NCBI RefSeq assembly: GCF_000169155.1
Contig: NZ_AAWL01000003.1
Span: 62,001-126,000, forward strand
Reading direction: 5' to 3'
From: Thermosinus carboxydivorans Nor1
Lineage (GTDB): Bacteria; Bacillota; Negativicutes; Sporomusales; Thermosinaceae
Length of the DNA stretch: 64,000 nucleotides
Shown: piece by piece, positions 1 to 64,000 of the stretch
Layout: each line of letters begins with the position of its first letter
How positions within the stretch are numbered: the first letter of the stretch is position 1
Notes under the pieces: generated by a model
What the model was told of the DNA's origin: nothing
Databases searched by the model: none
What the model saw: the letters and a program-made list of their open reading frames with translations, nothing else
Made by a program: the position numbers and the translations under genes

Positions 1-1
1 G

Positions 2-1366
2 CCGTTCGCCGAGCGGTGGCGGGAGGCGACCGGAGCGGCGTTTATCATTATCAGCAACATGCAGGAAGTGCGCTTGTCATATCCTGTTCCGTCCATGGTG
101 GGCACGCCGATGGCGCCCTGGATCGACCGCGAGCCGGTGCTCAGGGGCGAGGAATACGTGTATATTGCTCAGGGGAATCTTGCCCCGTCGCTGCGCGCCA
201 ATGCGCCCATTTATGCTCCTGACGGCAGCCGCCAAATCGGGTTTGTTTCAGTGGGCTTTTATTTAGACGATATTTATACCATCACGCGCAAAACGGTCGA
301 AAAACTATTGGTTGTGTTGGTCGTGGCGGCGGCTGTGAGTTCGGTCGGCGCTGGCCTCTTGGCCAGAAACGTCAAACAGGCGACGTTTGGGCTGGAACCC
401 CGGGAAATTGCTACCATCCTTAAGGAGCGGGAGGCGACGCTGGAGGCCATTCGCGAGGGGGTTATCGCCGTCGATACCCAGAAAATCATTCGTGTCATTA
501 ACAATGAGGCGGCGCGGATTCTGGGTGTTGATGCCGACGCCAGCCGGGGACTATTAATCGACCAGGTGTTGCCTGACAACCGGCTGGCCGACGTGCTGCG
601 CGAGGCCCGGCCGATCCAAGACGAGGAGCAACGGGTCGGCGAAATCATTATTATGGCTAACAGTGTGCCCATCGTGGTCGATGGTAAGGTCGTCGGCGCA
701 GTGATTAGTTTTCGCGACCGGACGGAAATCAATCGGCTGGCGGAGGAGTTGACTGGCGTCCATCGCTTGGTGGATGTACTCAGGGCGCAGGCCCATGAGT
801 TTAAAAATAAGCTGCACACCATTGCCGGCCTGATTCAGCTTGGACGCTATGACGAAGCGGTTAACTTCGCCATCGACAGTCAACTGAGCCAGCAAGGCCT
901 GTTTACGCAACTTGCTCAGATTAAGGATGCAGTCATCTACGGCCTGTTGGTCGGCAAGACCAGTCAAATGAAAGAGCAGGGGATTGAGTTTACGATCGAC
1001 CCTGACGCCAGCCTGGAGCAGCTCCCGGTCAATGTTGCCAGCGGCGACATTGTATTGATTCTGGGGAATTTGCTGCAAAACGCGGTGGAAGCGCTTGCTG
1101 CAAGTTCGCACAAGGCGGTGTGGGTCAGTATCAGGCAGCAGGCCGACAAGCTAATGATCATCGTCCGTAACTCCGGCCCGACGATTGATGAAACGCTGGC
1201 CGCCCACATGTATAAGCGCGGCGTGACGACCAAGCCGACCGGCAGTGGCCTGGGGCTGGCGCTGGTGGCGGAAAAGCTTAAGCTGGTTGGTGGCGCGATT
1301 ACTCACCGCAATTTGGAGCCGACCGGGGTTGAGTTTACTGTTGTCATACCATACGGGCGGGGGTGA
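2..1366 (+). CDS. CitA/DcuS-family sensor histidine kinase, 5' end outside window
   Basis: Membrane sensor kinase of the di/tricarboxylate-sensing CitA/DcuS family. The reading frame is open from base 2, so the start and first transmembrane helix lie to the left. What remains is the end of an extracytoplasmic PAS sensor, a transmembrane helix (near bases 295-360), a cytoplasmic PAS domain, the family H-box HEFKNKLH (phospho-acceptor His near base 795), an N-box (NLLQNAVEAL) and a G-box (SGLGLALV). The stop overlaps the GTG start of the response regulator by four bases, so the two are translationally coupled. The ligand cannot be read from the sequence. Citrate, malate and fumarate are known ligands of the family. 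Confidence 0.9.
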   Translation, partial: PFAERWREATGAAFIIISNMQEVRLSYPVPSMVGTPMAPWIDREPVLRGEEYVYIAQGNLAPSLRANAPIYAPDGSRQIGFVSVGFYLDDIYTITRKTVEKLLVVLVVAAAVSSVGAGLLARNVKQATFGLEPREIATILKEREATLEAIREGVIAVDTQKIIRVINNEAARILGVDADASRGLLIDQVLPDNRLADVLREARPIQDEEQRVGEIIIMANSVPIVVDGKVVGAVISFRDRTEINRLAEELTGVHRLVDVLRAQAHEFKNKLHTIAGLIQLGRYDEAVNFAIDSQLSQQGLFTQLAQIKDAVIYGLLVGKTSQMKEQGIEFTIDPDASLEQLPVNVASGDIVLILGNLLQNAVEALAASSHKAVWVSIRQQADKLMIIVRNSGPTIDETLAAHMYKRGVTTKPTGSGLGLALVAEKLKLVGGAITHRNLEPTGVEFTVVIPYGRG

Positions 1367-2052
1367 TGGCTGTGGACGATATCCGTGTCCTGATTGTCGA
1401 GGACGATCCGATGGTGGCCGAAATCAATAAAAAATTTACCGAGGCGGTCACCGGGTTTACCGTGGTCGGCGTCGTTAAAGACGGCGCGGCGGCGCTGGCG
1501 TTTGTTGCCCAAAAGAGTGTAGACTTAATAATTCTTGACAATTATCTGCCCGAGAAAACAGGTGTGGAGGTACTGGCCGAACTGCGGCGCCGCGATCAGC
1601 CGGTCGATGTCATTATGGTGACGGCGGCTGACGACAGCAAGACGGTTAGTCGGATACTCCGCCAAGGAGTGGTCGGCTATATCGCCAAGCCGTTTAAGTT
1701 TGAGCGCTATCGAGCCGTACTGGAAGCATACCGCAGTTTTCGCGAAAAGACGTTGAAAAAGACCAATTTGGCTCAAGAGGATATTGACGAGATGTTTTCT
1801 GTGCGCCAACGGTCCGCGGGGCCGGACGACATTCCCAAAAATTTCAGTCAGCAGACGATGAATTTGATCATTGACTTTCTCGCCAATCAAACCGCGCCTC
1901 TCTCGGCCGAGGAGATTGCGGCGGGGGTCGGCATCTCGCGGGTAACGGCGCGGCGCTACCTGGAATACTTCGTCGACCTGGGCCGGGTGCAGCGGACAAT
2001 GGAATATCTGACTGTCGGCCGTCCGGTTCACCGGTTTAAATTGGTGTTATAG
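1363..2052 (+). CDS. CitB/DcuR-family response regulator
   Basis: Response regulator paired with the CitA/DcuS-like kinase before it. Residues 1-125 form a receiver domain with acidic residues at VEDD and the likely phospho-acceptor Asp59 in ILDNYLP. The C-terminal part has the helix-turn-helix of the CitB/DcuR group (LSAEEIAAG then GISRVTARRYL). The start is GTG inside the GTGA overlap with the kinase stop. A strong hairpin terminator follows immediately, so any target operon is outside or elsewhere in the window. The family normally activates dicarboxylate or citrate transport and fermentation genes. Confidence 0.92.
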   Translation: MMAVDDIRVLIVEDDPMVAEINKKFTEAVTGFTVVGVVKDGAAALAFVAQKSVDLIILDNYLPEKTGVEVLAELRRRDQPVDVIMVTAADDSKTVSRILRQGVVGYIAKPFKFERYRAVLEAYRSFREKTLKKTNLAQEDIDEMFSVRQRSAGPDDIPKNFSQQTMNLIIDFLANQTAPLSAEEIAAGVGISRVTARRYLEYFVDLGRVQRTMEYLTVGRPVHRFKLVL

Positions 2053-2060
2053 TAAAGTCC

Positions 2061-2096
2061 GCGGTGCCTGCATACGAGCAGGCACCGCTTTTTGGA
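2061..2096 (+). terminator. Rho-independent terminator after the CitA/CitB-like pair
   Basis: An 11-bp stem (GCGGTGCCTGC / GCAGGCACCGC) with a short loop is followed by a T run just after the response-regulator stop. Confidence 0.85.
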
Positions 2097-2149
2097 GTGT
2101 GCGTTTAATTTTTTCCCCGGCCTGTGCCGGCAGATTGCGGGCGCGGTAT

Positions 2150-2527
2150 TCAATGGCTGCAGCCATGACCATGGTGACCGTGGTCGCAGGCGTTTTGCCG
2201 GCTCGCTAGTTTGCCGGCAAGGTAAAGGCTGACAACTTCTTCAGGCGGTGCCGACGGTGCGCCGCATAATACCTTAACGCCTTTTTGGGCCAGAATTTGT
2301 TGAGCGTTTTCACCAATGCCGCCGGCTAGCAGCAGGGTGCACCCCTGGTCGGCCAGCCAGTTGGGGATGACGCCGGGCGCGTGCGGTGGGGGCGTCAAAG
2401 TTTCTTTTACAATTATTTTCCCATCTTTGACAGTGAAAAAGGTAAATTGTTCGCAGTGACCGAAATGGGCGCAAAGTTTACCGCTGGCGGTCGGGACAGC
2501 AATTTTTTCCATTTTTTCTAACGACAT
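2150..2527 (-). CDS. NifX/NifB-type dinitrogenase cofactor-domain protein, His-rich tail
   Basis: Small soluble protein of the NifX/MTH1175 fold, which in nitrogenase systems binds Fe-S/Mo cofactor precursors. The domain runs from the IAVPTASG strand to the LLAGGIGENAQQIL segment. The C-terminus carries a Cys/His cluster (CDHGHHGHGCSH), suggesting metal binding. The ATG at 2527 is preferred over one six codons upstream because AAAGGGGAA sits nine bases before it. It is the last gene of a minus-strand cluster with a second NifX-like protein and two Fe-S ATPases. No nif structural genes are present, so nitrogen fixation should not be assumed. Confidence 0.85.
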   Translation of the reverse strand: MSLEKMEKIAVPTASGKLCAHFGHCEQFTFFTVKDGKIIVKETLTPPPHAPGVIPNWLADQGCTLLLAGGIGENAQQILAQKGVKVLCGAPSAPPEEVVSLYLAGKLASRQNACDHGHHGHGCSH

Positions 2528-2551
2528 AATATTTTCCCCTTTCACTTTACT

Positions 2552-2920
2552 TTATTTTTTGATTTCCAGCGCATTGGGCGCGGCGATTTCAGGAAGCTCA
2601 CCGGCGTTAAACAACTTAATTGCCTCGCCGACAGTAGGTGAGGCATTGCCAATCGAATATATTTTGACGCCGCCGGTTGACAGCACTTTAAACGCTTTTG
2701 GCCCCACATTGCCGGTGATCAGAATTTTTGCGCCTGTTTTTATGAGGTTTTGCGCCGCCTGAATGCCGGCGCCGTGAGCAGCCTCCAGGTTCTGGGTGTT
2801 GTCGTGGCATGACCAGCTGCCTGCTGTTTGATCATAAACGACAAAATAGGCCGCTCGCCCAAAACGGCTGTCAACGGTTGCATTTTGGTCTTGGCCATGG
2901 GCAGTAACGGCGATTTTCAT
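2552..2920 (-). CDS. NifX-like dinitrogenase cofactor-domain protein
   Basis: Second NifX/MTH1175-like protein of about 122 residues, beginning MKIAVTAHGQ and containing the conserved SRFGRAAYFVVYD and LITGNVGPKAF segments. It lacks the His-rich tail of its neighbour. It lies between the Fe-S ATPase gene and the other NifX-like gene with short gaps, consistent with one operon. The likely role is carrying or sensing a metal or Fe-S species handled by the ATPases. The substrate is unknown. Confidence 0.85.
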   Translation of the reverse strand: MKIAVTAHGQDQNATVDSRFGRAAYFVVYDQTAGSWSCHDNTQNLEAAHGAGIQAAQNLIKTGAKILITGNVGPKAFKVLSTGGVKIYSIGNASPTVGEAIKLFNAGELPEIAAPNALEIKK

Positions 2921-2936
2921 CACTCATCCCTCGCTT

Positions 2937-3857
2937 TCATGATTGTTTAAATCTGGTTAGCCAGCGGGACAAAAACGACTTGCTGCGCATGTCGGCAATA
3001 CCCAGCATTTCTGCCAGACTGCGCCACATGGCTTTTAGAGGCTCTGTTACGCTGGTATCGTCAGTGTCCATGACGGTTTTGCCCTGGTTTACCGCTGTCC
3101 GGAACGCATCGCTGTAGGGGATGCGGCCAACGACGGGGATAGCGGCATCGGCGCACCAGGCAGCGATGGCATTGGTGTTTTCTGTATGTAAGTCGCTTTT
3201 GTTAATACAAACGGCCATAGGCAACTGAAAATGTTTAACCAGGCTGGCCAGCCGCTTGAGGTCATGCCGGCCGGACAGCGTGGGTTCCACAACGGCTAAG
3301 ACCAGACTGGCGCCGGAAATGGCCGCAATCGCCGGACAGCCGATACCAGGCGGGCCGTCGGTGATGATTAACGGATATTTATTAGCGGTAGCAAGTTTTT
3401 TTGCTTCTTGGCGAACCTTGCTTACCAGTTTGCCGGAGTTTTCTACCGCAAGGCCCAATCTGGCATGCACGAGCAGGCCCAGGCGGGTATCGGCGATAAA
3501 CCAATGGCCAGCTTCTTTTTCCCGCATGGCAATGGCGTGCTGGGGACAGTTGAAGGCGCACACGCCGCAGCCCTCGCAGTCTAGCGGCGAAGTAAGCGTG
3601 CCGCTGGTGATGGCGCCAAACCGGCACAGGCGGGTGCATATGCCGCAGCCGTTGCAGTTTGTGTGGTCGACATGAGGCTCGAAGCCGGCAGTAAACCCAT
3701 GCGCCTCCCGCTGCGATGCGCCTGCTATGAGGTGAAAATTGGCGGCGTCCACGTCGCAGTCAGCAATGACTTTGCGCGGGGCCAGATGCGCCAGCGCCGC
3801 CGCGATGCTGGTCTTGCCAGTACCGCCCTTGCCGCTTACGATGACAAGTTCTTGCAT
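2937..3857 (-). CDS. MinD/Mrp-like P-loop ATPase with inserted 2x[4Fe-4S] ferredoxin
   Basis: Cytosolic ATPase of the MinD/ParA/Mrp superfamily, 306 residues. The N-terminal deviant Walker A motif is SGKGGTGKTS. Residues of about 65-110 form an inserted ferredoxin with two Cys clusters (CNGCGICTRLC and CEGCGVCAFNC). A DGPPGIGCP switch segment follows. It overlaps the upstream paralogue by 22 bases and has a good AAGGAGG site before its ATG. Such tandem pairs occur with NifX-like and DUF134 proteins in anaerobes. By analogy with Mrp/Nbp35 the pair may assemble or carry Fe-S or other metal clusters. This role is inferred. Confidence 0.88.
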   Translation of the reverse strand: MQELVIVSGKGGTGKTSIAAALAHLAPRKVIADCDVDAANFHLIAGASQREAHGFTAGFEPHVDHTNCNGCGICTRLCRFGAITSGTLTSPLDCEGCGVCAFNCPQHAIAMREKEAGHWFIADTRLGLLVHARLGLAVENSGKLVSKVRQEAKKLATANKYPLIITDGPPGIGCPAIAAISGASLVLAVVEPTLSGRHDLKRLASLVKHFQLPMAVCINKSDLHTENTNAIAAWCADAAIPVVGRIPYSDAFRTAVNQGKTVMDTDDTSVTEPLKAMWRSLAEMLGIADMRSKSFLSRWLTRFKQS

Positions 3858-4702
3858 GCAGATGCCTCCTTAGCGGCCGTAAGCCAGTCCCAAATTTGGC
3901 TGGCGATTTCGGCAAATTCATGGCTGATTTTGCCGGCAGCATACTGCCGGGCAAAGTCAGTGCTGTACGGCAGTCTGGCGATAACCGGCATGCCGTGTTC
4001 GCGGCACAAATCGTCGATGATGTGGTCGGCGGCCGGATCGCTCTTGTTGATTACTACGCCGGCCGGCAATGCGAGCATGCGGACGATGCCAATGGCGAGG
4101 GCAAGGTCATGCCGGCCAAACGGGGTGGGTTCAGTGACCAGCAAACAAAAATCGCTGTCTTTTACGGCCGCGACCATAGCGCAGGCTGTGCCAGGCGGGC
4201 AATCGACAATGATGTCGCCGGCCTGGGCGGCTAATTCTTTTTTTAAGGCTTTTATGAGCGGGGTGGCGTTGGGCGTGCCTACGCGTAGGTGGCCGCTTAC
4301 CAACTTGATGCCGGGGAAGACGGAAGCCATCCCGGAGTTGATGACGCCAATGGTTTTTGTTCCTTCGGCAAGGGCTGATGCGGGGCAGGCAAGGATGCAA
4401 CCGCCGCAGCTGTGGCAAAGTTCGTCAAAGATTACTGCCTTGTCGCCGGCGATGGCGATGGCATTAAACATACATACCTCGCTGCAGCGGCCGCAGCCTG
4501 TGCAGCGACCGGCGTCAAGCACCGGGGTCATTACCGTTATTTCTTCGTCAGGCTGATGCCATGTGGGCGCCAGGAGCAAGTGGCAGTTTGGCTCTTCCAC
4601 GTCGCAATCGGCGACGGTTACGCCAGGGCGGACGCTGGCAAGAAGGAGGGCGAGGGAGGTCTTGCCGGTACCTCCCTTGCCGCTGGCAATGCTGATAATC
4701 AC
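3836..4702 (-). CDS. MinD/Mrp-like P-loop ATPase with inserted ferredoxin, paralogue
   Basis: Paralogue of the next gene with the same architecture. Walker A ASGKGGTGKTSLA is at the N-terminus, an inserted dicluster ferredoxin follows (CTGCGRCSEVC and CHSCGGCILAC), and then VDCPPGTAC. The start is GTG with GGAGG upstream. The 22-base overlap with the downstream paralogue implies coupled translation and possibly a heterodimer. The two proteins differ along their length, so the duplication is old. Confidence 0.88.
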   Translation of the reverse strand: MIISIASGKGGTGKTSLALLLASVRPGVTVADCDVEEPNCHLLLAPTWHQPDEEITVMTPVLDAGRCTGCGRCSEVCMFNAIAIAGDKAVIFDELCHSCGGCILACPASALAEGTKTIGVINSGMASVFPGIKLVSGHLRVGTPNATPLIKALKKELAAQAGDIIVDCPPGTACAMVAAVKDSDFCLLVTEPTPFGRHDLALAIGIVRMLALPAGVVINKSDPAADHIIDDLCREHGMPVIARLPYSTDFARQYAAGKISHEFAEIASQIWDWLTAAKEASACKNLSS

Positions 4703-4730
4703 ATCAATACCTCCGCTAAACGGCTAGAGG

Positions 4731-5057
4731 TTATTTGGTTTCCTCCGCCTTTTCTTGAGTGGATTTATTGGCCAGGCTGCGTAGGTTAGCCGCCCGCTTT
4801 TCCAGCTGGTCGGCCATCATTTGCATTTGTTCGGTGCTCATCATAGCCGATGCTCCCTGGGCACTGGCGGCCATGCGGCCCATGCCGCGGCCAAAACCAA
4901 AGCCAAAGCCGCAGCCCATGCCGCGACCGCGGCCGAACCCAACGCCAAACCCGCGGCCCATGCCGCGACCGAAGCCAGCAATAGCCCCCAGACAGCCGCC
5001 CAAACCGCGGCCAATCGGGCCGGTGCCCATAGGACCGGTTCCGTCTCTGCCAGGCAT
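4731..5057 (-). CDS. DUF5320 glycine/methionine-rich protein
   Basis: Small protein of about 108 residues opening with MPGRDGTGPMG, the hallmark of DUF5320 proteins. A long low-complexity Gly-Phe-Gly-Arg/Met region follows, then a short helical tail (MSTEQMQMMADQLEKRA). The ATG at 5057 is chosen over an upstream GTG because AAAGGAGG lies seven bases before it. A perfect palindrome at 5081-5100, shared with the DUF134 gene, sits just upstream. The function is unknown. DUF5320 genes commonly neighbour NifX-like proteins and Fe-S ATPases. Confidence 0.8.
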   Translation of the reverse strand: MPGRDGTGPMGTGPIGRGLGGCLGAIAGFGRGMGRGFGVGFGRGRGMGCGFGFGFGRGMGRMAASAQGASAMMSTEQMQMMADQLEKRAANLRSLANKSTQEKAEETK

Positions 5058-5080
5058 AGGTTTCACCTCCTTTCGTTATT

Positions 5081-5100
5081 TTATGAAATATATTTCATAA
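5081..5100. promoter_or_regulatory. Palindromic operator upstream of the DUF5320 gene
   Basis: Perfect 20-bp palindrome TTATGAAATATATTTCATAA. It recurs exactly upstream of the DUF134 gene at 5560-5579. Its position between that gene and the DUF5320 start suggests a second, co-regulated promoter. The DUF134 HTH protein is the obvious candidate binder, by inference. Confidence 0.75.
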
Positions 5101-5116
5101 CGAAGTTAAAAAAAGA

Positions 5117-5545
5117 TTAGTGCTGACGGCTGACGTTTGGCGACAGACAGGCCGGACAGGTTGCACGGCGCCCGCAATGTCCGTGGCCGCGCGGCGCCGC
5201 CCAGTGGTGGCCGCAGGCGTGACAGACAAAGGTAGGTGATGGCTGCGACCCAACAATGCGGAAATTGCCGCCTTCGATGCGCAAGGCATAACCTTGCCAG
5301 AGCGCCGTCGCAATTTTTTGATGGGCGCTGCTTAAAAGCCGGTTGAAGGTAGCGGGAGATATGTCCATGCGGGCGGCGGCGGCAGACTGGTCAAGTTGTT
5401 CGATGTCGGCCAGGCGCATGGCTTCCATTTCTTCCACGGATATCGTCATCTCTTCGGCGATGTTTCTGAGCGGTATACCGGCTGGTTTGTAGTGAGTAAC
5501 GGGTGGCAGTTGTTCAACAAGACGTTCTTTGTGCGGACGACCCAT
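5117..5545 (-). CDS. DUF134 (UPF0251) helix-turn-helix protein
   Basis: 142-residue DUF134-family DNA-binding protein. The N-terminal half resembles sigma-70 region 4 type HTH (EEMEAMRLADIEQLDQSAAAARMDIS is the recognition region, residues about 35-60). The C-terminal part has a Cys/His-rich segment (CHACGHHW and CPACL) that may bind a metal. It lies first in the minus-strand Fe-S/NifX cluster and has a palindrome directly upstream that recurs before the next gene. The simplest reading is a metal- or redox-responsive autoregulator of this cluster. Confidence 0.85.
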   Translation of the reverse strand: MGRPHKERLVEQLPPVTHYKPAGIPLRNIAEEMTISVEEMEAMRLADIEQLDQSAAAARMDISPATFNRLLSSAHQKIATALWQGYALRIEGGNFRIVGSQPSPTFVCHACGHHWAAPRGHGHCGRRATCPACLSPNVSRQH

Positions 5546-5557
5546 GGCGCTCCTTTC

Positions 5558-5581
5558 GTTTATGAAATATATTTCATAAAC
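5558..5581. promoter_or_regulatory. Palindromic operator upstream of the DUF134 gene
   Basis: Perfect palindrome whose 20-bp core is identical to 5081-5100 and which extends symmetrically by two further bases each side. It lies 13 bases upstream of the DUF134 start codon, consistent with autoregulation. Confidence 0.75.
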
Positions 5582-5753
5582 AATATATAACAGTTTTGTG
5601 GAAATGTCAATATTTTTTCCATCAAGCGCGAAATTTTATTGGCTTCGCCAGTTCGACTTTCCATGTGCAACCGGCACAGTGTTTTGATTATACGCCTAGG
5701 GGAGAAGGCGAAAGGTTAGTTAAGCGGTTTTTATGCTTTTGATCGGCAGTCAA

Positions 5754-6551
5754 TTAGCCGATGGGCTGAAAGCCTTGCCCGGAAGTCAGCCTGAGCTTAA
5801 ATATATATTCCCTGGTTGCGATGCTGTCCCCGGCAGGCGAATAGGTCCTTTCAATGAACCGGACGTTGCCGGCATAGTCAATCAGCAGCAGGGTGCCCGC
5901 GCGGGTGCCGTAGTCCGGCGTGACGATAAATATGGGCGATAAGGCCCGTTCCAGCTCCCGGCTGACGCCGGTCGCAGGCAGCTCATGATCCGGCGCCGGC
6001 TGTCTATCGGCGAGAATGTCCCAAAGATTGTCCTCCTTGACGTCGTCGGCTGCCAAGCAAGCGGCCAGCTTGTGGCAGCCTTTGGCCACTTTCGGCCAGG
6101 CTGTGTCCAGCAAGTGGTTGCTGAGACCGTGGATGCCGGGGGCGACCGCGGTAACTTTGTTGTGCCGGTTAGAATAATACCATAACCCGGTCGCATCGCC
6201 GACCAGCAGGTTGAAGCCGTTGTACTCATTAGCTTGGCGGTCGACGGCCGCCAGGTAGTCGCGCGGCTGCTGCTCGCTGCCCAGGTAGCCGCTGACAAGT
6301 TTACCGCGGGACAGGGCGTCCGGGCGGTAGCTGGCCGGGTCCCGGTAATTAGTCAGGGCGGCTAAGCGGCCGCTTCTTGTGATGCCCAGCCAGGTGCCCA
6401 TCTGCTCAAGGTCACGACCAGCCAGCAGCATTGGCTGATCTGGCCAAAAGTGAGCCGGCGCGCTGGGGCGGCGGTAAAACTCATCCCGGTTGGCGGCCAG
6501 CACCAGCCAATACCGGGGGTGGTGACGATACGCGAATAAAATGATACACAT
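5754..6551 (-). CDS. NRDE/TANGO2-family protein
   Basis: Protein of about 265 residues in the NRDE (TANGO2-like) family, which has an Ntn-hydrolase-like fold. The start at 6551 gives the family-typical N-terminus MCIILFAY with Cys2, preceded by AAGGAG. An upstream ATG would add 11 unrelated residues. The name-giving motif appears as AANRDEFYRRP near residue 30. The molecular function of bacterial members is not established. It is monocistronic here, followed by the divergent nitroreductase. Confidence 0.85.
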   Translation of the reverse strand: MCIILFAYRHHPRYWLVLAANRDEFYRRPSAPAHFWPDQPMLLAGRDLEQMGTWLGITRSGRLAALTNYRDPASYRPDALSRGKLVSGYLGSEQQPRDYLAAVDRQANEYNGFNLLVGDATGLWYYSNRHNKVTAVAPGIHGLSNHLLDTAWPKVAKGCHKLAACLAADDVKEDNLWDILADRQPAPDHELPATGVSRELERALSPIFIVTPDYGTRAGTLLLIDYAGNVRFIERTYSPAGDSIATREYIFKLRLTSGQGFQPIG

Positions 6552-6732
6552 GACGGCAAGGGCTCCTTTTTGATGAAATCGCACTTTTTGCGTTCTATCC
6601 TAAAAAGCGGTTATCAACATGATTCAACACAACTTTCTCATTCCCCCCAAGACAGCCACTTGTGACAAACAAAATTTTAAGGCTATTATCTAAACAAGGC
6701 TTTTGCTAATTATTATTCATAAACACTTGTTA

Positions 6733-6760
6733 TTGCTGTTAATTAGTGGTAAAGTAGAAT
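6733..6760 (+). promoter_or_regulatory. Candidate sigma-A promoter of the nitroreductase gene
   Basis: TTGCTG and TAGAAT hexamers separated by 16 bases, about 75 bases before the nitroreductase start in an AT-rich stretch. Sequence match only. Confidence 0.4.
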
Positions 6761-6835
6761 TATGGAAAGAACAGTAAAATGCTGATGGCGGAGTCGTAAC
6801 TGAAGTAGCAGCAATATAAAAAGGGGGAAGAGGCC

Positions 6836-7438
6836 GTGAAGATGTCTTTTTGGGACGCGGTAAAAAACAGAAGAACATATTATAGCCTCAGTAAAGAGCC
6901 AATCGTTGCCGCTGAGCGCATTCTGGAGATTGTGAGCGAGGCGGTAAAACATGCGCCCTCGGCCTTCAATTCCCAGAGCGCGCGCGTAGTCGTGCTGCTA
7001 GGGGAGCACCATGACCGGCTGTGGGATATTGTCAAAGCGGAATTAAAGAAAATCGTGCCGGCAACGCAATTTTCGGCTACGGAAGATAAAATCAACAACG
7101 CTTTTCGCAGCGGGTATGGTTCAATTCTGTTTTTTGAGGACATGCAGGTAATTGAACGACTACAGCAGCAGTTTCCGACATATCGCGACGCTTTTTTGAC
7201 GTTTTCTAATCATTCGGCGGGGATGTTGCAGTTTATCGTCTGGACGGCATTGGAGCAAGAAGGGTTGGGTGCATCGCTGCAGCATTACAATCCGGTCATT
7301 GATGACGCCGTAAAAGCCGAGTGGCATATTCCGGACAGCTGGAAACTCCTGGCCCAGATGCCGTTTGGCAAGCCTGTTTCCCAGCCGGGCGCAAAAGAGT
7401 TTCAGCCCCTGGCAGAGCGCATCAAGATCTATAAGTAA
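6836..7438 (+). CDS. FRM2-type nitroreductase family protein
   Basis: 200-residue flavoprotein of the FRM2/HBN1-like nitroreductase branch, expected to bind FMN and reduce nitroaromatics or quinone-like compounds with NAD(P)H. Recognised by the N-terminal block WDAVKNRRTYYSLS, the KHAPSAFNSQSARVVVLLGE segment and the C-terminal LLAQMPFGKP. The start is GTG after GGGGGAAGAGG. An ATG two codons later is an alternative. It is a single gene with its own terminator. Confidence 0.87.
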   Translation: MKMSFWDAVKNRRTYYSLSKEPIVAAERILEIVSEAVKHAPSAFNSQSARVVVLLGEHHDRLWDIVKAELKKIVPATQFSATEDKINNAFRSGYGSILFFEDMQVIERLQQQFPTYRDAFLTFSNHSAGMLQFIVWTALEQEGLGASLQHYNPVIDDAVKAEWHIPDSWKLLAQMPFGKPVSQPGAKEFQPLAERIKIYK

Positions 7439-7448
7439 AGGTGTAGCT

Positions 7449-7480
7449 TAAGCGCGAGCGATTGCTGGCGCTTTTTTTTG
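7449..7480 (+). terminator. Terminator after the nitroreductase
   Basis: Stem AAGCGC / GCGCTT followed by eight Ts directly after the nitroreductase stop. Confidence 0.75.
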
Positions 7481-7500
7481 TAAATACAGCTGAACATAAA

Positions 7501-7534
7501 GACCAGCAAGCCGTTAAAACCGGTATGCTGGTCT
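7501..7534. terminator. Hairpin downstream of the DUF302 gene
   Basis: Inverted repeat GACCAGCA / TGCTGGTC with an inner CCGGT-containing loop, just past the minus-strand DUF302 stop. The T run is weak, so terminator function is tentative. Confidence 0.45.
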
Positions 7535-7550
7535 AATTAAATTTATATTG

Positions 7551-7934
7551 TTACTTTGCCATATCAATGGCTTTTATTAGTTCTTGCTCAACTTCATGAG
7601 CAAAAGAATGAAGAGCAGTATTATTAAACATCTGTATCATAGTTGTAGGACGGATTGTTCCAATTTGCGTAATATCATCCTTTACATATACCACTATCTT
7701 ACAGGGCAAAAAATACCCGACACGTATATCCGCTTCCAGTGCCTCTTTGGCCTTTTGCGGATTACAGACTTCTAAAATTCGAAAGTTCCTTTTATACTGT
7801 ACTCCTTTTTCCTGGAGCTTACCGGGTACATCAAGTTCCCATAAAACACCAAACTTTATTGAGATCAGTGCCTCTTTTAAACTATCAATCGCCTCTTGAA
7901 AACTTTTTTGCGAAGTCACCGTATAGTCGAACAA
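7551..7934 (-). CDS. DUF302 domain protein
   Basis: 127-residue DUF302 protein (FDYTVTSQKSFQEAIDSLK at the N-terminus, then IRVGYFLPCKIVVY). The fold is known from this family but the function is not settled. Links to redox and metal stress are reported for relatives. The best start is TTG at 7934, which gives the family-typical opening and has GGGAGAA nine bases upstream. No ATG or GTG fits better. Base composition is more AT-rich than the neighbours, which may indicate a separate origin. Confidence 0.8.
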   Translation of the reverse strand: MFDYTVTSQKSFQEAIDSLKEALISIKFGVLWELDVPGKLQEKGVQYKRNFRILEVCNPQKAKEALEADIRVGYFLPCKIVVYVKDDITQIGTIRPTTMIQMFNNTALHSFAHEVEQELIKAIDMAK

Positions 7935-7979
7935 TGTGTTATTCTCCCTTCTGGAATTTCTTCTGCGGATGCTGAATCA

Positions 7980-8093
7980 ATAACGTGGCGGTAGCCGAAG
8001 AGATTTTGACCTATGTGCTGCGGGATATGACCGCGCCGGAAGAGGGCTTTTATTCGGCCGAAGATGCCGATGCAGGAAGAGGGGCTGGACCTA
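7980..8093 (+). pseudogene. Remnant of a YyaL/DUF255 thioredoxin-domain gene
   Basis: A short stretch encodes [26 protein letters not shown], matching the conserved RDMT...[10 protein letters not shown] block found inside the roughly 650-residue YyaL (thioredoxin/N-acylglucosamine epimerase-like) proteins. No start, no other domain and no continuation are present, and the frame soon runs into the end of the hydrogenase gene on the other strand. It is best read as a fragment left by a deletion. Confidence 0.6.
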
Positions 8094-9557
8094 TTGGGGG
8101 AAACCGCCTAGGTCTGTCAGGATTTTGCCTGCCGGGCGCCGGTCAGGGATGCAGCCAGCCTGGCGCAGGTGCTGGCGAAGGGGGGCGCTGATGAGGTGGG
8201 CGGCGCAGGTGAAACAGGGGTCGAAGGAGCGGATGACGCGCCCCACTTCAATCAGACTTTCGGGAGCGGCGATGGGGGTGCCGATGAGGGCCTCCTCGAC
8301 CGGGCCGCGCTGGCCCAGATTGTCCCGGGGCGAGAAATTCCAGGCTGTTGGCGTGACAATCTGGTAGTGGCTGATTTTGCCTTCTTCAAAGCGCAGCCAG
8401 TGGCCCAGCGCGCCGCGCATAGCTTCCAGAAGGCCGACGCCTTCGCCGCGGGGTGGCAGGGTATAGGGCGCCAGCGTGGGCGCGCCGGGAGCTATCCGCG
8501 CCAGCCATTCCTGGGCCAGCCGGCAGATTTTGAGCGCCTCGCGGGCCCGGGCGATCAGGCGGTCCATGACCGAGATGCCGCGCCGGTACTCACCGCTGAT
8601 CCATGCCCTAGCCAGCGGTCCGGTCTCGGCCGGCAGACGGCCATAGCGCGGCGCCTTGCACCACGAGTAGGCCGCTGACTTGTCCGGGGCGGCTGCGGTG
8701 CGGCCCTCGATAGGGTGACGGCTTTCCTGATCGTCCTGATACCAGCCATGGTGAATGTGCTCGGTGATGCGGGTGAGGTCAAGCGGTTGGGGGAGGCCGC
8801 CGTTCTCCACCAGGCCGACGGGAAAGGCAGGCTGGCCGGTGCCCGGCTCGGGAAACCCGCCGTACGACAGGAAATGACCATAGCCCCGGCCGATGGTGAA
8901 ATAGTCTTGATAGTACTCGGCGATGGTCAGTACGTCCGCAAGGTAGACTTTTTCCACCCATTCCTTGATTTCTTGCAAAATGGCACCATAGGCCATCAGC
9001 CGCTCGGCATTCGCCCGTTCGGTCACGCCGGTAGGCATGATGGTTTGTTGGTGGGGGGCTTTGGCACCAAACAATGCCATCATTTCATGTGCGCGGGCGG
9101 CCAGGTCGAGGGCGGGGCGGACATGGCCGAACAGTTCGTCGTTGAGCTTTTTGGGCAAGCGAAAGTCGCCCTTGGTGCGGGGGAAAAACGGGGCGCTGTC
9201 CGGCCCGGTCACATAGTCGGGCAGGACCAGCAGGTAAAAATGGCGCAGGTGGTTTTGCAGAAAATCGGCGGCCATCAGCAGGTTGATGAGATACTGGCCG
9301 GCCGGCGTGGGCTGGACGCGGCAGGCGCTGGCCAGCGCCTGGGCGGCCGCAACGGCATGGGCGCTGGAGCAGATGCCGCAGATACGCTGAACAAACAGCG
9401 GGGCATCGCGCACGTCGCGACCGGTGAGCATGAGCTCCACGCCGCGAAACAGACAAGCGCCAATCCAGGCGTCGACTACGCGGCCGCCCTGGACGTCCAC
9501 TTCCACACGAATGGGCTCGTGGATGCGGGTGACAGGAAACAACGTTTTGACGGTCAT
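8091..9557 (-). CDS. NiFe hydrogenase large subunit
   Basis: Catalytic subunit of a group 1-like membrane-associated uptake NiFe hydrogenase (H2 to 2H+ + 2e-), 488 residues. The four Ni/Fe ligands are present: RICGIC (Cys60, Cys63) and DPCFTC (Cys448, Cys451). His454 is the expected processing site. The peptide after it is about 34 residues, longer than the usual 15 or so. The gene starts one base past the end of the small-subunit gene. No maturation protease or hyp genes lie in the window, so they must be encoded elsewhere. The small subunit carries the Tat signal for co-export. Confidence 0.92.
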
Positions 9558-9558
9558 G

Positions 9559-10800
9559 TTACCGCCCCTTTCCGTCCTTGTCCTCGGTGCGCCAGAAGTC
9601 GGCCAGCCGCCGCAAAAACGACTTGCGGCGCCTGGTGGCGCGATAGCTTTCCAATTTTTTGGTTTCCGCCAGGAGGGCGTTTTGCTGGCGAATAAGGTCG
9701 TCCAGTTCCTGCTTGACTTGTTCTAGGCTCTCCGGTGGCGTCGGGTCGCTCGGCTTGGTGCCCTCGACAAAATGTTTGTGGATGCGGCGGGCAAAAATGC
9801 TGGCCGCCAAATGGGTGCCCACTGCGCCCGCGCCGAGGGCAGCCACGGCGGCGCCGGTTTTGGCGGCGCTGATGGTTACTGCCGGCGTGCGGATATCGGG
9901 CAGGTAGTTGTAAAAGGGCATTAAGCCGTCAGGGAAATAGGGACTGGCGCAGCCGATGCACGGCGTGCCGGCTTTGACCGGCCAGTTGACATAATGGTTC
10001 CACTGGCGCAGCGGACAGTCAGCATGGGTGACCGGTCCCTTGCAGCCTACTTTGTAAAGGCAGCCGTCATCGCCGGGAAAGTCGGCGAAAATGCCGTCTT
10101 CAAACTGCTGCCGCCGCTGGCACAGCTCGTGAACGGTTTTGCCAAAAAACATTTTTGGTCGGTTATAAGCGTCCAGCTGGGGCATACCGTATAGTAACAG
10201 GTGGGTAAGCGTACCGGTTATCCAGTCGGGGTGGGCCGGGCAGCCCGGGATATTGATGACGGTCTGACTGACTACTTTCCCCACTCCCTTAGCACCGCCC
10301 GGATTAGGGTAGGCGGCGGAGGGACCGCCATAGCAGGCGCAATCGCCTACGGCTATGATGTATTTGGCCTTGGGGGCCATTGCGCGCACCGCCGCCAGGC
10401 CGGTGACAGCCTGGTCCCGCCGGTCGATGAAGAGAATATCAAACTTGCCGTCCGCCGCCGTCATGACGGCGCCTTCTACGATAAGCCAAAAGTTGCCTGC
10501 TTCCCGCTCTACCGTATCGTACAAAAGGTCAATGACCGGCGCCCCTTGGGCGGCGTTGAGCAGCCAGTGGTAGCGGAGGTCAATCATGTCGAACAAAAGC
10601 TGGTACAAGGTGGGATTGACGGCGTTATCCAACGAAATGGAGTTGCCGGTGCAGCCGCCCAGCTCCAGCCAGATGACCGGGGGCTTGGCTGACGGTTTTG
10701 CGGCGTAAACTTCCTGTACCAGGGGGTAGAGTTGTTCGGTCAGGCTAAGGGAAAGGGCGGCGCTGCTGCATAATTTGAGAAACGCGCGGCGGGTCAGCAT
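9559..10800 (-). CDS. NiFe hydrogenase small subunit, Tat-exported, unusual proximal-cluster site
   Basis: Electron-transfer subunit, 413 residues, with a Tat signal (TRRAFLK) at residues 3-9. Medial and distal cluster ligands are visible (VHELC, GCLYKVGC, HADCPL, PCIGC), as are two proximal-cluster Cys (GDCAC and IPGCP). The N-terminal proximal motif, usually C-x-G-C, reads C-T-G-N at residues 50-53, so one Cys is replaced by Asn. After a C-terminal hydrophobic helix (about 310-330) comes an unusual 70-residue charged tail with coiled-coil character. The Tat signal and C-terminal helix place the enzyme on the outer face of the cytoplasmic membrane. Confidence 0.92.
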   Translation of the reverse strand: MLTRRAFLKLCSSAALSLSLTEQLYPLVQEVYAAKPSAKPPVIWLELGGCTGNSISLDNAVNPTLYQLLFDMIDLRYHWLLNAAQGAPVIDLLYDTVEREAGNFWLIVEGAVMTAADGKFDILFIDRRDQAVTGLAAVRAMAPKAKYIIAVGDCACYGGPSAAYPNPGGAKGVGKVVSQTVINIPGCPAHPDWITGTLTHLLLYGMPQLDAYNRPKMFFGKTVHELCQRRQQFEDGIFADFPGDDGCLYKVGCKGPVTHADCPLRQWNHYVNWPVKAGTPCIGCASPYFPDGLMPFYNYLPDIRTPAVTISAAKTGAAVAALGAGAVGTHLAASIFARRIHKHFVEGTKPSDPTPPESLEQVKQELDDLIRQQNALLAETKKLESYRATRRRKSFLRRLADFWRTEDKDGKGR

Positions 10801-11318
10801 GACTTTGGTCTCCGGCGTGGTTTGGGTGCGGCGCTTAGCCAGGCAAAGAGGGCAGCGTAGAGCGTATAGCCTAAAAGCCCAAGCAGCAGCCAGGCGTAGC
10901 CGGTGAGAACAAGGTAGCGGCCAATTGGCAACCTGCCACTGGCCTGCAGCCAGTCACCGGCGGCCAGGACCAGGCCGCCGGCGACGAGGAAAAGTGACAG
11001 CACGCGCTTCATGCGTTCGCTCACATCCAGTTTGCCGGCCAGCCAGAGCACCGTGGCGGTCATGGCCCCGGCCGCCGCCAGATGCACGGGGATACGGGCA
11101 TGATAGTACGCGGCCTGGGCGAACCAGGCGTAGTCGCGGGCAAAGGCGCCGGCCATGGCAAGGTCGCCTTTGGTCGCCATATTGAGCGCCATGTCCAGGT
11201 TGTATAGAAGCGCTAAATGCAGTTCTTGCCGGAGAAAAACGTCATAATAAACGCTGTAAGCCGTACTGAGCAGAAAAAGCAGCAGTCCACCGGCCGCTAG
11301 GATGCGTTGACTGGTCAC
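10794..11318 (-). CDS. Unrecognised four-helix membrane protein of the hydrogenase operon
   Basis: About 174 residues with roughly four transmembrane helices (near residues 5-25, 75-95, 105-125 and 135-160) and a basic C-terminus. The GTG at 11318 is chosen because GAAAGGAAG precedes it. It overlaps the small-subunit gene by seven bases, so it is first in the hydrogenase operon. Its place is where a cytochrome b anchor would be expected, but it is shorter and does not show the usual HupC/HyaC pattern. Several His residues in or near helices (ELHLALL, YYHARIPVH) could bind haem. That role is inferred only. Confidence 0.65.
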   Translation of the reverse strand: MTSQRILAAGGLLLFLLSTAYSVYYDVFLRQELHLALLYNLDMALNMATKGDLAMAGAFARDYAWFAQAAYYHARIPVHLAAAGAMTATVLWLAGKLDVSERMKRVLSLFLVAGGLVLAAGDWLQASGRLPIGRYLVLTGYAWLLLGLLGYTLYAALFAWLSAAPKPRRRPKSC

Positions 11319-11364
11319 GTTCTGTCTTCCTTTCTCCAAAAGAATCCCAAGTATAAAGTACCCA

Positions 11365-11390
11365 CATTTGCTGTCTTTATACAGCAAATG
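11365..11390. promoter_or_regulatory. Perfect 10-bp-arm dyad between hydrogenase operon and M48 gene
   Basis: CATTTGCTGT and ACAGCAAATG form an exact inverted repeat around CTTTAT in the divergent intergenic region. It could be an operator for either transcript. There is no T run to make it a terminator. Confidence 0.6.
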
Positions 11391-11464
11391 GAACAGAACG
11401 GCAGCGGCGGCAGGATTTGCTATAGCGAAAGGCGAATTTATCCCACAGCGGAGGAGGGAAAGAA

Positions 11465-12574
11465 ATGTTTCGCCTGAAGCGGCAAATTATCTGGTGCGAC
11501 CTTAGCGTCCTTTGCGGTTTGTTAATAAGACGCGTGAGCGCGGTTGTCCTTATGCTGGCCTTGGTGTTTGTCCTGGCGGGGCCGGCGCCGGCCGAAGCAG
11601 CGCTTATCAGTACCAAGGAAGAAATATCGATCGGCCGCGATGTGGCCAAGGATTTGGAAAAAAAATACGGCCTGGTCGACGACCCGGCCTTACAGGAGCG
11701 GGTTGCCCGCATTGGCGCCCGCCTGGTAGAAGTGTGTGACCGCAAAGAACTGCCATATACCTTTAAGGTGTTAAATTCCAAGGAAGTCAATGCCTTGTCC
11801 CTGCCGGGCGGTTTTATTTACGTGTTTAAGGGTCTGGTAGACTATATGCCGTCCGACGAAGAGTTGGCCGGTGTTCTGGGCCATGAGCTTGGACACGTCG
11901 TCAAGCGGCACAGCGTGCGCCAGATGGAAAAGAGCCTGGCGGTAAGCCTGATTTTCGGCGCCGTGCTGGGTGATCGGGCAGCACTTTTGCAAAATTTGGC
12001 CTATAACGCGATTATGGCCGGGTACAGTCGCGACGACGAGCGTGAGGCCGACTATCTCGGTTATCTTTATAGTACGCGGGCGGGCTACAACCCCTACAGC
12101 ATGATCATGGCCATGCAAAAACTGGCTGACTTGGAGAATAAACCCAGTTATGGCATCTTTTCGTCTCACCCCGAGCCGGAAGCACGGCTGGGGCGACTGC
12201 AAGCGTACATAAAAAAAGACAATATCCGGCCTCAGGTCATCGTCAGCGGCAAAAGCGCCCAGGTCGTGGACGGCACATGGCAGCTGCCGGCTTTTTTCAG
12301 TGCCTACAATAACTATAAACCGATATACCGCGCCTATTTCACCGCTGGCGCTCTCTATCAGGTGGCTCAACACTATCCTAATTTGTCTGGCGACTACTTC
12401 TATTTGACCAGCGACGGTACCAACATGACCGTCTACTATGACGACATGGCCATTACTACTCTTACGCCGGCCGATGCGGCCGATCACGGCCAGGACCTGG
12501 CCGCCTTTGCGGAAAACTATGTGCTTAAGCTGCGGGAATGGGCCGAGCGGCGCCGTACGGCCGCGACGGATTAA
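11465..12574 (+). CDS. Secreted M48-family zinc metalloprotease
   Basis: 369-residue M48 peptidase. The N-terminus has a hydrophobic export signal (about residues 22-45, ending near PAEAA). The zinc site HELGH is at about residue 140 and the third ligand Glu lies in READYLGYLYS. This is the architecture of BepA/YfgC-like envelope proteases that degrade misfolded exported proteins. The last 110 or so residues after EPEARL show no domain I recognise. AGGAGG precedes the ATG. It is divergent from the hydrogenase operon and has its own terminator. Confidence 0.88.
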   Translation: MFRLKRQIIWCDLSVLCGLLIRRVSAVVLMLALVFVLAGPAPAEAALISTKEEISIGRDVAKDLEKKYGLVDDPALQERVARIGARLVEVCDRKELPYTFKVLNSKEVNALSLPGGFIYVFKGLVDYMPSDEELAGVLGHELGHVVKRHSVRQMEKSLAVSLIFGAVLGDRAALLQNLAYNAIMAGYSRDDEREADYLGYLYSTRAGYNPYSMIMAMQKLADLENKPSYGIFSSHPEPEARLGRLQAYIKKDNIRPQVIVSGKSAQVVDGTWQLPAFFSAYNNYKPIYRAYFTAGALYQVAQHYPNLSGDYFYLTSDGTNMTVYYDDMAITTLTPADAADHGQDLAAFAENYVLKLREWAERRRTAATD

Positions 12575-12636
12575 GTCTCGGCCTGCCACTCTGCCCGGCT
12601 GCGGCGGGCTATCCCGATGGTCGTCTGTGGTGCGAC

Positions 12637-12660
12637 AAAAGCCCCTGCGGGGGCTTTTTT
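12637..12660 (+). terminator. Terminator after the M48 protease gene
   Basis: AAAAGCCCC-TGC-GGGGGCTTTTTT, a short GC-rich stem with a T run. Confidence 0.85.
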
Positions 12661-12678
12661 CTAAGCGGAGGGGAGAGC

Positions 12679-14592
12679 GTGGGCAAGATAACGGTTATAA
12701 TACCATATTCCCAAATGCAGGCGGTCGTGGAACGGACGTTTCAGGAACAGAATGATCCGGGCTGGGAGCTGGATATTATTTTCGCTACCGGGGTACGGGA
12801 GATTGCCCGGCGGCGGGACTTCAGCACTGACGTTGTTGTGGCCCGCGGGGTGACGGCCGCTGCCTTGAAGCGGCTGATGGGCGATACGCCGGTTGTCGAT
12901 ATGCCGGTAAGCGGTTATGATATTCTGCGGGCCGTCAAAGCCTGCCAACAACGCTTTGCCGCCACCAAGATCGCGATTGTCGGTTCCCAGGACATGATTT
13001 ACGGAGCCAAAAGCATCGAAGATATTATGGACATCAAGCTGGCGGTGGTCGAGGTCCGGGAGGAGGATGACGCCGAACAGAGCATCCGGAACATTAAAAA
13101 TAGCGGGGTCGATATTGTCATCGGCGGGGTAATGTCGACGCAGATTGCCGAACGTCTGGGGCTTAAAACCGTGTTTATCGAAACCGGCCGGGAAGCGATC
13201 TATCATGCCCTGCGGGAAGCGAAACGGGTCGCCCGTGTGCGACGCCAGGAGCAGGAGCGCAGCGAACAATTCCGCACCATTCTCGACTATTCGACCGAGG
13301 GCATTATTACGGTGGATGCCGCCGGCGCCATTAATTTGGTGAATGCCGCCGCCATGAAAATAACCGGCTTGTCCGGAGAGGCGGTCGGCTTGGCTGTTGA
13401 CAAGCTGTTGCCCCAGCTGGGCTTGAGCCGGGTGCTGGCGTCCGGTCGGGCCGAGCTTGGCGAGGTCGAAACGGTGAACGGACAGCAAGTGGCCGTCAAC
13501 CGGGTGCCTATCATTATCAGGGGCCAGGCGGTCGGGGCGGTGGCCACCTTTCAGCCGGTAGCCGACATTCAAGCTCTGGAGGGAAAAATCAGGCAGAAAA
13601 TTTATAAGCGCGGTCTTGTCGCCCGGTTGACGTTTGACGATATCCTGGGCGACAGCCCGGCCATCCGCCAGACAATCGCCATCGCTCGCGAGTTCAGCAA
13701 GGTAAACTCCAATGTATTAATCACCGGTGAAACGGGAACGGGTAAGGAGATTTTCGCCCAGAGCATTCATAACGCCAGCAGCCGCCGCAAGGGGCCGTTC
13801 GTAGCGGTCAACTGCGCCGCTTTGCCGGAAAACCTGCTGGAAAGCGAACTGTTCGGCTACGCCGAAGGCGCATTTACCGGCGCGGCGCGCGGCGGCAAGA
13901 TGGGCTTGTTTGAACTGGCCCACGGCGGCACGATTTTTCTCGATGAAATCTCGGAAATCTCCCCCAAACTGCAGGGACGGCTGCTCAGGGTCCTGCAGGA
14001 ACGGGAAATTATGCGCCTTGGCGACGACCGGGTCATTCCGGTCGATGTCCGCATTATTGCCGCGACCAACCGCGACCTGTACCAAATGATGCAGGCCGGC
14101 CTGTTCCGCCAGGACCTTTATTACCGGGTGGACGTGCTGAAACTGGTCCTTCCGCCGCTTAGGGAGCGGCAGGAGGATATTATCCCTCTCATGCAGCATT
14201 TCCTCAAGCTATATTGTCTGCGGTCCAACCGGCCGGTCAAGGAAATCGGCCCTGACGCCCAGGCGATGCTCCGCCGGTATCACTGGCCGGGCAATGTGCG
14301 GGAATTGCGTAATATTGCCGAGCGGCTGGCGGTCTTGGCCAGCGGTCCGGTTATCGGGGCGCGCGACATTGCGGCTGTCCTTACCGGGGAGACAGGCAGG
14401 AGAAAGGCGATAAACGAGACGGCTGAGCCGGCCGCGGCGCTTGCCGGAGCCAATGATGTGGACCTTAACCGGGCCATCCTGCTAAAAGCGTTGGAAGAAG
14501 CGGACTACCATTACGGCCGGGCCGCGGCCAGGCTTGGCATCAGCCGGACGACGCTGTGGCGGCGCCTTAAGCAATACCAGGTAGGGGAATAG
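12679..14592 (+). CDS. PrpR-type sigma-54-dependent activator
   Basis: Enhancer-binding protein of about 637 residues. The N-terminal PrpR_N sensor domain (about 1-190) is the small-ligand domain known from the propionate activator PrpR. It is followed by a PAS domain (about 200-300), an AAA+ domain (Walker A GETGTGKE and the sigma-54 contact loop GAFTGA) and a C-terminal Fis HTH (GISRTTLWRRL). The GTG at 12679 is chosen because GGAGGGGA precedes it. The longer frame reads back through the terminator. The next promoter is of the -24/-12 type, so it very likely drives the CODH-like operon. The signal is unknown. Confidence 0.9.
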   Translation: MGKITVIIPYSQMQAVVERTFQEQNDPGWELDIIFATGVREIARRRDFSTDVVVARGVTAAALKRLMGDTPVVDMPVSGYDILRAVKACQQRFAATKIAIVGSQDMIYGAKSIEDIMDIKLAVVEVREEDDAEQSIRNIKNSGVDIVIGGVMSTQIAERLGLKTVFIETGREAIYHALREAKRVARVRRQEQERSEQFRTILDYSTEGIITVDAAGAINLVNAAAMKITGLSGEAVGLAVDKLLPQLGLSRVLASGRAELGEVETVNGQQVAVNRVPIIIRGQAVGAVATFQPVADIQALEGKIRQKIYKRGLVARLTFDDILGDSPAIRQTIAIAREFSKVNSNVLITGETGTGKEIFAQSIHNASSRRKGPFVAVNCAALPENLLESELFGYAEGAFTGAARGGKMGLFELAHGGTIFLDEISEISPKLQGRLLRVLQEREIMRLGDDRVIPVDVRIIAATNRDLYQMMQAGLFRQDLYYRVDVLKLVLPPLRERQEDIIPLMQHFLKLYCLRSNRPVKEIGPDAQAMLRRYHWPGNVRELRNIAERLAVLASGPVIGARDIAAVLTGETGRRKAINETAEPAAALAGANDVDLNRAILLKALEEADYHYGRAAARLGISRTTLWRRLKQYQVGE

Positions 14593-14594
14593 CT

Positions 14595-14616
14595 ATTTGA
14601 AACAATTGCAACAAAT
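14595..14616. promoter_or_regulatory. Candidate upstream activator site for the PrpR-type regulator
   Basis: Dyad ATTTG-N3-CAATTG-N3-CAAAT immediately after the activator stop, about 125 bases upstream of the -24/-12 promoter. That is a normal enhancer distance for sigma-54 activators. Confidence 0.5.
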
Positions 14617-14688
14617 GAAATAATAGGGTGGGCCCTGGTGCGTCCCTCGAACGCCGCCCGGGAAAGTGAATAAATTAACAATGATTGT

Positions 14689-14724
14689 AAATACAGGCAC
14701 GGCGGCCTGTATTTTTCTTTTTCG
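14689..14724 (+). terminator. Terminator after the PrpR-type activator gene
   Basis: AATACAGGC / GCCTGTATT stem followed by TTTCTTTTTC. It separates the activator transcript from the sigma-54 promoter. Confidence 0.8.
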
Positions 14725-14739
14725 CAAAATTGCTAATAT

Positions 14740-14755
14740 TGGCATGAAATTTGCT
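14740..14755 (+). promoter_or_regulatory. Sigma-54 promoter of the CODH-like operon
   Basis: TGGCATGAAATTTGCT has the GG and GC elements with exactly ten bases between them, close to the consensus TGGCACG-N4-TTGCA. It sits 56 bases before the first operon gene and just downstream of a sigma-54 activator gene. Confidence 0.88.
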
Positions 14756-14810
14756 TTCTGTAGTGGAGCGGTAAATTTTCCATAACAAGCGAAGAAAGGA
14801 GACGCAAGCG

Positions 14811-15557
14811 GTGAAAGTCGACGAGACAAAGTGTTTGGGTTGCGGACGTTGTCGGGCGTACTGCACGATGGGGGCGATCCGCTTTACCCGCGACGACCGC
14901 GGCCGGGTGGTGGCCGAGGTTGACCAGCACGAATGCGTAGACTGTGGCGTGTGTTTCCGCGCCCAAGTCTGCCCGGGCGATGCGCTCTACGAACCAGTGC
15001 CGCAGTGGCCCCGGTCGGTGCGCGGCACGTTCAGCAATCCCCTGGTAGAGCACAAGGAGACGCGTATTCCCGGACGGGGCACCGAAGAAATGAAAACCAA
15101 CGATGTTACCGGCCGCTTTAAGTGGGGCGAGGCCGGCATGGCCGTGGAAATGGGCCGGCCGGGCATGGGGGCGCGGTTTACTGACATTGAAAAAGTGGCC
15201 ATGGCCATTGCTGCCCTGGGCGATATCACGTTTGAACCGAAAAACCCCCTTACCAGCCTGATGGTCGATAAGAAGACCGGCAAAATGCATCCGGAAGTAA
15301 TGGACGAAAAGGTGCTGTCGGCCATTATCGAAATGACGGTGCCGCTGGCGCGCGTACCGGAGGTCATTGACGCGGTCCGGAGAGTTGCCAAAAAGATCAA
15401 TACCGTGTGCAGTTTCGACCTGACCTGCAAGGTCCACCCCGGCGACACGCTGCCGGCCTTTGAGTTGGCGCAAGCGGCCGGGGTGCAGCCCACGCCCAAC
15501 GGCAAGACCAACGTGGGGCTGGGCAGACCCCTGTTTGTGGAGGAGGTGCGGCAATGA
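14811..15557 (+). CDS. Dicluster ferredoxin fused to an unrecognised domain
   Basis: 248-residue protein. Residues 1-65 form a ferredoxin with CLGCGRCRAYC and CVDCGVCFRAQVC, likely two [4Fe-4S] clusters. The remaining 180 residues (from about RGTFSNP) are a domain I do not recognise, with conserved-looking FKWGEAGMAVEMGRPG and VCSFDLTCKVHPGD segments. The start is GTG after GAAAGGAG. It is first in a sigma-54 operon with a CODH-like enzyme, and its stop overlaps the next start by four bases. It may be an electron carrier or scaffold for the CODH-like complex (inference). Confidence 0.75.
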   Translation: MKVDETKCLGCGRCRAYCTMGAIRFTRDDRGRVVAEVDQHECVDCGVCFRAQVCPGDALYEPVPQWPRSVRGTFSNPLVEHKETRIPGRGTEEMKTNDVTGRFKWGEAGMAVEMGRPGMGARFTDIEKVAMAIAALGDITFEPKNPLTSLMVDKKTGKMHPEVMDEKVLSAIIEMTVPLARVPEVIDAVRRVAKKINTVCSFDLTCKVHPGDTLPAFELAQAAGVQPTPNGKTNVGLGRPLFVEEVRQ

Positions 15558-16195
15558 GCCATACATTGCACCGGCGCGGCACAACCGACAGTCTGAAAAA
15601 CGATTATGTCATCTTTGCCATGTCGGCCAAAGGAATCAACGAAGCGGGGTCTCATGTCAAACTGCAGCGTTTTCTTGAGATTATCCGCCAGTTTAATCCG
15701 GTGAACCTTGGCGACATGAAAACCGGCAATTCTTTTATTACTTCTCCGGAAACTATCATCGGCAATACCAAGGACACTTCCATTGTCCACGGCGTGTTTG
15801 ACAACCGGGAGGCGCTGATTAAAGCCCTCAAGGCGGTCAAGGAAGCCGACCTGGGTGTGTCGGTCATTATTTCCGGACTGCTCGACGACGTGCACGAATG
15901 CTGCCGCCAGGCGGGCGTCGACCGCCATACCTGCGAGACGTCGCTTGGTATCTGGGGTAAGACCGAACGGCTGCCCGACGAGGATATCCTGCGCTTTACG
16001 ACGATGTGCGGCCACGGGATGGTCGCGTTCAGTCTGGTAAAGAAAATGATCGAGGATATCAAGGCCGGCCGGCGCACTGTCCGGGAAGCGGCCGAAGAAC
16101 TGGCCAAACCGTGCCAGTGCGGCGTGTTTAACCCGAGCCGGGCCGCCGCCATGCTTGAAGAAATTTTATGCCTGTGGGGGGTTAGGATTGCCTAA
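15554..16195 (+). CDS. Unknown protein of the CODH-like operon
   Basis: 213 residues, soluble, no signal or membrane segment. I do not recognise a family. Visible features are an N-terminal FAMSAKGINEAGSH segment, a central VSVIISGLLDDVHECCRQAGV segment with adjacent cysteines, TTMCGHGMVAF, and a C-terminal PCQCGVFNPSRAA motif. The Cys and Gly-His content would suit metal or cofactor binding. The four-base overlap with the ferredoxin fusion gene implies coupled translation and perhaps a complex. Confidence 0.65.
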   Translation: MSHTLHRRGTTDSLKNDYVIFAMSAKGINEAGSHVKLQRFLEIIRQFNPVNLGDMKTGNSFITSPETIIGNTKDTSIVHGVFDNREALIKALKAVKEADLGVSVIISGLLDDVHECCRQAGVDRHTCETSLGIWGKTERLPDEDILRFTTMCGHGMVAFSLVKKMIEDIKAGRRTVREAAEELAKPCQCGVFNPSRAAAMLEEILCLWGVRIA

Positions 16196-16228
16196 CCGGC
16201 CGACAGGCGGTAAAGGACGGTGGATGGT

Positions 16229-16783
16229 ATGAAACGGATATGGGTTGACCGTGATAAATGCCTGGGTTGCAAAACCTGTGAACTGCAATGCGCCGTGGAA
16301 CGGAATTCAGTCGCCAAAACACTGGTCGGGGCCGTCCGGGAAAATCCCAAACCGGTAGCGCGGGTAGAGGTATCCGGGCCGACCGGGGCCAGTTTCCCGC
16401 TCCAGTGCCGGCACTGTCAGGACGCGGCCTGTCTGAAAGCCTGTCCGTCCGGCGCGATGCGGCGCAGTGACGAGTGGCAAACGGTTTATGTTGATCAGTC
16501 CCAATGCCGGGGCTGCTGGATGTGCGTCATGGTCTGCCCGTTCGGGGCGGTGACGCCGCTACCTGCATACAAGGTAGCTCACAAGTGCGACGCCTGCGTG
16601 GATATGGAGGAGCCGGCCTGTGTGGCTTCTTGCCCTACCGGCGCGCTTTATTACGGGGATGAGGCGGCGTATGAGAAAGCGCTGGCGGCCAGGCGCGGCC
16701 GCATTGCCGTCTTTGTTAAACAAGCGCCGGGCGTGGGTCGGACGAATGTTGTCAGCCTAGATTTCGTGCGGGAGGATGAGTAG
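16229..16783 (+). CDS. CooF-like polyferredoxin
   Basis: Iron-sulfur electron-transfer protein of about 184 residues in the CooF/HycB/DmsB family. Four Cys groups can be seen: CLGCKTCELQC, CRHCQDAACLKAC, CRGCWMCVMVC, and CDACVDMEEPACVASC with its partners, consistent with four [4Fe-4S] clusters. CooF proteins carry electrons from CO dehydrogenase to hydrogenases or other acceptors. It lies three bases before the CODH-like gene. The ATG at 16229 is preferred. An in-frame GTG three codons earlier is possible. Confidence 0.88.
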   Translation: MKRIWVDRDKCLGCKTCELQCAVERNSVAKTLVGAVRENPKPVARVEVSGPTGASFPLQCRHCQDAACLKACPSGAMRRSDEWQTVYVDQSQCRGCWMCVMVCPFGAVTPLPAYKVAHKCDACVDMEEPACVASCPTGALYYGDEAAYEKALAARRGRIAVFVKQAPGVGRTNVVSLDFVREDE

Positions 16784-16786
16784 ACG

Positions 16787-18235
16787 ATGAAACAAGTGCG
16801 CAAGAAATCAGCCGATGCGGCGGTTAACCAAATGATTATAAAAGCGTACCGCAGTCAGACCGAACTTACCTGGGACCGGGCCGAAGCCATGCAGCCCCAA
16901 TGCGGGTTCGGCCGGCTGAGTATTTGCTGCAGCGACTGCTATGACGGCCCGTGCCGCGTTAATCCCTTTGCCACGGTCGAGCAGCGCACCATCTGCGGCC
17001 GGGGCCAAAAGGAACTGGCGGCAGGCTATTTTCTGCGGAAAGTGACGGACGGCGCGGCCGGCCTTGTGCAACTGGCCGCCGAATTTGGCGCTCCTGTTAG
17101 CCAGGATATGTGGGAAGCGGTAGTGTGTTCTGGCGATGACATGCTGGCGCCCACTGCCGGTACGGAGCGGCTGGCGGCGGCCGGGCGGGCCGCCGTCCAA
17201 GCGCTCGCGGCAATCGCCGAAGTGAAGGAGCGCATGTGCGATCAGGCAGCACCGGGGGTCACCCAGGCCGGTCTGGGAACGCTCAAAGCCGAGATGCCCA
17301 ACATTGTCCTGCACGGTCATATTGCGCCCCAAGTGGTTGAGTTACTCGTTCAGGCGGCAGAACGCTCTGGGACGGTCAATATAGTTGCCATGTGCGGCAA
17401 TGAGCTGGGCGCTCCTCATCATTTGCCGGCCCTTACCAATTACCAGTCCCAGGAAACGCCGCTGTTAACTGGCGCCGTTGACCTGTTGATCATTGGCTCT
17501 CAGTGCGTAATGCCGGCGACGTTGTCCTTGGCCGAGCAGCTTAACGTGCCGGTGGTGAAGGCTGCGGCTCTCCGGGATGCCCAGGCTGCTGCGCAGGCTA
17601 TCGCCATGGCGCAAGAAGCTTTCCGTCGCCGCAATGGTCGTAGTGTTGATATTCCCGCAGCGTCAGCCGCCGTCCAGGCGGGCTTTACGGCTAACAGCGC
17701 GGCGGTAGCGGCCGGCCTGGTGAAAGGTTATGGCCAGGGGATTGTCCGTGGGGCTATCTACCTCGGCGGCTGCGGTCAGTTAGCCGCTACCCAGGATGCG
17801 GCGATTGTCCAGTTGGCGCAAGAACTGCTCGCCGACGACTACTTGGTTGTTACCGGCGGCTGCGCCGGGGTGGCTTTGGCCAAAGCCGGACTGTGCCGTC
17901 CGGACGCCGCTGAAGGCGAGGCCCTGCGGTCGGTACTGCCGCACGGTGTCCCGGCGGTTCTTTCGATTGGTTCCTGTCATGACGCCGGCGAGTTTCTGCG
18001 TTTGGCTGGGGCGTTGCAAGCGAGCGGTATTCCGGTGACTGCCGTTATGCCGGAGGTTACCCATGGCAAAGTTTTGGCTACGGCCGTCGGTTTTGCCGGA
18101 CAAGGCATTGTTACTTTCCTGGGCCTGGGCGAAGCGGCGGAGGTCAGCGGCCTTTACGGTGAGGAGCGGCTGCTGCCCTTGACCGATTTACGGCAACTGC
18201 CGCAGGCGTTGGCCGAAGTTGCCGCCGCCCAATAA
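16787..18235 (+). CDS. Short CooS-like (mini-CODH) Ni-Fe-S protein
   Basis: 482-residue homologue of anaerobic Ni CO dehydrogenase, whose usual length is about 630-640. The D/B-cluster cysteines are all present (39, 47, 48, 51, 56, 70). C-cluster ligand equivalents are His176/178 in LHGH, Cys203, Cys240, Cys329, Cys359 and Cys397, and the active-site Lys equivalent is Lys428 in THGK. Missing is the helical region around residues 80-170 of full-length CODH, including the catalytic His and the following histidine ladder (H-x2-H-x2-H pattern). The neighbours are a CooF-like carrier and an FAD oxidoreductase. It may oxidise CO by another proton route or act on another substrate. Confidence 0.85.
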   Translation: MKQVRKKSADAAVNQMIIKAYRSQTELTWDRAEAMQPQCGFGRLSICCSDCYDGPCRVNPFATVEQRTICGRGQKELAAGYFLRKVTDGAAGLVQLAAEFGAPVSQDMWEAVVCSGDDMLAPTAGTERLAAAGRAAVQALAAIAEVKERMCDQAAPGVTQAGLGTLKAEMPNIVLHGHIAPQVVELLVQAAERSGTVNIVAMCGNELGAPHHLPALTNYQSQETPLLTGAVDLLIIGSQCVMPATLSLAEQLNVPVVKAAALRDAQAAAQAIAMAQEAFRRRNGRSVDIPAASAAVQAGFTANSAAVAAGLVKGYGQGIVRGAIYLGGCGQLAATQDAAIVQLAQELLADDYLVVTGGCAGVALAKAGLCRPDAAEGEALRSVLPHGVPAVLSIGSCHDAGEFLRLAGALQASGIPVTAVMPEVTHGKVLATAVGFAGQGIVTFLGLGEAAEVSGLYGEERLLPLTDLRQLPQALAEVAAAQ

Positions 18236-18253
18236 CGACCGGAGGCGATAGGG

Positions 18254-19465
18254 ATGTATGTCATAATTGGTCAGGGGGCGGCCGGAACGGCTGCCGCCAA
18301 TACCTTGCGGCGGCTGGACGGGAAAAAGGCGATAACGGTAATAACCAGGGAAACCGATTATTTTTACAGCCGCGTCGACCTGCCCGACATTATCGCCGGG
18401 TATTACCCGCCGTCGGCCGCGGTGCTGCAGACCCATGAACGGTTTGCCGAACTGGGGATAACCTGCCGGATGGGGGAGACGGTCACGGCGATAATGCCGG
18501 ACAAGAAAATCGTTCGGCTGGCCGGCGGCGAATGTCTGGAATATGAGAAACTGCTGGTGGCGACGGGATCGGCGCCGGTCCTGCCGCCTATCGCTGGCCT
18601 GGAGGCGAAAGGAGTTTATACCCTCTGGACGATGGCCCAGGCGGAGGCCATTATCCGGGCTGCCGCCAGGGCGCGCGCTGCCGTGGTCATTGGCGCCGGC
18701 CTGATCGGCGTCAAGACGGCCCTGGCCCTTGCGGCGCGGGGGCTGACCGTTACCCTTGTCGAAAAGCTGCCGCGCGTTTTGCCCCGCCAGGTGGACGCGG
18801 CGGCGGCCGAAATTGTGGCGCGCCGCATAGCGGAAAAGGGCGTTGCAGTCATGACCGGGACGGTGGTGGAAGGCATCGTGACTGAGGACGGCGCCATTAC
18901 CGGGGTGAAAGTGGCCGGTCAAACGCTGGCCTGCGAGCTGGCGGTGGTGGCGGTTGGCGTCCGGCCTGACGCCGGGCTGGCCGCGCAGGCCGGACTCAAA
19001 GTGCGCCGCGGCATTGTCGTTGACCGTTTTCTCCAGACGTCGCTGCCTGACATTTATGCTGCCGGCGATGTTGCCGAAGTGCCGGACCTGACCGGGGGGT
19101 ATAGCATCCCGGCTCTCTGGCCGGTAGCAGTGGAGCAGGGGCAAGTTGCCGCCCGCAACATGGCCGGCCGCAAAACGGCCTATACGCCGGTTCCGGCGAT
19201 GAACGCGGTGGAAGTAGCGGGCCTGCCGCTTATTGCGGTCGGCGACGTCGAAGGCGGTCCTGGCGACGACATTCTCGTTGCCGCCCGGGGAGATAATTAC
19301 AAAAAGCTCGTCATCCGCGACAAAATCGTCCGCGGGGTGCTGTGCCTTGGCGACATCCGCCAGGCCGGGGTGCTGGGCGGGCTGGTTTTCCGCCAGGCGG
19401 AGGTCAGGTCGGCAAAACGGCTGCTGGCGCCGGATTTTGGGTTTGTCGATTTGCTTGCAATGTAA
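18254..19465 (+). CDS. FAD/NAD(P)-dependent oxidoreductase of the CODH-like operon
   Basis: 403-residue pyridine nucleotide-disulfide-type oxidoreductase, NADH/rubredoxin reductase-like. FAD motif IGQGAAGTAAANTL is at the N-terminus, NAD(P) motif VIGAGLIGVKTALALAARG is near residue 150, and the second FAD motif IYAAGDVAE is near residue 270. It follows the CODH-like gene by 18 bases with GGAGGCG upstream. In CODH-CooF-oxidoreductase clusters this enzyme passes electrons between the ferredoxin and NAD(P). The same role is inferred here. Confidence 0.87.
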   Translation: MYVIIGQGAAGTAAANTLRRLDGKKAITVITRETDYFYSRVDLPDIIAGYYPPSAAVLQTHERFAELGITCRMGETVTAIMPDKKIVRLAGGECLEYEKLLVATGSAPVLPPIAGLEAKGVYTLWTMAQAEAIIRAAARARAAVVIGAGLIGVKTALALAARGLTVTLVEKLPRVLPRQVDAAAAEIVARRIAEKGVAVMTGTVVEGIVTEDGAITGVKVAGQTLACELAVVAVGVRPDAGLAAQAGLKVRRGIVVDRFLQTSLPDIYAAGDVAEVPDLTGGYSIPALWPVAVEQGQVAARNMAGRKTAYTPVPAMNAVEVAGLPLIAVGDVEGGPGDDILVAARGDNYKKLVIRDKIVRGVLCLGDIRQAGVLGGLVFRQAEVRSAKRLLAPDFGFVDLLAM

Positions 19466-19536
19466 ATATATGTAAATAAACGGGGAAGGAATGATAGTTA
19501 TGGCTGTTATTACTAAGGAGTCACATAGGGGGCAGG

Positions 19537-20445
19537 TCACTCAGGCATGCTCCCGACTTGCATGCCGGCGCTGTTGACAAGGGTTTGCCAGTAGAGGCTG
19601 ACGGCGGCGGGCATGAGGGCTGGATTGCATAGTCCGTAGAAGGTGCGGGTGATGCGCAGCCCTGGCACGGGGAGAATGGCCAGCCGGCCGGTTGCTACTT
19701 CGGCCTGGACGGCCCAGCGCGAGAGAAAGCCAGCGCCGGCCTTATGCAGGACGGCCTGTTTGAGGGCGGCGTTGCCGGTAACTTCCAGCGAGACTTTAAG
19801 CCGTTCCACGTCGATGCCGCTAGCGGTCAGCGCCGCCAGCAACGTGTGGCGTGAGCCCGAGGGCGCCTTGCGTAAGATAAGGGGCAGGTTTGCCAGTGCC
19901 GCGAGGTCGGGGAGGTGGATTTCCGCGAGCAGAGCGGGGTGGACCACCAGCACCAGTTCGTCCTGCCACAGGGGCTGGGCGGTGGGGTCGTCCGGCTTGG
20001 CGCCGACAACGGCGATGGGAAAATGGCCGCTAAAATAGGCGGTCAAGATGGTCTGACTGTCACCGGTCGTAATCGAGACTTTGACACCAGGATGGTGGCG
20101 CAAAAAGGCGGCCGTCAGGCCGGGCAGGATGTATTCGCCAGGGATGGTGCTTGCCCCGACCGGGATATGGCCGCTCGTGCCGGCCACCAGGGCCTTGATC
20201 TGGTTTTGCGCTTCTTCGAGGATAGCATTAACGCGGCGCGAATTTTCATAAAGCGTCTGGCCGTAGACGGTCAGTTCCACGCCTTTGGCTGTCCGCATAA
20301 ACAGCGGGCAGCCAAAATTTTTTTCCAGGTTGTCAATATGAAACGAAACGGTTGGCTGGGTCAGGCCGAGCCGTTTGGCGGCGGCGGTGAAACTGCCTTC
20401 TTCCGCCACGGCGCAGAAGACCGACAATGCCTGCAGATACGACAT
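19537..20445 (-). CDS. LysR-family regulator, divergent from yedE
   Basis: LysR-type transcriptional regulator of about 302 residues. Winged HTH at residues 1-60 (FTAAAKRLGLTQPTVSFHIDNLE), then a two-lobed effector domain (HIPVGASTIPGEYILPGL). The ATG at 20445 is chosen because GAGG lies upstream and the product then begins at the usual LysR position. It is divergent from the yedE-tusA-like genes with a 136-base spacer, so it probably controls them in response to a sulfur or selenium compound (inference). Confidence 0.88.
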   Translation of the reverse strand: MSYLQALSVFCAVAEEGSFTAAAKRLGLTQPTVSFHIDNLEKNFGCPLFMRTAKGVELTVYGQTLYENSRRVNAILEEAQNQIKALVAGTSGHIPVGASTIPGEYILPGLTAAFLRHHPGVKVSITTGDSQTILTAYFSGHFPIAVVGAKPDDPTAQPLWQDELVLVVHPALLAEIHLPDLAALANLPLILRKAPSGSRHTLLAALTASGIDVERLKVSLEVTGNAALKQAVLHKAGAGFLSRWAVQAEVATGRLAILPVPGLRITRTFYGLCNPALMPAAVSLYWQTLVNSAGMQVGSMPE

Positions 20446-20529
20446 GCAAAACACCTCATAATTAAGGTTCCACATTGCTGAAAAAACTTCCTACCGGCAT
20501 AACCGGCAGGAATATTTATCCAGGTATTG

Positions 20530-20543
20530 AATAAATCTTTATT
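20530..20543. promoter_or_regulatory. Candidate LysR site in the divergent region
   Basis: AATAAA-TC-TTTATT dyad between the LysR gene and yedE, in the place expected for a LysR activation site. The motif is AT-only and could be chance. Confidence 0.3.
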
Positions 20544-20581
20544 TATAATAAATTTTGCATATGGAGAAGGGGGAGTGATGT

Positions 20582-21655
20582 ATGAACATTGCACTCATGC
20601 TTGCGACCGGGGTGGTCTTCGGCCTTGGCGCCGTTTTGCTCGTTAAGCTGGGCAATCCCGGCAACTATGGGTTTTGCGCCGCCTGCCACCTGCGGGACAT
20701 TGCCGGGGCGCTCGGTATTCACCAAGCCGCAACGCTGCAGTATGCCCGGCCGGAGGTTCTGGGTTGGGTGTTGGGCGCCTTCGGCATGGCCAAAGCATCC
20801 GGCCAGTTCCGGCCGCGGGGTGGGTCGCGGCCGATGGTACGGTTTATCCTGGGGATGACAATGATGATAGGCGCCTTAGTGTTTCTTGGCTGTCCGCTGC
20901 GGGCCATCTTGCGGCTGGCGGCCGGCGACCTTAACGGTATTACCGGGTTGGCCGGCTTCGCCGCTGGCATTGGCGCCGGTATTTATTTCCTCAAACAGGG
21001 CTTTAACCTGGGCCGGGCCCGTCTGCACAGCGCCGCCGGCAGTTTGGCCGGTTATCTGGCGGCAGCCGTGGCGTTAGGTTTAGTTTTGGCTGTCCTGGTT
21101 AAGTCGCCGCTGCTTAATTTTAGCGCCAAAGGCCCTGGTTCATTGCACGCGCCGGTTTGGGCCAGCCTGGCGGCGGGACTGGCAGCCGGAGCGCTCGCCT
21201 GGCGCACGCGGATGTGTCTGAGCGGCGGTATCCGCGATTTTTTACTAGTAGGCGACACCTACCTCTTGAAAATTTACGGCGTTATGTTTCTCGCCGCTTT
21301 AGCCGGCAATATGTATTTCGGCTTTTTTAAGCTGGGCTTTATTAACCAGCCGTTAGCCCATACCATGCATATCTGGAATTTCCTCGGCCTGTTTGTTACC
21401 GGCCTGGCGGCGACGCTGGCCGGCGGCTGTCCGCTGCGCCAGCTCATTATGGCCGGCGAAGGCAATACTGATGCCATGATCTGCGTACTTGGCATGCTGG
21501 TCGGGGCGGGTATTGCCCATACGCTGAACACGGCCGCTTCACCGGCCGGTGTGGCCTTTAACGGGCAGGTCGCTGTTAGCATTGCCTTAGCCGTCACGGC
21601 CGTCATTGGCTGGATGTATCGTGAAAAACAGGCAGTTGCCGTGGAAGGAGTGTAG
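20582..21655 (+). CDS. yedE: YedE/YeeE-family membrane transporter, putative selenium transport
   Basis: 357-residue polytopic membrane protein with about nine to ten helices. It belongs to the YeeE/YedE family, in which signature cysteines line a thiosulfate or selenium-compound path. The corresponding segments here are FLGCPLRAI, RMCLSGGIRDF and AGGCPLRQLI, plus NYGFCAACHLRD near the N-terminus. It is followed after three bases by a TusA-like gene and then a DUF3343 gene, the arrangement seen in putative selenium-metabolism clusters. The substrate is inferred, not shown. Confidence 0.87.
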   Translation: MNIALMLATGVVFGLGAVLLVKLGNPGNYGFCAACHLRDIAGALGIHQAATLQYARPEVLGWVLGAFGMAKASGQFRPRGGSRPMVRFILGMTMMIGALVFLGCPLRAILRLAAGDLNGITGLAGFAAGIGAGIYFLKQGFNLGRARLHSAAGSLAGYLAAAVALGLVLAVLVKSPLLNFSAKGPGSLHAPVWASLAAGLAAGALAWRTRMCLSGGIRDFLLVGDTYLLKIYGVMFLAALAGNMYFGFFKLGFINQPLAHTMHIWNFLGLFVTGLAATLAGGCPLRQLIMAGEGNTDAMICVLGMLVGAGIAHTLNTAASPAGVAFNGQVAVSIALAVTAVIGWMYREKQAVAVEGV

Positions 21656-21658
21656 AGA

Positions 21659-21868
21659 ATGGACAAAGTATTGGACCTGCGGGGTTTGAGCTGTCCCATT
21701 CCCCTCATCAAAACCCGTGATGCTTTGCGAGACAGCAAGGTGGTCACTGTTCTGGTCGACGATATGCCGCCGAAAGAAAACATCCTGCGCTTTGCCAAGT
21801 CGCAGGGCTATAAAGTTGACTGCCAGGAGCGCGCGGGCGAATATACCATCCGTATTTGCCGGGAGTAA
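21659..21868 (+). CDS. TusA/SirA-family sulfur carrier
   Basis: 69-residue TusA-like protein with the conserved CPIP motif (Cys13) that carries persulfide or selenium-sulfur. It is typical of the small partner of YedE transporters. It lies three bases after yedE and four before the DUF3343 gene, so the three form one operon. Confidence 0.92.
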   Translation: MDKVLDLRGLSCPIPLIKTRDALRDSKVVTVLVDDMPPKENILRFAKSQGYKVDCQERAGEYTIRICRE

Positions 21869-21872
21869 GACC

Positions 21873-22106
21873 ATGGAGCAGACGGTTATCACTTTCCCCT
21901 CTGTCGCCCATGCTTTTCGGGCGGAGAAACTACTTGGCCAGCGGGGCTTGAGCGTTCGCCTTATTCCCGTGCCGCGGGCCCTGTCCGGCTCTTGCGAGGG
22001 GCTGGCTGCGGTCGTAGCCGATGAACAGGTGGCGGCGGCGGTAGAGCTATTGGCCGCCGCCGGGGTGGCCATGTTGTATAAAGGCGTCAAAGTAAAGATA
22101 GATTAG
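21873..22106 (+). CDS. DUF3343 protein
   Basis: 77-residue DUF3343 protein (FPSVAHAFRAEKLL, then the SGSCEGLAAVV segment with a single Cys). DUF3343 proteins usually accompany YedE and TusA-like proteins or are fused to them. They may be the acceptor in sulfur/selenium relay. The exact function is unknown. Confidence 0.82.
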   Translation: MEQTVITFPSVAHAFRAEKLLGQRGLSVRLIPVPRALSGSCEGLAAVVADEQVAAAVELLAAAGVAMLYKGVKVKID

Positions 22107-22180
22107 TTATGTCCTGTGGCAGGATTTTACACCCTGGGCCGCCAATACTAGAGGGAAAAAACCAATAAAGGGTGGTATAA

Positions 22181-22957
22181 ATGAGCCGACCGAATTTTCC
22201 TGTCAACAGGCTGAAAACCAAACTGGCGGCTGGTCAGCCAGCGGCCGGGTCTTTCCTGTTTACCGGCGAGCCCGCCCTGGTGGAAATTATGGGCTACGCC
22301 GGCCTGGACTTTGTCATTATTGATACCGAACATACGCCTAATGACAGTCTACAGGTGCAGCACTTGGTACGGGCCGCCGAGCTGGCCGGCATCACGCCCG
22401 TTGTCCGCGTCCTGGCCAATTACCCTGCCTATATTTTGCGCGCCCTGGACGTCGGGGCCCAGGCACTCTTGATCCCTCAGGTCAATAGCGCCGCCGAGGC
22501 GGAGTCGGCAGTGCGGGCGGCTAAATATGGGCCGCAGGGCGAGCGCGGCATGGCCGGGATTGTGCGGGCGGCACGCTACGGCTTTGTGCCGCTAGGTGAA
22601 TATATCCAGGCGGCCAATGACAACACCATGGTAATTGTTCAAGTGGAAAGTATGGCGGCCGTGCGGAATTTAGACGCTATTCTTGCCGTGGACGGGGTCG
22701 ATGCCGTGTTTATCGGTCCGGCCGATCTTTCCCAGTCCATGGGTCTTGCCGGCCAATTCGAAAATAGCGAGTTTCGCCGAACGATTCACGGCATTATCGA
22801 CCGGGCCAAGGCTGCCGACGTGCGGGTGGGTATTTTCTGCGCCAAAGCCGCCGATGCCCGGTATTGGCGCGAAGCCGGCGCAGATATGCTGGCGGTGGGC
22901 GCCGATACCATGCTGTTTGCGGCCGCGGTGCGCGATTTGGTGAAGGATTTGGGTTAA
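22181..22957 (+). CDS. HpcH/HpaI-family aldolase
   Basis: 258-residue class II, metal-dependent aldolase family protein. Signature blocks are FVIIDTEHTPND, VQVESMAAVRNLD (metal-binding Glu) and VFIGPADLSQSMG (metal-binding Asp). Known members cleave 4-hydroxy-2-oxo acids such as 2-keto-3-deoxy sugar acids or 2,4-dihydroxyhept-2-enedioate to pyruvate and an aldehyde. It is a single gene here, so the substrate is undetermined. Confidence 0.88.
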   Translation: MSRPNFPVNRLKTKLAAGQPAAGSFLFTGEPALVEIMGYAGLDFVIIDTEHTPNDSLQVQHLVRAAELAGITPVVRVLANYPAYILRALDVGAQALLIPQVNSAAEAESAVRAAKYGPQGERGMAGIVRAARYGFVPLGEYIQAANDNTMVIVQVESMAAVRNLDAILAVDGVDAVFIGPADLSQSMGLAGQFENSEFRRTIHGIIDRAKAADVRVGIFCAKAADARYWREAGADMLAVGADTMLFAAAVRDLVKDLG

Positions 22958-22973
22958 AGGGAAAATGTGAAAG

Positions 22974-23004
22974 AAAAAGCTGCCCAGGGGAGGGCGGCTT
23001 TTTC
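22974..23004 (+). terminator. Terminator after the HpcH-type aldolase
   Basis: AAAAAGCTGCCC / GGGCGGCTTTTT hairpin with a T run, 17 bases after the stop. Confidence 0.82.
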
Positions 23005-23048
23005 TTTGTTGCCGAAGCGGTATCATAAAACATGAAAACATTGAAGTT

Positions 23049-23192
23049 TAACCACGGAGAGCGCAGAGAGCGCGATTTCATCGCGCTAAAGTAAAAATAC
23101 CCTCCGCGTCCTTCGCGGTTCTAAAATATTAAATTCAAGTGCGACAATTGTCGCGCGTAGCCCTTTGCGTCCTTAGCGACCTTCGCGGTTTT
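23049..23192 (+). repeat. Dispersed intergenic repeat, copy 1
   Basis: About 145 bases of nested short motifs (CCACGGAGA, CGCGATTTCATCGCG, CCCTCCGCG, CCTTCGCGG, CCCTTTGCGTCCTTAGCG). A clearly homologous copy lies in the opposite orientation at 35843-35992 and a short relative at 32779-32826. It has no coding potential. Confidence 0.8.
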
Positions 23193-23295
23193 ATCAAAAA
23201 GACACGCTGGCGCTTTTGTTCAATCTCTTGACCTGATGTCAGTTTGTGATAAGGTAATAAGTGAAGGGTTGTACGAGCGGAAAGGAGGCTTGACG

Positions 23296-24780
23296 GTGCG
23301 CCCGACCAGTCTGCGCAGTAAACTCCTCCTGTTAATGGTTATCGTCGTCGCCCTGCCGATCATCGGCGCCGGCTATTTCATGATGGTTAGCGCCGAAGAT
23401 GCGCTCGTTGCGGAAAAACAGCAAAAACTGTTTGGCGCTGCCCGCCTACTTGATTTGCACTTAACCGGTGACTATGAAGATATTTTGCGCCGCTATGGGG
23501 CGCAAAACGCCAGCCGCGAGGACAAAATCGCTATTTTGAACCGGGAGCTGGCCAAGTTTACCGATGAGGTAGCCCGGGCCTATCCGGGCATTGGCGTAGG
23601 CTACTATTCCCGCGATTTGGACGCCATCATTACTTATGGCCCCAGTGCGGTCTATGCCGATAAAGTGGGCCTGGCCATCGGCGCCAGCCATGAAGGCCGG
23701 CTGGTCATGGCGACCGGCGTACCGCGCGTCCATGAAGGCGAACAAGTGCGGGGCGCGATTATGAATGCCATGCATCCCATCATCCGCGGCGGACGGGTGA
23801 TCGGCTACATTTGGGCCAATGAACTGACGGCCGACATCGCCGCCCAAATCGGCGCTATGAAGCGGCATATCTACCTTACGGTATTGTTTGGCCTGCTGCT
23901 GGGAATTAGCGGTGTGGCCTATGTGGTAAAACGGCTGGGCAGCGACATCGAAGCCTTCAAGATCGGTGTGCTCCGGCTCAAGCACGACCTAAGTGAACCT
24001 GTCCCCGTTGCCGGCGGCGAGGTGGGGGAAATTGCCGCCGCCATCAACGAGATGGCGAGGGAACTGGCCGAACGCAAAAAATTGGAAGCGCAGGTCCAGC
24101 GGGCTGAGCGGCTAGCGGCCATCGGCGAGGTGGCGGCCGGCCTGGCCCATGAAATCCGCAATCCGCTCATGGCCGTAAAAGGCTTTGCCCAGCTTCTTAA
24201 AGAAGATATAACTCCGGCGGAACAGGCCGAATACAGCGATATTATTGTCCGCGAGACCGAACGCCTTGACCGGCTCATTGAACAGCTGCTGTGCTTTGCT
24301 CGCCCGGCGGCGACCCAGGTGGCACCTACTGACGTGAAAGAAGTGGTGGAAAGCACCTTGTTGCTGGTAGAGACCAAGCGGCTGCGCAGCCACATCGAAA
24401 TTATCCGCGACCTGGACCGGCCGCTGCCGCTGGTGCTGGTCGACAGCGAGCAGCTTAAGCAGGTGCTGCTGAATATCATTCTTAATGCCATTCAGGCCAT
24501 TGAGCAAAAAGGCGTCATCCGGGTCAGCGCCAACCAGGCGGCCGATGGGCTGCACCTGACCGTGGCCGATACCGGGTGCGGCATTGCCCCGGAAAATATG
24601 AGCAAACTGTTTGACCCCTTCTTTACCACCAAAGAAAACGGTACCGGCCTTGGCTTGGCGGTGGCCCACCGCCTGGTTGAAAACTGGAACGGCCGGATTT
24701 TGGTAGAGTCGACGCCAGGGCAGGGCAGTGCTTTTACCCTGGTACTACCAGCGATTGGGGGCGAAAGCTGTGGCGATTAA
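23296..24780 (+). CDS. AtoS/NtrB-like membrane sensor histidine kinase
   Basis: About 494 residues. A transmembrane helix at residues 10-30, an extracytoplasmic sensor of about 150 residues (GVGYYSRDLDAIITYGPS), a second helix near 190-210, HAMP, HisKA (H-box LAHEIRNPLMAVKGFAQLL) and HATPase (NAIQAIEQKG, then GTGLGLAVAHRLVE). The GTG at 23296 is chosen because AAAGGAGG is seven bases upstream. It overlaps the sigma-54 response regulator by 11 bases. By its place next to atoE-like transporters it probably senses short-chain acids or a related signal, as AtoS does. Confidence 0.9.
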   Translation: MRPTSLRSKLLLLMVIVVALPIIGAGYFMMVSAEDALVAEKQQKLFGAARLLDLHLTGDYEDILRRYGAQNASREDKIAILNRELAKFTDEVARAYPGIGVGYYSRDLDAIITYGPSAVYADKVGLAIGASHEGRLVMATGVPRVHEGEQVRGAIMNAMHPIIRGGRVIGYIWANELTADIAAQIGAMKRHIYLTVLFGLLLGISGVAYVVKRLGSDIEAFKIGVLRLKHDLSEPVPVAGGEVGEIAAAINEMARELAERKKLEAQVQRAERLAAIGEVAAGLAHEIRNPLMAVKGFAQLLKEDITPAEQAEYSDIIVRETERLDRLIEQLLCFARPAATQVAPTDVKEVVESTLLLVETKRLRSHIEIIRDLDRPLPLVLVDSEQLKQVLLNIILNAIQAIEQKGVIRVSANQAADGLHLTVADTGCGIAPENMSKLFDPFFTTKENGTGLGLAVAHRLVENWNGRILVESTPGQGSAFTLVLPAIGGESCGD

Positions 24781-26158
24781 CAATCGGGTTCTGATTGTGG
24801 ACGATGAACTGAGCGTACGCCGGCTGCTGTTTGAGGTCGCCCGCCGCGCCGGGTATGAAGCCTTTCTCGCCGAAAACGGCCAGGAAGCAATCGAGCAAAC
24901 GAAAGAGATAAAGCCTGCCGTTATCATTATGGATATAAAAATGCCGGTGATGGACGGTCTGGAGGCCTTTGAGCGCATCCGTGCTGACTACCCAGATGTG
25001 GCCGTCATCCTCATGACCGCCCATGGCACGGTGGACACGGCGGTGGAGGCCATGAAACGGGGTGCCTTTGATTACCTGGTCAAGCCGTCCAATGTTACTG
25101 AGGTGCGCATCGTCCTGGAACGGGCGTTTCAGATGCGGCGGCTGCGCGAGGAGGTTGCGGCTCTGCGCCACGAGGTGCAGAATAAATACCAGCTCGGCAA
25201 TATTATCGGCAAGAGCGCCGTCATGCAGCAGGTCTACAAAGCGGTGGGCCGCGTCGCGCCCACTAATGCCACCGTGCTCATTACGGGCGAGAGCGGCAGC
25301 GGCAAGGAACTGATTGCCAAGACCATCCATAACAACAGCCCGCGCCGCGATGGACCGTTTATTAAGGTAAATTGCGGCGCTTTACCCGAAGGGCTGATGG
25401 AAAGCGAATTGTTCGGTTACGAAAAAGGAGCGTTTACCGGGGCGGTAGGCCGCAAACCCGGCCGCTTTGAACTGGCCCATCAGGGCACGCTTTTTCTTGA
25501 CGAGGTGGGGGAACTCACCCCGCCGCTCCAGGTCAAGCTGCTCAGGGTGCTGCAGGAGCGCGAGTTCGAACGGGTCGGCGGCACCGAGACCATCAAAGTT
25601 GATGTGCGCATTATTGCTGCCACCAACCGCAACCTGGAGGACATGGTTCATAAAGGGTTGTTCCGGGAAGATCTGTATTATCGCCTGAAAGTGGTGCCTA
25701 TCCATGTGCCGCCGCTGCGCGAGCGGGTAGAAGACATTCCCTTGTTTGTTGACTACTTTGTCCGCCGCTTTGCCGCCGAAGCCCACCGCGAGGTGCCCTA
25801 TGTCACCCCGGAGGCCATGGAGCTGTTTAAGCGTTATCATTGGCCGGGCAACGTACGCGAACTGGCCAACGTGCTGGAGCGGGCGGTAATCATGTCCAGC
25901 GGGGTAATCGGCGTGCAGGACCTGCCAGGGCTGAGTACCACGGCCGCGAGTCCGGCTATTGTCATTCCCGAGACCGGCACGCTGCGGGAAATTCTCCACC
26001 AAGTGGAAAAGCAGGTCATCGCCCGGGCGCTCAAAGCCCATCATGGCAACCGCGTGAAAACGGCGCAGGCCCTCGACATCAGCCGTCGGGCCCTGTTGTA
26101 CAAGATCGAGGAATACGGCTTAGGCCGCGAGGGCGAGGAAGAAGGCGTAGTTGAGTAA
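24770..26158 (+). CDS. AtoC/NtrC-family sigma-54 response regulator
   Basis: About 462 residues: receiver domain (IVDDELS, phospho-acceptor Asp in IIMDIKMP), AAA+ domain (Walker A GESGSGKE, sigma-54 loop GAFTGA) and Fis-type HTH ([17 protein letters not shown]). The GTG at 24770 opens the receiver directly and overlaps the kinase. Two perfect sigma-54 promoters follow at 26411 and 30304, before the two fatty-acid transporters, so these are its likely targets. A terminator follows the gene. Confidence 0.92.
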
Positions 26159-26260
26159 AAAATGGCCGGATGGGAAAAATGGTGCACAGCTCTGCCGGCG
26201 GTTTTCCCGCAAGGTGTAAAGTATTTATACAATTTTTCCGTAATTAAGAGTTCAACCGGT

Positions 26261-26302
26261 CCCCTATACTGCTCGGCACAGGGCAGCATAGGGGCTTTTT
26301 TC
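26261..26302 (+). terminator. Terminator after the AtoC-like gene
   Basis: CCCCTATACTGC / GCAGCATAGGGG stem followed by a T run. Confidence 0.85.
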
Positions 26303-26339
26303 ATATTCTTAAAAATATACTTTTCAGGCCCACAGCGGG

Positions 26340-26359
26340 CGATAAGACAGGCTTTATCG
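26340..26359. promoter_or_regulatory. Candidate AtoC-like activator binding dyad
   Basis: CGATAA-N8-TTATCG lies about 50-70 bases upstream of the sigma-54 promoter at 26411. No equal copy was seen before the second transporter, which weakens the assignment. Confidence 0.4.
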
Positions 26360-26409
26360 GCGTTGCCGGATATCACGCCAAACAATCGGCGGACAATTTT
26401 TGTGAAAGT

Positions 26410-26425
26410 TGGCACGTTGCTTGCA
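26410..26425 (+). promoter_or_regulatory. Sigma-54 promoter of atoE copy 1 / nfnAB
   Basis: TGGCACGTTGCTTGCA matches the -24/-12 consensus with GG and GC separated by ten bases. It lies 56 bases before the transporter start. Confidence 0.9.
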
Positions 26426-26480
26426 TTAATAATAGTCAGGGGTGGCCAAGGTAAAACACCATAGAAAGGAGAGGATGGTT

Positions 26481-27851
26481 GTGGAACAACCGAAAAAGCA
26501 AAAAGGGATTATTGAAGCAATTACCAGTTTTGCCGAACGGTATGTCCCGGACTCTTATGTTATCCTGCTTATCCTCAGTTTGCTGACCTTCGTCCTGGCC
26601 CTTATCTTTACCCCGTCCAATCCCTATCAGGTCGTGCAGGCCTGGGGCAAGGGCTTCTGGATCTTGCTCGAGTTTTCCATGCAGATGGCGCTAATCATCG
26701 TCACCGGCTATGCCCTGGCGACAACGCCGCAGTGCAACCGGCTGCTTACCGCGCTGTGCAGCCAGCCCCGCACGGCTGAACAGGTCTACTTGTACGGCGT
26801 CATTCTTTCCGCTGTTTCGTATTATCTCAACTGGGGCTTCGGCCTGATTTTTGCCGCCCTCTTAACGCGGGAGCTGGCGCGGCAGGCCGAACTGCGCGGC
26901 ATCAAAGTCCACTACAAGCTGCTGGTAGCCGCCACCTATTCGACCTTCATGATCTGGCATGTCGGCCTGTCCGGTTCGGTGCCGCTCCTTGTCGCCACCC
27001 CGACCCACTTCATGGTCAAGGAAATGGGCGTTATCCCGGTCGGTGAAACGCTCTTTCGGCCCTACACCCTGTGGGTACTGCTGCTCGTAATGCTGGCGGC
27101 TATCTTTCTCTTCTGGAAAGTATTCCCGCCCAAGGATGAAAGCATGATCGCCACCATGCGTCAACTGCGGCCCGACCTGCTTGAGCAGAGCCTGGTGGTC
27201 AAAGACGACAAAGCGGTCATATCCACGCCCAGCGAACGGCTGACGTACACGCCGATTTTGTCCTACTTCATCGGCATCATGTTCATTGTTTATCTGTATT
27301 ACCACTTCTTTGAGGCCAAGAAATCGCTGGACATCAACTTGGTTAACTTCATCTTCCTCATGCTCATCATCTTTCTCCACCGTACTCCGGCCAACCTGAT
27401 GAAGGCCGTCAAGGCGGCCACCCCGGCCTGCTGGGGCGTGCTATTACAATTCCCCTTCTACGCCGGCATTTTCGGCATGATGAAATTCACCGGGCTGGTC
27501 GAGGTTTTTGCCCAATGGATTATCAGCTTCACCACTCCGACCACCTTCCCGGCCTTTGTCGCCATTTTGTCCAACGTCATCGGCTACTTTATCCCGTCCG
27601 GCGGCGGCAAATGGGCGGTTGAAGCGCCGTACATCATCCAGGCCGGGGCGGCGCTTGGCGTGCCGCACGCCAAGACGGTCATTGCCTATTCCTACGGCAA
27701 CGACTGGGTGAACCTCATCCAGCCCTTCTGGGCCCTGCCGTTTATGTCGGTAGTGGGCCTCGAGTTTCGCGATTTTGTCGGCTACACCTTTATTACCTGG
27801 ATTGTCGTCGGCATTATCATGCTACTCGGCTTGACCTATATCCCGTTCTAA
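26481..27851 (+). CDS. atoE: Short-chain fatty acid transporter, AtoE family, copy 1
   Basis: 456-residue membrane protein of the AtoE short-chain fatty acid transporter family, about 11-12 helices, with conserved PDSYVILLILSLLTFVLAL, NWGFGLIFAALL and PSGGGKWAVEAP. It should import butyrate-type acids. The GTG at 26481 is chosen because AAAGGAG lies nine bases upstream and the product then aligns with copy 2. The protein differs from copy 2 at only about four internal positions besides the first residues. It is driven by a sigma-54 promoter, with nfnA and nfnB downstream. Confidence 0.9.
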   Translation: MEQPKKQKGIIEAITSFAERYVPDSYVILLILSLLTFVLALIFTPSNPYQVVQAWGKGFWILLEFSMQMALIIVTGYALATTPQCNRLLTALCSQPRTAEQVYLYGVILSAVSYYLNWGFGLIFAALLTRELARQAELRGIKVHYKLLVAATYSTFMIWHVGLSGSVPLLVATPTHFMVKEMGVIPVGETLFRPYTLWVLLLVMLAAIFLFWKVFPPKDESMIATMRQLRPDLLEQSLVVKDDKAVISTPSERLTYTPILSYFIGIMFIVYLYYHFFEAKKSLDINLVNFIFLMLIIFLHRTPANLMKAVKAATPACWGVLLQFPFYAGIFGMMKFTGLVEVFAQWIISFTTPTTFPAFVAILSNVIGYFIPSGGGKWAVEAPYIIQAGAALGVPHAKTVIAYSYGNDWVNLIQPFWALPFMSVVGLEFRDFVGYTFITWIVVGIIMLLGLTYIPF

Positions 27852-27926
27852 ACCCTGCAAAATACGCTTTACCTTGGCCGCTTCCAAAAACTTGCCAGTT
27901 TTATCGGGAGAAATGAGGGGATTATC

Positions 27927-30139
<2,213 letters not shown>

Positions 30140-30302
30140 GTGTGCAAAAAGTAGTCAGTTGCGCAGAAAAATGCACTCTTGAAGCAGGGTAGAGTTCAGG
30201 AAATGAGAAAAAATTATACAATTCGCACAATTACAACACAAGGTTAGTTTTTATGTAAATATAACAGGCTGATTTGGCCATAGGTTTTCCTTTTGTGAAA
30301 GC

Positions 30303-30318
30303 TGGCACGGAATTTGCT
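30303..30318 (+). promoter_or_regulatory. Sigma-54 promoter of atoE copy 2
   Basis: TGGCACGGAATTTGCT matches the -24/-12 consensus with exact ten-base spacing, 50 bases before the second transporter start. Confidence 0.9.
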
Positions 30319-30368
30319 TATACAAAAAACGGGCAACCAGCCACAAAAAAAACAAAAGGAGGAAAAGT

Positions 30369-31742
30369 ATGTCCGATCAGCCAAAAAAGAACAAAGGGAT
30401 TATTGAAGCAATTACCAGTTTTGCCGAACGGTATGTCCCGGACTCTTATGTTATCCTGCTTATCCTCAGTTTGCTGACCTTCGTCCTGGCCCTTATCTTT
30501 ACCCCGTCTAATCCCTATCAGGTCGTGCAGGCCTGGGGCAAGGGCTTCTGGATCTTGCTCGAGTTTTCCATGCAGATGGCGCTAATCATCGTCACCGGCT
30601 ATGCCCTGGCGACAACGCCGCAGTGCAACCGGCTGCTTACCGCGCTGTGCAGCCAGCCCCGCACGGCTGAACAGGTCTACTTGTACGGTGTCATTCTTTC
30701 CGCTGTTTCGTATTATCTCAACTGGGGCTTCGGCCTGATTTTCGCCGCCCTGTTAACGCGGGAGCTGGCGCGGCAGGCCGAACTGCGCGGCATCAAAGTC
30801 CACTACAAGCTGCTGGTAGCTGCTACCTATTCGACCTTCATGATCTGGCATGTCGGCCTATCCGGTTCGGTGCCGCTCCTTGTCGCCACCCCGACCCACT
30901 TCATGGTCAAGGAAATGGGCGTTATCCCGGTCGGTGAAACGCTCTTTCGGCCCTACACCCTGTGGGTGCTGCTCCTCGTGATGCTGGCAATTATGTTCAT
31001 GTTCTGGAAAGTATTTCCGCCCAAGGACGAAAGCATGATTGCCACCATGCGCCAACTGCGGCCCGACCTGCTTGAACAGAGCCTGGTGGTCAAAGACGAC
31101 AAAGCGGTCATTTCTACGCCCAGCGAGCGGCTGACGTACACGCCGATTTTGTCCTACTTCATCGGCATCATGTTCATTGTTTATCTGTATTACCACTTCT
31201 TTGAGGCCAAGAAATCGCTGGACATCAACTTGGTTAACTTCATCTTCCTCATGCTCATCATCTTTCTCCACCGTACTCCGGCCAACCTGATGAAGGCCGT
31301 CAAGGCGGCCACCCCGGCCTGCTGGGGCGTGCTATTACAATTCCCCTTCTACGCCGGCATTTTCGGCATGATGAAATTCACCGGGCTGGTCGAGGTTTTT
31401 GCCCAATGGATTATCAGCTTCACCACTCCGACCACCTTCCCGGCCTTTGTCGCCATTTTGTCCAACGTCATCGGCTACTTTATCCCGTCCGGCGGCGGCA
31501 AATGGGCGGTTGAAGCGCCGTACATCATCCAGGCCGGGGCGGCGCTTGGCGTGCCGCACGCCAAGACGGTCATTGCCTATTCCTACGGCAACGACTGGGT
31601 GAACCTCATCCAGCCCTTCTGGGCCCTGCCGTTTATGTCGGTAGTGGGCCTCGAGTTTCGCGATTTTGTCGGCTACACCTTTATCACCTGGATTGTCGTC
31701 GGCATTATCATGTTGCTGGGACTGACCTTCATACCGTTCTAA
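30369..31742 (+). CDS. atoE: Short-chain fatty acid transporter, AtoE family, copy 2
   Basis: 457-residue near-duplicate of the first AtoE-like transporter. The two genes align without gaps at an offset of 3891 bases and are identical over 557 consecutive bases (31128-31684). Internal protein changes are confined to AIMFMF versus AAIFLF near residue 210 and TFIPF versus TYIPF at the end. The promoter and first codons differ. It has AAAGGAGG upstream and is followed after 24 bases by a hydroxyacyl-CoA dehydrogenase gene, so the two are probably co-transcribed. Confidence 0.9.
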   Translation: MSDQPKKNKGIIEAITSFAERYVPDSYVILLILSLLTFVLALIFTPSNPYQVVQAWGKGFWILLEFSMQMALIIVTGYALATTPQCNRLLTALCSQPRTAEQVYLYGVILSAVSYYLNWGFGLIFAALLTRELARQAELRGIKVHYKLLVAATYSTFMIWHVGLSGSVPLLVATPTHFMVKEMGVIPVGETLFRPYTLWVLLLVMLAIMFMFWKVFPPKDESMIATMRQLRPDLLEQSLVVKDDKAVISTPSERLTYTPILSYFIGIMFIVYLYYHFFEAKKSLDINLVNFIFLMLIIFLHRTPANLMKAVKAATPACWGVLLQFPFYAGIFGMMKFTGLVEVFAQWIISFTTPTTFPAFVAILSNVIGYFIPSGGGKWAVEAPYIIQAGAALGVPHAKTVIAYSYGNDWVNLIQPFWALPFMSVVGLEFRDFVGYTFITWIVVGIIMLLGLTFIPF

Positions 31743-31766
31743 ACTTTAATTCTGGGAGGGTAATTT

Positions 31767-32723
31767 ATGCAACTGGCAGACATCAAGAATATCTGCAACC
31801 TCGGCACCGGCACGATGGGGTTCGGTACGGCCCTCGCCTTTGCCATGGCCGGCTATAATGTGCGGATGTTCGGCCGCTCGGCGGCGAGCATTGAGCGCGG
31901 CTTCAGCAGTATCAAAGCGGCGCTGGCCACCTACCGCGAACACGGGCTGGTCGAAGAAGCCGACATTCCCGTTATCCTTAATCGTATTAAAGGCGTTACC
32001 ACTTTGGAAGAAGCGGCGGAAGGCGCCGACTTTGTCATCGAGTCCATCGCCGAGAACCTGGAAACCAAGCGGGAAGTATTTGCCAAAATGGACAAACTGT
32101 GCGCCCCGCACACCATCTTTGCCACCAATACTTCCGGTCTCAGCCCGACGGCGATCGCCGAAGCGATTGAACGCAAGGACAAATTCGTGGTAGCCCACTT
32201 CTGGAACCCGCCGCATCTGGTGCCGCTGGTCGAGGTTGTTCCCGGCAAGCACACCGCCCAAGAAACGGTGGACCTTACCTGGAAGCTAATGGAGAAAATC
32301 GGCAAGAAGCCGGTAGCCCTTAATCGGGAAGCCCTGGGCTTTATCGGTAACCGCCTGCAGCTCGCCCTGCTGCGCGAAGCGCTGTACATTGTCGAGAGCG
32401 GCATTGCCTCCAAAGAAGCGGTCGACACGACCATGAAGTACAGCCTTGGCCGCCGGCTGGCCACGACCGGTCCGCTGGAAAGCGCTGACCTGGGCGGGCT
32501 GGATATTTTCTACAATATCTCCAGCTATCTATTGGCCGATCTCTGCAACAGCACGGAAATATCGCCGCTGCTTAAAGAAGCGGTGGAAAAAGGCACCCTC
32601 GGCGCCAAGACCGGCACCGGCCTATATGACTGGACGCCGGAGGCGCTCGCGAAAGTCAAGAAGACACGGGAAAACGTGCTTATCGAATGGCTGCGCAAAG
32701 ACAAAGAAGGACAGGTATTCTAA
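31767..32723 (+). CDS. 3-hydroxyacyl-CoA dehydrogenase family protein
   Basis: 318-residue NAD-dependent dehydrogenase. N-terminal Rossmann fold with GTGTMGFGTALAFAMAG, the catalytic His block VVAHFWNPPHLVPLVEVVPG, and the C-terminal dimerisation domain (GFIGNRLQLALLREAL). This is the 3-hydroxybutyryl-CoA dehydrogenase / lambda-crystallin family. With the AtoE-like gene just upstream, oxidation or reduction of a C4-type hydroxyacyl-CoA is a reasonable guess. No other beta-oxidation gene is present here. Confidence 0.85.
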   Translation: MQLADIKNICNLGTGTMGFGTALAFAMAGYNVRMFGRSAASIERGFSSIKAALATYREHGLVEEADIPVILNRIKGVTTLEEAAEGADFVIESIAENLETKREVFAKMDKLCAPHTIFATNTSGLSPTAIAEAIERKDKFVVAHFWNPPHLVPLVEVVPGKHTAQETVDLTWKLMEKIGKKPVALNREALGFIGNRLQLALLREALYIVESGIASKEAVDTTMKYSLGRRLATTGPLESADLGGLDIFYNISSYLLADLCNSTEISPLLKEAVEKGTLGAKTGTGLYDWTPEALAKVKKTRENVLIEWLRKDKEGQVF

Positions 32724-32732
32724 AAATAGGCA

Positions 32733-32766
32733 CAGGCCGCGGATTTACCGCGGCCTGATGTTTTCG
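32733..32766 (+). terminator. Terminator-like hairpin after the dehydrogenase gene
   Basis: Perfect CAGGCCGCGG / CCGCGGCCTG stem with a weak T stretch (TGTTTTC). Confidence 0.65.
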
Positions 32767-32778
32767 GGCGGCAAAAGA

Positions 32779-32826
32779 AACCACGGAGGGCAGGAGAGAT
32801 AGTTGCCCTCCGCGTTTTCTGTGGTT
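32779..32826. repeat. Short relative of the dispersed intergenic repeat
   Basis: AACCACGGAGGGCA and TGCCCTCCGCGTTTTCTGTGGTT form a hairpin and share the CCACGGAG and CCCTCCGCG motifs of the longer copies at 23049 and 35843. Confidence 0.6.
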
Positions 32827-32944
32827 CAAAAATGACCCGCAATATTTTCACAATAACTATTCCCGTGACAACGTACGGCGCTTAATTGAAAAAATTTTTT
32901 GTAATTATCTCTCTGCTGGCAGGAAAATGCAAGTCGGCAGGGAA

Positions 32945-32981
32945 TATAATTTTTACATATAAACCGGTTTCCTAAACCGGT
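32945..32981 (+). promoter_or_regulatory. Promoter -10 and double operator of the KDG cassette
   Basis: A consensus TATAAT at 32945-32950 without a clear -35 is followed at the expected start of transcription by AAACCGGTTT (32961-32970) and AAACCGGT (32974-32981). CG-centred palindromes of this form are typical LacI-family operators. The LacI-type gene at the end of the cassette is the likely repressor. Confidence 0.6.
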
Positions 32982-33008
32982 ATACTAAAAAACGGAGGGT
33001 GGATACAT

Positions 33009-33659
33009 ATGATCCCGAAACTTGCCGTATTGCAAAAAATTGTGGACGCCGGCTTAGTGGCCGTTGTCCGAGCGGAAAACGCCGACCAGGCGCGCAAAAT
33101 CGCCGATGCCTGCATCAAAGGCGGCGTGGCCGCGATTGAGATTACTTTTACCGTCCCGGGGGCGGTCGATGTCATCAAGGAATTGGCCAATACTTATAAG
33201 TCGGGTGAAATCATTATCGGCGCCGGCACCGTCCTCGATCCGGAGACGGCCCGCGCGGCGATTCTGGCTGGGGCGCAGTATGTCGTCAGCCCGTCCCTCA
33301 ACGTAGAGACCGTAAAGCTGTGCAACCGCTACCAAGTGCCGATTATGGCCGGCGCCATGACGATTAAGGAAATCGTGGAAGCTATGGAAGCCGGCTCGGA
33401 TATTATCAAGATCTTCCCTGGCGAGTCGATGGGGCCGACCTTTGTTAAAGCGGTCAAGGGCCCGCTGCCCCAGGCGCCCATGATGCCGACCGGCGGCGTC
33501 AGCCTCGATAATGTGGCCGAATGGATTAAGGCCGGCTGCGTGGCCGTTGGTGTAGGCGGCAACCTTACGGCCGGCGCCAAGAAGGGCGACTATGAGTCCA
33601 TCACGGCCATTGCCCAGCAGTTCATTGCCAAAATCCGCGAAGCCCGCGGGCAAAAATAA
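33009..33659 (+). CDS. eda: KDPG/KHG aldolase
   Basis: 216-residue class I aldolase that cleaves 2-keto-3-deoxy-6-phosphogluconate to pyruvate and glyceraldehyde-3-phosphate. Signatures are EITFTVPGAVDVI, IGAGTVLDPETARAAI and the Schiff-base Lys in DIIKIFPGE, with MMPTGGVSLDNV near the phosphate site. It is the first gene of a cassette with a KDG kinase and a LacI regulator, which together convert ketodeoxygluconate to central metabolites. Confidence 0.93.
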   Translation: MIPKLAVLQKIVDAGLVAVVRAENADQARKIADACIKGGVAAIEITFTVPGAVDVIKELANTYKSGEIIIGAGTVLDPETARAAILAGAQYVVSPSLNVETVKLCNRYQVPIMAGAMTIKEIVEAMEAGSDIIKIFPGESMGPTFVKAVKGPLPQAPMMPTGGVSLDNVAEWIKAGCVAVGVGGNLTAGAKKGDYESITAIAQQFIAKIREARGQK

Positions 33660-33694
33660 GGCAAACGCAATGCAAAAGCGAAAGGAGTATTGCA

Positions 33695-34717
33695 ATGGCA
33701 AAAGTAGTATGTTTCGGCGAAATTATGTTAAGGCTGTCCCCTCCCGGCTATCTCCGGTTTGAGCAGGCCACCAGCTTTGACGTTGTGTATGGCGGCGGCG
33801 AAGCCAATGTTTGCGTTTCGCTGGCCAATTACGGCGAAGAGGCCGTTTTTGTTACCAAAGTGCCTGACAACCCCATTGGTCAGGCGGCCATCAACGAAAT
33901 GCGCCGCTATGGCGTTGATACCCGCTACATGATCAAAGGCGGCAAGCGCTTGGGCATCTACTTTTGCGAAAAGGGCGCTTCCCAGCGGGCTTCCAAGGTG
34001 GTTTACGACCGGGCCGGTTCGGCCATTTCCCAAGCTAAGCGGGAAGACTTTGACTGGACCAAAATTTTTGAAGGCGCTGACTGGTTCCATTTTACCGGTA
34101 TTACCCCTGCGCTGGGCGACAACGTGGCCGAATGCGTGCTGGACGCGGTAAAGGCGGCCAAGGAAGCCGGCCTGACGGTAAGCTGCGACCTCAACTTCCG
34201 GAAAAACCTCTGGACAAGCGAAAAAGCCGGCCAGGTCATGGCGCAGTATATGCCGTATGTCGACGTTTGCATTGCCAACGAAGAGGATGCCGAGAAAGTG
34301 TTTGGCATTAAAGCGGCCGATACCGACATCATCGGCGGCAAACTCAGCCATGAGGGTTACAAGGATGTGGCCAAACAGCTCGCGGAGCGGTTTGGCTTCA
34401 AGGCCGTGGCCATCACCCTGCGCGGTAGCATTTCCGCTTCGGACAACAACTGGGCGGCCATGCTGTATAAAGACGGCGAATTCTACTTCTCCCGCAATTA
34501 CGCCATCCACATTGTGGACCGCGTCGGCGGTGGCGACTCTTTCGGCGGCGGCTTGATTTACGCCCTGCTCAACGGCTATTCCAACCAAGATGCCCTCGAG
34601 TTTGCCGTAGCCGCATCCTGCCTCAAGCACACCATTGAGGGTGACCACAACCATGTAACCTTGAGCGAAGTTAAGGCGCTCATGGCCGGCGACGGTTCGG
34701 GCCGCGTACAGCGGTAA
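33695..34717 (+). CDS. kdgK: 2-keto-3-deoxygluconate kinase, PfkB family
   Basis: 340-residue ribokinase/PfkB sugar kinase (VCFGEIMLRLSPPG at the N-terminus, GGGEANVCVSLANYG substrate block, VGGGDSFGGGLIYALL with the catalytic Asp). Placement 35 bases after the KDPG aldolase identifies ketodeoxygluconate as the likely substrate, giving KDPG for the aldolase. AAAGGAG precedes the ATG. Confidence 0.88.
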   Translation: MAKVVCFGEIMLRLSPPGYLRFEQATSFDVVYGGGEANVCVSLANYGEEAVFVTKVPDNPIGQAAINEMRRYGVDTRYMIKGGKRLGIYFCEKGASQRASKVVYDRAGSAISQAKREDFDWTKIFEGADWFHFTGITPALGDNVAECVLDAVKAAKEAGLTVSCDLNFRKNLWTSEKAGQVMAQYMPYVDVCIANEEDAEKVFGIKAADTDIIGGKLSHEGYKDVAKQLAERFGFKAVAITLRGSISASDNNWAAMLYKDGEFYFSRNYAIHIVDRVGGGDSFGGGLIYALLNGYSNQDALEFAVAASCLKHTIEGDHNHVTLSEVKALMAGDGSGRVQR

Positions 34718-34733
34718 GGGACCGAAGCAACTT

Positions 34734-35759
34734 ATGCCGATCACCATTCGGGACGTTGCCCAGCAGGCGGGCGTATCCAAAAGCACTATTTCCCGTTATC
34801 TCAATGGGCGCTACGAGTGCATGAGCCTTGAGACGCGGGAGCGCATCGCCCGGGTCATCGCTGAACTTGACTACCGCCCCAACGCCGTGGCCCGCAGTCT
34901 GAAGCAGAAACGGACCCATACCGTGGGGGCCATTGTCGCCAATATTCTTAACCCTTTTTCCACCAGTATTATCCGCGGGGTGGAGGACCACTGCAAAAAG
35001 CACGGGTTCAACCTGATTTTGTGTAACGCCGACGACGACCCGGTCAAAGAGCGCGAATACATCGAAATGCTGACCGCCAAACAGATTGACGGCCTGATTA
35101 TCAATACTACCGGCGGCAACAATCCCCTGGTCAAAGAGGTAAATGCCAGCGTTCCCGTCGTCCTCATTGACCGAAAAGCACCGGAAATGGGCCTTGATAC
35201 CGTTACCGTGGACAGCGACCTGGGAGCGCGGTTGGCGATTGGCCATCTGGTCGGCCTTGGTCACCGCCGCATTGCGATGTTTACTTTGCCCTGCGACCAG
35301 GTAAGTCCCCGGCTGGAACGGGTACGCGGCTATCAAGCCGCCCTGGCCGAATATAACATTCCTTTCCGGCCGGAGCTGCTCGTTGAGACCGATACGCAGC
35401 TGGAAACAGTTATCGCCAAGGTGCGGGAGCTGCTGACAAGAGCGCCGGGTGAGCGGCCCACGGCGATCTTCGGTGCCAATAACCTCATGACTATGGCCAT
35501 TGTTAAAGCCCTTAAACGCCTGGGGGTAGCCATTCCCCGCGATATGGCGGTCATCGGCTTTGACGACTGGGAATGGGCCGAGCTTATTGATCCGCCGATC
35601 ACCGTTGTTGCCCAGCCGGTCTACGATATGGGGGTTAAAGCGGCGGCCGTGTTGATCAAACGGATTAAGGCCGGCAAGCCGCCGAAAAAACCGGCCACGG
35701 TAGTATTTGCCCCGCAGCTGGTCGTCCGTGCGTCCTGCGGCGAACTCCTAAACGCATAA
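34734..35759 (+). CDS. LacI-family regulator of the KDG cassette
   Basis: 341-residue LacI/GalR repressor: N-terminal HTH (TIRDVAQQAGVSKSTISRYLNG) and a periplasmic-binding-protein-like effector domain ending VVRASCGELL. It is 16 bases after kdgK and followed by a terminator, so it is co-transcribed with the genes it probably represses. The effector is probably KDG or KDPG (inference from KdgR-like logic). Confidence 0.9.
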   Translation: MPITIRDVAQQAGVSKSTISRYLNGRYECMSLETRERIARVIAELDYRPNAVARSLKQKRTHTVGAIVANILNPFSTSIIRGVEDHCKKHGFNLILCNADDDPVKEREYIEMLTAKQIDGLIINTTGGNNPLVKEVNASVPVVLIDRKAPEMGLDTVTVDSDLGARLAIGHLVGLGHRRIAMFTLPCDQVSPRLERVRGYQAALAEYNIPFRPELLVETDTQLETVIAKVRELLTRAPGERPTAIFGANNLMTMAIVKALKRLGVAIPRDMAVIGFDDWEWAELIDPPITVVAQPVYDMGVKAAAVLIKRIKAGKPPKKPATVVFAPQLVVRASCGELLNA

Positions 35760-35774
35760 CCGGATAATAAGAAG

Positions 35775-35812
35775 TAAGAGGTCAACCTTTGTGGGTTGAC
35801 CTCTTAAAATTT
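35775..35812 (+). terminator. Terminator of the KDG cassette
   Basis: AAGAGGTCAACC / GGTTGACCTCTT hairpin followed by AAAATTTATT just past the LacI-type stop. Confidence 0.78.
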
Positions 35813-35842
35813 ATTGGTGCGCGCTTTACCCTGCAAAGCGCT

Positions 35843-35992
35843 AAACCGCTAAGGCCGCAAAGAACGCAAAGGGCTACGCGTGCGACGGTTGTCGCTTGAA
35901 GTTATATTTATAGAACCGCGGAGGACACGGAGGGGATATTTTTTAAACTTTAGCGCGATAAATATCGCGCGCTCTGCGTTCTCCGTGGTTAA
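35843..35992 (-). repeat. Dispersed intergenic repeat, copy 2 (inverted)
   Basis: About 150 bases whose reverse complement matches copy 1 at 23049-23192 motif by motif, including the CGCGAT...ATCGCG hairpin and the CCCTTTGCGT block. It fills the gap between the KDG terminator and the flavin reductase stop. Confidence 0.8.
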
Positions 35993-36008
35993 TGTTTAGT
36001 ATTATATT

Positions 36009-36509
36009 TTACTCTTCGCGGTAGCAGGCGACGATTTCGCCAAAGTACAGAGTATGGAAGTCGCCGCTGGCGTAGCATTTGGCCTTGTAGGCCGGGTCAA
36101 GGGCGGCGGGGTCCAGTGGGTGCTTGTAGACAATTTTGCACTCGTAGTGAAGACCACAGCCGGCAATGATCGGGGTAGCGACTTTTTGACCGGGGAGCAG
36201 GGTGAGGCCGGCCGCGGCGAACTTGTCTAGATCCCGGCCGGACTTAGTGCCGCACAGGGCCAGGGCCTGCTGCATGTCCTGCAGGGGGATGCTGACTGTA
36301 AACTCGCCGCTCTGTTCGATTAATTGGTAGGTATAGCGGGAGGGACGGACCATGACGGTAAATACCGGCTTGCCCCACATAAAGCCGATGTTGCCCCAGG
36401 CAATGGTCATGGTGTTGGTTTTGCCGCCGTGGGCGGTGGTCAGAAAGGCGCCCTTGCTGAGGATTTCAATGGCTTTAGTTGCATATTCGGTATAGGGAAC
36501 TTCGCGCAT
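36009..36509 (-). CDS. Flavin reductase family protein
   Basis: 166-residue flavin reductase-like FMN-binding split-barrel protein (TTAHGGKTNTMTIAWGNIGFMWGKPVFTVMV is the core region, continuing RPSRYTYQLIEQSGEFTVSIP). Such proteins reduce flavins or act as small flavoprotein electron carriers in anaerobes. Single gene with AGGAGG upstream. A more distant paralogue is at 62042-62605. Confidence 0.86.
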   Translation of the reverse strand: MREVPYTEYATKAIEILSKGAFLTTAHGGKTNTMTIAWGNIGFMWGKPVFTVMVRPSRYTYQLIEQSGEFTVSIPLQDMQQALALCGTKSGRDLDKFAAAGLTLLPGQKVATPIIAGCGLHYECKIVYKHPLDPAALDPAYKAKCYASGDFHTLYFGEIVACYREE

Positions 36510-36595
36510 AGCATCAACCTCCTAAAAATTATTTTACCATGATATTCTAAAATTATGTCTGATTTCCTTGTTTTTATATAAATCGTCGAAGGAAA

Positions 36596-36628
36596 AACCC
36601 TCACTCAGGCAGCCTGAATGAGGGTTCT
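36596..36628 (-). terminator. Terminator of the M20 hydrolase transcript
   Basis: On the minus strand AACCCTCATTCAGGC / GCCTGAGTGAGGGTT is followed by TTTTCC, just past the M20 stop. Confidence 0.8.
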
Positions 36629-36632
36629 AAAT

Positions 36633-37751
36633 TTAGGCCTTAATGCCGACTAATTTATCTACCATGTAGAGCAGGATGTTTACCCCGTTAATCAGGGCAT
36701 CGGGATTAAACTTCATTTCCGGATGGTGCAGGCCGGGGGCGGCATCGGCGCCAAGGCCGATATACGCGGCTTTGATGCTCGGCTTATGTTTCACGAAGAA
36801 GTGAAAGTCTTCGCCGCCGGGCGTGGTTATGGGTCCTAGCAGGCCGGCCGGGCCGAGTACGTCGGTAATTGCTTCTTTCGCCAGTTCAACCATATCGTTG
36901 TCATATTCCGCCGCCGGACAGCCGCCTGATACTTTTACCTCGGCGGTGGCGCCGACGGTAGCGGCGGCCGCCTCGATGGCCCGGGTAGTTTTCTTGATCA
37001 GGTCATCCATCAGGCCGTTGTCCTGCGACCGCAGGTCGAGGGCCATGACGGCCTTGTCCGGAATGGCGTTTAGCGCCGCGCCGCCGGCGTGCAGCTTCGT
37101 GACTTTGACCGTTGCCGGTATCGTCGGGTTCATATGGATGGCATTTACGGCGTTGACCGCGGCCGCCGCGGCGTCAATGGCATTTATGCCCAGGTGCGGA
37201 CGGGCGCCGTGGGCAGTCAGGCCGTGAATGGTCGCCTCCATGATGTAACTGGCGCCGTGGTAGAGGGCGGGAGTGGCTTGGCCGACCCGGGCTTCCTGAA
37301 TGGGGCGGAGGTGGATGCCTACCACCATGTCGACATCGTCGATGGCGCCGTCTTCGATCACCCGCAGCGCGCCAAACAGCTTTTCTTCGGCCGGCTGGAA
37401 GAGAATTTTGAGCTTGCCCCGTTCAATGCCTTTACGGGCCAGTTCTTCCGCCACCGTCAGCACCATCGCCGAGTGGGCGTCATGGCCGCAGGAATGAATG
37501 GCGCAGGGCTTGCCGTCAACTATATGGCCCAGAGCGTCCATATCGGCGCGGAGCGCCAAAACCGGGCCGGGTTTGCCGCTGTCAAGGACGCCGACCACGC
37601 CGGTGCCGCCAATACCGGTTTGTACTTGATATCCAGCCTTACGCAGCTCTTCGGCAAGGTAGGCTGATGTCTTCACCTCTTCGAAGCCCACTTCCGGCAT
37701 GGCGTGCAGGGTGGCCCATACTTCTTTCACTCTTGTCGCTAAATCGGTCAT
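36633..37751 (-). CDS. M20 family amidohydrolase
   Basis: 372-residue M20D metallohydrolase of the N-acyl-amino acid/aminobenzoyl-glutamate type. Metal and catalytic blocks are ALRADMDAL, HSCGHDAHSAM, FQPAEE and GGEDFHFF. It probably removes acyl groups from amino acids or peptides in the cytosol. It follows the two YjiH/YjiG-like membrane genes, an arrangement common for peptidase/transport cassettes. Confidence 0.9.
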   Translation of the reverse strand: MTDLATRVKEVWATLHAMPEVGFEEVKTSAYLAEELRKAGYQVQTGIGGTGVVGVLDSGKPGPVLALRADMDALGHIVDGKPCAIHSCGHDAHSAMVLTVAEELARKGIERGKLKILFQPAEEKLFGALRVIEDGAIDDVDMVVGIHLRPIQEARVGQATPALYHGASYIMEATIHGLTAHGARPHLGINAIDAAAAAVNAVNAIHMNPTIPATVKVTKLHAGGAALNAIPDKAVMALDLRSQDNGLMDDLIKKTTRAIEAAAATVGATAEVKVSGGCPAAEYDNDMVELAKEAITDVLGPAGLLGPITTPGGEDFHFFVKHKPSIKAAYIGLGADAAPGLHHPEMKFNPDALINGVNILLYMVDKLVGIKA

Positions 37752-37773
37752 AATAATCCCTCCTTAGGTTAAA

Positions 37774-37804
37774 GGCTGCTTTGGGCTTTGTGCGCAAAGC
37801 AGCC
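37774..37804. other. Intercistronic hairpin
   Basis: GGCTGCTTTG / CAAAGCAGCC inverted repeat between the YjiG-like and M20 genes without a T run. It may be an RNA-processing or stabilising stem rather than a terminator. Confidence 0.5.
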
Positions 37805-37816
37805 GGGATGGCGTTA

Positions 37817-38269
37817 TTAGGCAAATAAACGCATAATCAGCATGGCAATCATGGCGTTGACAATACAAATGCCGAACAACATCGGATAAAACCGTGACTG
37901 GACGCCGGCGGTGCCGAGCAGTCGTCCCATATATTGGATTTGGGCGCCCATCAGAATAATGGCTGGCAGTAAAATGGTGACATGGCTGTTGTTCAAAATG
38001 CCTTGGGAGTATAGGCTGGCCGCGACGCCGACGCCGCCGCCCATCGACAGCCAGGCGCTCACAAGCACCATCACGGCCTGTCCGGGTAGCCCAAAGAGGG
38101 CCATAATGGGTGCAAACACCTTACCGAGAATGTCCAGCAGGCCGGTAACTTTTAAAAATTGAATCATGACAAAGGCCATTAGAACATTGGGAAGCATGCT
38201 GTTGATGGCAACGTTCCATCCTTTGCGGGCACCGTCAACAAAAACGTCGGTGATGGTTTTATTTGCCAT
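37817..38269 (-). CDS. YjiG/SpmB-like nucleoside-recognition membrane protein
   Basis: About 150 residues, four to five transmembrane helices, with the Gate/nucleoside-recognition pattern (MLPNVLMAFVMIQFLKVTG, SMGGGVGVAASLYSQG). ATG at 38269 is chosen, nine bases after GGAGG, overlapping the preceding YjiH-like gene by 11 bases. With that gene it resembles the split SpmA/SpmB or YjiH/YjiG pairs. The transported substrate is unknown. An amino-acid or peptide role fits the M20 neighbour. Confidence 0.82.
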   Translation of the reverse strand: MANKTITDVFVDGARKGWNVAINSMLPNVLMAFVMIQFLKVTGLLDILGKVFAPIMALFGLPGQAVMVLVSAWLSMGGGVGVAASLYSQGILNNSHVTILLPAIILMGAQIQYMGRLLGTAGVQSRFYPMLFGICIVNAMIAMLIMRLFA

Positions 38270-38921
38270 TGTCAAGATCCTCCTTCACGAATTTATTCAG
38301 GTACAACCGCATGACATTAGCGCCAAACACTTTCATGACGAAGATGACGGCCAATGGCAAAATGATGGGAACGGTCAGGAACGAAAAGAGCGCCGCGCCC
38401 GTTGACAGATAGTTGGTAATGGTGCCACCTGCCGAAAACTGAAAGGCGCAAAAAATAGTCTTTTCTTTTTCGGTAATCGCTCCGTTTTCGCGCAGCGCTT
38501 TCGTCATGCCGGCGCCGGCATCAGTGCTTTGCAGGCTGGAGATGAGGGCCAGACCGGCGATGCCGGGAATGCCGAGCAAAGGGCGAAGAATCGGGGTTAA
38601 CAGTTTTTGGGCGGCCTTTAGCCCGCCAAGATGGTCGACGACTTCGATAATACCGAGGGCCAGCATTACCGAAGGGATAAGGCTAAGCGCGAACAAAAAG
38701 CCGTCGCGGGCGCCGGCCCCGCCCATGCCGGTAAAGGTTGCCTTGGCGGCGTCTTTCATGGTGCCGAATTTGCCGTTGATGACATTGAAATCGAAGGCGG
38801 ATATCCAGCCTTTGGCACTGGCGAAAATTCCCGAGAAAAAGATAATGGCGAAAATTAGCGCCAGGTAACCGGCTACCGGTACCTTTAGCTCTTGTTTGGC
38901 GTTTTGGCTATCTTGGTTCAT
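38259..38921 (-). CDS. YjiH/SpmA-like nucleoside-recognition membrane protein
   Basis: 220-residue polytopic membrane protein of the same nucleoside-recognition (Gate) family, visible in GGAGARDGFLFALSLIPSVMLALGIIEVVDHLGG and in LLGIPGIAGLALISSLQSTDAGAGM. First gene of the three-gene minus-strand operon with a YjiG-like gene and an M20 hydrolase. AAAGGAGG precedes the ATG. Confidence 0.82.
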   Translation of the reverse strand: MNQDSQNAKQELKVPVAGYLALIFAIIFFSGIFASAKGWISAFDFNVINGKFGTMKDAAKATFTGMGGAGARDGFLFALSLIPSVMLALGIIEVVDHLGGLKAAQKLLTPILRPLLGIPGIAGLALISSLQSTDAGAGMTKALRENGAITEKEKTIFCAFQFSAGGTITNYLSTGAALFSFLTVPIILPLAVIFVMKVFGANVMRLYLNKFVKEDLDNGK

Positions 38922-39171
38922 TTTAATCCTCCTTTAAGCTTTGAATTTTAAATATTGCATGCAAAATACAGTGCACCTACTTGCTGTATCGCCTGCGCTA
39001 CTCACCTAGCCTTTCGCAAAAATTTGCCGCAACACGGCGGGCCTACCGTACAGGGCTTTGGGTAGCGTCTGCCAGCCCTTCGGTAAATGTAAATTCATGG
39101 CAATAACAATATTCTTGGTAGGTGGACAATTTTCCTGCAGGGTTCTCGAACAAATGTTAACTATACAAAGT

Positions 39172-39214
39172 AAGGACGAGGCGGCGTCTGTTGCAAGGCG
39201 CCACTTCGTCCTCA
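39172..39214 (-). terminator. Terminator-like hairpin after the phosphoesterase gene
   Basis: On the minus strand GAGGACGAAGTGGCG / CGCCGCCTCGTCC, overlapping the stop codon, followed by TTACTTTG. 38922-39171 holds nothing else I can support. Confidence 0.6.
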
Positions 39215-40249
39215 TAGCTGGACCGGCGTAATCTCAACGACGTCGCCGTTTACTTTCACCAGGACGAAATGGTACACGCCGCCGGCCGCGCGGGCAGCAT
39301 AGAGGGGGGCGCCGGCGCCGCCGGTGATGTAGTAGGGAACGCCCAGGCGTTCACCCTGATAATACATATGGATATGAGAGCAGAAGACGGCCGTGACGCC
39401 GTACTGCGCCGCCAGGTTTTGCAGCCGGTCGGCCAGTTCGCGGCTGTTTACGGTGTGCGAGCGGCCGGGGCGCGGATCAAAAGGCGGTTTATGCATAATG
39501 ATAAAAGTGTGACGCGCCGTCCGCTCCTTTAGTTTGTTTTCCAGCCAAGCAAGCTGGCGCGCGTCCATGTCGCCGTCGGCGTTGTCCAGGACGAGAAAGA
39601 GGCTGTTGCCCCAGACGAAGTCATAATAGTTAGGGGCCAACAGGCGATTATAGAGGGTGCGGCCGTCGCCCTGAATGTCATGATTGCCGAGAGCGGTATA
39701 GTAGGGAATGGTTAGTCTGGCCGAATCGGCCAAAAACTGCTCGTATTCGCCGGCTCTGCCCGCCGGGACAAGGTCGCCGCCGTTGACGGCAAACTCGGGC
39801 CGCAGGGCATTGATTTTGTCGAGCAAGGAGAGGTAAACATCCCGACCGTCGCGGTTGTCGCCGAAGACGGCGAAAGAAAAGGCCGGGCCGGTGGCGGTCA
39901 CAAACGATACCGCCGGCGTCGTACCGGGCGGCAGGATAAACTGATAACGGGCGCTGGTCGGGCTTAAGATCTCGACCGTAACGGGCGCGAGGCCGCGGGT
40001 GCTGACGGCCTGGACGGCGACGTTGGTCAGGATAATGCTTACGCCATGCGGCGCTTGCCACTCCTTGGTGTCGAAGACGACATGAATTTCGGGGCGGTAA
40101 GCCCGCAGGGTATAGGACGAGCTGCCGGTGGCGGTTACGACCGCCCCGTCGGCGACAATGGCTGCCGGTTCTGTCTGGGCTTTGGACAAACAGCCGGTAA
40201 CTAGCAAGATTACGAGGACGAAACCGATAGCAAACGATAGTTTTTTCAT
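39212..40249 (-). CDS. Lipoprotein calcineurin-like metallophosphoesterase
   Basis: 345 residues. Lipoprotein signal with lipobox VTGC (Cys20), an N-terminal domain of about 90 residues, then a calcineurin-like phosphoesterase domain with FAVFGDNRDG, VNGGDLV, ALGNHD, IMHKPP and SHIH metal-ligand motifs. It is exported and membrane anchored, and may hydrolyse phosphomonoesters or diesters outside the cell. Single gene, divergent from the ubiE gene. Confidence 0.88.
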   Translation of the reverse strand: MKKLSFAIGFVLVILLVTGCLSKAQTEPAAIVADGAVVTATGSSSYTLRAYRPEIHVVFDTKEWQAPHGVSIILTNVAVQAVSTRGLAPVTVEILSPTSARYQFILPPGTTPAVSFVTATGPAFSFAVFGDNRDGRDVYLSLLDKINALRPEFAVNGGDLVPAGRAGEYEQFLADSARLTIPYYTALGNHDIQGDGRTLYNRLLAPNYYDFVWGNSLFLVLDNADGDMDARQLAWLENKLKERTARHTFIIMHKPPFDPRPGRSHTVNSRELADRLQNLAAQYGVTAVFCSHIHMYYQGERLGVPYYITGGAGAPLYAARAAGGVYHFVLVKVNGDVVEITPVQL

Positions 40250-40392
40250 AAGGGCACACTCCTAACGGCAGGCTGCTTAAGCCATTCGGGCCGGCCAGAC
40301 CGGTTCCCTGCCGGAAAGCGGGTCTTGGCGAAGCGGCGCCGACGGTATATAATTTAGGAATGACACTAACATCGCGAAAGGGGGTAAGGGGC

Positions 40393-41130
40393 ATGGCGGA
40401 GACTTACCAGCAGAAGGACAAGCTCGCCGGCAAGGAAAAAGAGGCTTTTGTCCATAGCGTATTTTCGACGATTGCCCACCGCTACGACCTGCTCAACACG
40501 GCCCTTAGTTTCAACCAAGACAAGCGGTGGCGCCGCTTTGCCGCCGCTAAAACCGGTCTGGCGCCCGGCGGCGCGGCGCTTGATGTTTGCTGCGGCACCG
40601 GCATGCTGGCCCTCGAACTGGCGAAGCTGGCCGGTCCGGCTGGCCGGGTGGTAGGACTGGACTTTTGTGAGAATATGCTGGCTCAGGCCCGGGAAAATAT
40701 CGGGAAAACGCCCTATGCCGCGACGATTGAGCTCGTGCAGGGCAACGCCATGGACCTGCCCTTTGCCGACAATGCTTTCGACTGTGCGACCATTGGTTTT
40801 GCCCTCCGCAACGTGCCTGATATTGAGCGGACGGTGGCAGAAATGCGGCGGGTAGTGCGGCCCGGCGGGACGGTTGTTTCGCTGGAGCTGGCCAAGCCAA
40901 GCGCGCCTGTTTTCAAGCACCTCTATTATTTTTATTTTGAACAGGTATTGCCGCTCCTCGGCAAATTGGGCGTAGGCATCGACGGCCCCTACCGCTGGCT
41001 GCCCGAGTCGCTGCGGCTGTTTCCCCACCAGCGGGAGATTTGCGCCCTGTTTGCCCGCATTGGCTTGAAAGAGGCTTGTTACTATGAACTTACCGGCGGC
41101 ATTGTGGCTGTTCATGTCGGGATTAAATGA
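40393..41130 (+). CDS. ubiE/menG: Demethylmenaquinone methyltransferase
   Basis: 245-residue SAM methyltransferase of the UbiE/MenG family (VHSVFSTIAHRYDLLN, SAM motif DVCCGTGMLALEL, IGFALRNVPD). It methylates demethylmenaquinone in the last step of menaquinone synthesis. The ATG at 40393 is chosen because AGGGGGTAAGGGG precedes it and the upstream in-frame ATG adds unrelated residues. It is 13 bases before the UbiA-like prenyltransferase gene. Confidence 0.92.
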   Translation: MAETYQQKDKLAGKEKEAFVHSVFSTIAHRYDLLNTALSFNQDKRWRRFAAAKTGLAPGGAALDVCCGTGMLALELAKLAGPAGRVVGLDFCENMLAQARENIGKTPYAATIELVQGNAMDLPFADNAFDCATIGFALRNVPDIERTVAEMRRVVRPGGTVVSLELAKPSAPVFKHLYYFYFEQVLPLLGKLGVGIDGPYRWLPESLRLFPHQREICALFARIGLKEACYYELTGGIVAVHVGIK

Positions 41131-41143
41131 AAGGGGGGCTAGT

Positions 41144-41998
41144 GTGAAGGCTGGTAAAATTGCCGTTTTTTTGGAAATGATTAAATTTGAACATACCATC
41201 TTTGCCCTGCCGTTTGCGTACATGGGAGCGCTGCTCACCGAGCAAAAGGTGCCGTCAGCCTATCACTGGCTGTGGATTACCGTGGCGATGGTGGGAGCGC
41301 GGACGGCAGCAATGTCCCTTAACCGCCTGATCGACCGCCATATTGATGCCCGCAATCCCCGCACGGCAGGAAGGGCGTTGCCGCGGGGACTGATCAGCGT
41401 AGCCGAGGTGTGGCTGTACATCATCGTTTCGTTCGCGTTGCTCGCCCTCGCGGCCTACATGCTCAGCCCACTGGCCTTTAAACTTTTTCCCCTGGTCGTT
41501 CTTGCCCTGACTTTTTACTCCTATACCAAACGGTTCACCTGGACCTGTCATTTCTTTTTGGGCGGGACGCTCGGTCTGGCGCCCCTTGGGGCCTGGATCG
41601 CTATCGCTAACGAAATAACGCTGGCCCCAGTGCTATTGGCCCTGGGCGTAATGTTCTGGGTAGCCGGCTTTGATATCATCTATGCCTGTGACGATTACGA
41701 TTTTGACCGGCAGGCGGGCATCTACTCCATTCCCGCCCGGTTCGGCATCGCGGCGGCGCTCAAAATTTCCACGGTGCTCCATGTGGTGGCGCCGCTGTTT
41801 TTCGCTGCCGTAGGTATTATTCTCCGGCTGGGCGTCTTTTATTGGCTAGGTCTGGCCGGGGCGCTGGCGCTGCTTTACTACCAGCATACCCTGGTGGCGC
41901 CTGATGATTTGTCGCGGTCGGGCGTCGCCTTCTTCAATCTCAACGGAGCGTTAAGCATGGTGATGTTTGTCTGTACGTTTCTCGACATTTTGCTGTAG
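41144..41998 (+). CDS. UbiA-family prenyltransferase, MqnP-like
   Basis: About 284 residues, roughly nine transmembrane helices. The prenyl-diphosphate Asp motif is NRLIDRHIDARNPRT and the second is YACDDYDFDRQ. The sequence looks like the branch annotated as 4-hydroxybenzoate polyprenyltransferase, which in organisms with the futalosine route serves as MqnP. Attached to ubiE/menG, it belongs to menaquinone biosynthesis. The GTG at 41144 is chosen because AAAGGGGGG precedes it, rather than the ATG inside ubiE. Confidence 0.85.
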   Translation: MKAGKIAVFLEMIKFEHTIFALPFAYMGALLTEQKVPSAYHWLWITVAMVGARTAAMSLNRLIDRHIDARNPRTAGRALPRGLISVAEVWLYIIVSFALLALAAYMLSPLAFKLFPLVVLALTFYSYTKRFTWTCHFFLGGTLGLAPLGAWIAIANEITLAPVLLALGVMFWVAGFDIIYACDDYDFDRQAGIYSIPARFGIAAALKISTVLHVVAPLFFAAVGIILRLGVFYWLGLAGALALLYYQHTLVAPDDLSRSGVAFFNLNGALSMVMFVCTFLDILL

Positions 41999-42007
41999 AA
42001 AAGTCGC

Positions 42008-42044
42008 GGGCCTGCAGCTTGGCGAAACCGCAGGCCTTATGTAT
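42008..42044 (+). terminator. Terminator-like hairpin after the menaquinone genes
   Basis: GGCCTGC / GCAGGCC stem followed by TTATGTATTCTT. Only a weak T run. Confidence 0.55.
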
Positions 42045-42089
42045 TCTTGGCAATTCTCGCCGTCGGCGGGCGGGGCAAAGGTTAAAAGG

Positions 42090-43220
42090 TTAGTAGTTTA
42101 AAGCCTGACTTAAGTCTTGGACGCTTAAACGGTTGCCGAGGGCGATAATCTCATCTTCGGCTAATACTTTGCAGATAAAGGCAGAAAGCTCTTTCGTCAA
42201 ATCCACCTCGTACGGCTGGGGAAGGGCCCGGCCTTCGCGGTCGGTCAGCAGTCGGACGGTAGGCCGGAGAGGCAGGTCGGGCGGGACATGGATAACTACG
42301 GCGACTTCGCCGCTATTTAGCTGAACGAAGCTGCCGACGGGATAGCAGGCAATCCGGCGAAGGAACTGGTCGAGCATTGCGCCGTCAAAATGTTTGTTGT
42401 GGAAAACGAGAAGAATCTCGTAGGCTTCATGGGGCGGCATGGCCCGCCGGTAGGGACGGTCGGAGGTAAGCGCGTCATACACGTCAGCGATGGCGGCAAT
42501 GCGGGCGTAGGGATGGATTTCGTCGCCCTTAAGGCCCCGGGGATAGCCGCTGCCGTCCAACCGCTCGTGGTGCTGAAAGGCGATGTGGGCGGCCAGAAGG
42601 GGGATTTCGGGATTTTGCTTGCGCAGGATTTCGAAGCCGGTGGCGGCATGTTGCTGCATGATGGCCATTTCTTCCGCTGAAAGTTTGCCCGGTTTATTGA
42701 GGATGGCCGGCGGGATAGCGATTTTTCCTAGGTCATGCAGCATGCCGCCGAGGGCCAGTTCTTCCAACTGGCCGCGGGCATAGCCCAGACTGAGGCCGGT
42801 AAATACCGAGAGAATGCTGACATTGACCGAGTGGCCGAAAGTGTAATCGTCGTAGGTGCGGATGTCGGTGAGGTGAATAAGCGCCGCGCGATTCTGCAGG
42901 ATCTCGTCGACAATGGCCTGCGCCGCTGTCTCGAGGGCATTCAGATCAAGCCGCCGGCCCAGGCGGAATTTGGCGAAAGACTGCTGGACGGTCGCGATCG
43001 CCTGTTGCCTGGTTTCTTCTCTGATGGTCTCCGGCACTTCCAGGTCATCGGTGTAAGGGTTGGCAATGTAGATAGAGGTAATGCCCAGGAGGGGCAGGCG
43101 GTCGATATAGCGCTTGGTGAGAATAGTGCCTTGGCTTAGCAGCAGCTGGCCCTGGGCGCTGAAAACGTTTTTGGCGACTACCATGCCTGGCTGCAGGTGG
43201 GCTACGGAAATACGTTGCAT
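42090..43220 (-). CDS. HD-GYP domain protein, putative c-di-GMP phosphodiesterase
   Basis: About 376 residues. The N-terminal 120 residues are a variable domain. The C-terminal HD-GYP domain shows HDLGKIAIPPAIL, HHERLDGSGYPRGLKG and IAAIADVYDALTSDRPYR. HD-GYP enzymes hydrolyse cyclic di-GMP. The DGSGYP form of the GYP motif is intact. The ATG at 43220 is chosen after GGGGGAG. Single gene with no receiver domain, so the input is unknown. Confidence 0.88.
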   Translation of the reverse strand: MQRISVAHLQPGMVVAKNVFSAQGQLLLSQGTILTKRYIDRLPLLGITSIYIANPYTDDLEVPETIREETRQQAIATVQQSFAKFRLGRRLDLNALETAAQAIVDEILQNRAALIHLTDIRTYDDYTFGHSVNVSILSVFTGLSLGYARGQLEELALGGMLHDLGKIAIPPAILNKPGKLSAEEMAIMQQHAATGFEILRKQNPEIPLLAAHIAFQHHERLDGSGYPRGLKGDEIHPYARIAAIADVYDALTSDRPYRRAMPPHEAYEILLVFHNKHFDGAMLDQFLRRIACYPVGSFVQLNSGEVAVVIHVPPDLPLRPTVRLLTDREGRALPQPYEVDLTKELSAFICKVLAEDEIIALGNRLSVQDLSQALNY

Positions 43221-43402
43221 CGTGTTCTCCCCCAGCATCTGGTTGATAGCTAGTTTGGCAATTTATTGTAAAATACGATTTTTTTCGACTGTTAAAATGG
43301 TTTTTCCTGCCGAATTAGGTATTTTATTGGCAACGACATTACCGTAAGCGAACCGCTTGAATTATGGACAATTTGTGCAAGATGTACATCCAAAAAATAC
43401 AC

Positions 43403-43431
43403 TTGACTGTATGAACAGGAAACGGTATAAT
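43403..43431 (+). promoter_or_regulatory. Sigma-A promoter of the T-box leader
   Basis: TTGACT and TATAAT separated by 17 bases, placing the transcription start near 43438 at the beginning of the T-box leader. Confidence 0.85.
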
Positions 43432-43628
43432 CAAACTAACTCCACACGGTTAACGCGATGACAGGGAAGCAAATGCTTTTAGGCCTTCAGAGAGTCGGCG
43501 GGTGGTGCGAGCCGGCGGCCGGGGCAGGCGTTCCGCCCTTGAGCGGCTGGTGATGAATCATGACGGGAACCGCCCGATACAGCGGAGCAAAGTTGGCCGG
43601 ATGGCAACTAGGGTGGCAACGCGGGAGC

Positions 43629-43662
43629 AACCTCTCGTCCCTGCTGGGATGAGAGGTTTTTT
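43629..43662 (+). terminator. First T-box terminator
   Basis: CCTCTC-G-TCCC / GGGA-T-GAGAGG stem with TTTTTT. Confidence 0.85.
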
Positions 43663-43718
43663 GCATGTGGGCTGGCCCTGCTGTTACGGTCAAGAAGTGG
43701 GTGGCACCGCGGGACTAA

Positions 43719-43750
43719 ATCTCGCCCCAAACCAGGGGCGGGATTTTTTT
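43719..43750 (+). terminator. Second T-box terminator
   Basis: ATCTCGCCCC / GGGGCGGGAT stem with a run of Ts. Confidence 0.85.
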
Positions 43751-43941
43751 ATTGGGTAAACGGAAAGAGCAGCGGTACGATGTCAAGAGGCTAATTTAAC
43801 ATAAAAAACTATGTATTGCTGCTACCTAAGGTGGTGAACCGAAAAAAGGCAAACCTTAACTAGACCCACCAATATCCACATCAAGATGGTAATATATGGT
43901 AACTGGTGGACAAAGAAAAATGGTCTTTTTAATCGGTTATG

Positions 43942-45180
43942 TCAGACTCCCCCTTCTGGTTTATAAATTCGGTTGGTACGCAGCAGAGAATCGACCAACC
44001 GTACCAGTTTACGGGCTGTAAGCGCAAGGGCACGTTTTGTGGCAAAGGTTTTAGGCTCGGCCAGCTTCTGAGCGTAATACCGGGCGAAAACAGGGTCGTG
44101 CACCCTGACACTGTTTGCCGCTTCCATCAAATAATACCTCAGATAGCGGTTGCCGGAAAGAATAAGCCTTGATTGGGCTGCCGTAAAGTTGCCTGATTGA
44201 TGCTCAGTCCAAGCAAGACCGGCAAATTTAGCTAATTGGCGATGATTTTTAAATTGGTTGATATCGCCAATTTCGGCCAAAATACCGGCGGCAAAGATTG
44301 GGCCAATGCCCGGAACTGTATCAAGGGTCTGGGGAATAGTCGCCAGATGGTCTTCGATAGCCTTGTTAAGGGATTTGATTTGCTCCTGAAGAGTACGGAT
44401 GACCCGAATGAGCGAAGCCATAGCTAAATTAACGGAATCGGCCATAGATTGAGGAAGCCTGTACGAAGAACGAGCGGCTTTTTGCAAGGCCTTGGCAACT
44501 GCAACAGGGTCATCAAAACGGTTTTTGCCGCGCTCTACCAGAAACTCTACAAGCTGATCCAGGGAGATATTGGCTATCTCCTCAGCAGAATCAAACTCTT
44601 CCATAACGGCCAAGGAAGTAGCGGATAACTTGTTAGAAAAAGGTCCGACGGTGTAATCACTAAACTTTAAATACAGGTTGGTCATAAGAATATTGCTATT
44701 GCGCGTAAGTTCGCGAACTAGATGAAGGCGGGCCCTGGTTAAGCGCTGTAAAGCCAAGAGCGGCTCATTTAAAGTAAAAGGGTGAGGTAAATGGCCAGAG
44801 CGGAGCTTGGATGCAATGAACCAGGCATCCACACGGTCATTCTTGGGAGCGTCGAGGTAGTGTGATTTCTTAAAATCCCTAATCAGGCTTGGATTGAAAA
44901 CATATACCTTGGTTTCAGGGCAATCAAACGATAAATGATGTTGCAAATACATGGCGACATGAGTGGAATAACAACCTGTATGTTCCAAGCCAAAGAGGAC
45001 TTGATCAAAACCGTGTTTATGGACAAGAGAGACAATGCGGTCCTGGAATTCTAAGATGCCAGGACGGTTGTTGGCAACGGAAAAACGACACAAAGGCCGT
45101 TTTTCTTCCTGAAGTGTTAAGCAACAAACAACATTGTCCTGACTGCTTACATCAATTCCGACAAACAAGGGAGATGGCAT
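43942..45180 (-). CDS. IS110-family transposase
   Basis: About 412 residues. The N-terminal DEDD RuvC-like domain begins FVGIDVSSQDNVVC (first Asp), with further acidic residues near GLEHTGCYS and KNDRVDAWFIASKL. The C-terminal transposase_20 domain shows DTVPGIGPIFAAGILAEIGDI and the conserved Ser region in SGNRYLRYYLMEAANSV. These are IS110-type recombinases, which use an element-encoded bridge RNA to choose target sites. The ATG at 45180 is chosen because AAAGGAGG lies eight bases upstream. The gene appears intact. Confidence 0.92.
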   Translation of the reverse strand: MPSPLFVGIDVSSQDNVVCCLTLQEEKRPLCRFSVANNRPGILEFQDRIVSLVHKHGFDQVLFGLEHTGCYSTHVAMYLQHHLSFDCPETKVYVFNPSLIRDFKKSHYLDAPKNDRVDAWFIASKLRSGHLPHPFTLNEPLLALQRLTRARLHLVRELTRNSNILMTNLYLKFSDYTVGPFSNKLSATSLAVMEEFDSAEEIANISLDQLVEFLVERGKNRFDDPVAVAKALQKAARSSYRLPQSMADSVNLAMASLIRVIRTLQEQIKSLNKAIEDHLATIPQTLDTVPGIGPIFAAGILAEIGDINQFKNHRQLAKFAGLAWTEHQSGNFTAAQSRLILSGNRYLRYYLMEAANSVRVHDPVFARYYAQKLAEPKTFATKRALALTARKLVRLVDSLLRTNRIYKPEGGV

Positions 45181-45215
45181 AGGAAACACCTCCTTTCAAA
45201 CAGGATGAGGATGTC

Positions 45216-45484
45216 TACGGTCCTGGGATGTCCCTGGGAAACCCATGAACGACAGCCTTGCGTGCTATTGGAATACACCGGAGGCCACCGGTGCACAAGC
45301 CTTCCTCTGCTGGCGGAAGGGGCGGCCGAACGGGAAACATTCAGCGTGTAGGTCTATACCATGGGGCCAGGGGAACACTCTTACTGTGGAAGAACCCTTC
45401 AAGAGGGGCAACAGGGGGAAACGGAACATTCCCTTGGTAGACATCCACCTATGGCTATTTTCCCAAAGACATCCCAGGACCGTA
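45216..45484 (-). ncRNA. Candidate IS110 bridge-RNA region bounded by an inverted repeat
   Basis: TACGGTCCTGGGATGTC (45216-45232) and its exact reverse complement (45468-45484) bracket 235 bases. With two mismatches the pairing extends to about 26 bases. Inside are smaller stems (for example CACCGG/CCGGTG). It occupies the non-coding side upstream of the transposase, where IS110-group elements encode their structured guide RNA. Assignment is by position and structure only. Confidence 0.45.
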
Positions 45485-45534
45485 AAGAGATTTTGAGGAT
45501 GTTTCATTTTCAAAAATAAAGAAGAGCAGCTTTG

Positions 45535-45553
45535 GTTGATTATGTTAATCAAC
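45535..45553. promoter_or_regulatory. Dyad upstream of hemL
   Basis: GTTGATTA-TGT-TAATCAAC, a perfect inverted repeat 37 bases before the hemL start. The half-sites resemble Fnr (TTGAT/ATCAA) but the spacing is seven, not four. A Crp/Fnr-family gene follows hemL. Confidence 0.5.
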
Positions 45554-45589
45554 TGGTCGCTACTCTTAATATACAAGGAGGGAAGGGTT

Positions 45590-46906
45590 ATGGCCTTCAG
45601 CTTGAAAAAATCGGCCCAGGCGTTTGCCGAGGCCAAAGCGTATATTCCCGGCGGGGTAAACAGTCCGGTACGGTCCTTCCGGGGGGTCGGCGGGACGCCG
45701 CCTTTTATCGCCCGCGCCGCCGGCAGCCGTCTTTATGACATTGATGGCAATGAATACATTGACTATGTCGGCTCATGGGGCCCGATGATTCTCGGTCACG
45801 CCCATCCGGCGGTGACCGAGGCGTTGCGCGACGCCCTGATGCGGGGCACCAGCTACGGCGCGCCAACCTTGCTGGAGACCGAACTGGCCAAGATGATCCA
45901 GCAGGCAGTGCCGTCCATGGAACTTGTCCGCATGGTCAACTCCGGCACCGAGGCGACCATGAGCGCTCTCCGGCTGGCACGGGCCTACACCAAGCGCAAT
46001 AAAATCGTCAAATTTGCCGGCTGCTATCATGGCCACCATGACAGCCTGCTGGTTAAAGCCGGGTCGGGTGCCACGACCCTCGGCGTGCCGGACAGTCCTG
46101 GTGTGCCGGAAAGCATTGCTGGCAATACGATCACGGTAGCCTATAATGATATCGACGGACTGGAACAAGTCTTCCGCCAAGCCGGCGAGGATATTGCCGC
46201 GGTCATTATCGAGCCGGTGCCCGGCAATATGGGCCTTATCCTCCCGCGGGATGGGTATCTGGCCGCCGTGCGCCGCATTACCCAAGAGTACGGCGCTCTC
46301 CTTATTTTCGACGAAGTTATGTCCGGCTTCCGCGTCGCCTACGGCGGCGCCCAGGCGTACTACGGCATCAAGCCCGATTTAACCACCCTCGGCAAGGTCA
46401 TCGGCGGCGGCCTGCCGGTCGGCGCTTACGGCGGCCGGCGAGATATCATGGAACTCATTGCCCCGGCAGGGCCGGTGTATCAGGCGGGCACCCTCAGCGG
46501 CAACCCGCTGGCCATGACGGCCGGCCTGACAACGCTGAAGATTTTGGCCGAAACGCCGGATATGTACCAAAAGCTGACCGAAAAGACGCAAACGCTGTGC
46601 GCCGGCCTCAAGGCCCAGGCCGAGAAGTTCGGCTTTAACCTCCAGTTCCACCAAATCGGCTCCATGTTCGGCCTGTTTTTCAGCGATAAACCGGTCTATG
46701 ACTATGACAGCGCCAAACAGTCCGATGTAGGCGCCTTCAACACCTTCTTCCACGCCATGCTGGAACAAGGCGTGTATCTTGCGCCGTCCCAGTTCGAAGC
46801 CGCCTTCATGTCGGCGGCGCACTCGGACGATGACATCGCGGCCACCATCGGCGCCAGCGCCCGTGCCTTTGCCAAGGTGGAGGAATATTATAAGAATGGA
46901 AAGTAG
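45590..46906 (+). CDS. hemL: Glutamate-1-semialdehyde 2,1-aminomutase
   Basis: 438-residue PLP enzyme that converts glutamate-1-semialdehyde to 5-aminolevulinate for tetrapyrrole synthesis. Class III aminotransferase signatures are [55 protein letters not shown] and the Schiff-base Lys in [18 protein letters not shown]. The ATG at 45590 follows AAGGAGGGAAGG. It stands apart from other hem genes and directly behind the IS element, whose insertion may have changed its regulation. Confidence 0.95.
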
Positions 46907-46969
46907 AAAGTGAAAAGTGGAAGGTAGGAATTGGTAAGTGGTTGCCTGCAGCGCAGAAGGAGGCGGGGT

Positions 46970-47650
46970 ATGGACTCCATTGAATACTTGAAAAAACTGC
47001 CGATTTTCGCCGACCTGACTGACCGGCAGCTGGCCGAGATCCACAGCCTCACCACCGAGCGGCTCTATCGCAAGGGCATGGTTATCTTTATGGAGGGCGA
47101 ACCAGGCGAGGGTTTTTACTTTGTCAAAAGCGGCAAGGTCAAGATCGTCAAGATGACGGACGATGGCCGTGAACATATCATTCATATTCTGGGGCCCGGC
47201 GACCTGTTCGCCGAGGTGCTGCTTTTTAACAACCGGCCTTACCCGGCTACGGCCATCGCCGCCGAGGACGCGCGGGTCGGCATGATCAAAAACACCGATT
47301 TGGAGCGCTTGGTGCTAAGCAACAACCTCCTGGCGCTTCAGCTTATTAAAGCCCTTAGCCAGCGCCTGCTTTACGCTCAGCAGAAGATTAAAAATCTGGC
47401 TCTTAATGATGTGACCGCCCGCACGGCCGAAACGCTCCTCAGGCTGGGTAAGCAGCACGGCCGGCGGACGGCGCGGGGCATTGAAGTCGAGCTTGACCTA
47501 TCGCGGCAAGATTTGGCCAGCCTGGTGGGAACGACACGGGAGACGGTCACCCGTACCCTCAGCTCCATGAAGAAAGACCGCTTGATTGACTTTGACGGCG
47601 ACATCCTCATATTGCTGCAGCCCGAGAAGCTGGCCAGACTGGTACAGTAA
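46970..47650 (+). CDS. Crp/Fnr-family transcriptional regulator
   Basis: About 226 residues. Cyclic-nucleotide-type sensor domain (MVIFMEGEPGEGFYFVKSGKVKIVK, ILGPGDLFAEVLLF), long dimerisation helix, then HTH_Crp (LSRQDLASLVGTTRETVTRTLSSMKKDRLI). The N-terminus has no Fnr-type cysteine cluster, so it is not an obvious Fe-S oxygen sensor. The ligand is unknown. The ATG at 46970 has AAGGAGGCGGGG before it. It follows hemL by 63 bases and may be co-transcribed. Confidence 0.9.
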   Translation: MDSIEYLKKLPIFADLTDRQLAEIHSLTTERLYRKGMVIFMEGEPGEGFYFVKSGKVKIVKMTDDGREHIIHILGPGDLFAEVLLFNNRPYPATAIAAEDARVGMIKNTDLERLVLSNNLLALQLIKALSQRLLYAQQKIKNLALNDVTARTAETLLRLGKQHGRRTARGIEVELDLSRQDLASLVGTTRETVTRTLSSMKKDRLIDFDGDILILLQPEKLARLVQ

Positions 47651-47667
47651 TCTAAACAGGTGAAACT

Positions 47668-48441
47668 ATGAAAAAATGGTTAATTGCAATCGTCCTAGGC
47701 ATCACGATAGTACTTGCCAATGCGACCGTTTTTGGCGCGCCAAGACCGACCGCCAAAGAAGTTACGGCCTATGCCAACACTTTTGAAGGCAGTATCGGCA
47801 TTTATGCCAAAAATCTCAAAACCGGGAAGACTTATGCCTATCGATCCGACGTTGTCTTCCCTACGGCCTCAACAAGCAAACTTGTTGTTGCGTTGGCCGC
47901 TTATAAGTACTTATATCCGGCCGCCGACGCCGACAAGCGAACCGTTTATGACGATGATATTGAAAAAATGATCACCGTCAGCGACAATGAGGCGTTTTAT
48001 GATTTGCTCAACGAATTTGATGAGAAAATGCCGGCGGCGCTGGCCCGGACGCTCAAAGACTTGCGCCTGAAAAAAACGATGATCCATGACGACCGGGCTT
48101 TTCAGCTATATAATTACCACAGCGTAACCACCCCTAAAGAGATGGCGGCGGTAATGGAGACGATTTATCGGGGAAAATATTTAGGCAAACAAACATCGCA
48201 ACATCTTTTGGATACGTTAAGCCGCACTATATTTACGGACGAAATCCCCCGTTACATGCTCACACCGGTGATGCACAAAGTGGGCGAACTGGATGACGTG
48301 CTATGTGATGTAGGGATTGTCGACGACGGCAAAAATCCAATCCTTATCAGTGTTTATACTTCATCTTCGGCCGCGACAGATTATAAGAGCGACTACATCG
48401 CCAATATCGCCGCCAAGGTATATAATCTCTTGCGTAAATAG
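47668..48441 (+). CDS. Exported class A beta-lactamase-like serine hydrolase
   Basis: 257 residues. A signal peptide covers residues 1-25. The beta-lactamase2 fold has the catalytic STSK (SxxK) motif near residue 70 and an SDNEAF (SDN) motif near 108. The third motif is HKVG rather than KTG, and the Glu of the omega loop is not obvious, so resistance should not be assumed. It may be a peptidoglycan-related hydrolase or penicillin-binding protein. A hairpin follows. Confidence 0.8.
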   Translation: MKKWLIAIVLGITIVLANATVFGAPRPTAKEVTAYANTFEGSIGIYAKNLKTGKTYAYRSDVVFPTASTSKLVVALAAYKYLYPAADADKRTVYDDDIEKMITVSDNEAFYDLLNEFDEKMPAALARTLKDLRLKKTMIHDDRAFQLYNYHSVTTPKEMAAVMETIYRGKYLGKQTSQHLLDTLSRTIFTDEIPRYMLTPVMHKVGELDDVLCDVGIVDDGKNPILISVYTSSSAATDYKSDYIANIAAKVYNLLRK

Positions 48442-48459
48442 CAGCGGCGGAAAATGAAA

Positions 48460-48489
48460 GCAGCGTGATGCACGATTGGCTCACGCTGC
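48460..48489. terminator. Bidirectional terminator-like hairpin
   Basis: GCAGCGTGA / TCACGCTGC between the convergent beta-lactamase-like and Gln-Thr repeat genes, with a TCTATTATT tail on the plus strand. Confidence 0.65.
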
Positions 48490-48505
48490 TCTATTATTAT
48501 TCGCT

Positions 48506-49183
48506 TTATTTTCGGCCGCCGTGACTACTGCCAGCGCCTCCCTTGCCGCTGGTGGGCCCTTTGCTTCCTCCGGAAGCGTTGGTATTGCTTTTCTGGCCGT
48601 TATCGCTCTTTTTACCAGTGGTGTTCTTCTCTGCGATGGTATCTGTACTGGCGGCATTTTTCACCGCTTGGGCTTCGTGATCCAGTTTAGCATCCTTCAT
48701 CGCCGCAGCTGCTTTCGTGGCGGCGGCATTTAAGCTGACATTCAACTGTTTAGCGATGACGCCCCATCCGAGTTTATTTTCCCGCATGGCCATGATGTCC
48801 GCAACAGGCTTGCCGCTTAGCTGAGCCAGACTATAAGCCAGAGAAATTTCGCCGTAGCCATAATTGGCCTGACGCATATTGGCCACTTCCTGTGCCGTCA
48901 CGGTCATTCCATAGGTTTTGGTTATGCTGTCAGCAACGACGCTGTCGCGCTTTGTAGCTATCGTCTGTGACTGAGTCTGAGTTTGGGTCTGAGTCTGAGT
49001 CTGTGTTTGTGTTTGTGTCTGTGTCTGTGTCTGCGTCTGCATCTGCACAGTAGTTTCTACTGTTGCAGTTACCGCCGAGGTAGCGCTTACGTCAGCCGTT
49101 GTTTCAGCGAAAGCCGCGGCCGGGCCGGTCAGCACCAAACTACCGGCCAATAATATCATTAGCCAAAACTGTTTTTGGAACAT
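48506..49183 (-). CDS. Secreted protein with Gln-Thr repeat tract
   Basis: 225 residues, family not recognised. A cleavable signal peptide (about 1-26, ending AFA) is followed by a Thr/Val-rich segment and a tract of about twelve Gln-Thr pairs at residues 47-72, encoded by hexanucleotide repeats. A central helical region (SITKTYGMTVTAQEVANMRQANYGYGEISLAY) comes next, with a Gly/Ser/Lys-rich C-terminus ending near HGGRK. The layout suggests an envelope or extracellular protein with a flexible linker. Repeat number can vary without a frameshift because the unit is six bases. Confidence 0.72.
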   Translation of the reverse strand: MFQKQFWLMILLAGSLVLTGPAAAFAETTADVSATSAVTATVETTVQMQTQTQTQTQTQTQTQTQTQTQTQSQTIATKRDSVVADSITKTYGMTVTAQEVANMRQANYGYGEISLAYSLAQLSGKPVADIMAMRENKLGWGVIAKQLNVSLNAAATKAAAAMKDAKLDHEAQAVKNAASTDTIAEKNTTGKKSDNGQKSNTNASGGSKGPTSGKGGAGSSHGGRK

Positions 49184-49288
49184 TGGTTGCTCATCCTCCT
49201 GTTCATAACCTTTGATTTCAGCATATCACAGGGAATGGCAGTTTTCCACCGGCTCCAGTCTCAAGAAGACGGGCCATAGGGCCTATTT

Positions 49289-49686
49289 TTACGGCAAAAG
49301 GCCAAGCCAGCGCCAGTAGGCCTGGGCAATAGTGAGCAAAACCAGGGGCGTCAGCGCCATTTTGACCGCAAAGACGCGAACCATCAGCGGCCACGACATA
49401 TAGCCGGAGCTAAACGCGCCAGCATCAGCACTCCGTATTGATAGGGGAAAATATACTGATCCATAAAGTCAATTTTGCGGAATTTGTCTTTGTTCATTAG
49501 ATTAACGCCCGGAAGAAAAAGCACGGCGGCGACCACGAGCAACAGCCAGCCAAGGTCAATATGGTGGAACGAAGCGGTGGACAAGAGAACCAGGCTGGCG
49601 GCCAGGATAACGGCGGCCCCGGTGTAAATTATTGCCAGCCATTTGCTGGCGGTTTTGCTACTGCCTATCGGTGATAGCAATGACAT
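49289..49686 (-). pseudogene. Small membrane protein with an apparent frameshift
   Basis: The frame starting at 49686 encodes two transmembrane helices and stops at 49384 after 100 residues, but its last 15 residues look random. From about 49430 the next frame continues with a membrane-like stretch (AFSSGYMSWPLMVRVF, then MALTPLVLLTIAQAYWRWLGLLP) to a stop at 49289. A single-base frameshift near 49430 would give one protein of about 130 residues with three helices. It overlaps the end of the upstream gene by 29 bases. Family not recognised. A sequencing error cannot be excluded. Confidence 0.6.
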
Positions 49687-50725
49687 CGATGCGGTCCCCT
49701 TTTTTTACCGGGGTAGTGTATTCGGCCGCCTGGCCGTTGAGCAAAAGGTCGATGCGAATAACGTTATGCAGGGCCCGGGGGTTGAAAGCGGCGGCCAGGA
49801 GTACATCACTGACCGTCGGCGGCTGTTCGCTTAAGCTAAACTCGATGACGCTACCGGCAGGCGCGGTTTCCTCGGGGTCGGCCGGGCGGCCATTGAGGAT
49901 AAGCGTCAATCGCCTGAGCGGCACCTGACAGGGCGCGCCGTTAAAGGTAACGGTGATGAATTCTTCATTAAGGCCGGCCAAGCCAAGTAACTGGGCCAGG
50001 GTAGGCGGTGCGGGCGGGGGCACGGTGATGACGTCGCCGGGCTTTACGGGCCAGTCGGGACTGGCCTCCTGCCCATTGATGAGGTAGCGCGGCCACTGAC
50101 GGTAGGTGCGTTCACAGCCATTTACGGTATAGGTAAATTGAACAGGGCCCGCGGCCCGCCCAAGCTGCGTAAGCACTTCACCCAGCGTATCCGGCAAGCG
50201 GCAGGTTACTTCGCTGCGGTCGGCAAGCAAGGTAGCGGCATCTGCCGGGTTGCCGTTAACGGTGACAAGCGGCGCGACGGTAATCGGTTCGCCATCGACG
50301 ATAACGGTAAACGGCTGGGGCAAGGTGGCGACATCAGTCACGCGCGGTCGGGGCGTGACGCCATCCCTGCCTTTTGTGACGGTAATGACATCGCCATCCT
50401 GCAGGGGGTGGTCGAAGCCGGCGGGCTGGCCGTTGATGGTGACACTTCCCGGCTGGCCGTGACTGCCAGGGAGAAACTTGGTTTCGCCATTGACCCGCAC
50501 GGTAATCCCCAGGCCTGGCCGGCCGTGGAGGCTGCGGGCATCGATGCCGGCGGCGAGGAGGGCATCGGTGACGGTAAGTTTACCGAAGTTGAATAGCCGA
50601 AGCGGCTGGCCGTTTAGAAAAATATTGGCGAAATGCAGCGCAGAGCTGCCGGCCAGCTTAAGATGCCGAGCGGGGTACACCGTCGGGCGCTTGTAGCGAC
50701 GGCGGAATAGTGGTAAAGCCGTCAA
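49658..50725 (-). pseudogene. 3' part of a split FtsA-like gene: tandem beta-grasp-like repeats
   Basis: This frame runs for 355 codons but its only early start is a TTG inside the FtsA-like gene with no ribosome site, and it overlaps that gene by 68 bases. The protein contains about four similar units with LTVTDALLAAGI, V-x-VNG and PLQDGDVITV elements, resembling ThiS/ubiquitin-like beta-grasp domains. Reading it as the displaced C-terminal half of the preceding gene gives one protein of roughly 700 residues, a size I believe is usual for FtsA-like proteins in Negativicutes. Confidence 0.65.
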
Positions 50726-51794
50726 CGGCGTCCGGGCGGCGGATGCCGACGCGGGCGGCCGGGATGTCCAGCGCCTGGGCCAGCGCCGCCGGCAAGAGCG
50801 GCGTCAGCGCCCCGCCGCCAACGAGGAGCACGGCCTGTGGTGGCTGACCGTTAAGGTCAAGGATTTGGCGGGCGATGAGCTGGGCAAGGTCGCCTACCGC
50901 CGGGGCAAGGCTGGCCATCAATTCTTTGGCCGGTACCTTATGTTGCATGCCAAGAACATCAGTGAAATTCACTTTTTTCTTTTTATCGCCAAGTTGGCGT
51001 TTAACCTGCTCGGCAACATTGAAATCCAGCAGATACTGCTGCGATAAGGCTTCTGTAATCTCGTCACCGGCGCAGGGCACCATGCCGTAACCGATGACTG
51101 ACCCGCCGCGGGTGATGGCCACGTCAGAAGTGCCGGCTCCCACGTCAACCAGGGCCAGATTAAGGTGCCGCATGGTGGGCGGGATGAGGACATTGATAGC
51201 GGCGATCGGCTCTAAGGTGAGGGTGGCAATTTCCAGTCCCACCGCCTGGACGGCGGACTGCAGCGAATCGATGACCTGGCGGGGGAGGAAAGTGGCGATG
51301 AGTTCAATTTCCGCCCTTTTTCCCCGTTGTCCTACCAGACTTTTAAGGGGGCAGCCGTCCAGGCTAAAGGTAACCACGCTATAGCCGACACAGTAGTAGG
51401 CAGTAGGGTCGAACGCAGCGCCAGCGGTGGCTAAACTGCGCTGCGCCGTCTGCAGGCCGGCAAGCTCCAGCGCCCGCTCGTCACTTTCCGTCAGCGCTCC
51501 GCGCCCGCCCACGTCGAGGTCGGCGGTAACGCGGAGGGTGCTAAGGGCCCGGCCGGCGGCGGCCACGGCCACTTTGGGCAAGGGGCTGACGATCCGCTCC
51601 AGGCGGCTTTTTATTTCGGCCAAAACGCCAGCCACCTCGGTGACATCATGAATTTGCCCGTCCAGCATGGCGCGGGTATAGTGCTCCTGGCGTTCGACCG
51701 CCAGGAGATTAATTTTATTGGCAACCTGTTCCCCAAGCAGGCCGACGACGCTGCGCGTACCGATGTCCAAGGCGAAGAGCAGCTTTTTATCCAT
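50658..51794 (-). CDS. FtsA-like actin-fold ATPase, 5' part of a split gene
   Basis: About 378 residues: phosphate-1 ALDIGTRSVVGLL, SHS2 (1C) domain around residues 75-170, phosphate-2 LVDVGAGTSDVAI and adenosine motif LLVGGGALTPLL. This is the FtsA/PilM fold. FtsA tethers FtsZ to the membrane in division, but PilM-like roles are possible. The ATG at 51794 is chosen because AGGAG lies nine bases upstream. The frame ends PSLQAPDGVPRSAS. A shift there would join it to the repeat domain at 49658-50725. Confidence 0.75.
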   Translation of the reverse strand: MDKKLLFALDIGTRSVVGLLGEQVANKINLLAVERQEHYTRAMLDGQIHDVTEVAGVLAEIKSRLERIVSPLPKVAVAAAGRALSTLRVTADLDVGGRGALTESDERALELAGLQTAQRSLATAGAAFDPTAYYCVGYSVVTFSLDGCPLKSLVGQRGKRAEIELIATFLPRQVIDSLQSAVQAVGLEIATLTLEPIAAINVLIPPTMRHLNLALVDVGAGTSDVAITRGGSVIGYGMVPCAGDEITEALSQQYLLDFNVAEQVKRQLGDKKKKVNFTDVLGMQHKVPAKELMASLAPAVGDLAQLIARQILDLNGQPPQAVLLVGGGALTPLLPAALAQALDIPAARVGIRRPDAVDGFTTIPPSLQAPDGVPRSAS

Positions 51795-51924
51795 AGCGCA
51801 TAACTCCTGTTGCATGTAAATTGTTAATTATTTCTCGCTTCCGCCATTCTTTTCCTTTTTCACTGACGAGGCATGAAGGAGGGGAGTGCGGCATATAGTG
51901 GAAATGGAGGCATAGCTATTAATA

Positions 51925-52010
51925 GATAATATTATCAGCTAATAATATATTGAAAATTGCGATAAAATAAAATATAATAAAACTGTAATGGTAGCAGGTA
52001 ATATTATCAG
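51925..52010. promoter_or_regulatory. Repeated Fur-like operator sequences upstream of the ABC transporter region
   Basis: Palindrome GATAATATTATC at 51925-51936, and the 12-mer TAATATTATCAG occurs at 51927-51938 and again at 51999-52010. It resembles a Fur box (GATAAT...ATTATC) with a shorter centre. It precedes a zinc-ribbon microprotein and an iron-type ABC transporter. Confidence 0.45.
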
Positions 52011-52049
52011 GTCTTAGTTCGGTTAATATTTAGCAGGGGGGAGTCAGTA

Positions 52050-52232
52050 GTGAAACAACAGTTTTGGTGTGAACATCTTGACAAGGCGTCCAAGTACACA
52101 GTTCAAAAATATAATTTTGACGGCCGTGAGGTGCTGCTGCGGGTGCAGACCTGGGTATGTCCCGAGTGCGGCGTCCATGGTGCGGATACCGAGATTGTCA
52201 AAGAAGAGTATTGCGAACAAACTGCCGGGTAA
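52050..52232 (+). CDS. Zinc-ribbon-like microprotein
   Basis: 60 residues with four cysteines, including CPECG, and His residues (FWCEHLDKAS), enough for one zinc or iron site. Family not recognised. The start is GTG after AGGGGGGAG, well spaced. It lies downstream of Fur-like repeats and 150 bases before the ABC transporter operon. Strong ribosome site and a clean stop support it as real. Confidence 0.65.
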   Translation: MKQQFWCEHLDKASKYTVQKYNFDGREVLLRVQTWVCPECGVHGADTEIVKEEYCEQTAG

Positions 52233-52383
52233 TCCCGGCTATTTTTTTGAGCAATATTTGCATAGTGCGATCCGGACTATTTTGGCAGGGCGGCAGGATT
52301 TTCCCAAAAGCCAAAGAATTAGAAAAATACTGAAATGATTAGCTCTTTCCGCGGCAGGGAAAAGCAGTAAGGAGGAGCACGGC

Positions 52384-53409
52384 GTGTCGAAGACGTGGAA
52401 AAAAGTGACGGCAATACTGGTTATTGTCCTGATGGTGGCGCTGGCCGCGGGGTGCGGCAGCAAGCCGCAAAGCGCTCAGCCGCAGAAACTGATCATTTAC
52501 TACGGTCTTATGGAAGACCACATGGTAAAGGCTGTCCAACAGTTTGAGAAAGAGACCGGCATTAAAGTGGAAGCGGTGCGCATGAGTTCCGGCGAGATCC
52601 TGGGCCGCATCAAGGCGGAAAAAAACAATCCCAAGGCCAGCGTCTGGTTCGGCGGACCGGCTGACGGCTTTATTCAGGCTAAGGAAGACGGGCTTTTGGA
52701 AAAATACGTTTCGCCCAGCGCCGCCAAGATTCCGGCCAAATACAAAGATCCTGAGGGATACTGGACGGGTATCTACGTGGGCTATCTAGGTTTTGTTTCG
52801 AACCAGAAGCTGCTGGCCGAAAAGGGCCTGCCGGTTCCGCAGAGCTGGCAGGATCTGCTTAATCCGGCGCTGAAGGGCCAGGTAGTCATTGCTAACCCTG
52901 GTTCATCCGGGACGGCTTACACTATGCTGGCCACCATTGTCCAGCTCATGGGCGAGGAAAAAGGCCTGAAATACATGAAAGATCTGCATGGCCAGATCAA
53001 GACCTATCCTAAATCCGGTACGGCCCCGGGTCGGATGGTAGGCCAGGGTGAAGCCACCGTCGGCGTGACCTTCCTGCATGATGCCATCAAATACAAGGAA
53101 GAAGGCATGAAAGATATTGTTATTTCCGCACCGGTGGAAGGCACGGGCTATGAGATCGGCGCCGTCGCCATCATCAAAGGCGGCCCCGACCAGGCCGCGG
53201 CCAAGAAATTTGTCGACTGGTGCCTGACCAAAGAGGCCCAAGAAATCGGCCAAAAAGCCGGGTCGTATCAGTTTTTGACCAATCCGGAAGCGATAGCACC
53301 GTCCCAGGCGGCAGCAATCAAGGATACCAAACTGATCAACTACGACTTGAACTGGGCGGGCGCCAACCGCAGCAAGCTTGTTGAGAAATGGAACAACGCC
53401 ATTAAATAA
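52384..53409 (+). CDS. ABC transporter substrate-binding lipoprotein, iron(III)-type
   Basis: 341-residue extracellular solute-binding protein, family 1. Lipoprotein signal with lipobox LAAGC (Cys near residue 22), followed by a bilobal binding domain (LIIYYGLMEDHMVKAVQQFEKETG, WFGGPADGFIQAKEDG, NPGSSGTAYTMLA). The family includes FbpA-type ferric-iron and 2-aminoethylphosphonate binders. Iron is favoured because of the Fur-like repeats upstream. GTG start after AAGGAGGAG. A hairpin separates it from the permease, which may lower expression of the latter. Confidence 0.85.
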   Translation: MSKTWKKVTAILVIVLMVALAAGCGSKPQSAQPQKLIIYYGLMEDHMVKAVQQFEKETGIKVEAVRMSSGEILGRIKAEKNNPKASVWFGGPADGFIQAKEDGLLEKYVSPSAAKIPAKYKDPEGYWTGIYVGYLGFVSNQKLLAEKGLPVPQSWQDLLNPALKGQVVIANPGSSGTAYTMLATIVQLMGEEKGLKYMKDLHGQIKTYPKSGTAPGRMVGQGEATVGVTFLHDAIKYKEEGMKDIVISAPVEGTGYEIGAVAIIKGGPDQAAAKKFVDWCLTKEAQEIGQKAGSYQFLTNPEAIAPSQAAAIKDTKLINYDLNWAGANRSKLVEKWNNAIK

Positions 53410-53447
53410 TTTAAAATAGCAGGGATACTTAGCGCGTCTTTTCAGCC

Positions 53448-53478
53448 AAGCGGGCGCCCCGGTAAGGCGCCCGCTTCT
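53448..53478 (+). terminator. Intercistronic attenuator-type hairpin
   Basis: Perfect AAGCGGGCGCC / GGCGCCCGCTT stem followed by CTTA between the binding-protein and permease genes. Likely reduces read-through and protects the upstream mRNA. Confidence 0.6.
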
Positions 53479-53492
53479 TATGAGGTGGAGCA

Positions 53493-55136
53493 ATGCGCAA
53501 AATCATTCACGACCCTATTTTATTGGTAACTATTATTCTCGTTATTTGTTCATTGGTCTTGTTTATCGTCTGGCCGCTGTACGCGGTGCTCAAAGAGGGG
53601 ATAGTGACGGCGGAAGGCGACCTGACGCTTCAATATTATCGTGATGTTTTCCGGCAGGACGAAAACGTCCGGGTACTTGTCAACACCGTGATGGCAGGGG
53701 TGGTCGTCAGCTTTTTTGCCACGACCGTGGGCTTTTTGTTCGCTTACGCCGATGCGTTTCTTAATATCCCTTTTAAACGCCTATTCAACATTTTGGCCTT
53801 TCTGCCCATCATTTCGCCGCCCTTTGCCCTGGCGATGTCCTTCATCATGTTGTTCGGTCAGCGGGGCTTTATTACTTACAGCTTGCTGGGCATCAAGGAT
53901 GCCAACGTGTACGGTTTTACCGGCCTGGTGGTTGTACAGGTTCTCACTTTTTTTCCTATTGCCTATCTCGTGCTGGCCGGCTTGATGCGAAAAATCGACC
54001 CGTCTTATGAGGAGGCGGCCCGCAACATGGGCGCTTCCCGCTGGCATATTTTCCGGACCATTATTCTGCCGCTGCTTACGCCCGGTATTGCCAATGCCTT
54101 CTTGCTGGTGTTTATTCAAACGGTGGCCGATTTTGGCAATGCCATGGTGATTGGCGGCAATTTTACCACCCTGGCCGCGAAGATTTATCTCCAGGCCATG
54201 GGAAACTACGATATCAAGGGTGGTACGGCGCTGGCGACGGTGCTGCTCAGCCTTTCGGTCCTTATGTTTATTGTTCAGAAATACTGGGTGGGGGAAAGGT
54301 CATATGTTACTGTTACCGGCAAGCCGTCCCGCCAGCGCGAACTGGTCACCGACCGTTCCCTGAACTGGCTGATTGGTCTGCCCTGTTTTTTGGTCAGCCT
54401 GTTCGTCCTGGTGCTCTATATTCTTATTCCTTACGGTTCGTTTACCAACCTGTGGGGTATCGACTATACACCGACGCTGAAGCATTATGAATATATCTTT
54501 TCTTTGGGTCTAAAACCAATTCTTGATACCACCTATCTCTCGCTGTTGTCCATGCCCATGACCGGTATTCTGAGTATGATTATCGCATTTCTCATCGTGC
54601 GCAAGCGCTTTTTCGGCCGTAAGGCAATCGAGTTTATTTCGATGCTGTCAATGGCCGTCCCCGGCACCGTCATTGGCATGGGCTACGTGCTGGCCTATAA
54701 TGAACCGCCGCTGGTGCTTACCGGTACGGCAACCATCATTCTTATTGCCTTTATTTTCCGCAACATGCCGGTCGGTATCCGCGCTGGCGTAGCATCCCTG
54801 CAGCAGATTGACCCGTCCATCGAGGAAGCGGCCCAAGACCTTGGCGCCAACGCGTTCAAAGTGTTTACTTCGATTACTATTCCGCTGATTAAGTCGGCCT
54901 TTTTCAGCGGCTTGGTTTACAGTTTCGTCCGCAGCATGACGGCAGTCAGTGCCGTTATTTTCCTGGTTTCGGCCAGCTACAACCTGCTGACGGTAGCTAT
55001 TATGAGCCAGGTCGATGTCGGGCGGTTGGGGGTAGCGGCGGCCTATTCCACCGTTCTCATTGTCATTGTCCTGGTAGTAACGGGCATGCTTAAGTTCGTG
55101 TTCAATCGCATGGGAATAAATGTCGAGGGTGTGTAA
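53493..55136 (+). CDS. ABC transporter permease, fused FbpB-type
   Basis: 547-residue membrane protein with two copies of the binding-protein-dependent permease domain in tandem, about 12 helices. The two EAA loops are visible as YEEAARNMGASRWHIFRTIILPLLTPGI and IEEAAQDLGANAFKVFTSITIPLIKSA. This double-length form is typical of FbpB/SfuB iron permeases. Operon with the binding protein and the ATPase. Confidence 0.9.
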   Translation: MRKIIHDPILLVTIILVICSLVLFIVWPLYAVLKEGIVTAEGDLTLQYYRDVFRQDENVRVLVNTVMAGVVVSFFATTVGFLFAYADAFLNIPFKRLFNILAFLPIISPPFALAMSFIMLFGQRGFITYSLLGIKDANVYGFTGLVVVQVLTFFPIAYLVLAGLMRKIDPSYEEAARNMGASRWHIFRTIILPLLTPGIANAFLLVFIQTVADFGNAMVIGGNFTTLAAKIYLQAMGNYDIKGGTALATVLLSLSVLMFIVQKYWVGERSYVTVTGKPSRQRELVTDRSLNWLIGLPCFLVSLFVLVLYILIPYGSFTNLWGIDYTPTLKHYEYIFSLGLKPILDTTYLSLLSMPMTGILSMIIAFLIVRKRFFGRKAIEFISMLSMAVPGTVIGMGYVLAYNEPPLVLTGTATIILIAFIFRNMPVGIRAGVASLQQIDPSIEEAAQDLGANAFKVFTSITIPLIKSAFFSGLVYSFVRSMTAVSAVIFLVSASYNLLTVAIMSQVDVGRLGVAAAYSTVLIVIVLVVTGMLKFVFNRMGINVEGV

Positions 55137-55157
55137 AGTTTTGAGGGGGAAAACAAA

Positions 55158-56240
55158 TTGAAAAATTCGAAAAGCGTTCGCCTGCAAAATCTGGTGAAAC
55201 GGTATAACGGTGCGGCCGGCCGGGGCGTATTGGCCGTTAACGATGTAACGCTTGATGTCTCGGCGGGTGAGTTTGTTACCTTGCTGGGGCCTTCCGGCTG
55301 CGGCAAAACGACTATTTTACGCATGATCGCCGGCTTTGAAACACCGACAAGCGGCAATATTTATATTGGCGGCGAGGAAGTAACTCGCCTTACCCCGGAC
55401 AAACGCGACACGGCGATGGTGTTCCAGAGCTACGCGTTGTTTCCGCACCTTACCATTTTTGAGAATATCGCCTACGGTCTACGTATCAAAAAAATGAAAG
55501 ACAGCGACATCCGCGCCAAAGTCAACCATATTCTTGAATTAGTAGGCCTTACCGGCCTGGAAGGGCGCTACCCCAACCAGCTTTCCGGAGGCCAGCAGCA
55601 GCGGGTGGCCTTAGCTCGGTCGCTGGTGATGGAACCGTCGGTTCTGCTGTTCGATGAGCCGCTGTCAAACTTGGACGCCAAGCTCAGGGTGCATATGCGC
55701 GGTGAAATTCGGCGGATTCAACGCGATATTGGCATTACCAGCATTTATGTGACCCATGACCAAGCCGAAGCCATGAGCATGTCTGACCGGATTGTCATTA
55801 TGAACCAAGGGAATATTGAACAAATTGGCTCGCCCTTTGAAATTTACACTCGGCCGCGGACCAAGTTTGTCGCCGATTTCATCGGCATGGCTAACATCCT
55901 GGCCGGCGAGGTCGTTGCCGCCGGCAATGGGATGGCCACTGTCAGCTTCCTCGGCCAGACCTTCACGGTCGCGACCGACCTTGTACTCAGTCCAGGCGAA
56001 CCGGTGAGCGTGGTCCTGCGGCCGGAAACGCTTAGGCTGGCTACTGAAGGGCCGCTTGCTGTGCAAGTTGCGGCTTCGGTGTTCATGGGGGCATATCAGG
56101 AGTATAAAATTACTGCCGGTGGTCAAAGCCTAACCGTCATCGATTATGATCCGGTCCAAAAGGCCGCCTTTCAGGCCGGCGACCGGGCGGCTCTCTTGAT
56201 AAGGCGCGAAAGCGTTCATATATTGAAGTCTGCACAGTGA
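55158..56240 (+). CDS. ABC transporter ATPase, FbpC/PotA-type
   Basis: 360-residue ATPase. Walker A GPSGCGKTT, Q-loop, signature LSGGQQQRVALARSL, Walker B VLLFDEPLSNLDAKL, switch His in YVTHDQAEA, and a C-terminal TOBE-type regulatory domain. It energises the FbpB-like permease. The start is TTG at 55158, preceded by GAGGGGGAA, with no ATG or GTG that fits better. A strong terminator follows. Confidence 0.9.
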   Translation: MKNSKSVRLQNLVKRYNGAAGRGVLAVNDVTLDVSAGEFVTLLGPSGCGKTTILRMIAGFETPTSGNIYIGGEEVTRLTPDKRDTAMVFQSYALFPHLTIFENIAYGLRIKKMKDSDIRAKVNHILELVGLTGLEGRYPNQLSGGQQQRVALARSLVMEPSVLLFDEPLSNLDAKLRVHMRGEIRRIQRDIGITSIYVTHDQAEAMSMSDRIVIMNQGNIEQIGSPFEIYTRPRTKFVADFIGMANILAGEVVAAGNGMATVSFLGQTFTVATDLVLSPGEPVSVVLRPETLRLATEGPLAVQVAASVFMGAYQEYKITAGGQSLTVIDYDPVQKAAFQAGDRAALLIRRESVHILKSAQ

Positions 56241-56274
56241 CCTTTTAATTCAAGATATTGAGCCCTATCTAGCG

Positions 56275-56308
56275 ACAAGGGGACAGGTGTGCTGTCTCCT
56301 TGTTTTTA
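56275..56308 (+). terminator. Terminator of the ABC transporter operon
   Basis: ACAAGGGGACA / TGTCTCCTTGT stem followed by TTTTT. The stretch 56309-56541 beyond holds only a probable promoter area for the next gene that I cannot define. Confidence 0.82.
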
Positions 56309-56541
56309 TGGTAGCACCGAAGCTGTGCCTATCATCCGGACCGAGTCTAAAGGACAATTATGCAATGCTTGACGCAGGTGGGCAAATGAAAACTACACGT
56401 TTTACAATAATGTCCCCGTGACATGCGTGACACGGTGGTGGTATATTTGTTCGGCAAAGTTTGATACAATAATTAAATAGGCCCCGCTAGACTTTTAGCG
56501 AGTAGAAGGGTATGCAGCTAAAATTTGAAAGAGAGGGATAT

Positions 56542-57192
56542 ATGTTGCTCAGAGAACTATCAATCCATGAATTTGCCGCGCAGCTCGCGTCACGTCAGCC
56601 GGCGCCGGGCGGTGGCAGCGCTGCCGCCGTGTCCGGCCTCTTAGGTGTTAGCTTGCTAGAAATGGTAGTGAATCTGTCGTTGGGGCGTCCGGATTTAGCG
56701 GAGTACGCCGACATGCTTGTCGAACGGCAAAAAGGCTTGGCTGTATTACATAAAAAACTGGAAGAACTCATTGACCGTGATGCTGACGCTTTTTCGGCGG
56801 TAATAGCGGCCTATGGGCTGCCGAAGGCAACGGCGGAGGAGAAAGAGGCGCGGGCGGCCCAAATCCAGCAAGCGCTGCGGCAGGCGGCGGAGGTACCTAC
56901 CGAAGTAGCGCGGGCCGCGCTGGAAAGCCTGGAAATTGGCAAGTCGCTGCTGGGGAAAATCAACGCTCATGTGGTCAGCGACCTTATGATTGGCGTGCTC
57001 TTAAGTTATAACGCCGTGACGGCCGCGCTTCTTAATACGGCCATCAATTTGCCGGCCTTGCGGGACCAGGCGGTAGTCGCGGCCCTAAGAGGCCAAATTC
57101 ATGTTTTGCGCACCGCGGCGGACGAGCTGTATAAAACTGTTGCGGACGAAGTGTACAGTACGGAAACCTTTGCCGTCATGCGGATGGACTAA
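56542..57192 (+). CDS. Cyclodeaminase/cyclohydrolase family protein
   Basis: About 216 residues of the FTCD_C family (formiminotetrahydrofolate cyclodeaminase / methenyl-THF cyclohydrolase fold), recognised by QPAPGGGSAAAVSGLLGVSLLEMV and a long helical body. It would act on one-carbon folate intermediates, although single-domain members are poorly characterised. The ATG at 56542 follows GAGAGGG and is preferred to the upstream ATG. Single gene with its own terminator. Confidence 0.85.
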   Translation: MLLRELSIHEFAAQLASRQPAPGGGSAAAVSGLLGVSLLEMVVNLSLGRPDLAEYADMLVERQKGLAVLHKKLEELIDRDADAFSAVIAAYGLPKATAEEKEARAAQIQQALRQAAEVPTEVARAALESLEIGKSLLGKINAHVVSDLMIGVLLSYNAVTAALLNTAINLPALRDQAVVAALRGQIHVLRTAADELYKTVADEVYSTETFAVMRMD

Positions 57193-57210
57193 AGCAAAAA
57201 TGGGAAAAAG

Positions 57211-57250
57211 TTAACACCGGTTGCGAAAAGGGCGGCCGGTGTTAATTTTT
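57211..57250 (+). terminator. Terminator after the cyclodeaminase-like gene
   Basis: TTAACACCGG / CCGGTGTTAA stem followed by a T run. Confidence 0.8.
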
Positions 57251-57317
57251 GAACGGCATGAGAATGGGCTGTTTGGTAGACACTAAATTTGAAGCGGCAT
57301 GAAAGGAGTTGAAAAGA

Positions 57318-57767
57318 GTGGCCAAACGGTATCCCGGTTTTCACAAATATGTTGGTTTGAACGGCTGTTACCGCGTCGAATACGATGGCGATGTACCGGT
57401 AGTCGAAGTGTATCTGCGGAGCGTGCCGTCCTTCGAGGCCGACTCTGGCGATGGCGAACTCATTCTGCCCGATCCGACCAACCGCCGTTATCCTGACATT
57501 GTCTTTGTGCTGGACGAAGACGAAGATTACTGGACGGTCGTTTCCATGGAAGTGCCGTCGTTCGGGATGGATGGCGTGAGTGAATTTTTGACGGCCCTGC
57601 TGGCGCAGGATGCCGACCTCACTCAGCCGGACGAACTGCTGACTACCTTGCAGCAGCTATTAGAAGAGCGGGACGCCGTATGGGGCGAGCTGCCGGTGGA
57701 CATTGAGACGCGGTACGATGCGGCCAAATTGACGGGTCGGTGGCTGCATTACCATCCGGGGATATAA
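57318..57767 (+). CDS. Unknown acidic protein
   Basis: 149 residues, soluble and acidic, no signal or membrane helix. Not recognised. It is distinguished by a VGLNGCYRVEYDGDVPVVEVYLR segment and an acidic FVLDEDEDYWTVVSMEVPSF stretch. The C-terminus is RWLHYHPGI. The GTG at 57318 is chosen nine bases after AAAGGAG. Single gene ending in a bidirectional terminator shared with tex. Confidence 0.65.
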   Translation: MAKRYPGFHKYVGLNGCYRVEYDGDVPVVEVYLRSVPSFEADSGDGELILPDPTNRRYPDIVFVLDEDEDYWTVVSMEVPSFGMDGVSEFLTALLAQDADLTQPDELLTTLQQLLEERDAVWGELPVDIETRYDAAKLTGRWLHYHPGI

Positions 57768-57771
57768 CGAA

Positions 57772-57798
57772 AAGCCGGGGCATATGTCCCGGCTTTGG
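57772..57798. terminator. Bidirectional terminator between convergent genes
   Basis: AAAGCCGGG / CCCGGCTTT perfect stem, with T/A runs suited to either strand, between the unknown protein and tex. Confidence 0.75.
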
Positions 57799-57807
57799 TG
57801 CGCATTG

Positions 57808-59979
57808 CTATTTTTGGGCTTGCTTGAGACTGAGGGCGATGCGGCTCCGGGCCTCATCGACGCTGAGGACTATGCATTCTACGATGTCGCCGACGGCGAC
57901 GATGTCAAGGGGGTGGCGGAAGGGCTTGTGACTGAGTTCGGAGCGATGAATAAGGCCGTTGGTCTTGAGACCGATGTCGACAAACACGCCGAAGTCGGTG
58001 ACATTATGTACCGTTCCTTTGACCAGGGTACCGGGCGTAATGTCCGAGAGTTTGACAATATTTTTGCGCGTCAGCGGCGGCGGCAGCTCCTCGCGCGGGT
58101 CGCGGCCCGGCTTGGCCAGGGCGGCGAGGATGTCCCGCACGGTGGGCTCGCCGGCGCCAAGGTCGGCGGCCAACTGGCCGGCATCGGCTTTGGCCAGCTG
58201 GCTCTGCAAGGCGCGCAGCCGCTGGCGGTCGGTCAGGTCGGCTAAGGAGAAGCCCAATTTCGCCAAGACCGCTTCGGCGATAGGGTAAGACTCGGGATGT
58301 ACCGGCGTATTGTCCAAGGGGTTGGCGCCGCCCTTGATTCGCAAAAAGCCGGCGCATTGGGTGAAGGCCGCCGGTCCGAGACGGGGGACTTTCCGGAGCT
58401 GGTCCCGGCTCTGGAAGGGGCCGTTGGCGTCGCGAAACGCAACAATGTTTTTGGCCACGCTCGCATTGATGCCGGCGACATACTGCAGCAGGGCGGGCGA
58501 AGCAGTGTTAAGCTCGACGCCCACATGGTTGACACAAGACTCGACAACGGCGGTGAGGGCGCTGGCCAGTTCTTTTTGGTTGACATCATGCTGGTATTGG
58601 CCGACGCCGATTGATTTGGGATCGATCTTGACCAGTTCGGCCAGCGGATCTTGCACGCGGCGGGCGATAGATACGGCGCCGCGCAGGGAGACATCAAGAT
58701 CAGGCAATTCGTCCTTGGCCAGTTTTGAGGCCGAATATACCGAGGCGCCGGCTTCGTTGACAATGAGGTAATGGATAGGGAGCTGATGGTCGTTGATGAG
58801 ACGGGCGACAAACTCCTCGGTCTCATAGGAAGCGGTACCGTTGCCGATGGCGATGAGGGTGACGCCGTAGCTCTCGATTGTCGCCAGCGCCTCCTTTACC
58901 GCCCGTTCCCGCTGAGCGTCGCTGTGCGTTAGATATAAGGTACCGGTGGCGAGCACCGTGCCGGTGGGGCTGACCACTGCCATTTTGCAGCCGGTGCGGT
59001 AGCCAGGGTCGAGCCCCATGACGGTGTGGCCGGCCAGGGGCGGTTGCAGCAGGAGTTGGCGGAGGTTGAGGGCAAAGACGCGAATGGCCTGTTTTTCGGC
59101 GTTTTCGGTTAGCAGCGAGCGGATTTCCCGCTCCAGGGCGGGAAACAAGAGTCGCTTGTAACCGTCGGTAATGGCGGCGCGGAGGTGGTCGGCGAAGATC
59201 GAGGGTCTGGTGACTACTTCATTCGTAATCCGCGCGATGTTTGCCTCATGGGGGGCAACCAGGTCGACTTTCAAAATATCCTTTGCTTCGCCGCGGTTGA
59301 CGGCCAAAATGCGGTGGGACGGCATGCGTTTGACCGGTTCGCGGTATTCCTTATAGTTCAGGAACTCCTTACCTGCTGTTTCATCAACAGCCAGGGAGGT
59401 GACGATTTCCGCCTTGTCCCACAGTTCTTTGCGCAACAAGGCCCGGAAGTCGGCCCGCTCGCTTATCCACTCGGCGATGATGTCCATAGCGCCGGCCAGG
59501 GCGGCATCGGCGTCAGGTACGTCCTTGGCCGGGTCGATAAACTCCGCGGCTACGGCGAGCGGATCGCCGTCCGTCATTTCCTGGGCCAGCATAATTTCCG
59601 CGAGCGGCTCAAGCCCCCGCTCGCGCGCGATCTGGGCGCGGGTGCGTTTTTTCGGGCGGAAGGGGAGGTACAGGTCTTCCACTTCCTGCAGCTTGGTGGC
59701 GGCGGTGATGGCAGCGGCCAGCTCAGGCGTTAGTTTGCCCTGCTCGGCAATGCTGGCTATAACTTCTTCCTGACGCTTTACCAGGTTGCGCAGGTACTGC
59801 ATCCGGTCCAAAACCGTCCGAAGCTGTTCTTCGTTAAGTTCGCCGGTTGCTTCTTTGCGGTAGCGGGCGATAAAGGGAACGGTATTGCCATCGTCTAATA
59901 ATTTTATGGCGGCCTCTACTTGCTGCGGTCTTACGCCCAGTTCACGGGCAATGAAAGCGGGAATTTCGGCAAGTTGCAT
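57808..59979 (-). CDS. tex: Tex-family RNA-binding transcription accessory protein
   Basis: 723-residue Tex protein, full length. N-terminal Tex HTH-like region (VEAAIKLLDDGNTVPFIARYRKEATGEL), a YqgF-like RNase H fold (GLDPGYRTGCKMAVV), helix-hairpin-helix repeats (VAGINASVAKNIVAFRDANGPF) and a C-terminal S1 domain (LVKGTVHNVTDFGVFVDIGLKTNGLIH). It binds nucleic acid and modulates transcription or stress tolerance. Encoded alone on the minus strand. Confidence 0.95.
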   Translation of the reverse strand: MQLAEIPAFIARELGVRPQQVEAAIKLLDDGNTVPFIARYRKEATGELNEEQLRTVLDRMQYLRNLVKRQEEVIASIAEQGKLTPELAAAITAATKLQEVEDLYLPFRPKKRTRAQIARERGLEPLAEIMLAQEMTDGDPLAVAAEFIDPAKDVPDADAALAGAMDIIAEWISERADFRALLRKELWDKAEIVTSLAVDETAGKEFLNYKEYREPVKRMPSHRILAVNRGEAKDILKVDLVAPHEANIARITNEVVTRPSIFADHLRAAITDGYKRLLFPALEREIRSLLTENAEKQAIRVFALNLRQLLLQPPLAGHTVMGLDPGYRTGCKMAVVSPTGTVLATGTLYLTHSDAQRERAVKEALATIESYGVTLIAIGNGTASYETEEFVARLINDHQLPIHYLIVNEAGASVYSASKLAKDELPDLDVSLRGAVSIARRVQDPLAELVKIDPKSIGVGQYQHDVNQKELASALTAVVESCVNHVGVELNTASPALLQYVAGINASVAKNIVAFRDANGPFQSRDQLRKVPRLGPAAFTQCAGFLRIKGGANPLDNTPVHPESYPIAEAVLAKLGFSLADLTDRQRLRALQSQLAKADAGQLAADLGAGEPTVRDILAALAKPGRDPREELPPPLTRKNIVKLSDITPGTLVKGTVHNVTDFGVFVDIGLKTNGLIHRSELSHKPFRHPLDIVAVGDIVECIVLSVDEARSRIALSLKQAQK

Positions 59980-60061
59980 TGTTTCACCAACTTTTTTGTT
60001 TTTTACACGCCCCTATTATACCACAAAGATAATTATGCCAGTAAATTGGACCATTCCGGAT

Positions 60062-60126
60062 AGTGGTATGCGGTATGAAGTATGAGGTATGAAGTATGAA
60101 GTATGAGGTATGAGGTATGAGGTAAG
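60062..60126 (+). repeat. Short tandem repeat, GTATGAG/A heptamers
   Basis: About eight or nine consecutive copies of a seven-base unit (GGTATGA or AGTATGA) between tex and the MATE gene. Non-coding. The number of copies may vary by slippage. Confidence 0.85.
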
Positions 60127-60249
60127 TGAAAAGTTGTGGAATGATGTTGATTTCCATTGGTTGTGGGCCAATTTATTGGCAGGGAGGTTTTTACGGTTGC
60201 CGCTTTTCGGGGCGGATGTTTCACAGGGGTAAAAGCGGGGGATTTGGCA

Positions 60250-61572
60250 ATGTCACTATCAGCGGATTATATGCGACAGAGGATCCTAACGCTTGTTTGG
60301 CCGGTGGTCATGGAGGGGTTTGGCGTCATGCTGGTCGGTGTCGTCACAACGGCCATGGTCGGACAGTTCGGCGCCGTCAGCTTGTCTGCCGTGGGGCTGT
60401 CGACGATGGTCCAGGCGGCTTCGTCTATCATTTTCGCCGCAGCCGGCACCGGCGCAGCGGCCATCGTCGCCCGTGAGGCCGGGGCTGGCAACTGGGAAGC
60501 GGTGCGGGTCGTGGCCGGCCAGGGGGTACTCCTCGGCCTGGTCCTTGGTACGGTTCTGGGGGCTATCGGCTTTGCCGCGGCGCCGTATCTTTTTCTGGTG
60601 ACGAGCGCCGACCCTGCCGTTGCGCACCTGGCTGGCGAACTATTGCGTATCACCTTTGCTACCACGCCGCTATTTTTAGCCATGGCCGTGGCCAACAATG
60701 TCCTGCGGGCCATTGGCCTGACGCGGTTGACCTTTTATTTGACGGCAATAAATAATGTGCTGGCAATCCTCCTCGGCTATGTGCTGATTTTCGGCGTAGC
60801 CGGCCAGCCGCTGGGGGCGTATGGCGCGGCGTGGACAGCCTGTCTTACCCAGGCGTCAGGCGGCCTTTTGGCGCTGGGCGCACTAGCGGTAGTGCGGCAA
60901 ATTAGCCTGCGGTGGTGCCATGTGTTCATCATTCGGCGCGCCTATTTGGCCCGGATCGTGGACATCAGCCTGCCGGCCGGACTGGAGCAGCTGGCCATGC
61001 AGGGCGGCCGGATTGCCTTTACGTTTATGCTTGCCGGCGTGGGAGCGACCCAATTTGCCGCCCACCAGATCGCCCTCCAGGTGGAGTCCATTTCGTTTAT
61101 GCCAGGGTTTGGTTTTTCGGTTGCTGCTATGGCCTTGGTGGGCCAACATCTCGGGCGTGGCTTGCCGCACCGGGCGGTTCAGTATGCCGCGCTGACCAAC
61201 CGCATCGCGGTGCTGAGCATGACCATGATGGGCGTGATTTTTTTCTTTTTTGCCCGCCCGCTTACGGCGCTCTTTGTTAACGACCCGGGCGTAATTTATT
61301 GGGGTGCCCAGTGTGTGATGATTGCCGCCTTTGAGCAGCCCACCATAGCCATCACCTATACCCTGGGCGGGGCGATGCGCGGCGCCGGCGATACCCGCTG
61401 GCCGATGTATGTGACAATTACCGGCGTGTGGTTGGTACGATTGCCGCTGATTTATTTGTTCATCGTCTTATGGCGGTATGATGTGACAGCCGCCTGGGTA
61501 ATAACAGCCCTCGACTTTTTAGTGCGCAGCCTAATCCTCTGGCGGCGGTTTGTCAACACGAAATGGCAATAA
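60250..61572 (+). CDS. MATE family efflux transporter
   Basis: 440-residue, 12-helix multidrug/toxin extrusion protein (IVWPVVMEGFGVMLVG-like N-terminus, GTGAAAIVAREAGAGNWEAV, ALGAYGAAWTACLTQ-type loop, AHQIALQVESISFMPGFGFSVAAMALVGQHLG). It should exchange cations (Na+ or H+) for organic substrates. The ATG at 60250 is chosen because GCGGGGGA lies upstream and the preceding 31 in-frame residues are not MATE-like. Confidence 0.9.
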   Translation: MSLSADYMRQRILTLVWPVVMEGFGVMLVGVVTTAMVGQFGAVSLSAVGLSTMVQAASSIIFAAAGTGAAAIVAREAGAGNWEAVRVVAGQGVLLGLVLGTVLGAIGFAAAPYLFLVTSADPAVAHLAGELLRITFATTPLFLAMAVANNVLRAIGLTRLTFYLTAINNVLAILLGYVLIFGVAGQPLGAYGAAWTACLTQASGGLLALGALAVVRQISLRWCHVFIIRRAYLARIVDISLPAGLEQLAMQGGRIAFTFMLAGVGATQFAAHQIALQVESISFMPGFGFSVAAMALVGQHLGRGLPHRAVQYAALTNRIAVLSMTMMGVIFFFFARPLTALFVNDPGVIYWGAQCVMIAAFEQPTIAITYTLGGAMRGAGDTRWPMYVTITGVWLVRLPLIYLFIVLWRYDVTAAWVITALDFLVRSLILWRRFVNTKWQ

Positions 61573-61650
61573 ATGCAATTTTCTGTGCATATATTGGCGG
61601 CGTTAGCAATATATAACATATAGTAGTATATTTTTGTGGGGGTGACGCGA

Positions 61651-62001
61651 GTGGAAGCATTGTTGGCCAAGGTTACCGGCGTATTTTTGGTTGCCAAACC
61701 GTTTTTGGCGGCGGTTGTCCTCATCGCCCTGTTGGTGGGTATCGGCGACCGGGGCAGTAAATTGGCGCTCAGACGCAGCAGCCCCTGTCTGGCCGCGTTC
61801 TGCATTTTCGCCTTTGCCCTTGGCTCCGGCATGACGGCTTGGTTTTTAGTGCTGAAACCGTTCTTTGCCCTTTATGGCGCTCCGTTTGCCCTAAGCTATT
61901 CGCTTATTCTGATGTACTGGTCGTTCTGGCTGTTGGTGGGCGTGCTGGTGGCGGCAAAAAAACTGGTCTACGACGCGGCGCGGCGCGAGTTTCTCTCCTA
62001 A
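61651..62001 (+). CDS. Unknown small membrane protein
   Basis: About 116 residues with three predicted transmembrane helices (roughly 15-30, 45-65 and 80-100), not recognised. The GTG at 61651 has GGGGGTG nine bases before it. An earlier in-frame GTG at 61636 is possible. It may follow the MATE gene in one transcript and ends at a strong bidirectional terminator. Confidence 0.65.
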   Translation: MEALLAKVTGVFLVAKPFLAAVVLIALLVGIGDRGSKLALRRSSPCLAAFCIFAFALGSGMTAWFLVLKPFFALYGAPFALSYSLILMYWSFWLLVGVLVAAKKLVYDAARREFLS

Positions 62002-62005
62002 AACA

Positions 62006-62031
62006 AAGCACCTCCGGCCGGAGGTGCTTTG
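62006..62031. terminator. Bidirectional terminator between convergent genes
   Basis: AAAGCACCTCCGG / CCGGAGGTGCTTT perfect palindromic stem between the small membrane protein and the flavin reductase. Confidence 0.8.
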
Positions 62032-62041
62032 TGATTCTACG

Positions 62042-62605
62042 CTATTTATTTTTCGCAGTAAAGCCGTAGTCTGCCAGCTTGCGTTCGCCCAGCCCCCAGT
62101 ATTCGGCTCCATTAAGGGTAACGGGGCGCAATTTGCCGAAGTCAATGGTGCCGGCGGCGGTGAGGACGGACGCATCGGCCTGGATGTGGACGATTTCACC
62201 GATGAAAGTATGGTGGCTGCCCAGGCGCAGCGTCTCCCGCAAGACACATTCGAGGTTGACGGGACACTCGGCAATCGCCGGCGTCGTCACTTTTACCCCG
62301 GGGCTGGGGGTGAAGCCGGCGGCGGCAAATTTATCTACCTCGCGACCGGACACGACGCCACACAAATCAATGGCGGCAAGTTGGTTTTCGGTAGGGATGT
62401 TGATGATAAACTGTCTTGAGGCAGTAATTATACCGTAGCTGTAGCGGTCGGGCCGGAGGCAAATGCTTACCAGGGGCGGTCGCGCGCCGACGATGCCTGT
62501 CCAGGCAATGGCGGTAATATTAGGGCGGAAGCCGGGTGCGGCGCATGATACCAGGACGGTAGGCAAAGGAAAGAGCAGGGTAGTGGGCGTAAGGTGCTGT
62601 TTCAT
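62042..62605 (-). CDS. Flavin reductase family protein, second paralogue
   Basis: 187-residue FMN-binding split-barrel flavin reductase-like protein (VLVSCAAPGFRPNITAIAW, SICLRPDRYSYGIITASRQFIINIP, GVVSGREVDKFAAAGFTP). The residue pattern SGREVDKFAAAGFT closely parallels SGRDLDKFAAAGLT in the protein at 36009, so the two are paralogues. Donor and partner are unknown. AAGGAGG precedes the ATG. Confidence 0.86.
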   Translation of the reverse strand: MKQHLTPTTLLFPLPTVLVSCAAPGFRPNITAIAWTGIVGARPPLVSICLRPDRYSYGIITASRQFIINIPTENQLAAIDLCGVVSGREVDKFAAAGFTPSPGVKVTTPAIAECPVNLECVLRETLRLGSHHTFIGEIVHIQADASVLTAAGTIDFGKLRPVTLNGAEYWGLGERKLADYGFTAKNK

Positions 62606-62617
62606 AAAACCTCCTTA

Positions 62618-62734
62618 CTACATGGGGGTGATCGGCTGCTCGGCCAGCCGGACAAAAATGCCGACACTGCCCCAAATGAGCATCGCCAGGATGACGAAAA
62701 GGTAGGCTGATGCTGGCGGCAAGATGTATACCAT
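62618..62734 (-). pseudogene. N-terminal remnant of an EamA/DMT transporter
   Basis: 38 codons encode one hydrophobic helix with the EamA opening (LFVILAMLIWGSVGIFVRLA) and then stop just before the flavin reductase start. Full-length EamA transporters have ten helices and about 300 residues. No continuation is present, so this is probably the 5' stub of a deleted gene. A one-helix small protein is the alternative. Confidence 0.5.
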
Positions 62735-62875
62735 CCTTTCATGAACAAATTACATGCTTAATTCGGCTTGGTGGCGGACTCATCCTGCCAGGTCAGGGTT
62801 GCTTCCGATTTTCCAGTGCGTGATGCTTGCCACAGATAACCGAAACGGTGTATGCTCTGAAGGGGAGGTGCAAGA

Positions 62876-64000
62876 ATGTCGGAAATCCTCTTAGTGGAAA
62901 TGATTGAACGCATGAGCGTTGCCGTGACAATGGCCCTCATTCTGGCCCAAACCGCGACTTTTCGCCGCCTGGTGCAGCAGCGGGTAACGGGCCGGGACCA
63001 GCTATTATTGACCCTATTCTTCGGACTAATTGGCATTCTCGGGACTTACGCCGGCATTCCGGTCAATGATGCGCTAGCCAATTCCCGGGTAGTCGGCGTT
63101 ATGGCCGCCGGTATGATTGGCGGCCCGAAAATGGGGTTGGCGGCCGGACTGATTGCCGGCGGTCATCGCTATCTGCTCGGCGGGTTCACGGCTGGCGCCT
63201 GCGCTTTGGCTAACATCTGCGAGGGGCTTCTTGCCGGCTATATTCACCGGCGCTGCCCCACCCGGCCTATTCCCTGGTGGCTGGCACTGGCGGCCGGCAT
63301 GGCCGGCGAAACGCTGCAAATGATGATCATTTTGCTCATGGCCCGCCCCTTTGCGGCTGCCCTTGCGCTGGTGCAGGAAATCGCCCTGCCAATGATCGTC
63401 GTCAACTCTATCGGCTTAGCCATCTTTATGCAGATCATGAAAATGGCCAGGGACGCCCAGCGGAAAGTAGGGGCCGAGCAGTCGCACAAAGCGTTGGAAA
63501 TTGCGACGAAAACCTTGCCGTTTTTGCGCCGCGGCCTCACTGCCGATTCGGCTGAGGCAACGGCCCGGATTATTTTTGCTACCGCCGGCTATGACGCCGT
63601 GGCGATAACCGATACCGAGCGGGTGCTGGCCTTCGTCGGCGCCGAGGCGGCCCACCACGCTGTCCCCGGAGCGGGTTTGACCCGGGCTACCCGGCATGTA
63701 TTGGCCACCGGACGCATTTGGGTTGCCCGCAACCGCCAGGAAATTGGTTGCCGGTGCGGTGACTGCCGGCTGGCCAGTGCGGTCGTGGTCCCGCTGGTGC
63801 GGGCGGGCTTGGTTGTGGGGACGCTGAAGCTTTATTACACCCGGGCCAATGCTGTCGGGGACGCCGATATTGTTTTCGCCGAGGGGATAGCCCATCTCTT
63901 TTCGACTCAGCTGGAACTGGCCGAAATCGATCAACAGGCCAAGATGGCGGCCAGAGCCAAACTAAAAGCGCTGCATGCGCAGATAAACCCCCATTTTCTG
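62876..64000 (+). CDS. LytS/YehU-type sensor kinase, 3' end outside window
   Basis: The frame opens with ATG at 62876 after GGGGAGG and runs 375 codons to the right edge without a stop. The N-terminus has the 5TMR-LYT multi-helix sensor with the signature NSRVVGVMAAGMIGGPKMG followed by LIAGGHRYLLGGFTAGA. A GAF-like domain follows (about residues 210-335, with the Cys-rich GCRCGDCR). The start of the histidine kinase domain is at the edge, where ALHAQINPHF contains the phospho-acceptor His. A LytR-type response regulator is expected beyond the window. Typical inputs are cell-wall or metabolite signals such as pyruvate. Confidence 0.9.
   Translation, partial: MSEILLVEMIERMSVAVTMALILAQTATFRRLVQQRVTGRDQLLLTLFFGLIGILGTYAGIPVNDALANSRVVGVMAAGMIGGPKMGLAAGLIAGGHRYLLGGFTAGACALANICEGLLAGYIHRRCPTRPIPWWLALAAGMAGETLQMMIILLMARPFAAALALVQEIALPMIVVNSIGLAIFMQIMKMARDAQRKVGAEQSHKALEIATKTLPFLRRGLTADSAEATARIIFATAGYDAVAITDTERVLAFVGAEAAHHAVPGAGLTRATRHVLATGRIWVARNRQEIGCRCGDCRLASAVVVPLVRAGLVVGTLKLYYTRANAVGDADIVFAEGIAHLFSTQLELAEIDQQAKMAARAKLKALHAQINPHFL

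Follow-up and report, generated by a model that had tools for sequence, protein, structure and literature searches.

Ni-CO dehydrogenase (CODH) clusters linked to NAD(P)H are described as CooS-CooF-FNOR modules (PMC8776680, PMC6344411), and the operon analyzed here likewise encodes CooF, a protein of the CooS family and an NAD-linked flavoprotein (FNR). It differs from them by two proteins, Fd180 and P213, that are not described in the accessible text of these papers, and by the fact that CooS-like proteins linked to this pair mostly lack the C-cluster. The operon lies in a 64,000-nucleotide stretch of the Thermosinus carboxydivorans Nor1 genome (contig NZ_AAWL01000003.1), referred to as the window. 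A mini-CooS of this species (Techtmann et al. 2012, as cited in PMC8776680) is a short CooS with a complete set of metal ligands, like the one in the window; its operon partners are not presented as a separate widespread module in the part of PMC8776680 that was available. Another multi-subunit Fe-S enzyme passing electrons to NAD is the phenylglyoxylate dehydrogenase PadEFGHI. FNR of the window has its best match in PadH, and PadI is among the matches of CooF, but the operon lacks thiamine-dependent catalytic subunits and no family match of Fd180 or P213 to PadEFG was obtained. The N-terminal ~60 residues of Fd180 are similar to 2[4Fe-4S] ferredoxins (FwdF, the C-terminus of HdrA, clostridial ferredoxin), whereas the other ~180 residues have no counterpart there. 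Fe-S hydro-lyases such as tartrate dehydratase, fumarase and serine dehydratase possess three conserved cysteines and two subunits and belong to a hydroxycarboxylate setting. The pair is alike in all three respects and differs by its ferredoxin domain, its electron partners and the absence of sequence matches to the Pfam families of these enzymes. A keyword search (not a sequence search) of open-licence PMC articles did not find Fd180 or P213 in print, and the accessible text on the benzene-activation "Magic" cluster (PMC13101534) and on the reductive uric acid cluster (PMC12507026) gave no sign of them. Newness is claimed for the two protein families and their pairing, not for a reaction.

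The two reading frames proposed by the first-pass annotation were confirmed (Table 1). Its statement that they overlap applies to Fd180 and P213, which have 4 bp (ATGA) in common, but not to P213 and CooF, which are separated by 24 bp. The CODH-like gene follows CooF after 3 bp, and FNR after another 18 bp. As a sigma-54 promoter is located behind a gene for a PrpR-type activator, the five genes from Fd180 to FNR look like one inducible operon, of which this activator is likely the regulator. The real start of the activator is probably downstream of the given one, because the PrpR_N match begins only at residue 82. Within the window three sigma-54 promoter matches were detected (0.19 expected), and a similar site was also seen before the first operon gene of L047 and of L060, the latter a locus containing the pair without CooS.

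Table 1. Features of the Fd180/P213 operon and its control region (positions within the window)
Feature	Position	Strand	Remarks
PrpR-type sigma-54 activator (PrpR_N, PAS, AAA+, Fis HTH)	12538..14592	+	PrpR_N 9.6e-41, Sigma54_activat 1.8e-69
Sigma-54 (-24/-12) promoter, TGGCAT-N5-TTGCT	14740..14755	+	55 bp upstream of Fd180
Fd180: 2[4Fe-4S] ferredoxin domain (residues 1-60) and new ~180-residue domain	14811..15557	+	GTG start, 248 aa
Fd180 signature GRGTEEMKTN (residues 88-97)	15072..15101	+	G88, R89, G90, T91, E92, E93, K95, T96 invariant in 61/61
P213: predicted ferredoxin-like alpha+beta domain, C-terminal part helical	15554..16195	+	ATG start, 213 aa; fold from AlphaFold2 model
P213 C152-G-H154, probable metal/Fe-S ligands	16007..16015	+	invariant in 88/88 aligned relatives
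P213 C187-x-C189, probable metal/Fe-S ligands	16112..16120	+	invariant in 88/88 aligned relatives
CooF-type polyferredoxin, 16 Cys, electron partner	16220..16783	+	family search
Short CODH-like protein (mini-CooS), 482 aa, B- and C-cluster ligands all present	16787..18235	+	family searches, alignment
FNR: FAD/NAD-linked oxidoreductase, PadH/NirB-like, electron partner	18254..19465	+	family searches

Some other genes of the window were also recorded. The two further sigma-54 promoter matches (26410-26425 and 30303-30318) reside 5′ of short-chain fatty acid transporter genes (26442 and 30369), between which two genes resembling an Nfn-type NADH/ferredoxin oxidoreductase are located (27927-30139). 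Directly 3′ of the mini-CooS operon there is a selenium cluster (19537-21868) composed of a selenium-type LysR regulator on the minus strand, a YedE-type transporter and a TusA/YedF-like protein. On the minus strand (8091-10800), inspection by eye points to the large (488 aa) and the Tat-exported small (413 aa) subunit of a [NiFe]-hydrogenase.

The N-terminus of Fd180 contains two CxxCxxC...C motifs, the first of which (C8, C11, C14, C18) is present in 60 of 61 aligned rows (one gap) and the second (C42, C45, C48, C54) in all of them; with a Pfam Fer4 match of 1.1e-7 it classifies as a 2[4Fe-4S] ferredoxin. Outside the signature given in Table 1, the residues E113, G115, R116, P117, N145, P146, S170, E174, K232, G236 and G238 are invariant in 61/61. 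P213 possesses the motifs TTMCGHGM (residues 149-156) and PCQCGVFNPSR (residues 186-196), from which a metal or cofactor site had been suggested. Such a site is indeed probable by conservation, since C152, H154, C187 and C189 are invariant in 88/88 relatives, as are R7, G53, G101, G108, G135 and N193. The dense invariant Cys, His, Arg, Lys and Glu residues of both proteins are what one expects of an active site.

That neither P213 nor the 180-residue domain belongs to a recognizable family was borne out: no convincing curated match was obtained in Pfam or NCBIfam, and none in PDB sequences. P213 itself did not match any Pfam or NCBIfam entry, a profile search was likewise empty and the best PDB sequence reached only E 0.58. 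Matches of Fd180 in Pfam, NCBIfam and PDB were limited to the ferredoxin part (residues ~1-60). Scanning 88 relatives of P213 against the families yielded only weak, mutually inconsistent matches, and scanning 39 relatives of the isolated ~180-residue domain only weak, scattered ones (best 5e-4, RecA_C, in 3/39). At weak E values, DUF2099 appeared in one P213 relative and DUF749 in eight, while the fold search with Fd180 listed McrD. DUF2099 marks methanogenesis; the idea of such a marker was dropped as chance level, as neither DUF2099 nor DUF749 matches in the genome of the window.

Fd180 and P213 constitute an obligate two-gene module. Among 398 genomes drawn across the phylum, 26 contained P213-type proteins and 25 the Fd180 domain; together with 481 relatives in the GTDB species collection this argues against chance reading frames. 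In the phylum draw, 52 of 53 P213 genes (three short partial matches excluded) had an Fd180 domain within 1.2 kb, the exception being at a contig end. When 120 distinct copies from 80 + 32 loci were inspected, Fd180 was situated on the same strand within 300 bp of P213 in 117 cases. Of the remaining copies, two are close to the end of a contig, and the third is an additional P213 in tandem (L095). The 80 loci are the window and the best 79 of the 481 relatives by an alignment led by the window, a set in which CooS-linked pairs are over-represented, so that the phylum draw is the fairer sample. According to their record names, these best 79 belong to Bacillota, Chloroflexota (Dehalococcoidia, Anaerolineae), Deltaproteobacteria/Syntrophales, Nitrospiraceae, Methylomirabilota, Synergistaceae and Halanaerobium. 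All counts refer to sequences, not to independent events, and gene calls at the loci are longest ORFs, several short unlabelled neighbors probably being spurious. Up to about eight copies occur per genome: G021 exhibited seven P213 and eight Fd180 matches in different neighborhoods, as would suit a family of enzymes that differ in substrate. In two loci of this genome (L110 and L111), four pair copies reside within ~30 kb beside different partners, namely AOR, TctABC, ZnADH and, by eye, an M20-type peptidase; other copies are located elsewhere in the genome.

Our preferred reading, to which we give slightly less than an even chance, is that Fd180 and P213 together make up an undescribed two-subunit Fe-S enzyme, which catalyzes a redox reaction early in the anaerobic degradation of hydroxy- or oxo-carboxylic acids taken up by the cell. 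Instead of belonging to the CO enzyme, the two proteins probably form a novel type of enzyme for organic acids; carboxylates are proposed as the substrate class because of the neighboring genes and transporters. C152, H154, C187 and C189 of P213 would carry a [4Fe-4S] or mononuclear Fe site, and the substrate carboxylates would be held at the subunit interface by the invariant residues R7 of P213 and R89, K95, R116 and K232 of Fd180. Electrons would be exchanged between the P213 site and the Fd180 ferredoxin and then be passed to a partner module. This module would consist of CooF, a CooS-like dimer and the NAD-linked flavoprotein FNR in the window, and of an aldehyde:ferredoxin oxidoreductase, a 2-oxoacid:ferredoxin oxidoreductase or a fused NAD(P)H reductase elsewhere. 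The CooF/CooS-like/FNR set would then be one of several interchangeable electron routes to NAD(P)H, with the pair as the catalytic unit. A point against this reading is that P213 disclosed no recognizable flavin, nucleotide or thiamine site, so that the redox chemistry would be one without a known template. Interconversion of 2-hydroxyacids and 2-oxoacids or a related reduction as the commonest chemistry is a guess, and rather unlikely to be correct.

The neighborhoods of the pair are rich in genes for carboxylate uptake and conversion. TctA is the membrane part of tripartite tricarboxylate transporters. In the phylum draw it was found within 7 kb of 32 of the 53 P213 copies, compared to 1.1 expected from gene density under random placement, though a single TctA may be counted for several pairs in tandem. 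Of the 120 copies, 43 had a TTT, 15 a TRAP and four a 2-hydroxycarboxylate (2HCT) transporter on the same strand no more than 6 kb away, the latter identity being confirmed for L087. Enzymes in this range included PdxA (8), a BhcA-like aminotransferase (7), LarA (6), HIBADH-type proteins (6) and FdrA/AllG (4). GlcD, Ldh2, aconitase-like, PEP-mutase/ICL-like and IlvD proteins were neighbors as well. Identities were assigned by family search for representatives and by similarity for the rest, whereas Kor, HIBADH and TRAP DctP were recognized by eye. Other neighbors we take by eye to be FAH, CitE-like proteins, M20/M29 peptidases, threonine aldolase and Etf parts. In L079, L081 and L087, the 2HCT transporter is followed by the pair and by genes presumably encoding a 2-oxoacid:ferredoxin oxidoreductase (Kor) and a butyrate-kinase-like protein. 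Some operons comprise only a regulator, the pair and TctABC (e.g., L038 and L141, where the pair is the only catabolic gene), and the pair itself may therefore carry out the first catabolic step there. Two observations are less favorable to the enzyme reading: 9/120 copies had none of the named partners in this range, and the only TctA of the window's genome is on another contig and thus gives no transporter hint at the substrate of the window pair. A 2-hydroxyacid oxidase (GlcD/GlcF) adjoins the pair in L099; its presence in some loci speaks against a plain 2-hydroxyacid dehydrogenase there. A role specific for glyoxylate or oxalate, hinted at by GlcD, AllG/FdrA and BhcA-like neighbors, was not kept, as the neighborhoods are too varied. 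One locus containing the pair and TctC (L130:9800-10588) encodes a phosphosulfolactate synthase (ComA) homologue, which hints at a sulfonate branch.

The same neighborhoods bear on the rival that survives best, a non-redox Fe-S lyase (hydro-lyase or dehydratase) of hydroxycarboxylates, in which the three P213 cysteines would bind a [4Fe-4S] cluster having one open iron, the ferredoxin domain serving as a structural element or keeping this cluster reduced. We regard it as improbable. The three invariant Cys and the His of P213, the neighboring enzymes handling hydroxy acids and the operons that, apart from TctABC and a regulator, have no catabolic gene but the pair are all consistent with a lyase, but the recurrent linkage and fusion of the pair to electron carriers is unexpected for a redox-neutral enzyme. 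Moreover, IlvD or aconitase-like genes adjoin the pair in some loci, so that a lyase is sometimes already there, and no Pfam match of Fd180 or P213 to hydro-lyase families was obtained.

As to electron partners, CooS was found near 34, AOR near 17 and KorA near 7 of the 120 copies (same strand, 6 kb). CooS and AOR never occurred together (0/120 vs 4.8 expected; P 0.002, ignoring relatedness and contig ends). In the phylum draw AFOR/AOR was located within 7 kb of 6/53 copies, compared to 1.4 expected. Among the 31 CooS-linked loci, all retained the 16 Cys of CooF and 30 contained FNR. Natural fusions were also detected: in L093 P213 is joined to a CooF-type polyferredoxin, and in L083 an NAD(P)H-reductase module is attached to Fd180; Fd180 of L072 and L105 falls into the length class of the latter (708-711 aa). 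Directly after P213, L054 contains a RACo-type (ASKHA) corrinoid reductive activator (L054:10653-12689).

A CooS-like gene was present within 8 kb in 31 of the 80 loci, a best-hit sample biased towards the protein of the window. In the phylum draw, where CooS was checked in part of the neighborhoods, it adjoins at least 5/53 P213 copies (the window, G261, G281, G275, G081). Three genomes of this draw gave end-to-end mini-CooS matches; all three lie beside the pair. On a tree of 78 pairs (L092 and L109 of the 80 loci were left out, having no Fd180 on the contig), the CooS label needs five changes compared to a shuffled mean of 24.5, and at least three changes are forced by well-supported branches. 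The pair is combined with CooF, CooS and FNR in four gene orders: Fd180-P213-CooF-CooS-FNR (window), CooF-CooS-Fd180-P213-FNR, CooF-CooS-FNR-Fd180-P213 and Fd180-P213-FNR-CooF-CooS. As CooS occurs in a minority of loci, changes rarely on the tree and stands in four gene orders, we concluded that the partnership is real yet optional.

The first-pass annotation was therefore right to link the pair with CooF and the CODH-like protein in one operon; the four gene orders and the P213-CooF fusion back this. It had further taken the pair for a part of the CODH complex or a supplier of its substrate or cofactor, and this has to be reversed: the CODH is an accessory of the pair. The pair frequently occurs apart from short CooS, given the 31/80 (biased set) and at least 5/53 (phylum draw) cases with a CooS-like gene, most linked CooS-like proteins have lost the CO-oxidizing center, and 32/53 pairs adjoin TctA. 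We give little credence to a CODH accessory or complex subunit whose purpose is the use of CO-derived electrons or the delivery of a cofactor or substrate to CooS. The operon shared with an intact mini-CooS, the gene orders, the fusion and the position of all three end-to-end mini-CooS beside the pair would suit it, yet most pairs have no CooS nearby, the C-cluster is lost in most linked CooS-like proteins and ordinary CODHs lie elsewhere in the same genomes.

To compare the metal ligands, 33 full-length CooS-like proteins from pair loci (without two truncated fragments, L032 and L093) were aligned with 14 ordinary CODHs of the same genome set. The latter kept all 13 positions checked in 14/14 cases. 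The four B-cluster Cys were found in 33/33 pair-linked proteins, all seven C-cluster/Lys positions in only five (window, L031, L033, L034, L070). L127 retained the five C-cluster Cys and lost His and Lys, L131 and L136 kept four Cys and Lys, and a single C-cluster Cys was left in L082, L086, L096, L103 and L108. None of the five C-cluster Cys remained in 20/33. The mini-CooS of the window contains the B-cluster residues C48, C51, C56 and C70 as well as H178, C203, C240, C329, C359, C397 and K428, which by PDB alignments we take to correspond to H261, C295, C333, C446, C476, C526 and K563 of C. hydrogenoformans CODH-II. As it is intact, the window protein may supply electrons from CO as well. 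In L086 the C-cluster domain can still be aligned (131 bits) in spite of replacements at C240, C329, C359, C397 and K428, which indicates a loss within a homologous domain and not a misalignment.

By their C-cluster ligands, the 25 strongly degenerate proteins (20 with no, five with one C-cluster Cys; L035-L037, L039-L042, L044, L045, L047-L049, L051, L054, L056, L058, L066, L074, L078, L082, L086, L096, L103, L108, L138) do not qualify as Ni-CODHs, even though a family search names the C-cluster-less relatives CO dehydrogenase. Judging from their sequences, C-cluster-less proteins cannot oxidize CO by the known mechanism, and the loss of the Ni site with a kept B-cluster would fit a CODH retained as relay or scaffold. 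As far as their accessible text goes, Ni-CODH surveys were filtered by score, length or intact ligands (PMC6344411, PMC8776680), filters that would have dropped most of these relatives; likewise, a neighbor survey (eLife 2026) excluded clades G and H according to the part available (PMC13056359).

AlphaFold2 gave confident models (mean pLDDT 91.7 for P213 and 87.8 for Fd180), which suggest a ferredoxin-like alpha+beta domain in each protein, followed in P213 by helices carrying the Cys/His motifs. Fold searches with P213 revealed nothing beyond background (best E 0.037; best Z 7.0), and with Fd180 only the ferredoxin domain stood out. That the predicted folds are common alpha+beta ones without a close match is a point against the enzyme reading. 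The P213 model matched SbtB with Z 6-7 and the Fd180 model PII/CutA in weak rows (E 0.03-0.05), both levels typical of chance; matches to McrD, PII, ACT and de novo ferredoxin folds were set aside as background. The beta-alpha-beta elements run in a similar order in both models, but an internal duplication or common origin of Fd180 and P213 is not claimed, as their profiles gave only E 0.11 in hhalign (probability 0.5 percent, not significant).

Instead of being an enzyme, the pair might sense the redox state and, in a PII-like manner, regulate the carboxylate transporter next to it. This would accord with the alpha+beta arrangement common to PII, SbtB and CutA, if only by weak matches, and with the strong adjacency to the transporter. 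However, Z values of ~7 are background according to the fold-search program itself, the linkage to AOR, Kor and CooS/FNR and the reductase fusions would be left unexplained, and the many invariant charged residues with Cys and His rather suggest catalysis; such a regulator is as poor a candidate as the CODH accessory. That the pair matures or inserts a metal cofactor, such as Ni in CooS or LarA and W in AOR, is very improbable, for although Ni and W enzymes recur nearby (CooS 34, AOR 17, LarA 6 of 120), the TctABC, Kor and FdrA contexts have no common metal enzyme, the pair still accompanies CooS-like proteins whose Ni site is gone and it contains no ATPase or known metal-carrier motif.

Taking the pair as a carboxylate-converting redox enzyme, a wider picture is possible, if doubtful: a new class of Fe-S carboxylate enzymes in several anaerobic bacterial phyla, with many substrate-specific copies and plug-in electron modules, one of which would be a CODH recruited with its active site and later stripped to a bare B-cluster relay. 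The C-cluster-less relatives illustrate successive stages in a possible conversion of a Ni-Fe catalyst into an electron-transfer subunit. The module is present in many syntrophic, sulfate-reducing and fermenting anaerobes, with up to about eight copies per genome, and carries neither a Pfam nor an NCBIfam name. If the pair opens the breakdown of acids imported by TctABC, a group of catabolic operons lacking an assignment would become interpretable in Desulfosporosinus, Hungatella, Halanaerobium, Syntrophaceae and Dehalococcoidia.

Follow-up and report, generated by a model that had tools for sequence, protein, structure and literature searches.

A mini-CooS protein with a complete metal-cluster ligand set and a substituted histidine helix lies in a conserved module with a two-gene Fe-S family

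Short forms of the CO dehydrogenase (CODH) CooS, termed mini-CooS, have already been described, according to the available text of one article (PMC8776680, citing Techtmann 2012). It has also been published that CODHs of clades C, D and G have Tyr or Asn in place of the acid-base His, and that mutations of acid-base residues reduce CO oxidation in known CODHs (PMC6344411). The pairing of CooF and FNOR with a CODH is a published NAD(P)-linked arrangement (PMC6344411, PMC8776680). Here we analyze a 64,000-nucleotide stretch of the Thermosinus carboxydivorans Nor1 genome (contig NZ_AAWL01000003.1, positions 62,001 to 126,000; hereafter the window), which codes for a mini-CooS next to a gene pair designated P2 and P3 (Table 1). 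Because mini-CooS has been described and the replacement of its acid-base His published, the protein itself is not new. In the literature searched, however, we found neither the P2-P3 module, nor an analysis of the His helix, nor a C-cluster decay series for mini-CooS.

Table 1. Features of the mini-CooS module, with positions counted from the first nucleotide of the window
Feature	Position	Strand	Basis
PrpR/PrdR-type sigma-54 activator (PrpR_N + PAS + AAA + Fis HTH)	12538..14592	+	family profiles
P2: two [4Fe-4S] ferredoxin motifs and a domain of ~180 aa outside known families (conserved RGTEEMKTNDVTGR)	14811..15557	+	family profiles, alignment
P3: 213 aa, no Pfam/NCBIfam family; conserved MCGHG and CxCGxxN	15554..16195	+	family profiles, alignment
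CooF-like polyferredoxin (HydN/DmsB type)	16220..16783	+	family profiles
mini-CooS, CODH fold, 482 aa	16787..18235	+	ORF, family profiles, CODH-II alignment, AlphaFold model
D- and B-cluster Cys: residues 39, 47 / 48, 51, 56, 70	16901..16996	+	CODH-II alignment, nine-homologue comparison
Equivalent of the CODH-II catalytic-His helix, residues 74-102: His93/96/99/102 = Leu/Leu/Glu/Ala	17006..17092	+	alignment, model
C-cluster set H178, C203, C240, C329, C359, C397 and Lys428	17318..18070	+	CODH-II alignment, nine-homologue comparison
FNOR: NirB/PadH-type FAD-NAD(P) oxidoreductase	18254..19465	+	family profiles
Remnant of the start of a Zn-alcohol dehydrogenase gene, after FNOR	19500..19518	+	sister genome comparison

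The short CooS protein matched TIGR01702 with an E value of 3.6e-50 and a score of 170.8 bits, far below the NCBIfam equivalog cut-off of 478 bits, and it also matched PF03063, which assigns it to the CODH/prismane family. An AlphaFold model, predicted from 33 sequences as a monomer without metals or cofactor (mean pLDDT 87), had the whole CODH fold: 477 of the 482 residues were superimposed on CODH-II, CODH-IV and others at 2.2-2.3 Å, with Z ~36 (36.5), as compared to Z 33.9 for CooS-V and Z 27.9 for a class III hybrid cluster protein (HCP). In a quick tree with long branches, nine mini-CooS sequences formed a clade (SH-aLRT 99) apart from 41 full-length sequences, which lay across a branch with a support of 95; because of the long branches, the deeper order of the short CooS proteins is unsure. 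A frameshift, a fusion or a pseudogene was ruled out, as the gene is intact in nine loci and its dN/dS is 0.28. We conclude that the window protein, small and with a complete cluster motif, as mini-CooS is defined, is a mini-CooS of clade G, a known but uncharacterised type. This agrees with an earlier sequence-only reading, in which short CooS forms were held to be known and poorly characterised. The genome also codes for two full-length CODH-family proteins of 641 and 643 aa and for a short HCP-like protein of 439-458 aa (L142-L144, on C4, C7 and C5).

The first 108 residues of mini-CooS aligned without a gap to CODH-II of Carboxydothermus, so that the two proteins have a common numbering in this region, and the Cys residues of the D (39 and 47) and B clusters (48, 51, 56 and 70) carry the same numbers in both. 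The C-cluster ligand His178 is the second His of the sequence LHGH, and the five Cys residues of this cluster and the catalytic Lys are likewise present. All 13 ligand and Lys positions were unvarying among nine ligand-complete homologues, which are about 50-90% identical; given that 117 of the 482 positions are invariant in the protein as a whole, this has a hypergeometric P of ~6e-9. The alignment and this invariance both bear out the earlier claim that every D-, B- and C-cluster ligand and Lys428 are kept. Cys203 is the likely equivalent of CODH-II Cys295, likely rather than proven because the alignment needs a 2-residue deletion beside it. CooS-V (structural group D-1) and HCP have Glu at this position, whereas Cys203 is found in all nine homologues; thus, the Ni-type ligand set is kept, and a protein of the HCP or CooS-V type was ruled out. 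As judged from the sequences, the Ni/Fe C-cluster site and the D/B electron wire of mini-CooS are maintained by selection.

The helix that bears the catalytic His in CODH-II also aligned without a gap and is helical in the mini-CooS model (residues 74-99). At the positions of His93, His96, His99 and His102, however, mini-CooS has Leu93, Leu96, Glu99 and Ala102, and Asp219 of CODH-II is replaced by Ala139. Position 93, that of the catalytic base, is Leu and not His in the alignment with CODH-II, as it is in all nine ligand-complete homologues, and no His occurs in residues 1-175 of the window protein. The sequence-only reading was therefore right that the metal ligands are kept while the His proton path is gone, and that the segment following the sequence AAG has no His, although AAG lies at residues 90-92 and not at 78-80. 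It erred in attributing the loss to a missing helical part of roughly 150 residues: the His residues are substituted, not deleted, and the absent block comprises ~81 residues (CODH-II 109-189) downstream of the helix equivalent, the remainder of the 154-residue difference in length being scattered among loops elsewhere and the C-terminus. His426, which lies two positions ahead of Lys428, is retained in seven of the nine homologues but is Arg in the other two, and hence is not a general replacement for the lost His. The loss of His93 and Asp219 takes away residues that activate CO2. The sequence-only reading proposed either a different reaction or CO oxidation with another proton route. By analogy to CooS-V, in which a CODH scaffold reduces hydroxylamine slowly and is inactive on CO (PMC9311411), a metal-loaded C-cluster might then carry out another reaction, such as a hydroxylamine- or NO-like detoxification or the conversion of a P2-P3 intermediate. 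We regard this as unlikely, in view of Cys203 and because the modules contain no recognisable nitrosative-stress genes.

The genes in the window are arranged in the order sigma-54 activator, P2, P3, CooF, mini-CooS and FNOR, with the genes for CooF and FNOR adjacent to that for mini-CooS, as in CODH-CooF-FNOR clusters. Ligand-complete mini-CooS was found in a module with CooF, FNOR, P2 and P3 in 9/9 loci, in two gene orders; these loci represent the order to which the window organism belongs (six genomes, seven copies) and two Syntrophobacterales MAGs. A first scan of named genomes with a single protein as the query gave no match, and a scan with an alignment as the query recovered two Syntrophobacterales/Syntrophaceae MAGs and Anaerospora. 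Among 398 Bacillota genomes, short CooS matches at E < 1e-90 numbered six, including that of the window, and all six were within the P2-P3 module; the remaining matches were full length or nearly so, with open frames of at least 591 aa. The sigma-54 activator, a homologue of which adjoins the module in two other genomes (G001 and G009), is likely to be the regulator of the module. If mini-CooS were an ordinary CO dehydrogenase that moves protons by another route, and shared an operon with P2-P3 only incidentally, this would fit the replacement of the catalytic His in clades C, D and G (PMC6344411) and the CooF/FNOR clusters, which are considered to support CO oxidation. Nevertheless, the association with P2-P3 is fixed although the gene order was reshuffled, and no full-length CODH match was found on the P3 contig of P3-bearing genomes, and we consider this explanation improbable.

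The surroundings of the module vary. In the two MAGs, it is flanked by genes for an acyl-CoA ligase, an MmdA-like carboxyltransferase, an aspartate-glyoxylate-type aminotransferase and TctABC. In the sister genome (G001), a Zn-alcohol dehydrogenase gene follows FNOR (L024:1645-2631) and is in turn followed by a MatC-type transporter gene. In the window, about six codons of the dehydrogenase gene are left, and the rest of the window genome has no close copy of it (best 30% identity). None of the genes beside the module was recognised as specific to CO. The four Sporomusales loci with the second gene order (L026-L029) all have a gene for a MetQ/NlpA-type lipoprotein ahead of the module, upstream of CooF, and downstream of the window module, at window positions 20582-22106, lies a gene pair for a YedE-type selenium transporter and a Se/S carrier.

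P2 and P3 co-occurred as a pair in every locus examined. P3 was present in 20 of 299 Bacillota genomes, in up to nine copies, and on no plasmid. No Pfam family was found for P3, even with 35 members at an E value of 5, which gave scattered weak matches only, and no relevant PDB sequence matched. The P3 model (pLDDT 92) gave a best Foldseek E value of 0.045 and a best VIA-align Z of 6.9, the latter on a common PII-like/ferredoxin-like part; as neither value identifies a confident solved relative, we claim no function from the fold. Where CooS is absent, the pair lies beside genes for transporters (TctABC (TctA), TRAP, GntP, MatC-type or ABC) and for a glycerate kinase, PdxA-like and PanB-like proteins, an HpcH/HpaI aldolase, Zn and Fe alcohol dehydrogenases, a hydantoinase/allantoinase-like protein or a nickel-pincer isomerase. 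This neighborhood suggests a role in organic-acid catabolism. P2-P3 would be an enzyme, and from its gene context it might act on 2-hydroxyacids. That the P3 proteins of mini-CooS modules form a single clade was ruled out: the module label changes four times on the P3 tree, at least two of these changes being forced by strong branches, so that the link to the module was gained or lost on at least two occasions.

Compared with their counterparts in the sister species, P2, P3 and CooF of the window show 97-98% identity and dN/dS of 0.04-0.09, whereas mini-CooS and FNOR, both 88% identical (dN/dS 0.28 and 0.23, respectively), evolve several times faster. By these ratios, mini-CooS is under purifying selection, and both it and FNOR are functional, if less constrained than P2, P3 and CooF. 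Four divergent short CooS proteins, all in the same type of module, form a decay series. L075 is without the ligand His and Lys, and L077 without the His and Cys203; a fifth divergent protein, L141, groups with L077. L060 and L061 (L060:5755-7215 and L061:5411-6976) retain the four B-cluster Cys residues but no ligand of the C or D cluster. The module as such can therefore persist without C-cluster chemistry. Possibly, then, the main role of short CooS is to dock P2-P3 to CooF and FNOR and to pass electrons between them, with a C-cluster that is vestigial or dispensable and was lost in several lineages. The graded loss of ligands, the retention of the B-cluster Cys residues and the much stronger conservation of P2 and P3 all favor this idea. 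A vestigial C-cluster is, however, hard to reconcile with 13 ligand positions that are invariant in the window clade at ~50% overall identity, and the decay series does not show that the window mini-CooS works without C-cluster chemistry. We hold this role to be rather unlikely; it is nonetheless, as is another reaction at the C-cluster, a close rival to the explanation that we prefer.

Our preferred explanation, put forward tentatively and at somewhat less than an even chance, is an NAD(P)-linked redox module built around P2-P3, in which mini-CooS has an intact C-cluster that still carries out CO/CO2 chemistry at a slow rate. P2-P3 would perform the substrate chemistry, and electrons would be exchanged with NAD(P), in either direction, through the FAD of FNOR, CooF and the clusters of mini-CooS. 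In the window lineage, the interconversion of CO and CO2 at the C-cluster has most likely persisted, probably at a slow rate; it could, for example, serve to remove CO produced by or near P2-P3. Protons might travel via Lys428 and other acidic residues, or via solvent admitted by the 81-residue deletion. In this scheme, the enzymatic nature of P2-P3, the physical complex, which way electrons flow, the conversion of CO and CO2 and the path of the protons are inferred. The invariant ligands and Lys, purifying selection, the CODH-fold model, the fixed five-gene loci, the occurrence of 6/6 short CooS proteins in P2-P3 modules, the organic-acid neighbors and the published pairing of CooF/FNOR with CODH speak for this explanation. 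Against it stand the loss of His93, the His ladder and Asp219, together with the published effect of acid-base mutations (PMC6344411), the ligand-free L060 and L061, the faster evolution of mini-CooS and the lack of a recognised CO-specific neighbor.

The constant presence of P2-P3, the adjoining PrpR/PrdR-type activator and the sister proteins without active-site ligands shift the weight towards an unusual role for mini-CooS. It is conceivable, if doubtful, that P2-P3 constitutes an undescribed family of Fe-S organic-acid enzymes that acquired a CODH-derived protein as its dedicated redox subunit, in lineages that span every stage between an intact Ni/Fe site and full ligand loss. In any case, P2-P3 is a conserved Fe-S family of Bacillota that comprises two genes, occurs in multiple copies and lacks curated models; anaerobic bacteria seem to use it in several organic-acid pathways, and an orphan CODH type is now linked to a concrete, testable partner system. 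C-clusters that range from intact to absent at a fixed operon position amount to a natural experiment on CODH scaffolds without CO chemistry, and also bear on which proton-relay residues are dispensable.

Among described proteins, the T. carboxydivorans mini-CooS (WP_007288589; Techtmann 2012, clade G in Inoue 2022) is, as far as the available text of the source goes, likewise a small CODH homologue of divergent sequence whose metal-cluster motif is complete. The window protein has the fold, the D-, B- and C-cluster ligands and the catalytic Lys in common with C. hydrogenoformans CODH-II and CODH-IV, but has other residues in place of the four His of the helix and Asp219 and is without the 81-residue block. 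C. hydrogenoformans CooS-V resembles it in combining a CODH scaffold with altered active-site surroundings, but has Glu at position 295, where the window protein has Cys, and a hybrid Fe/S/O cluster. Class III HCP is also a shorter, homodimeric relative of CODH, but its ligand set is absent from the window protein, and the similarity in both structure and sequence is lower. Finally, the CODH/CooF/FNOR clusters of clades C, D-3, G-1 and others share three redox genes with the window module; modules of the window type always add P2-P3.
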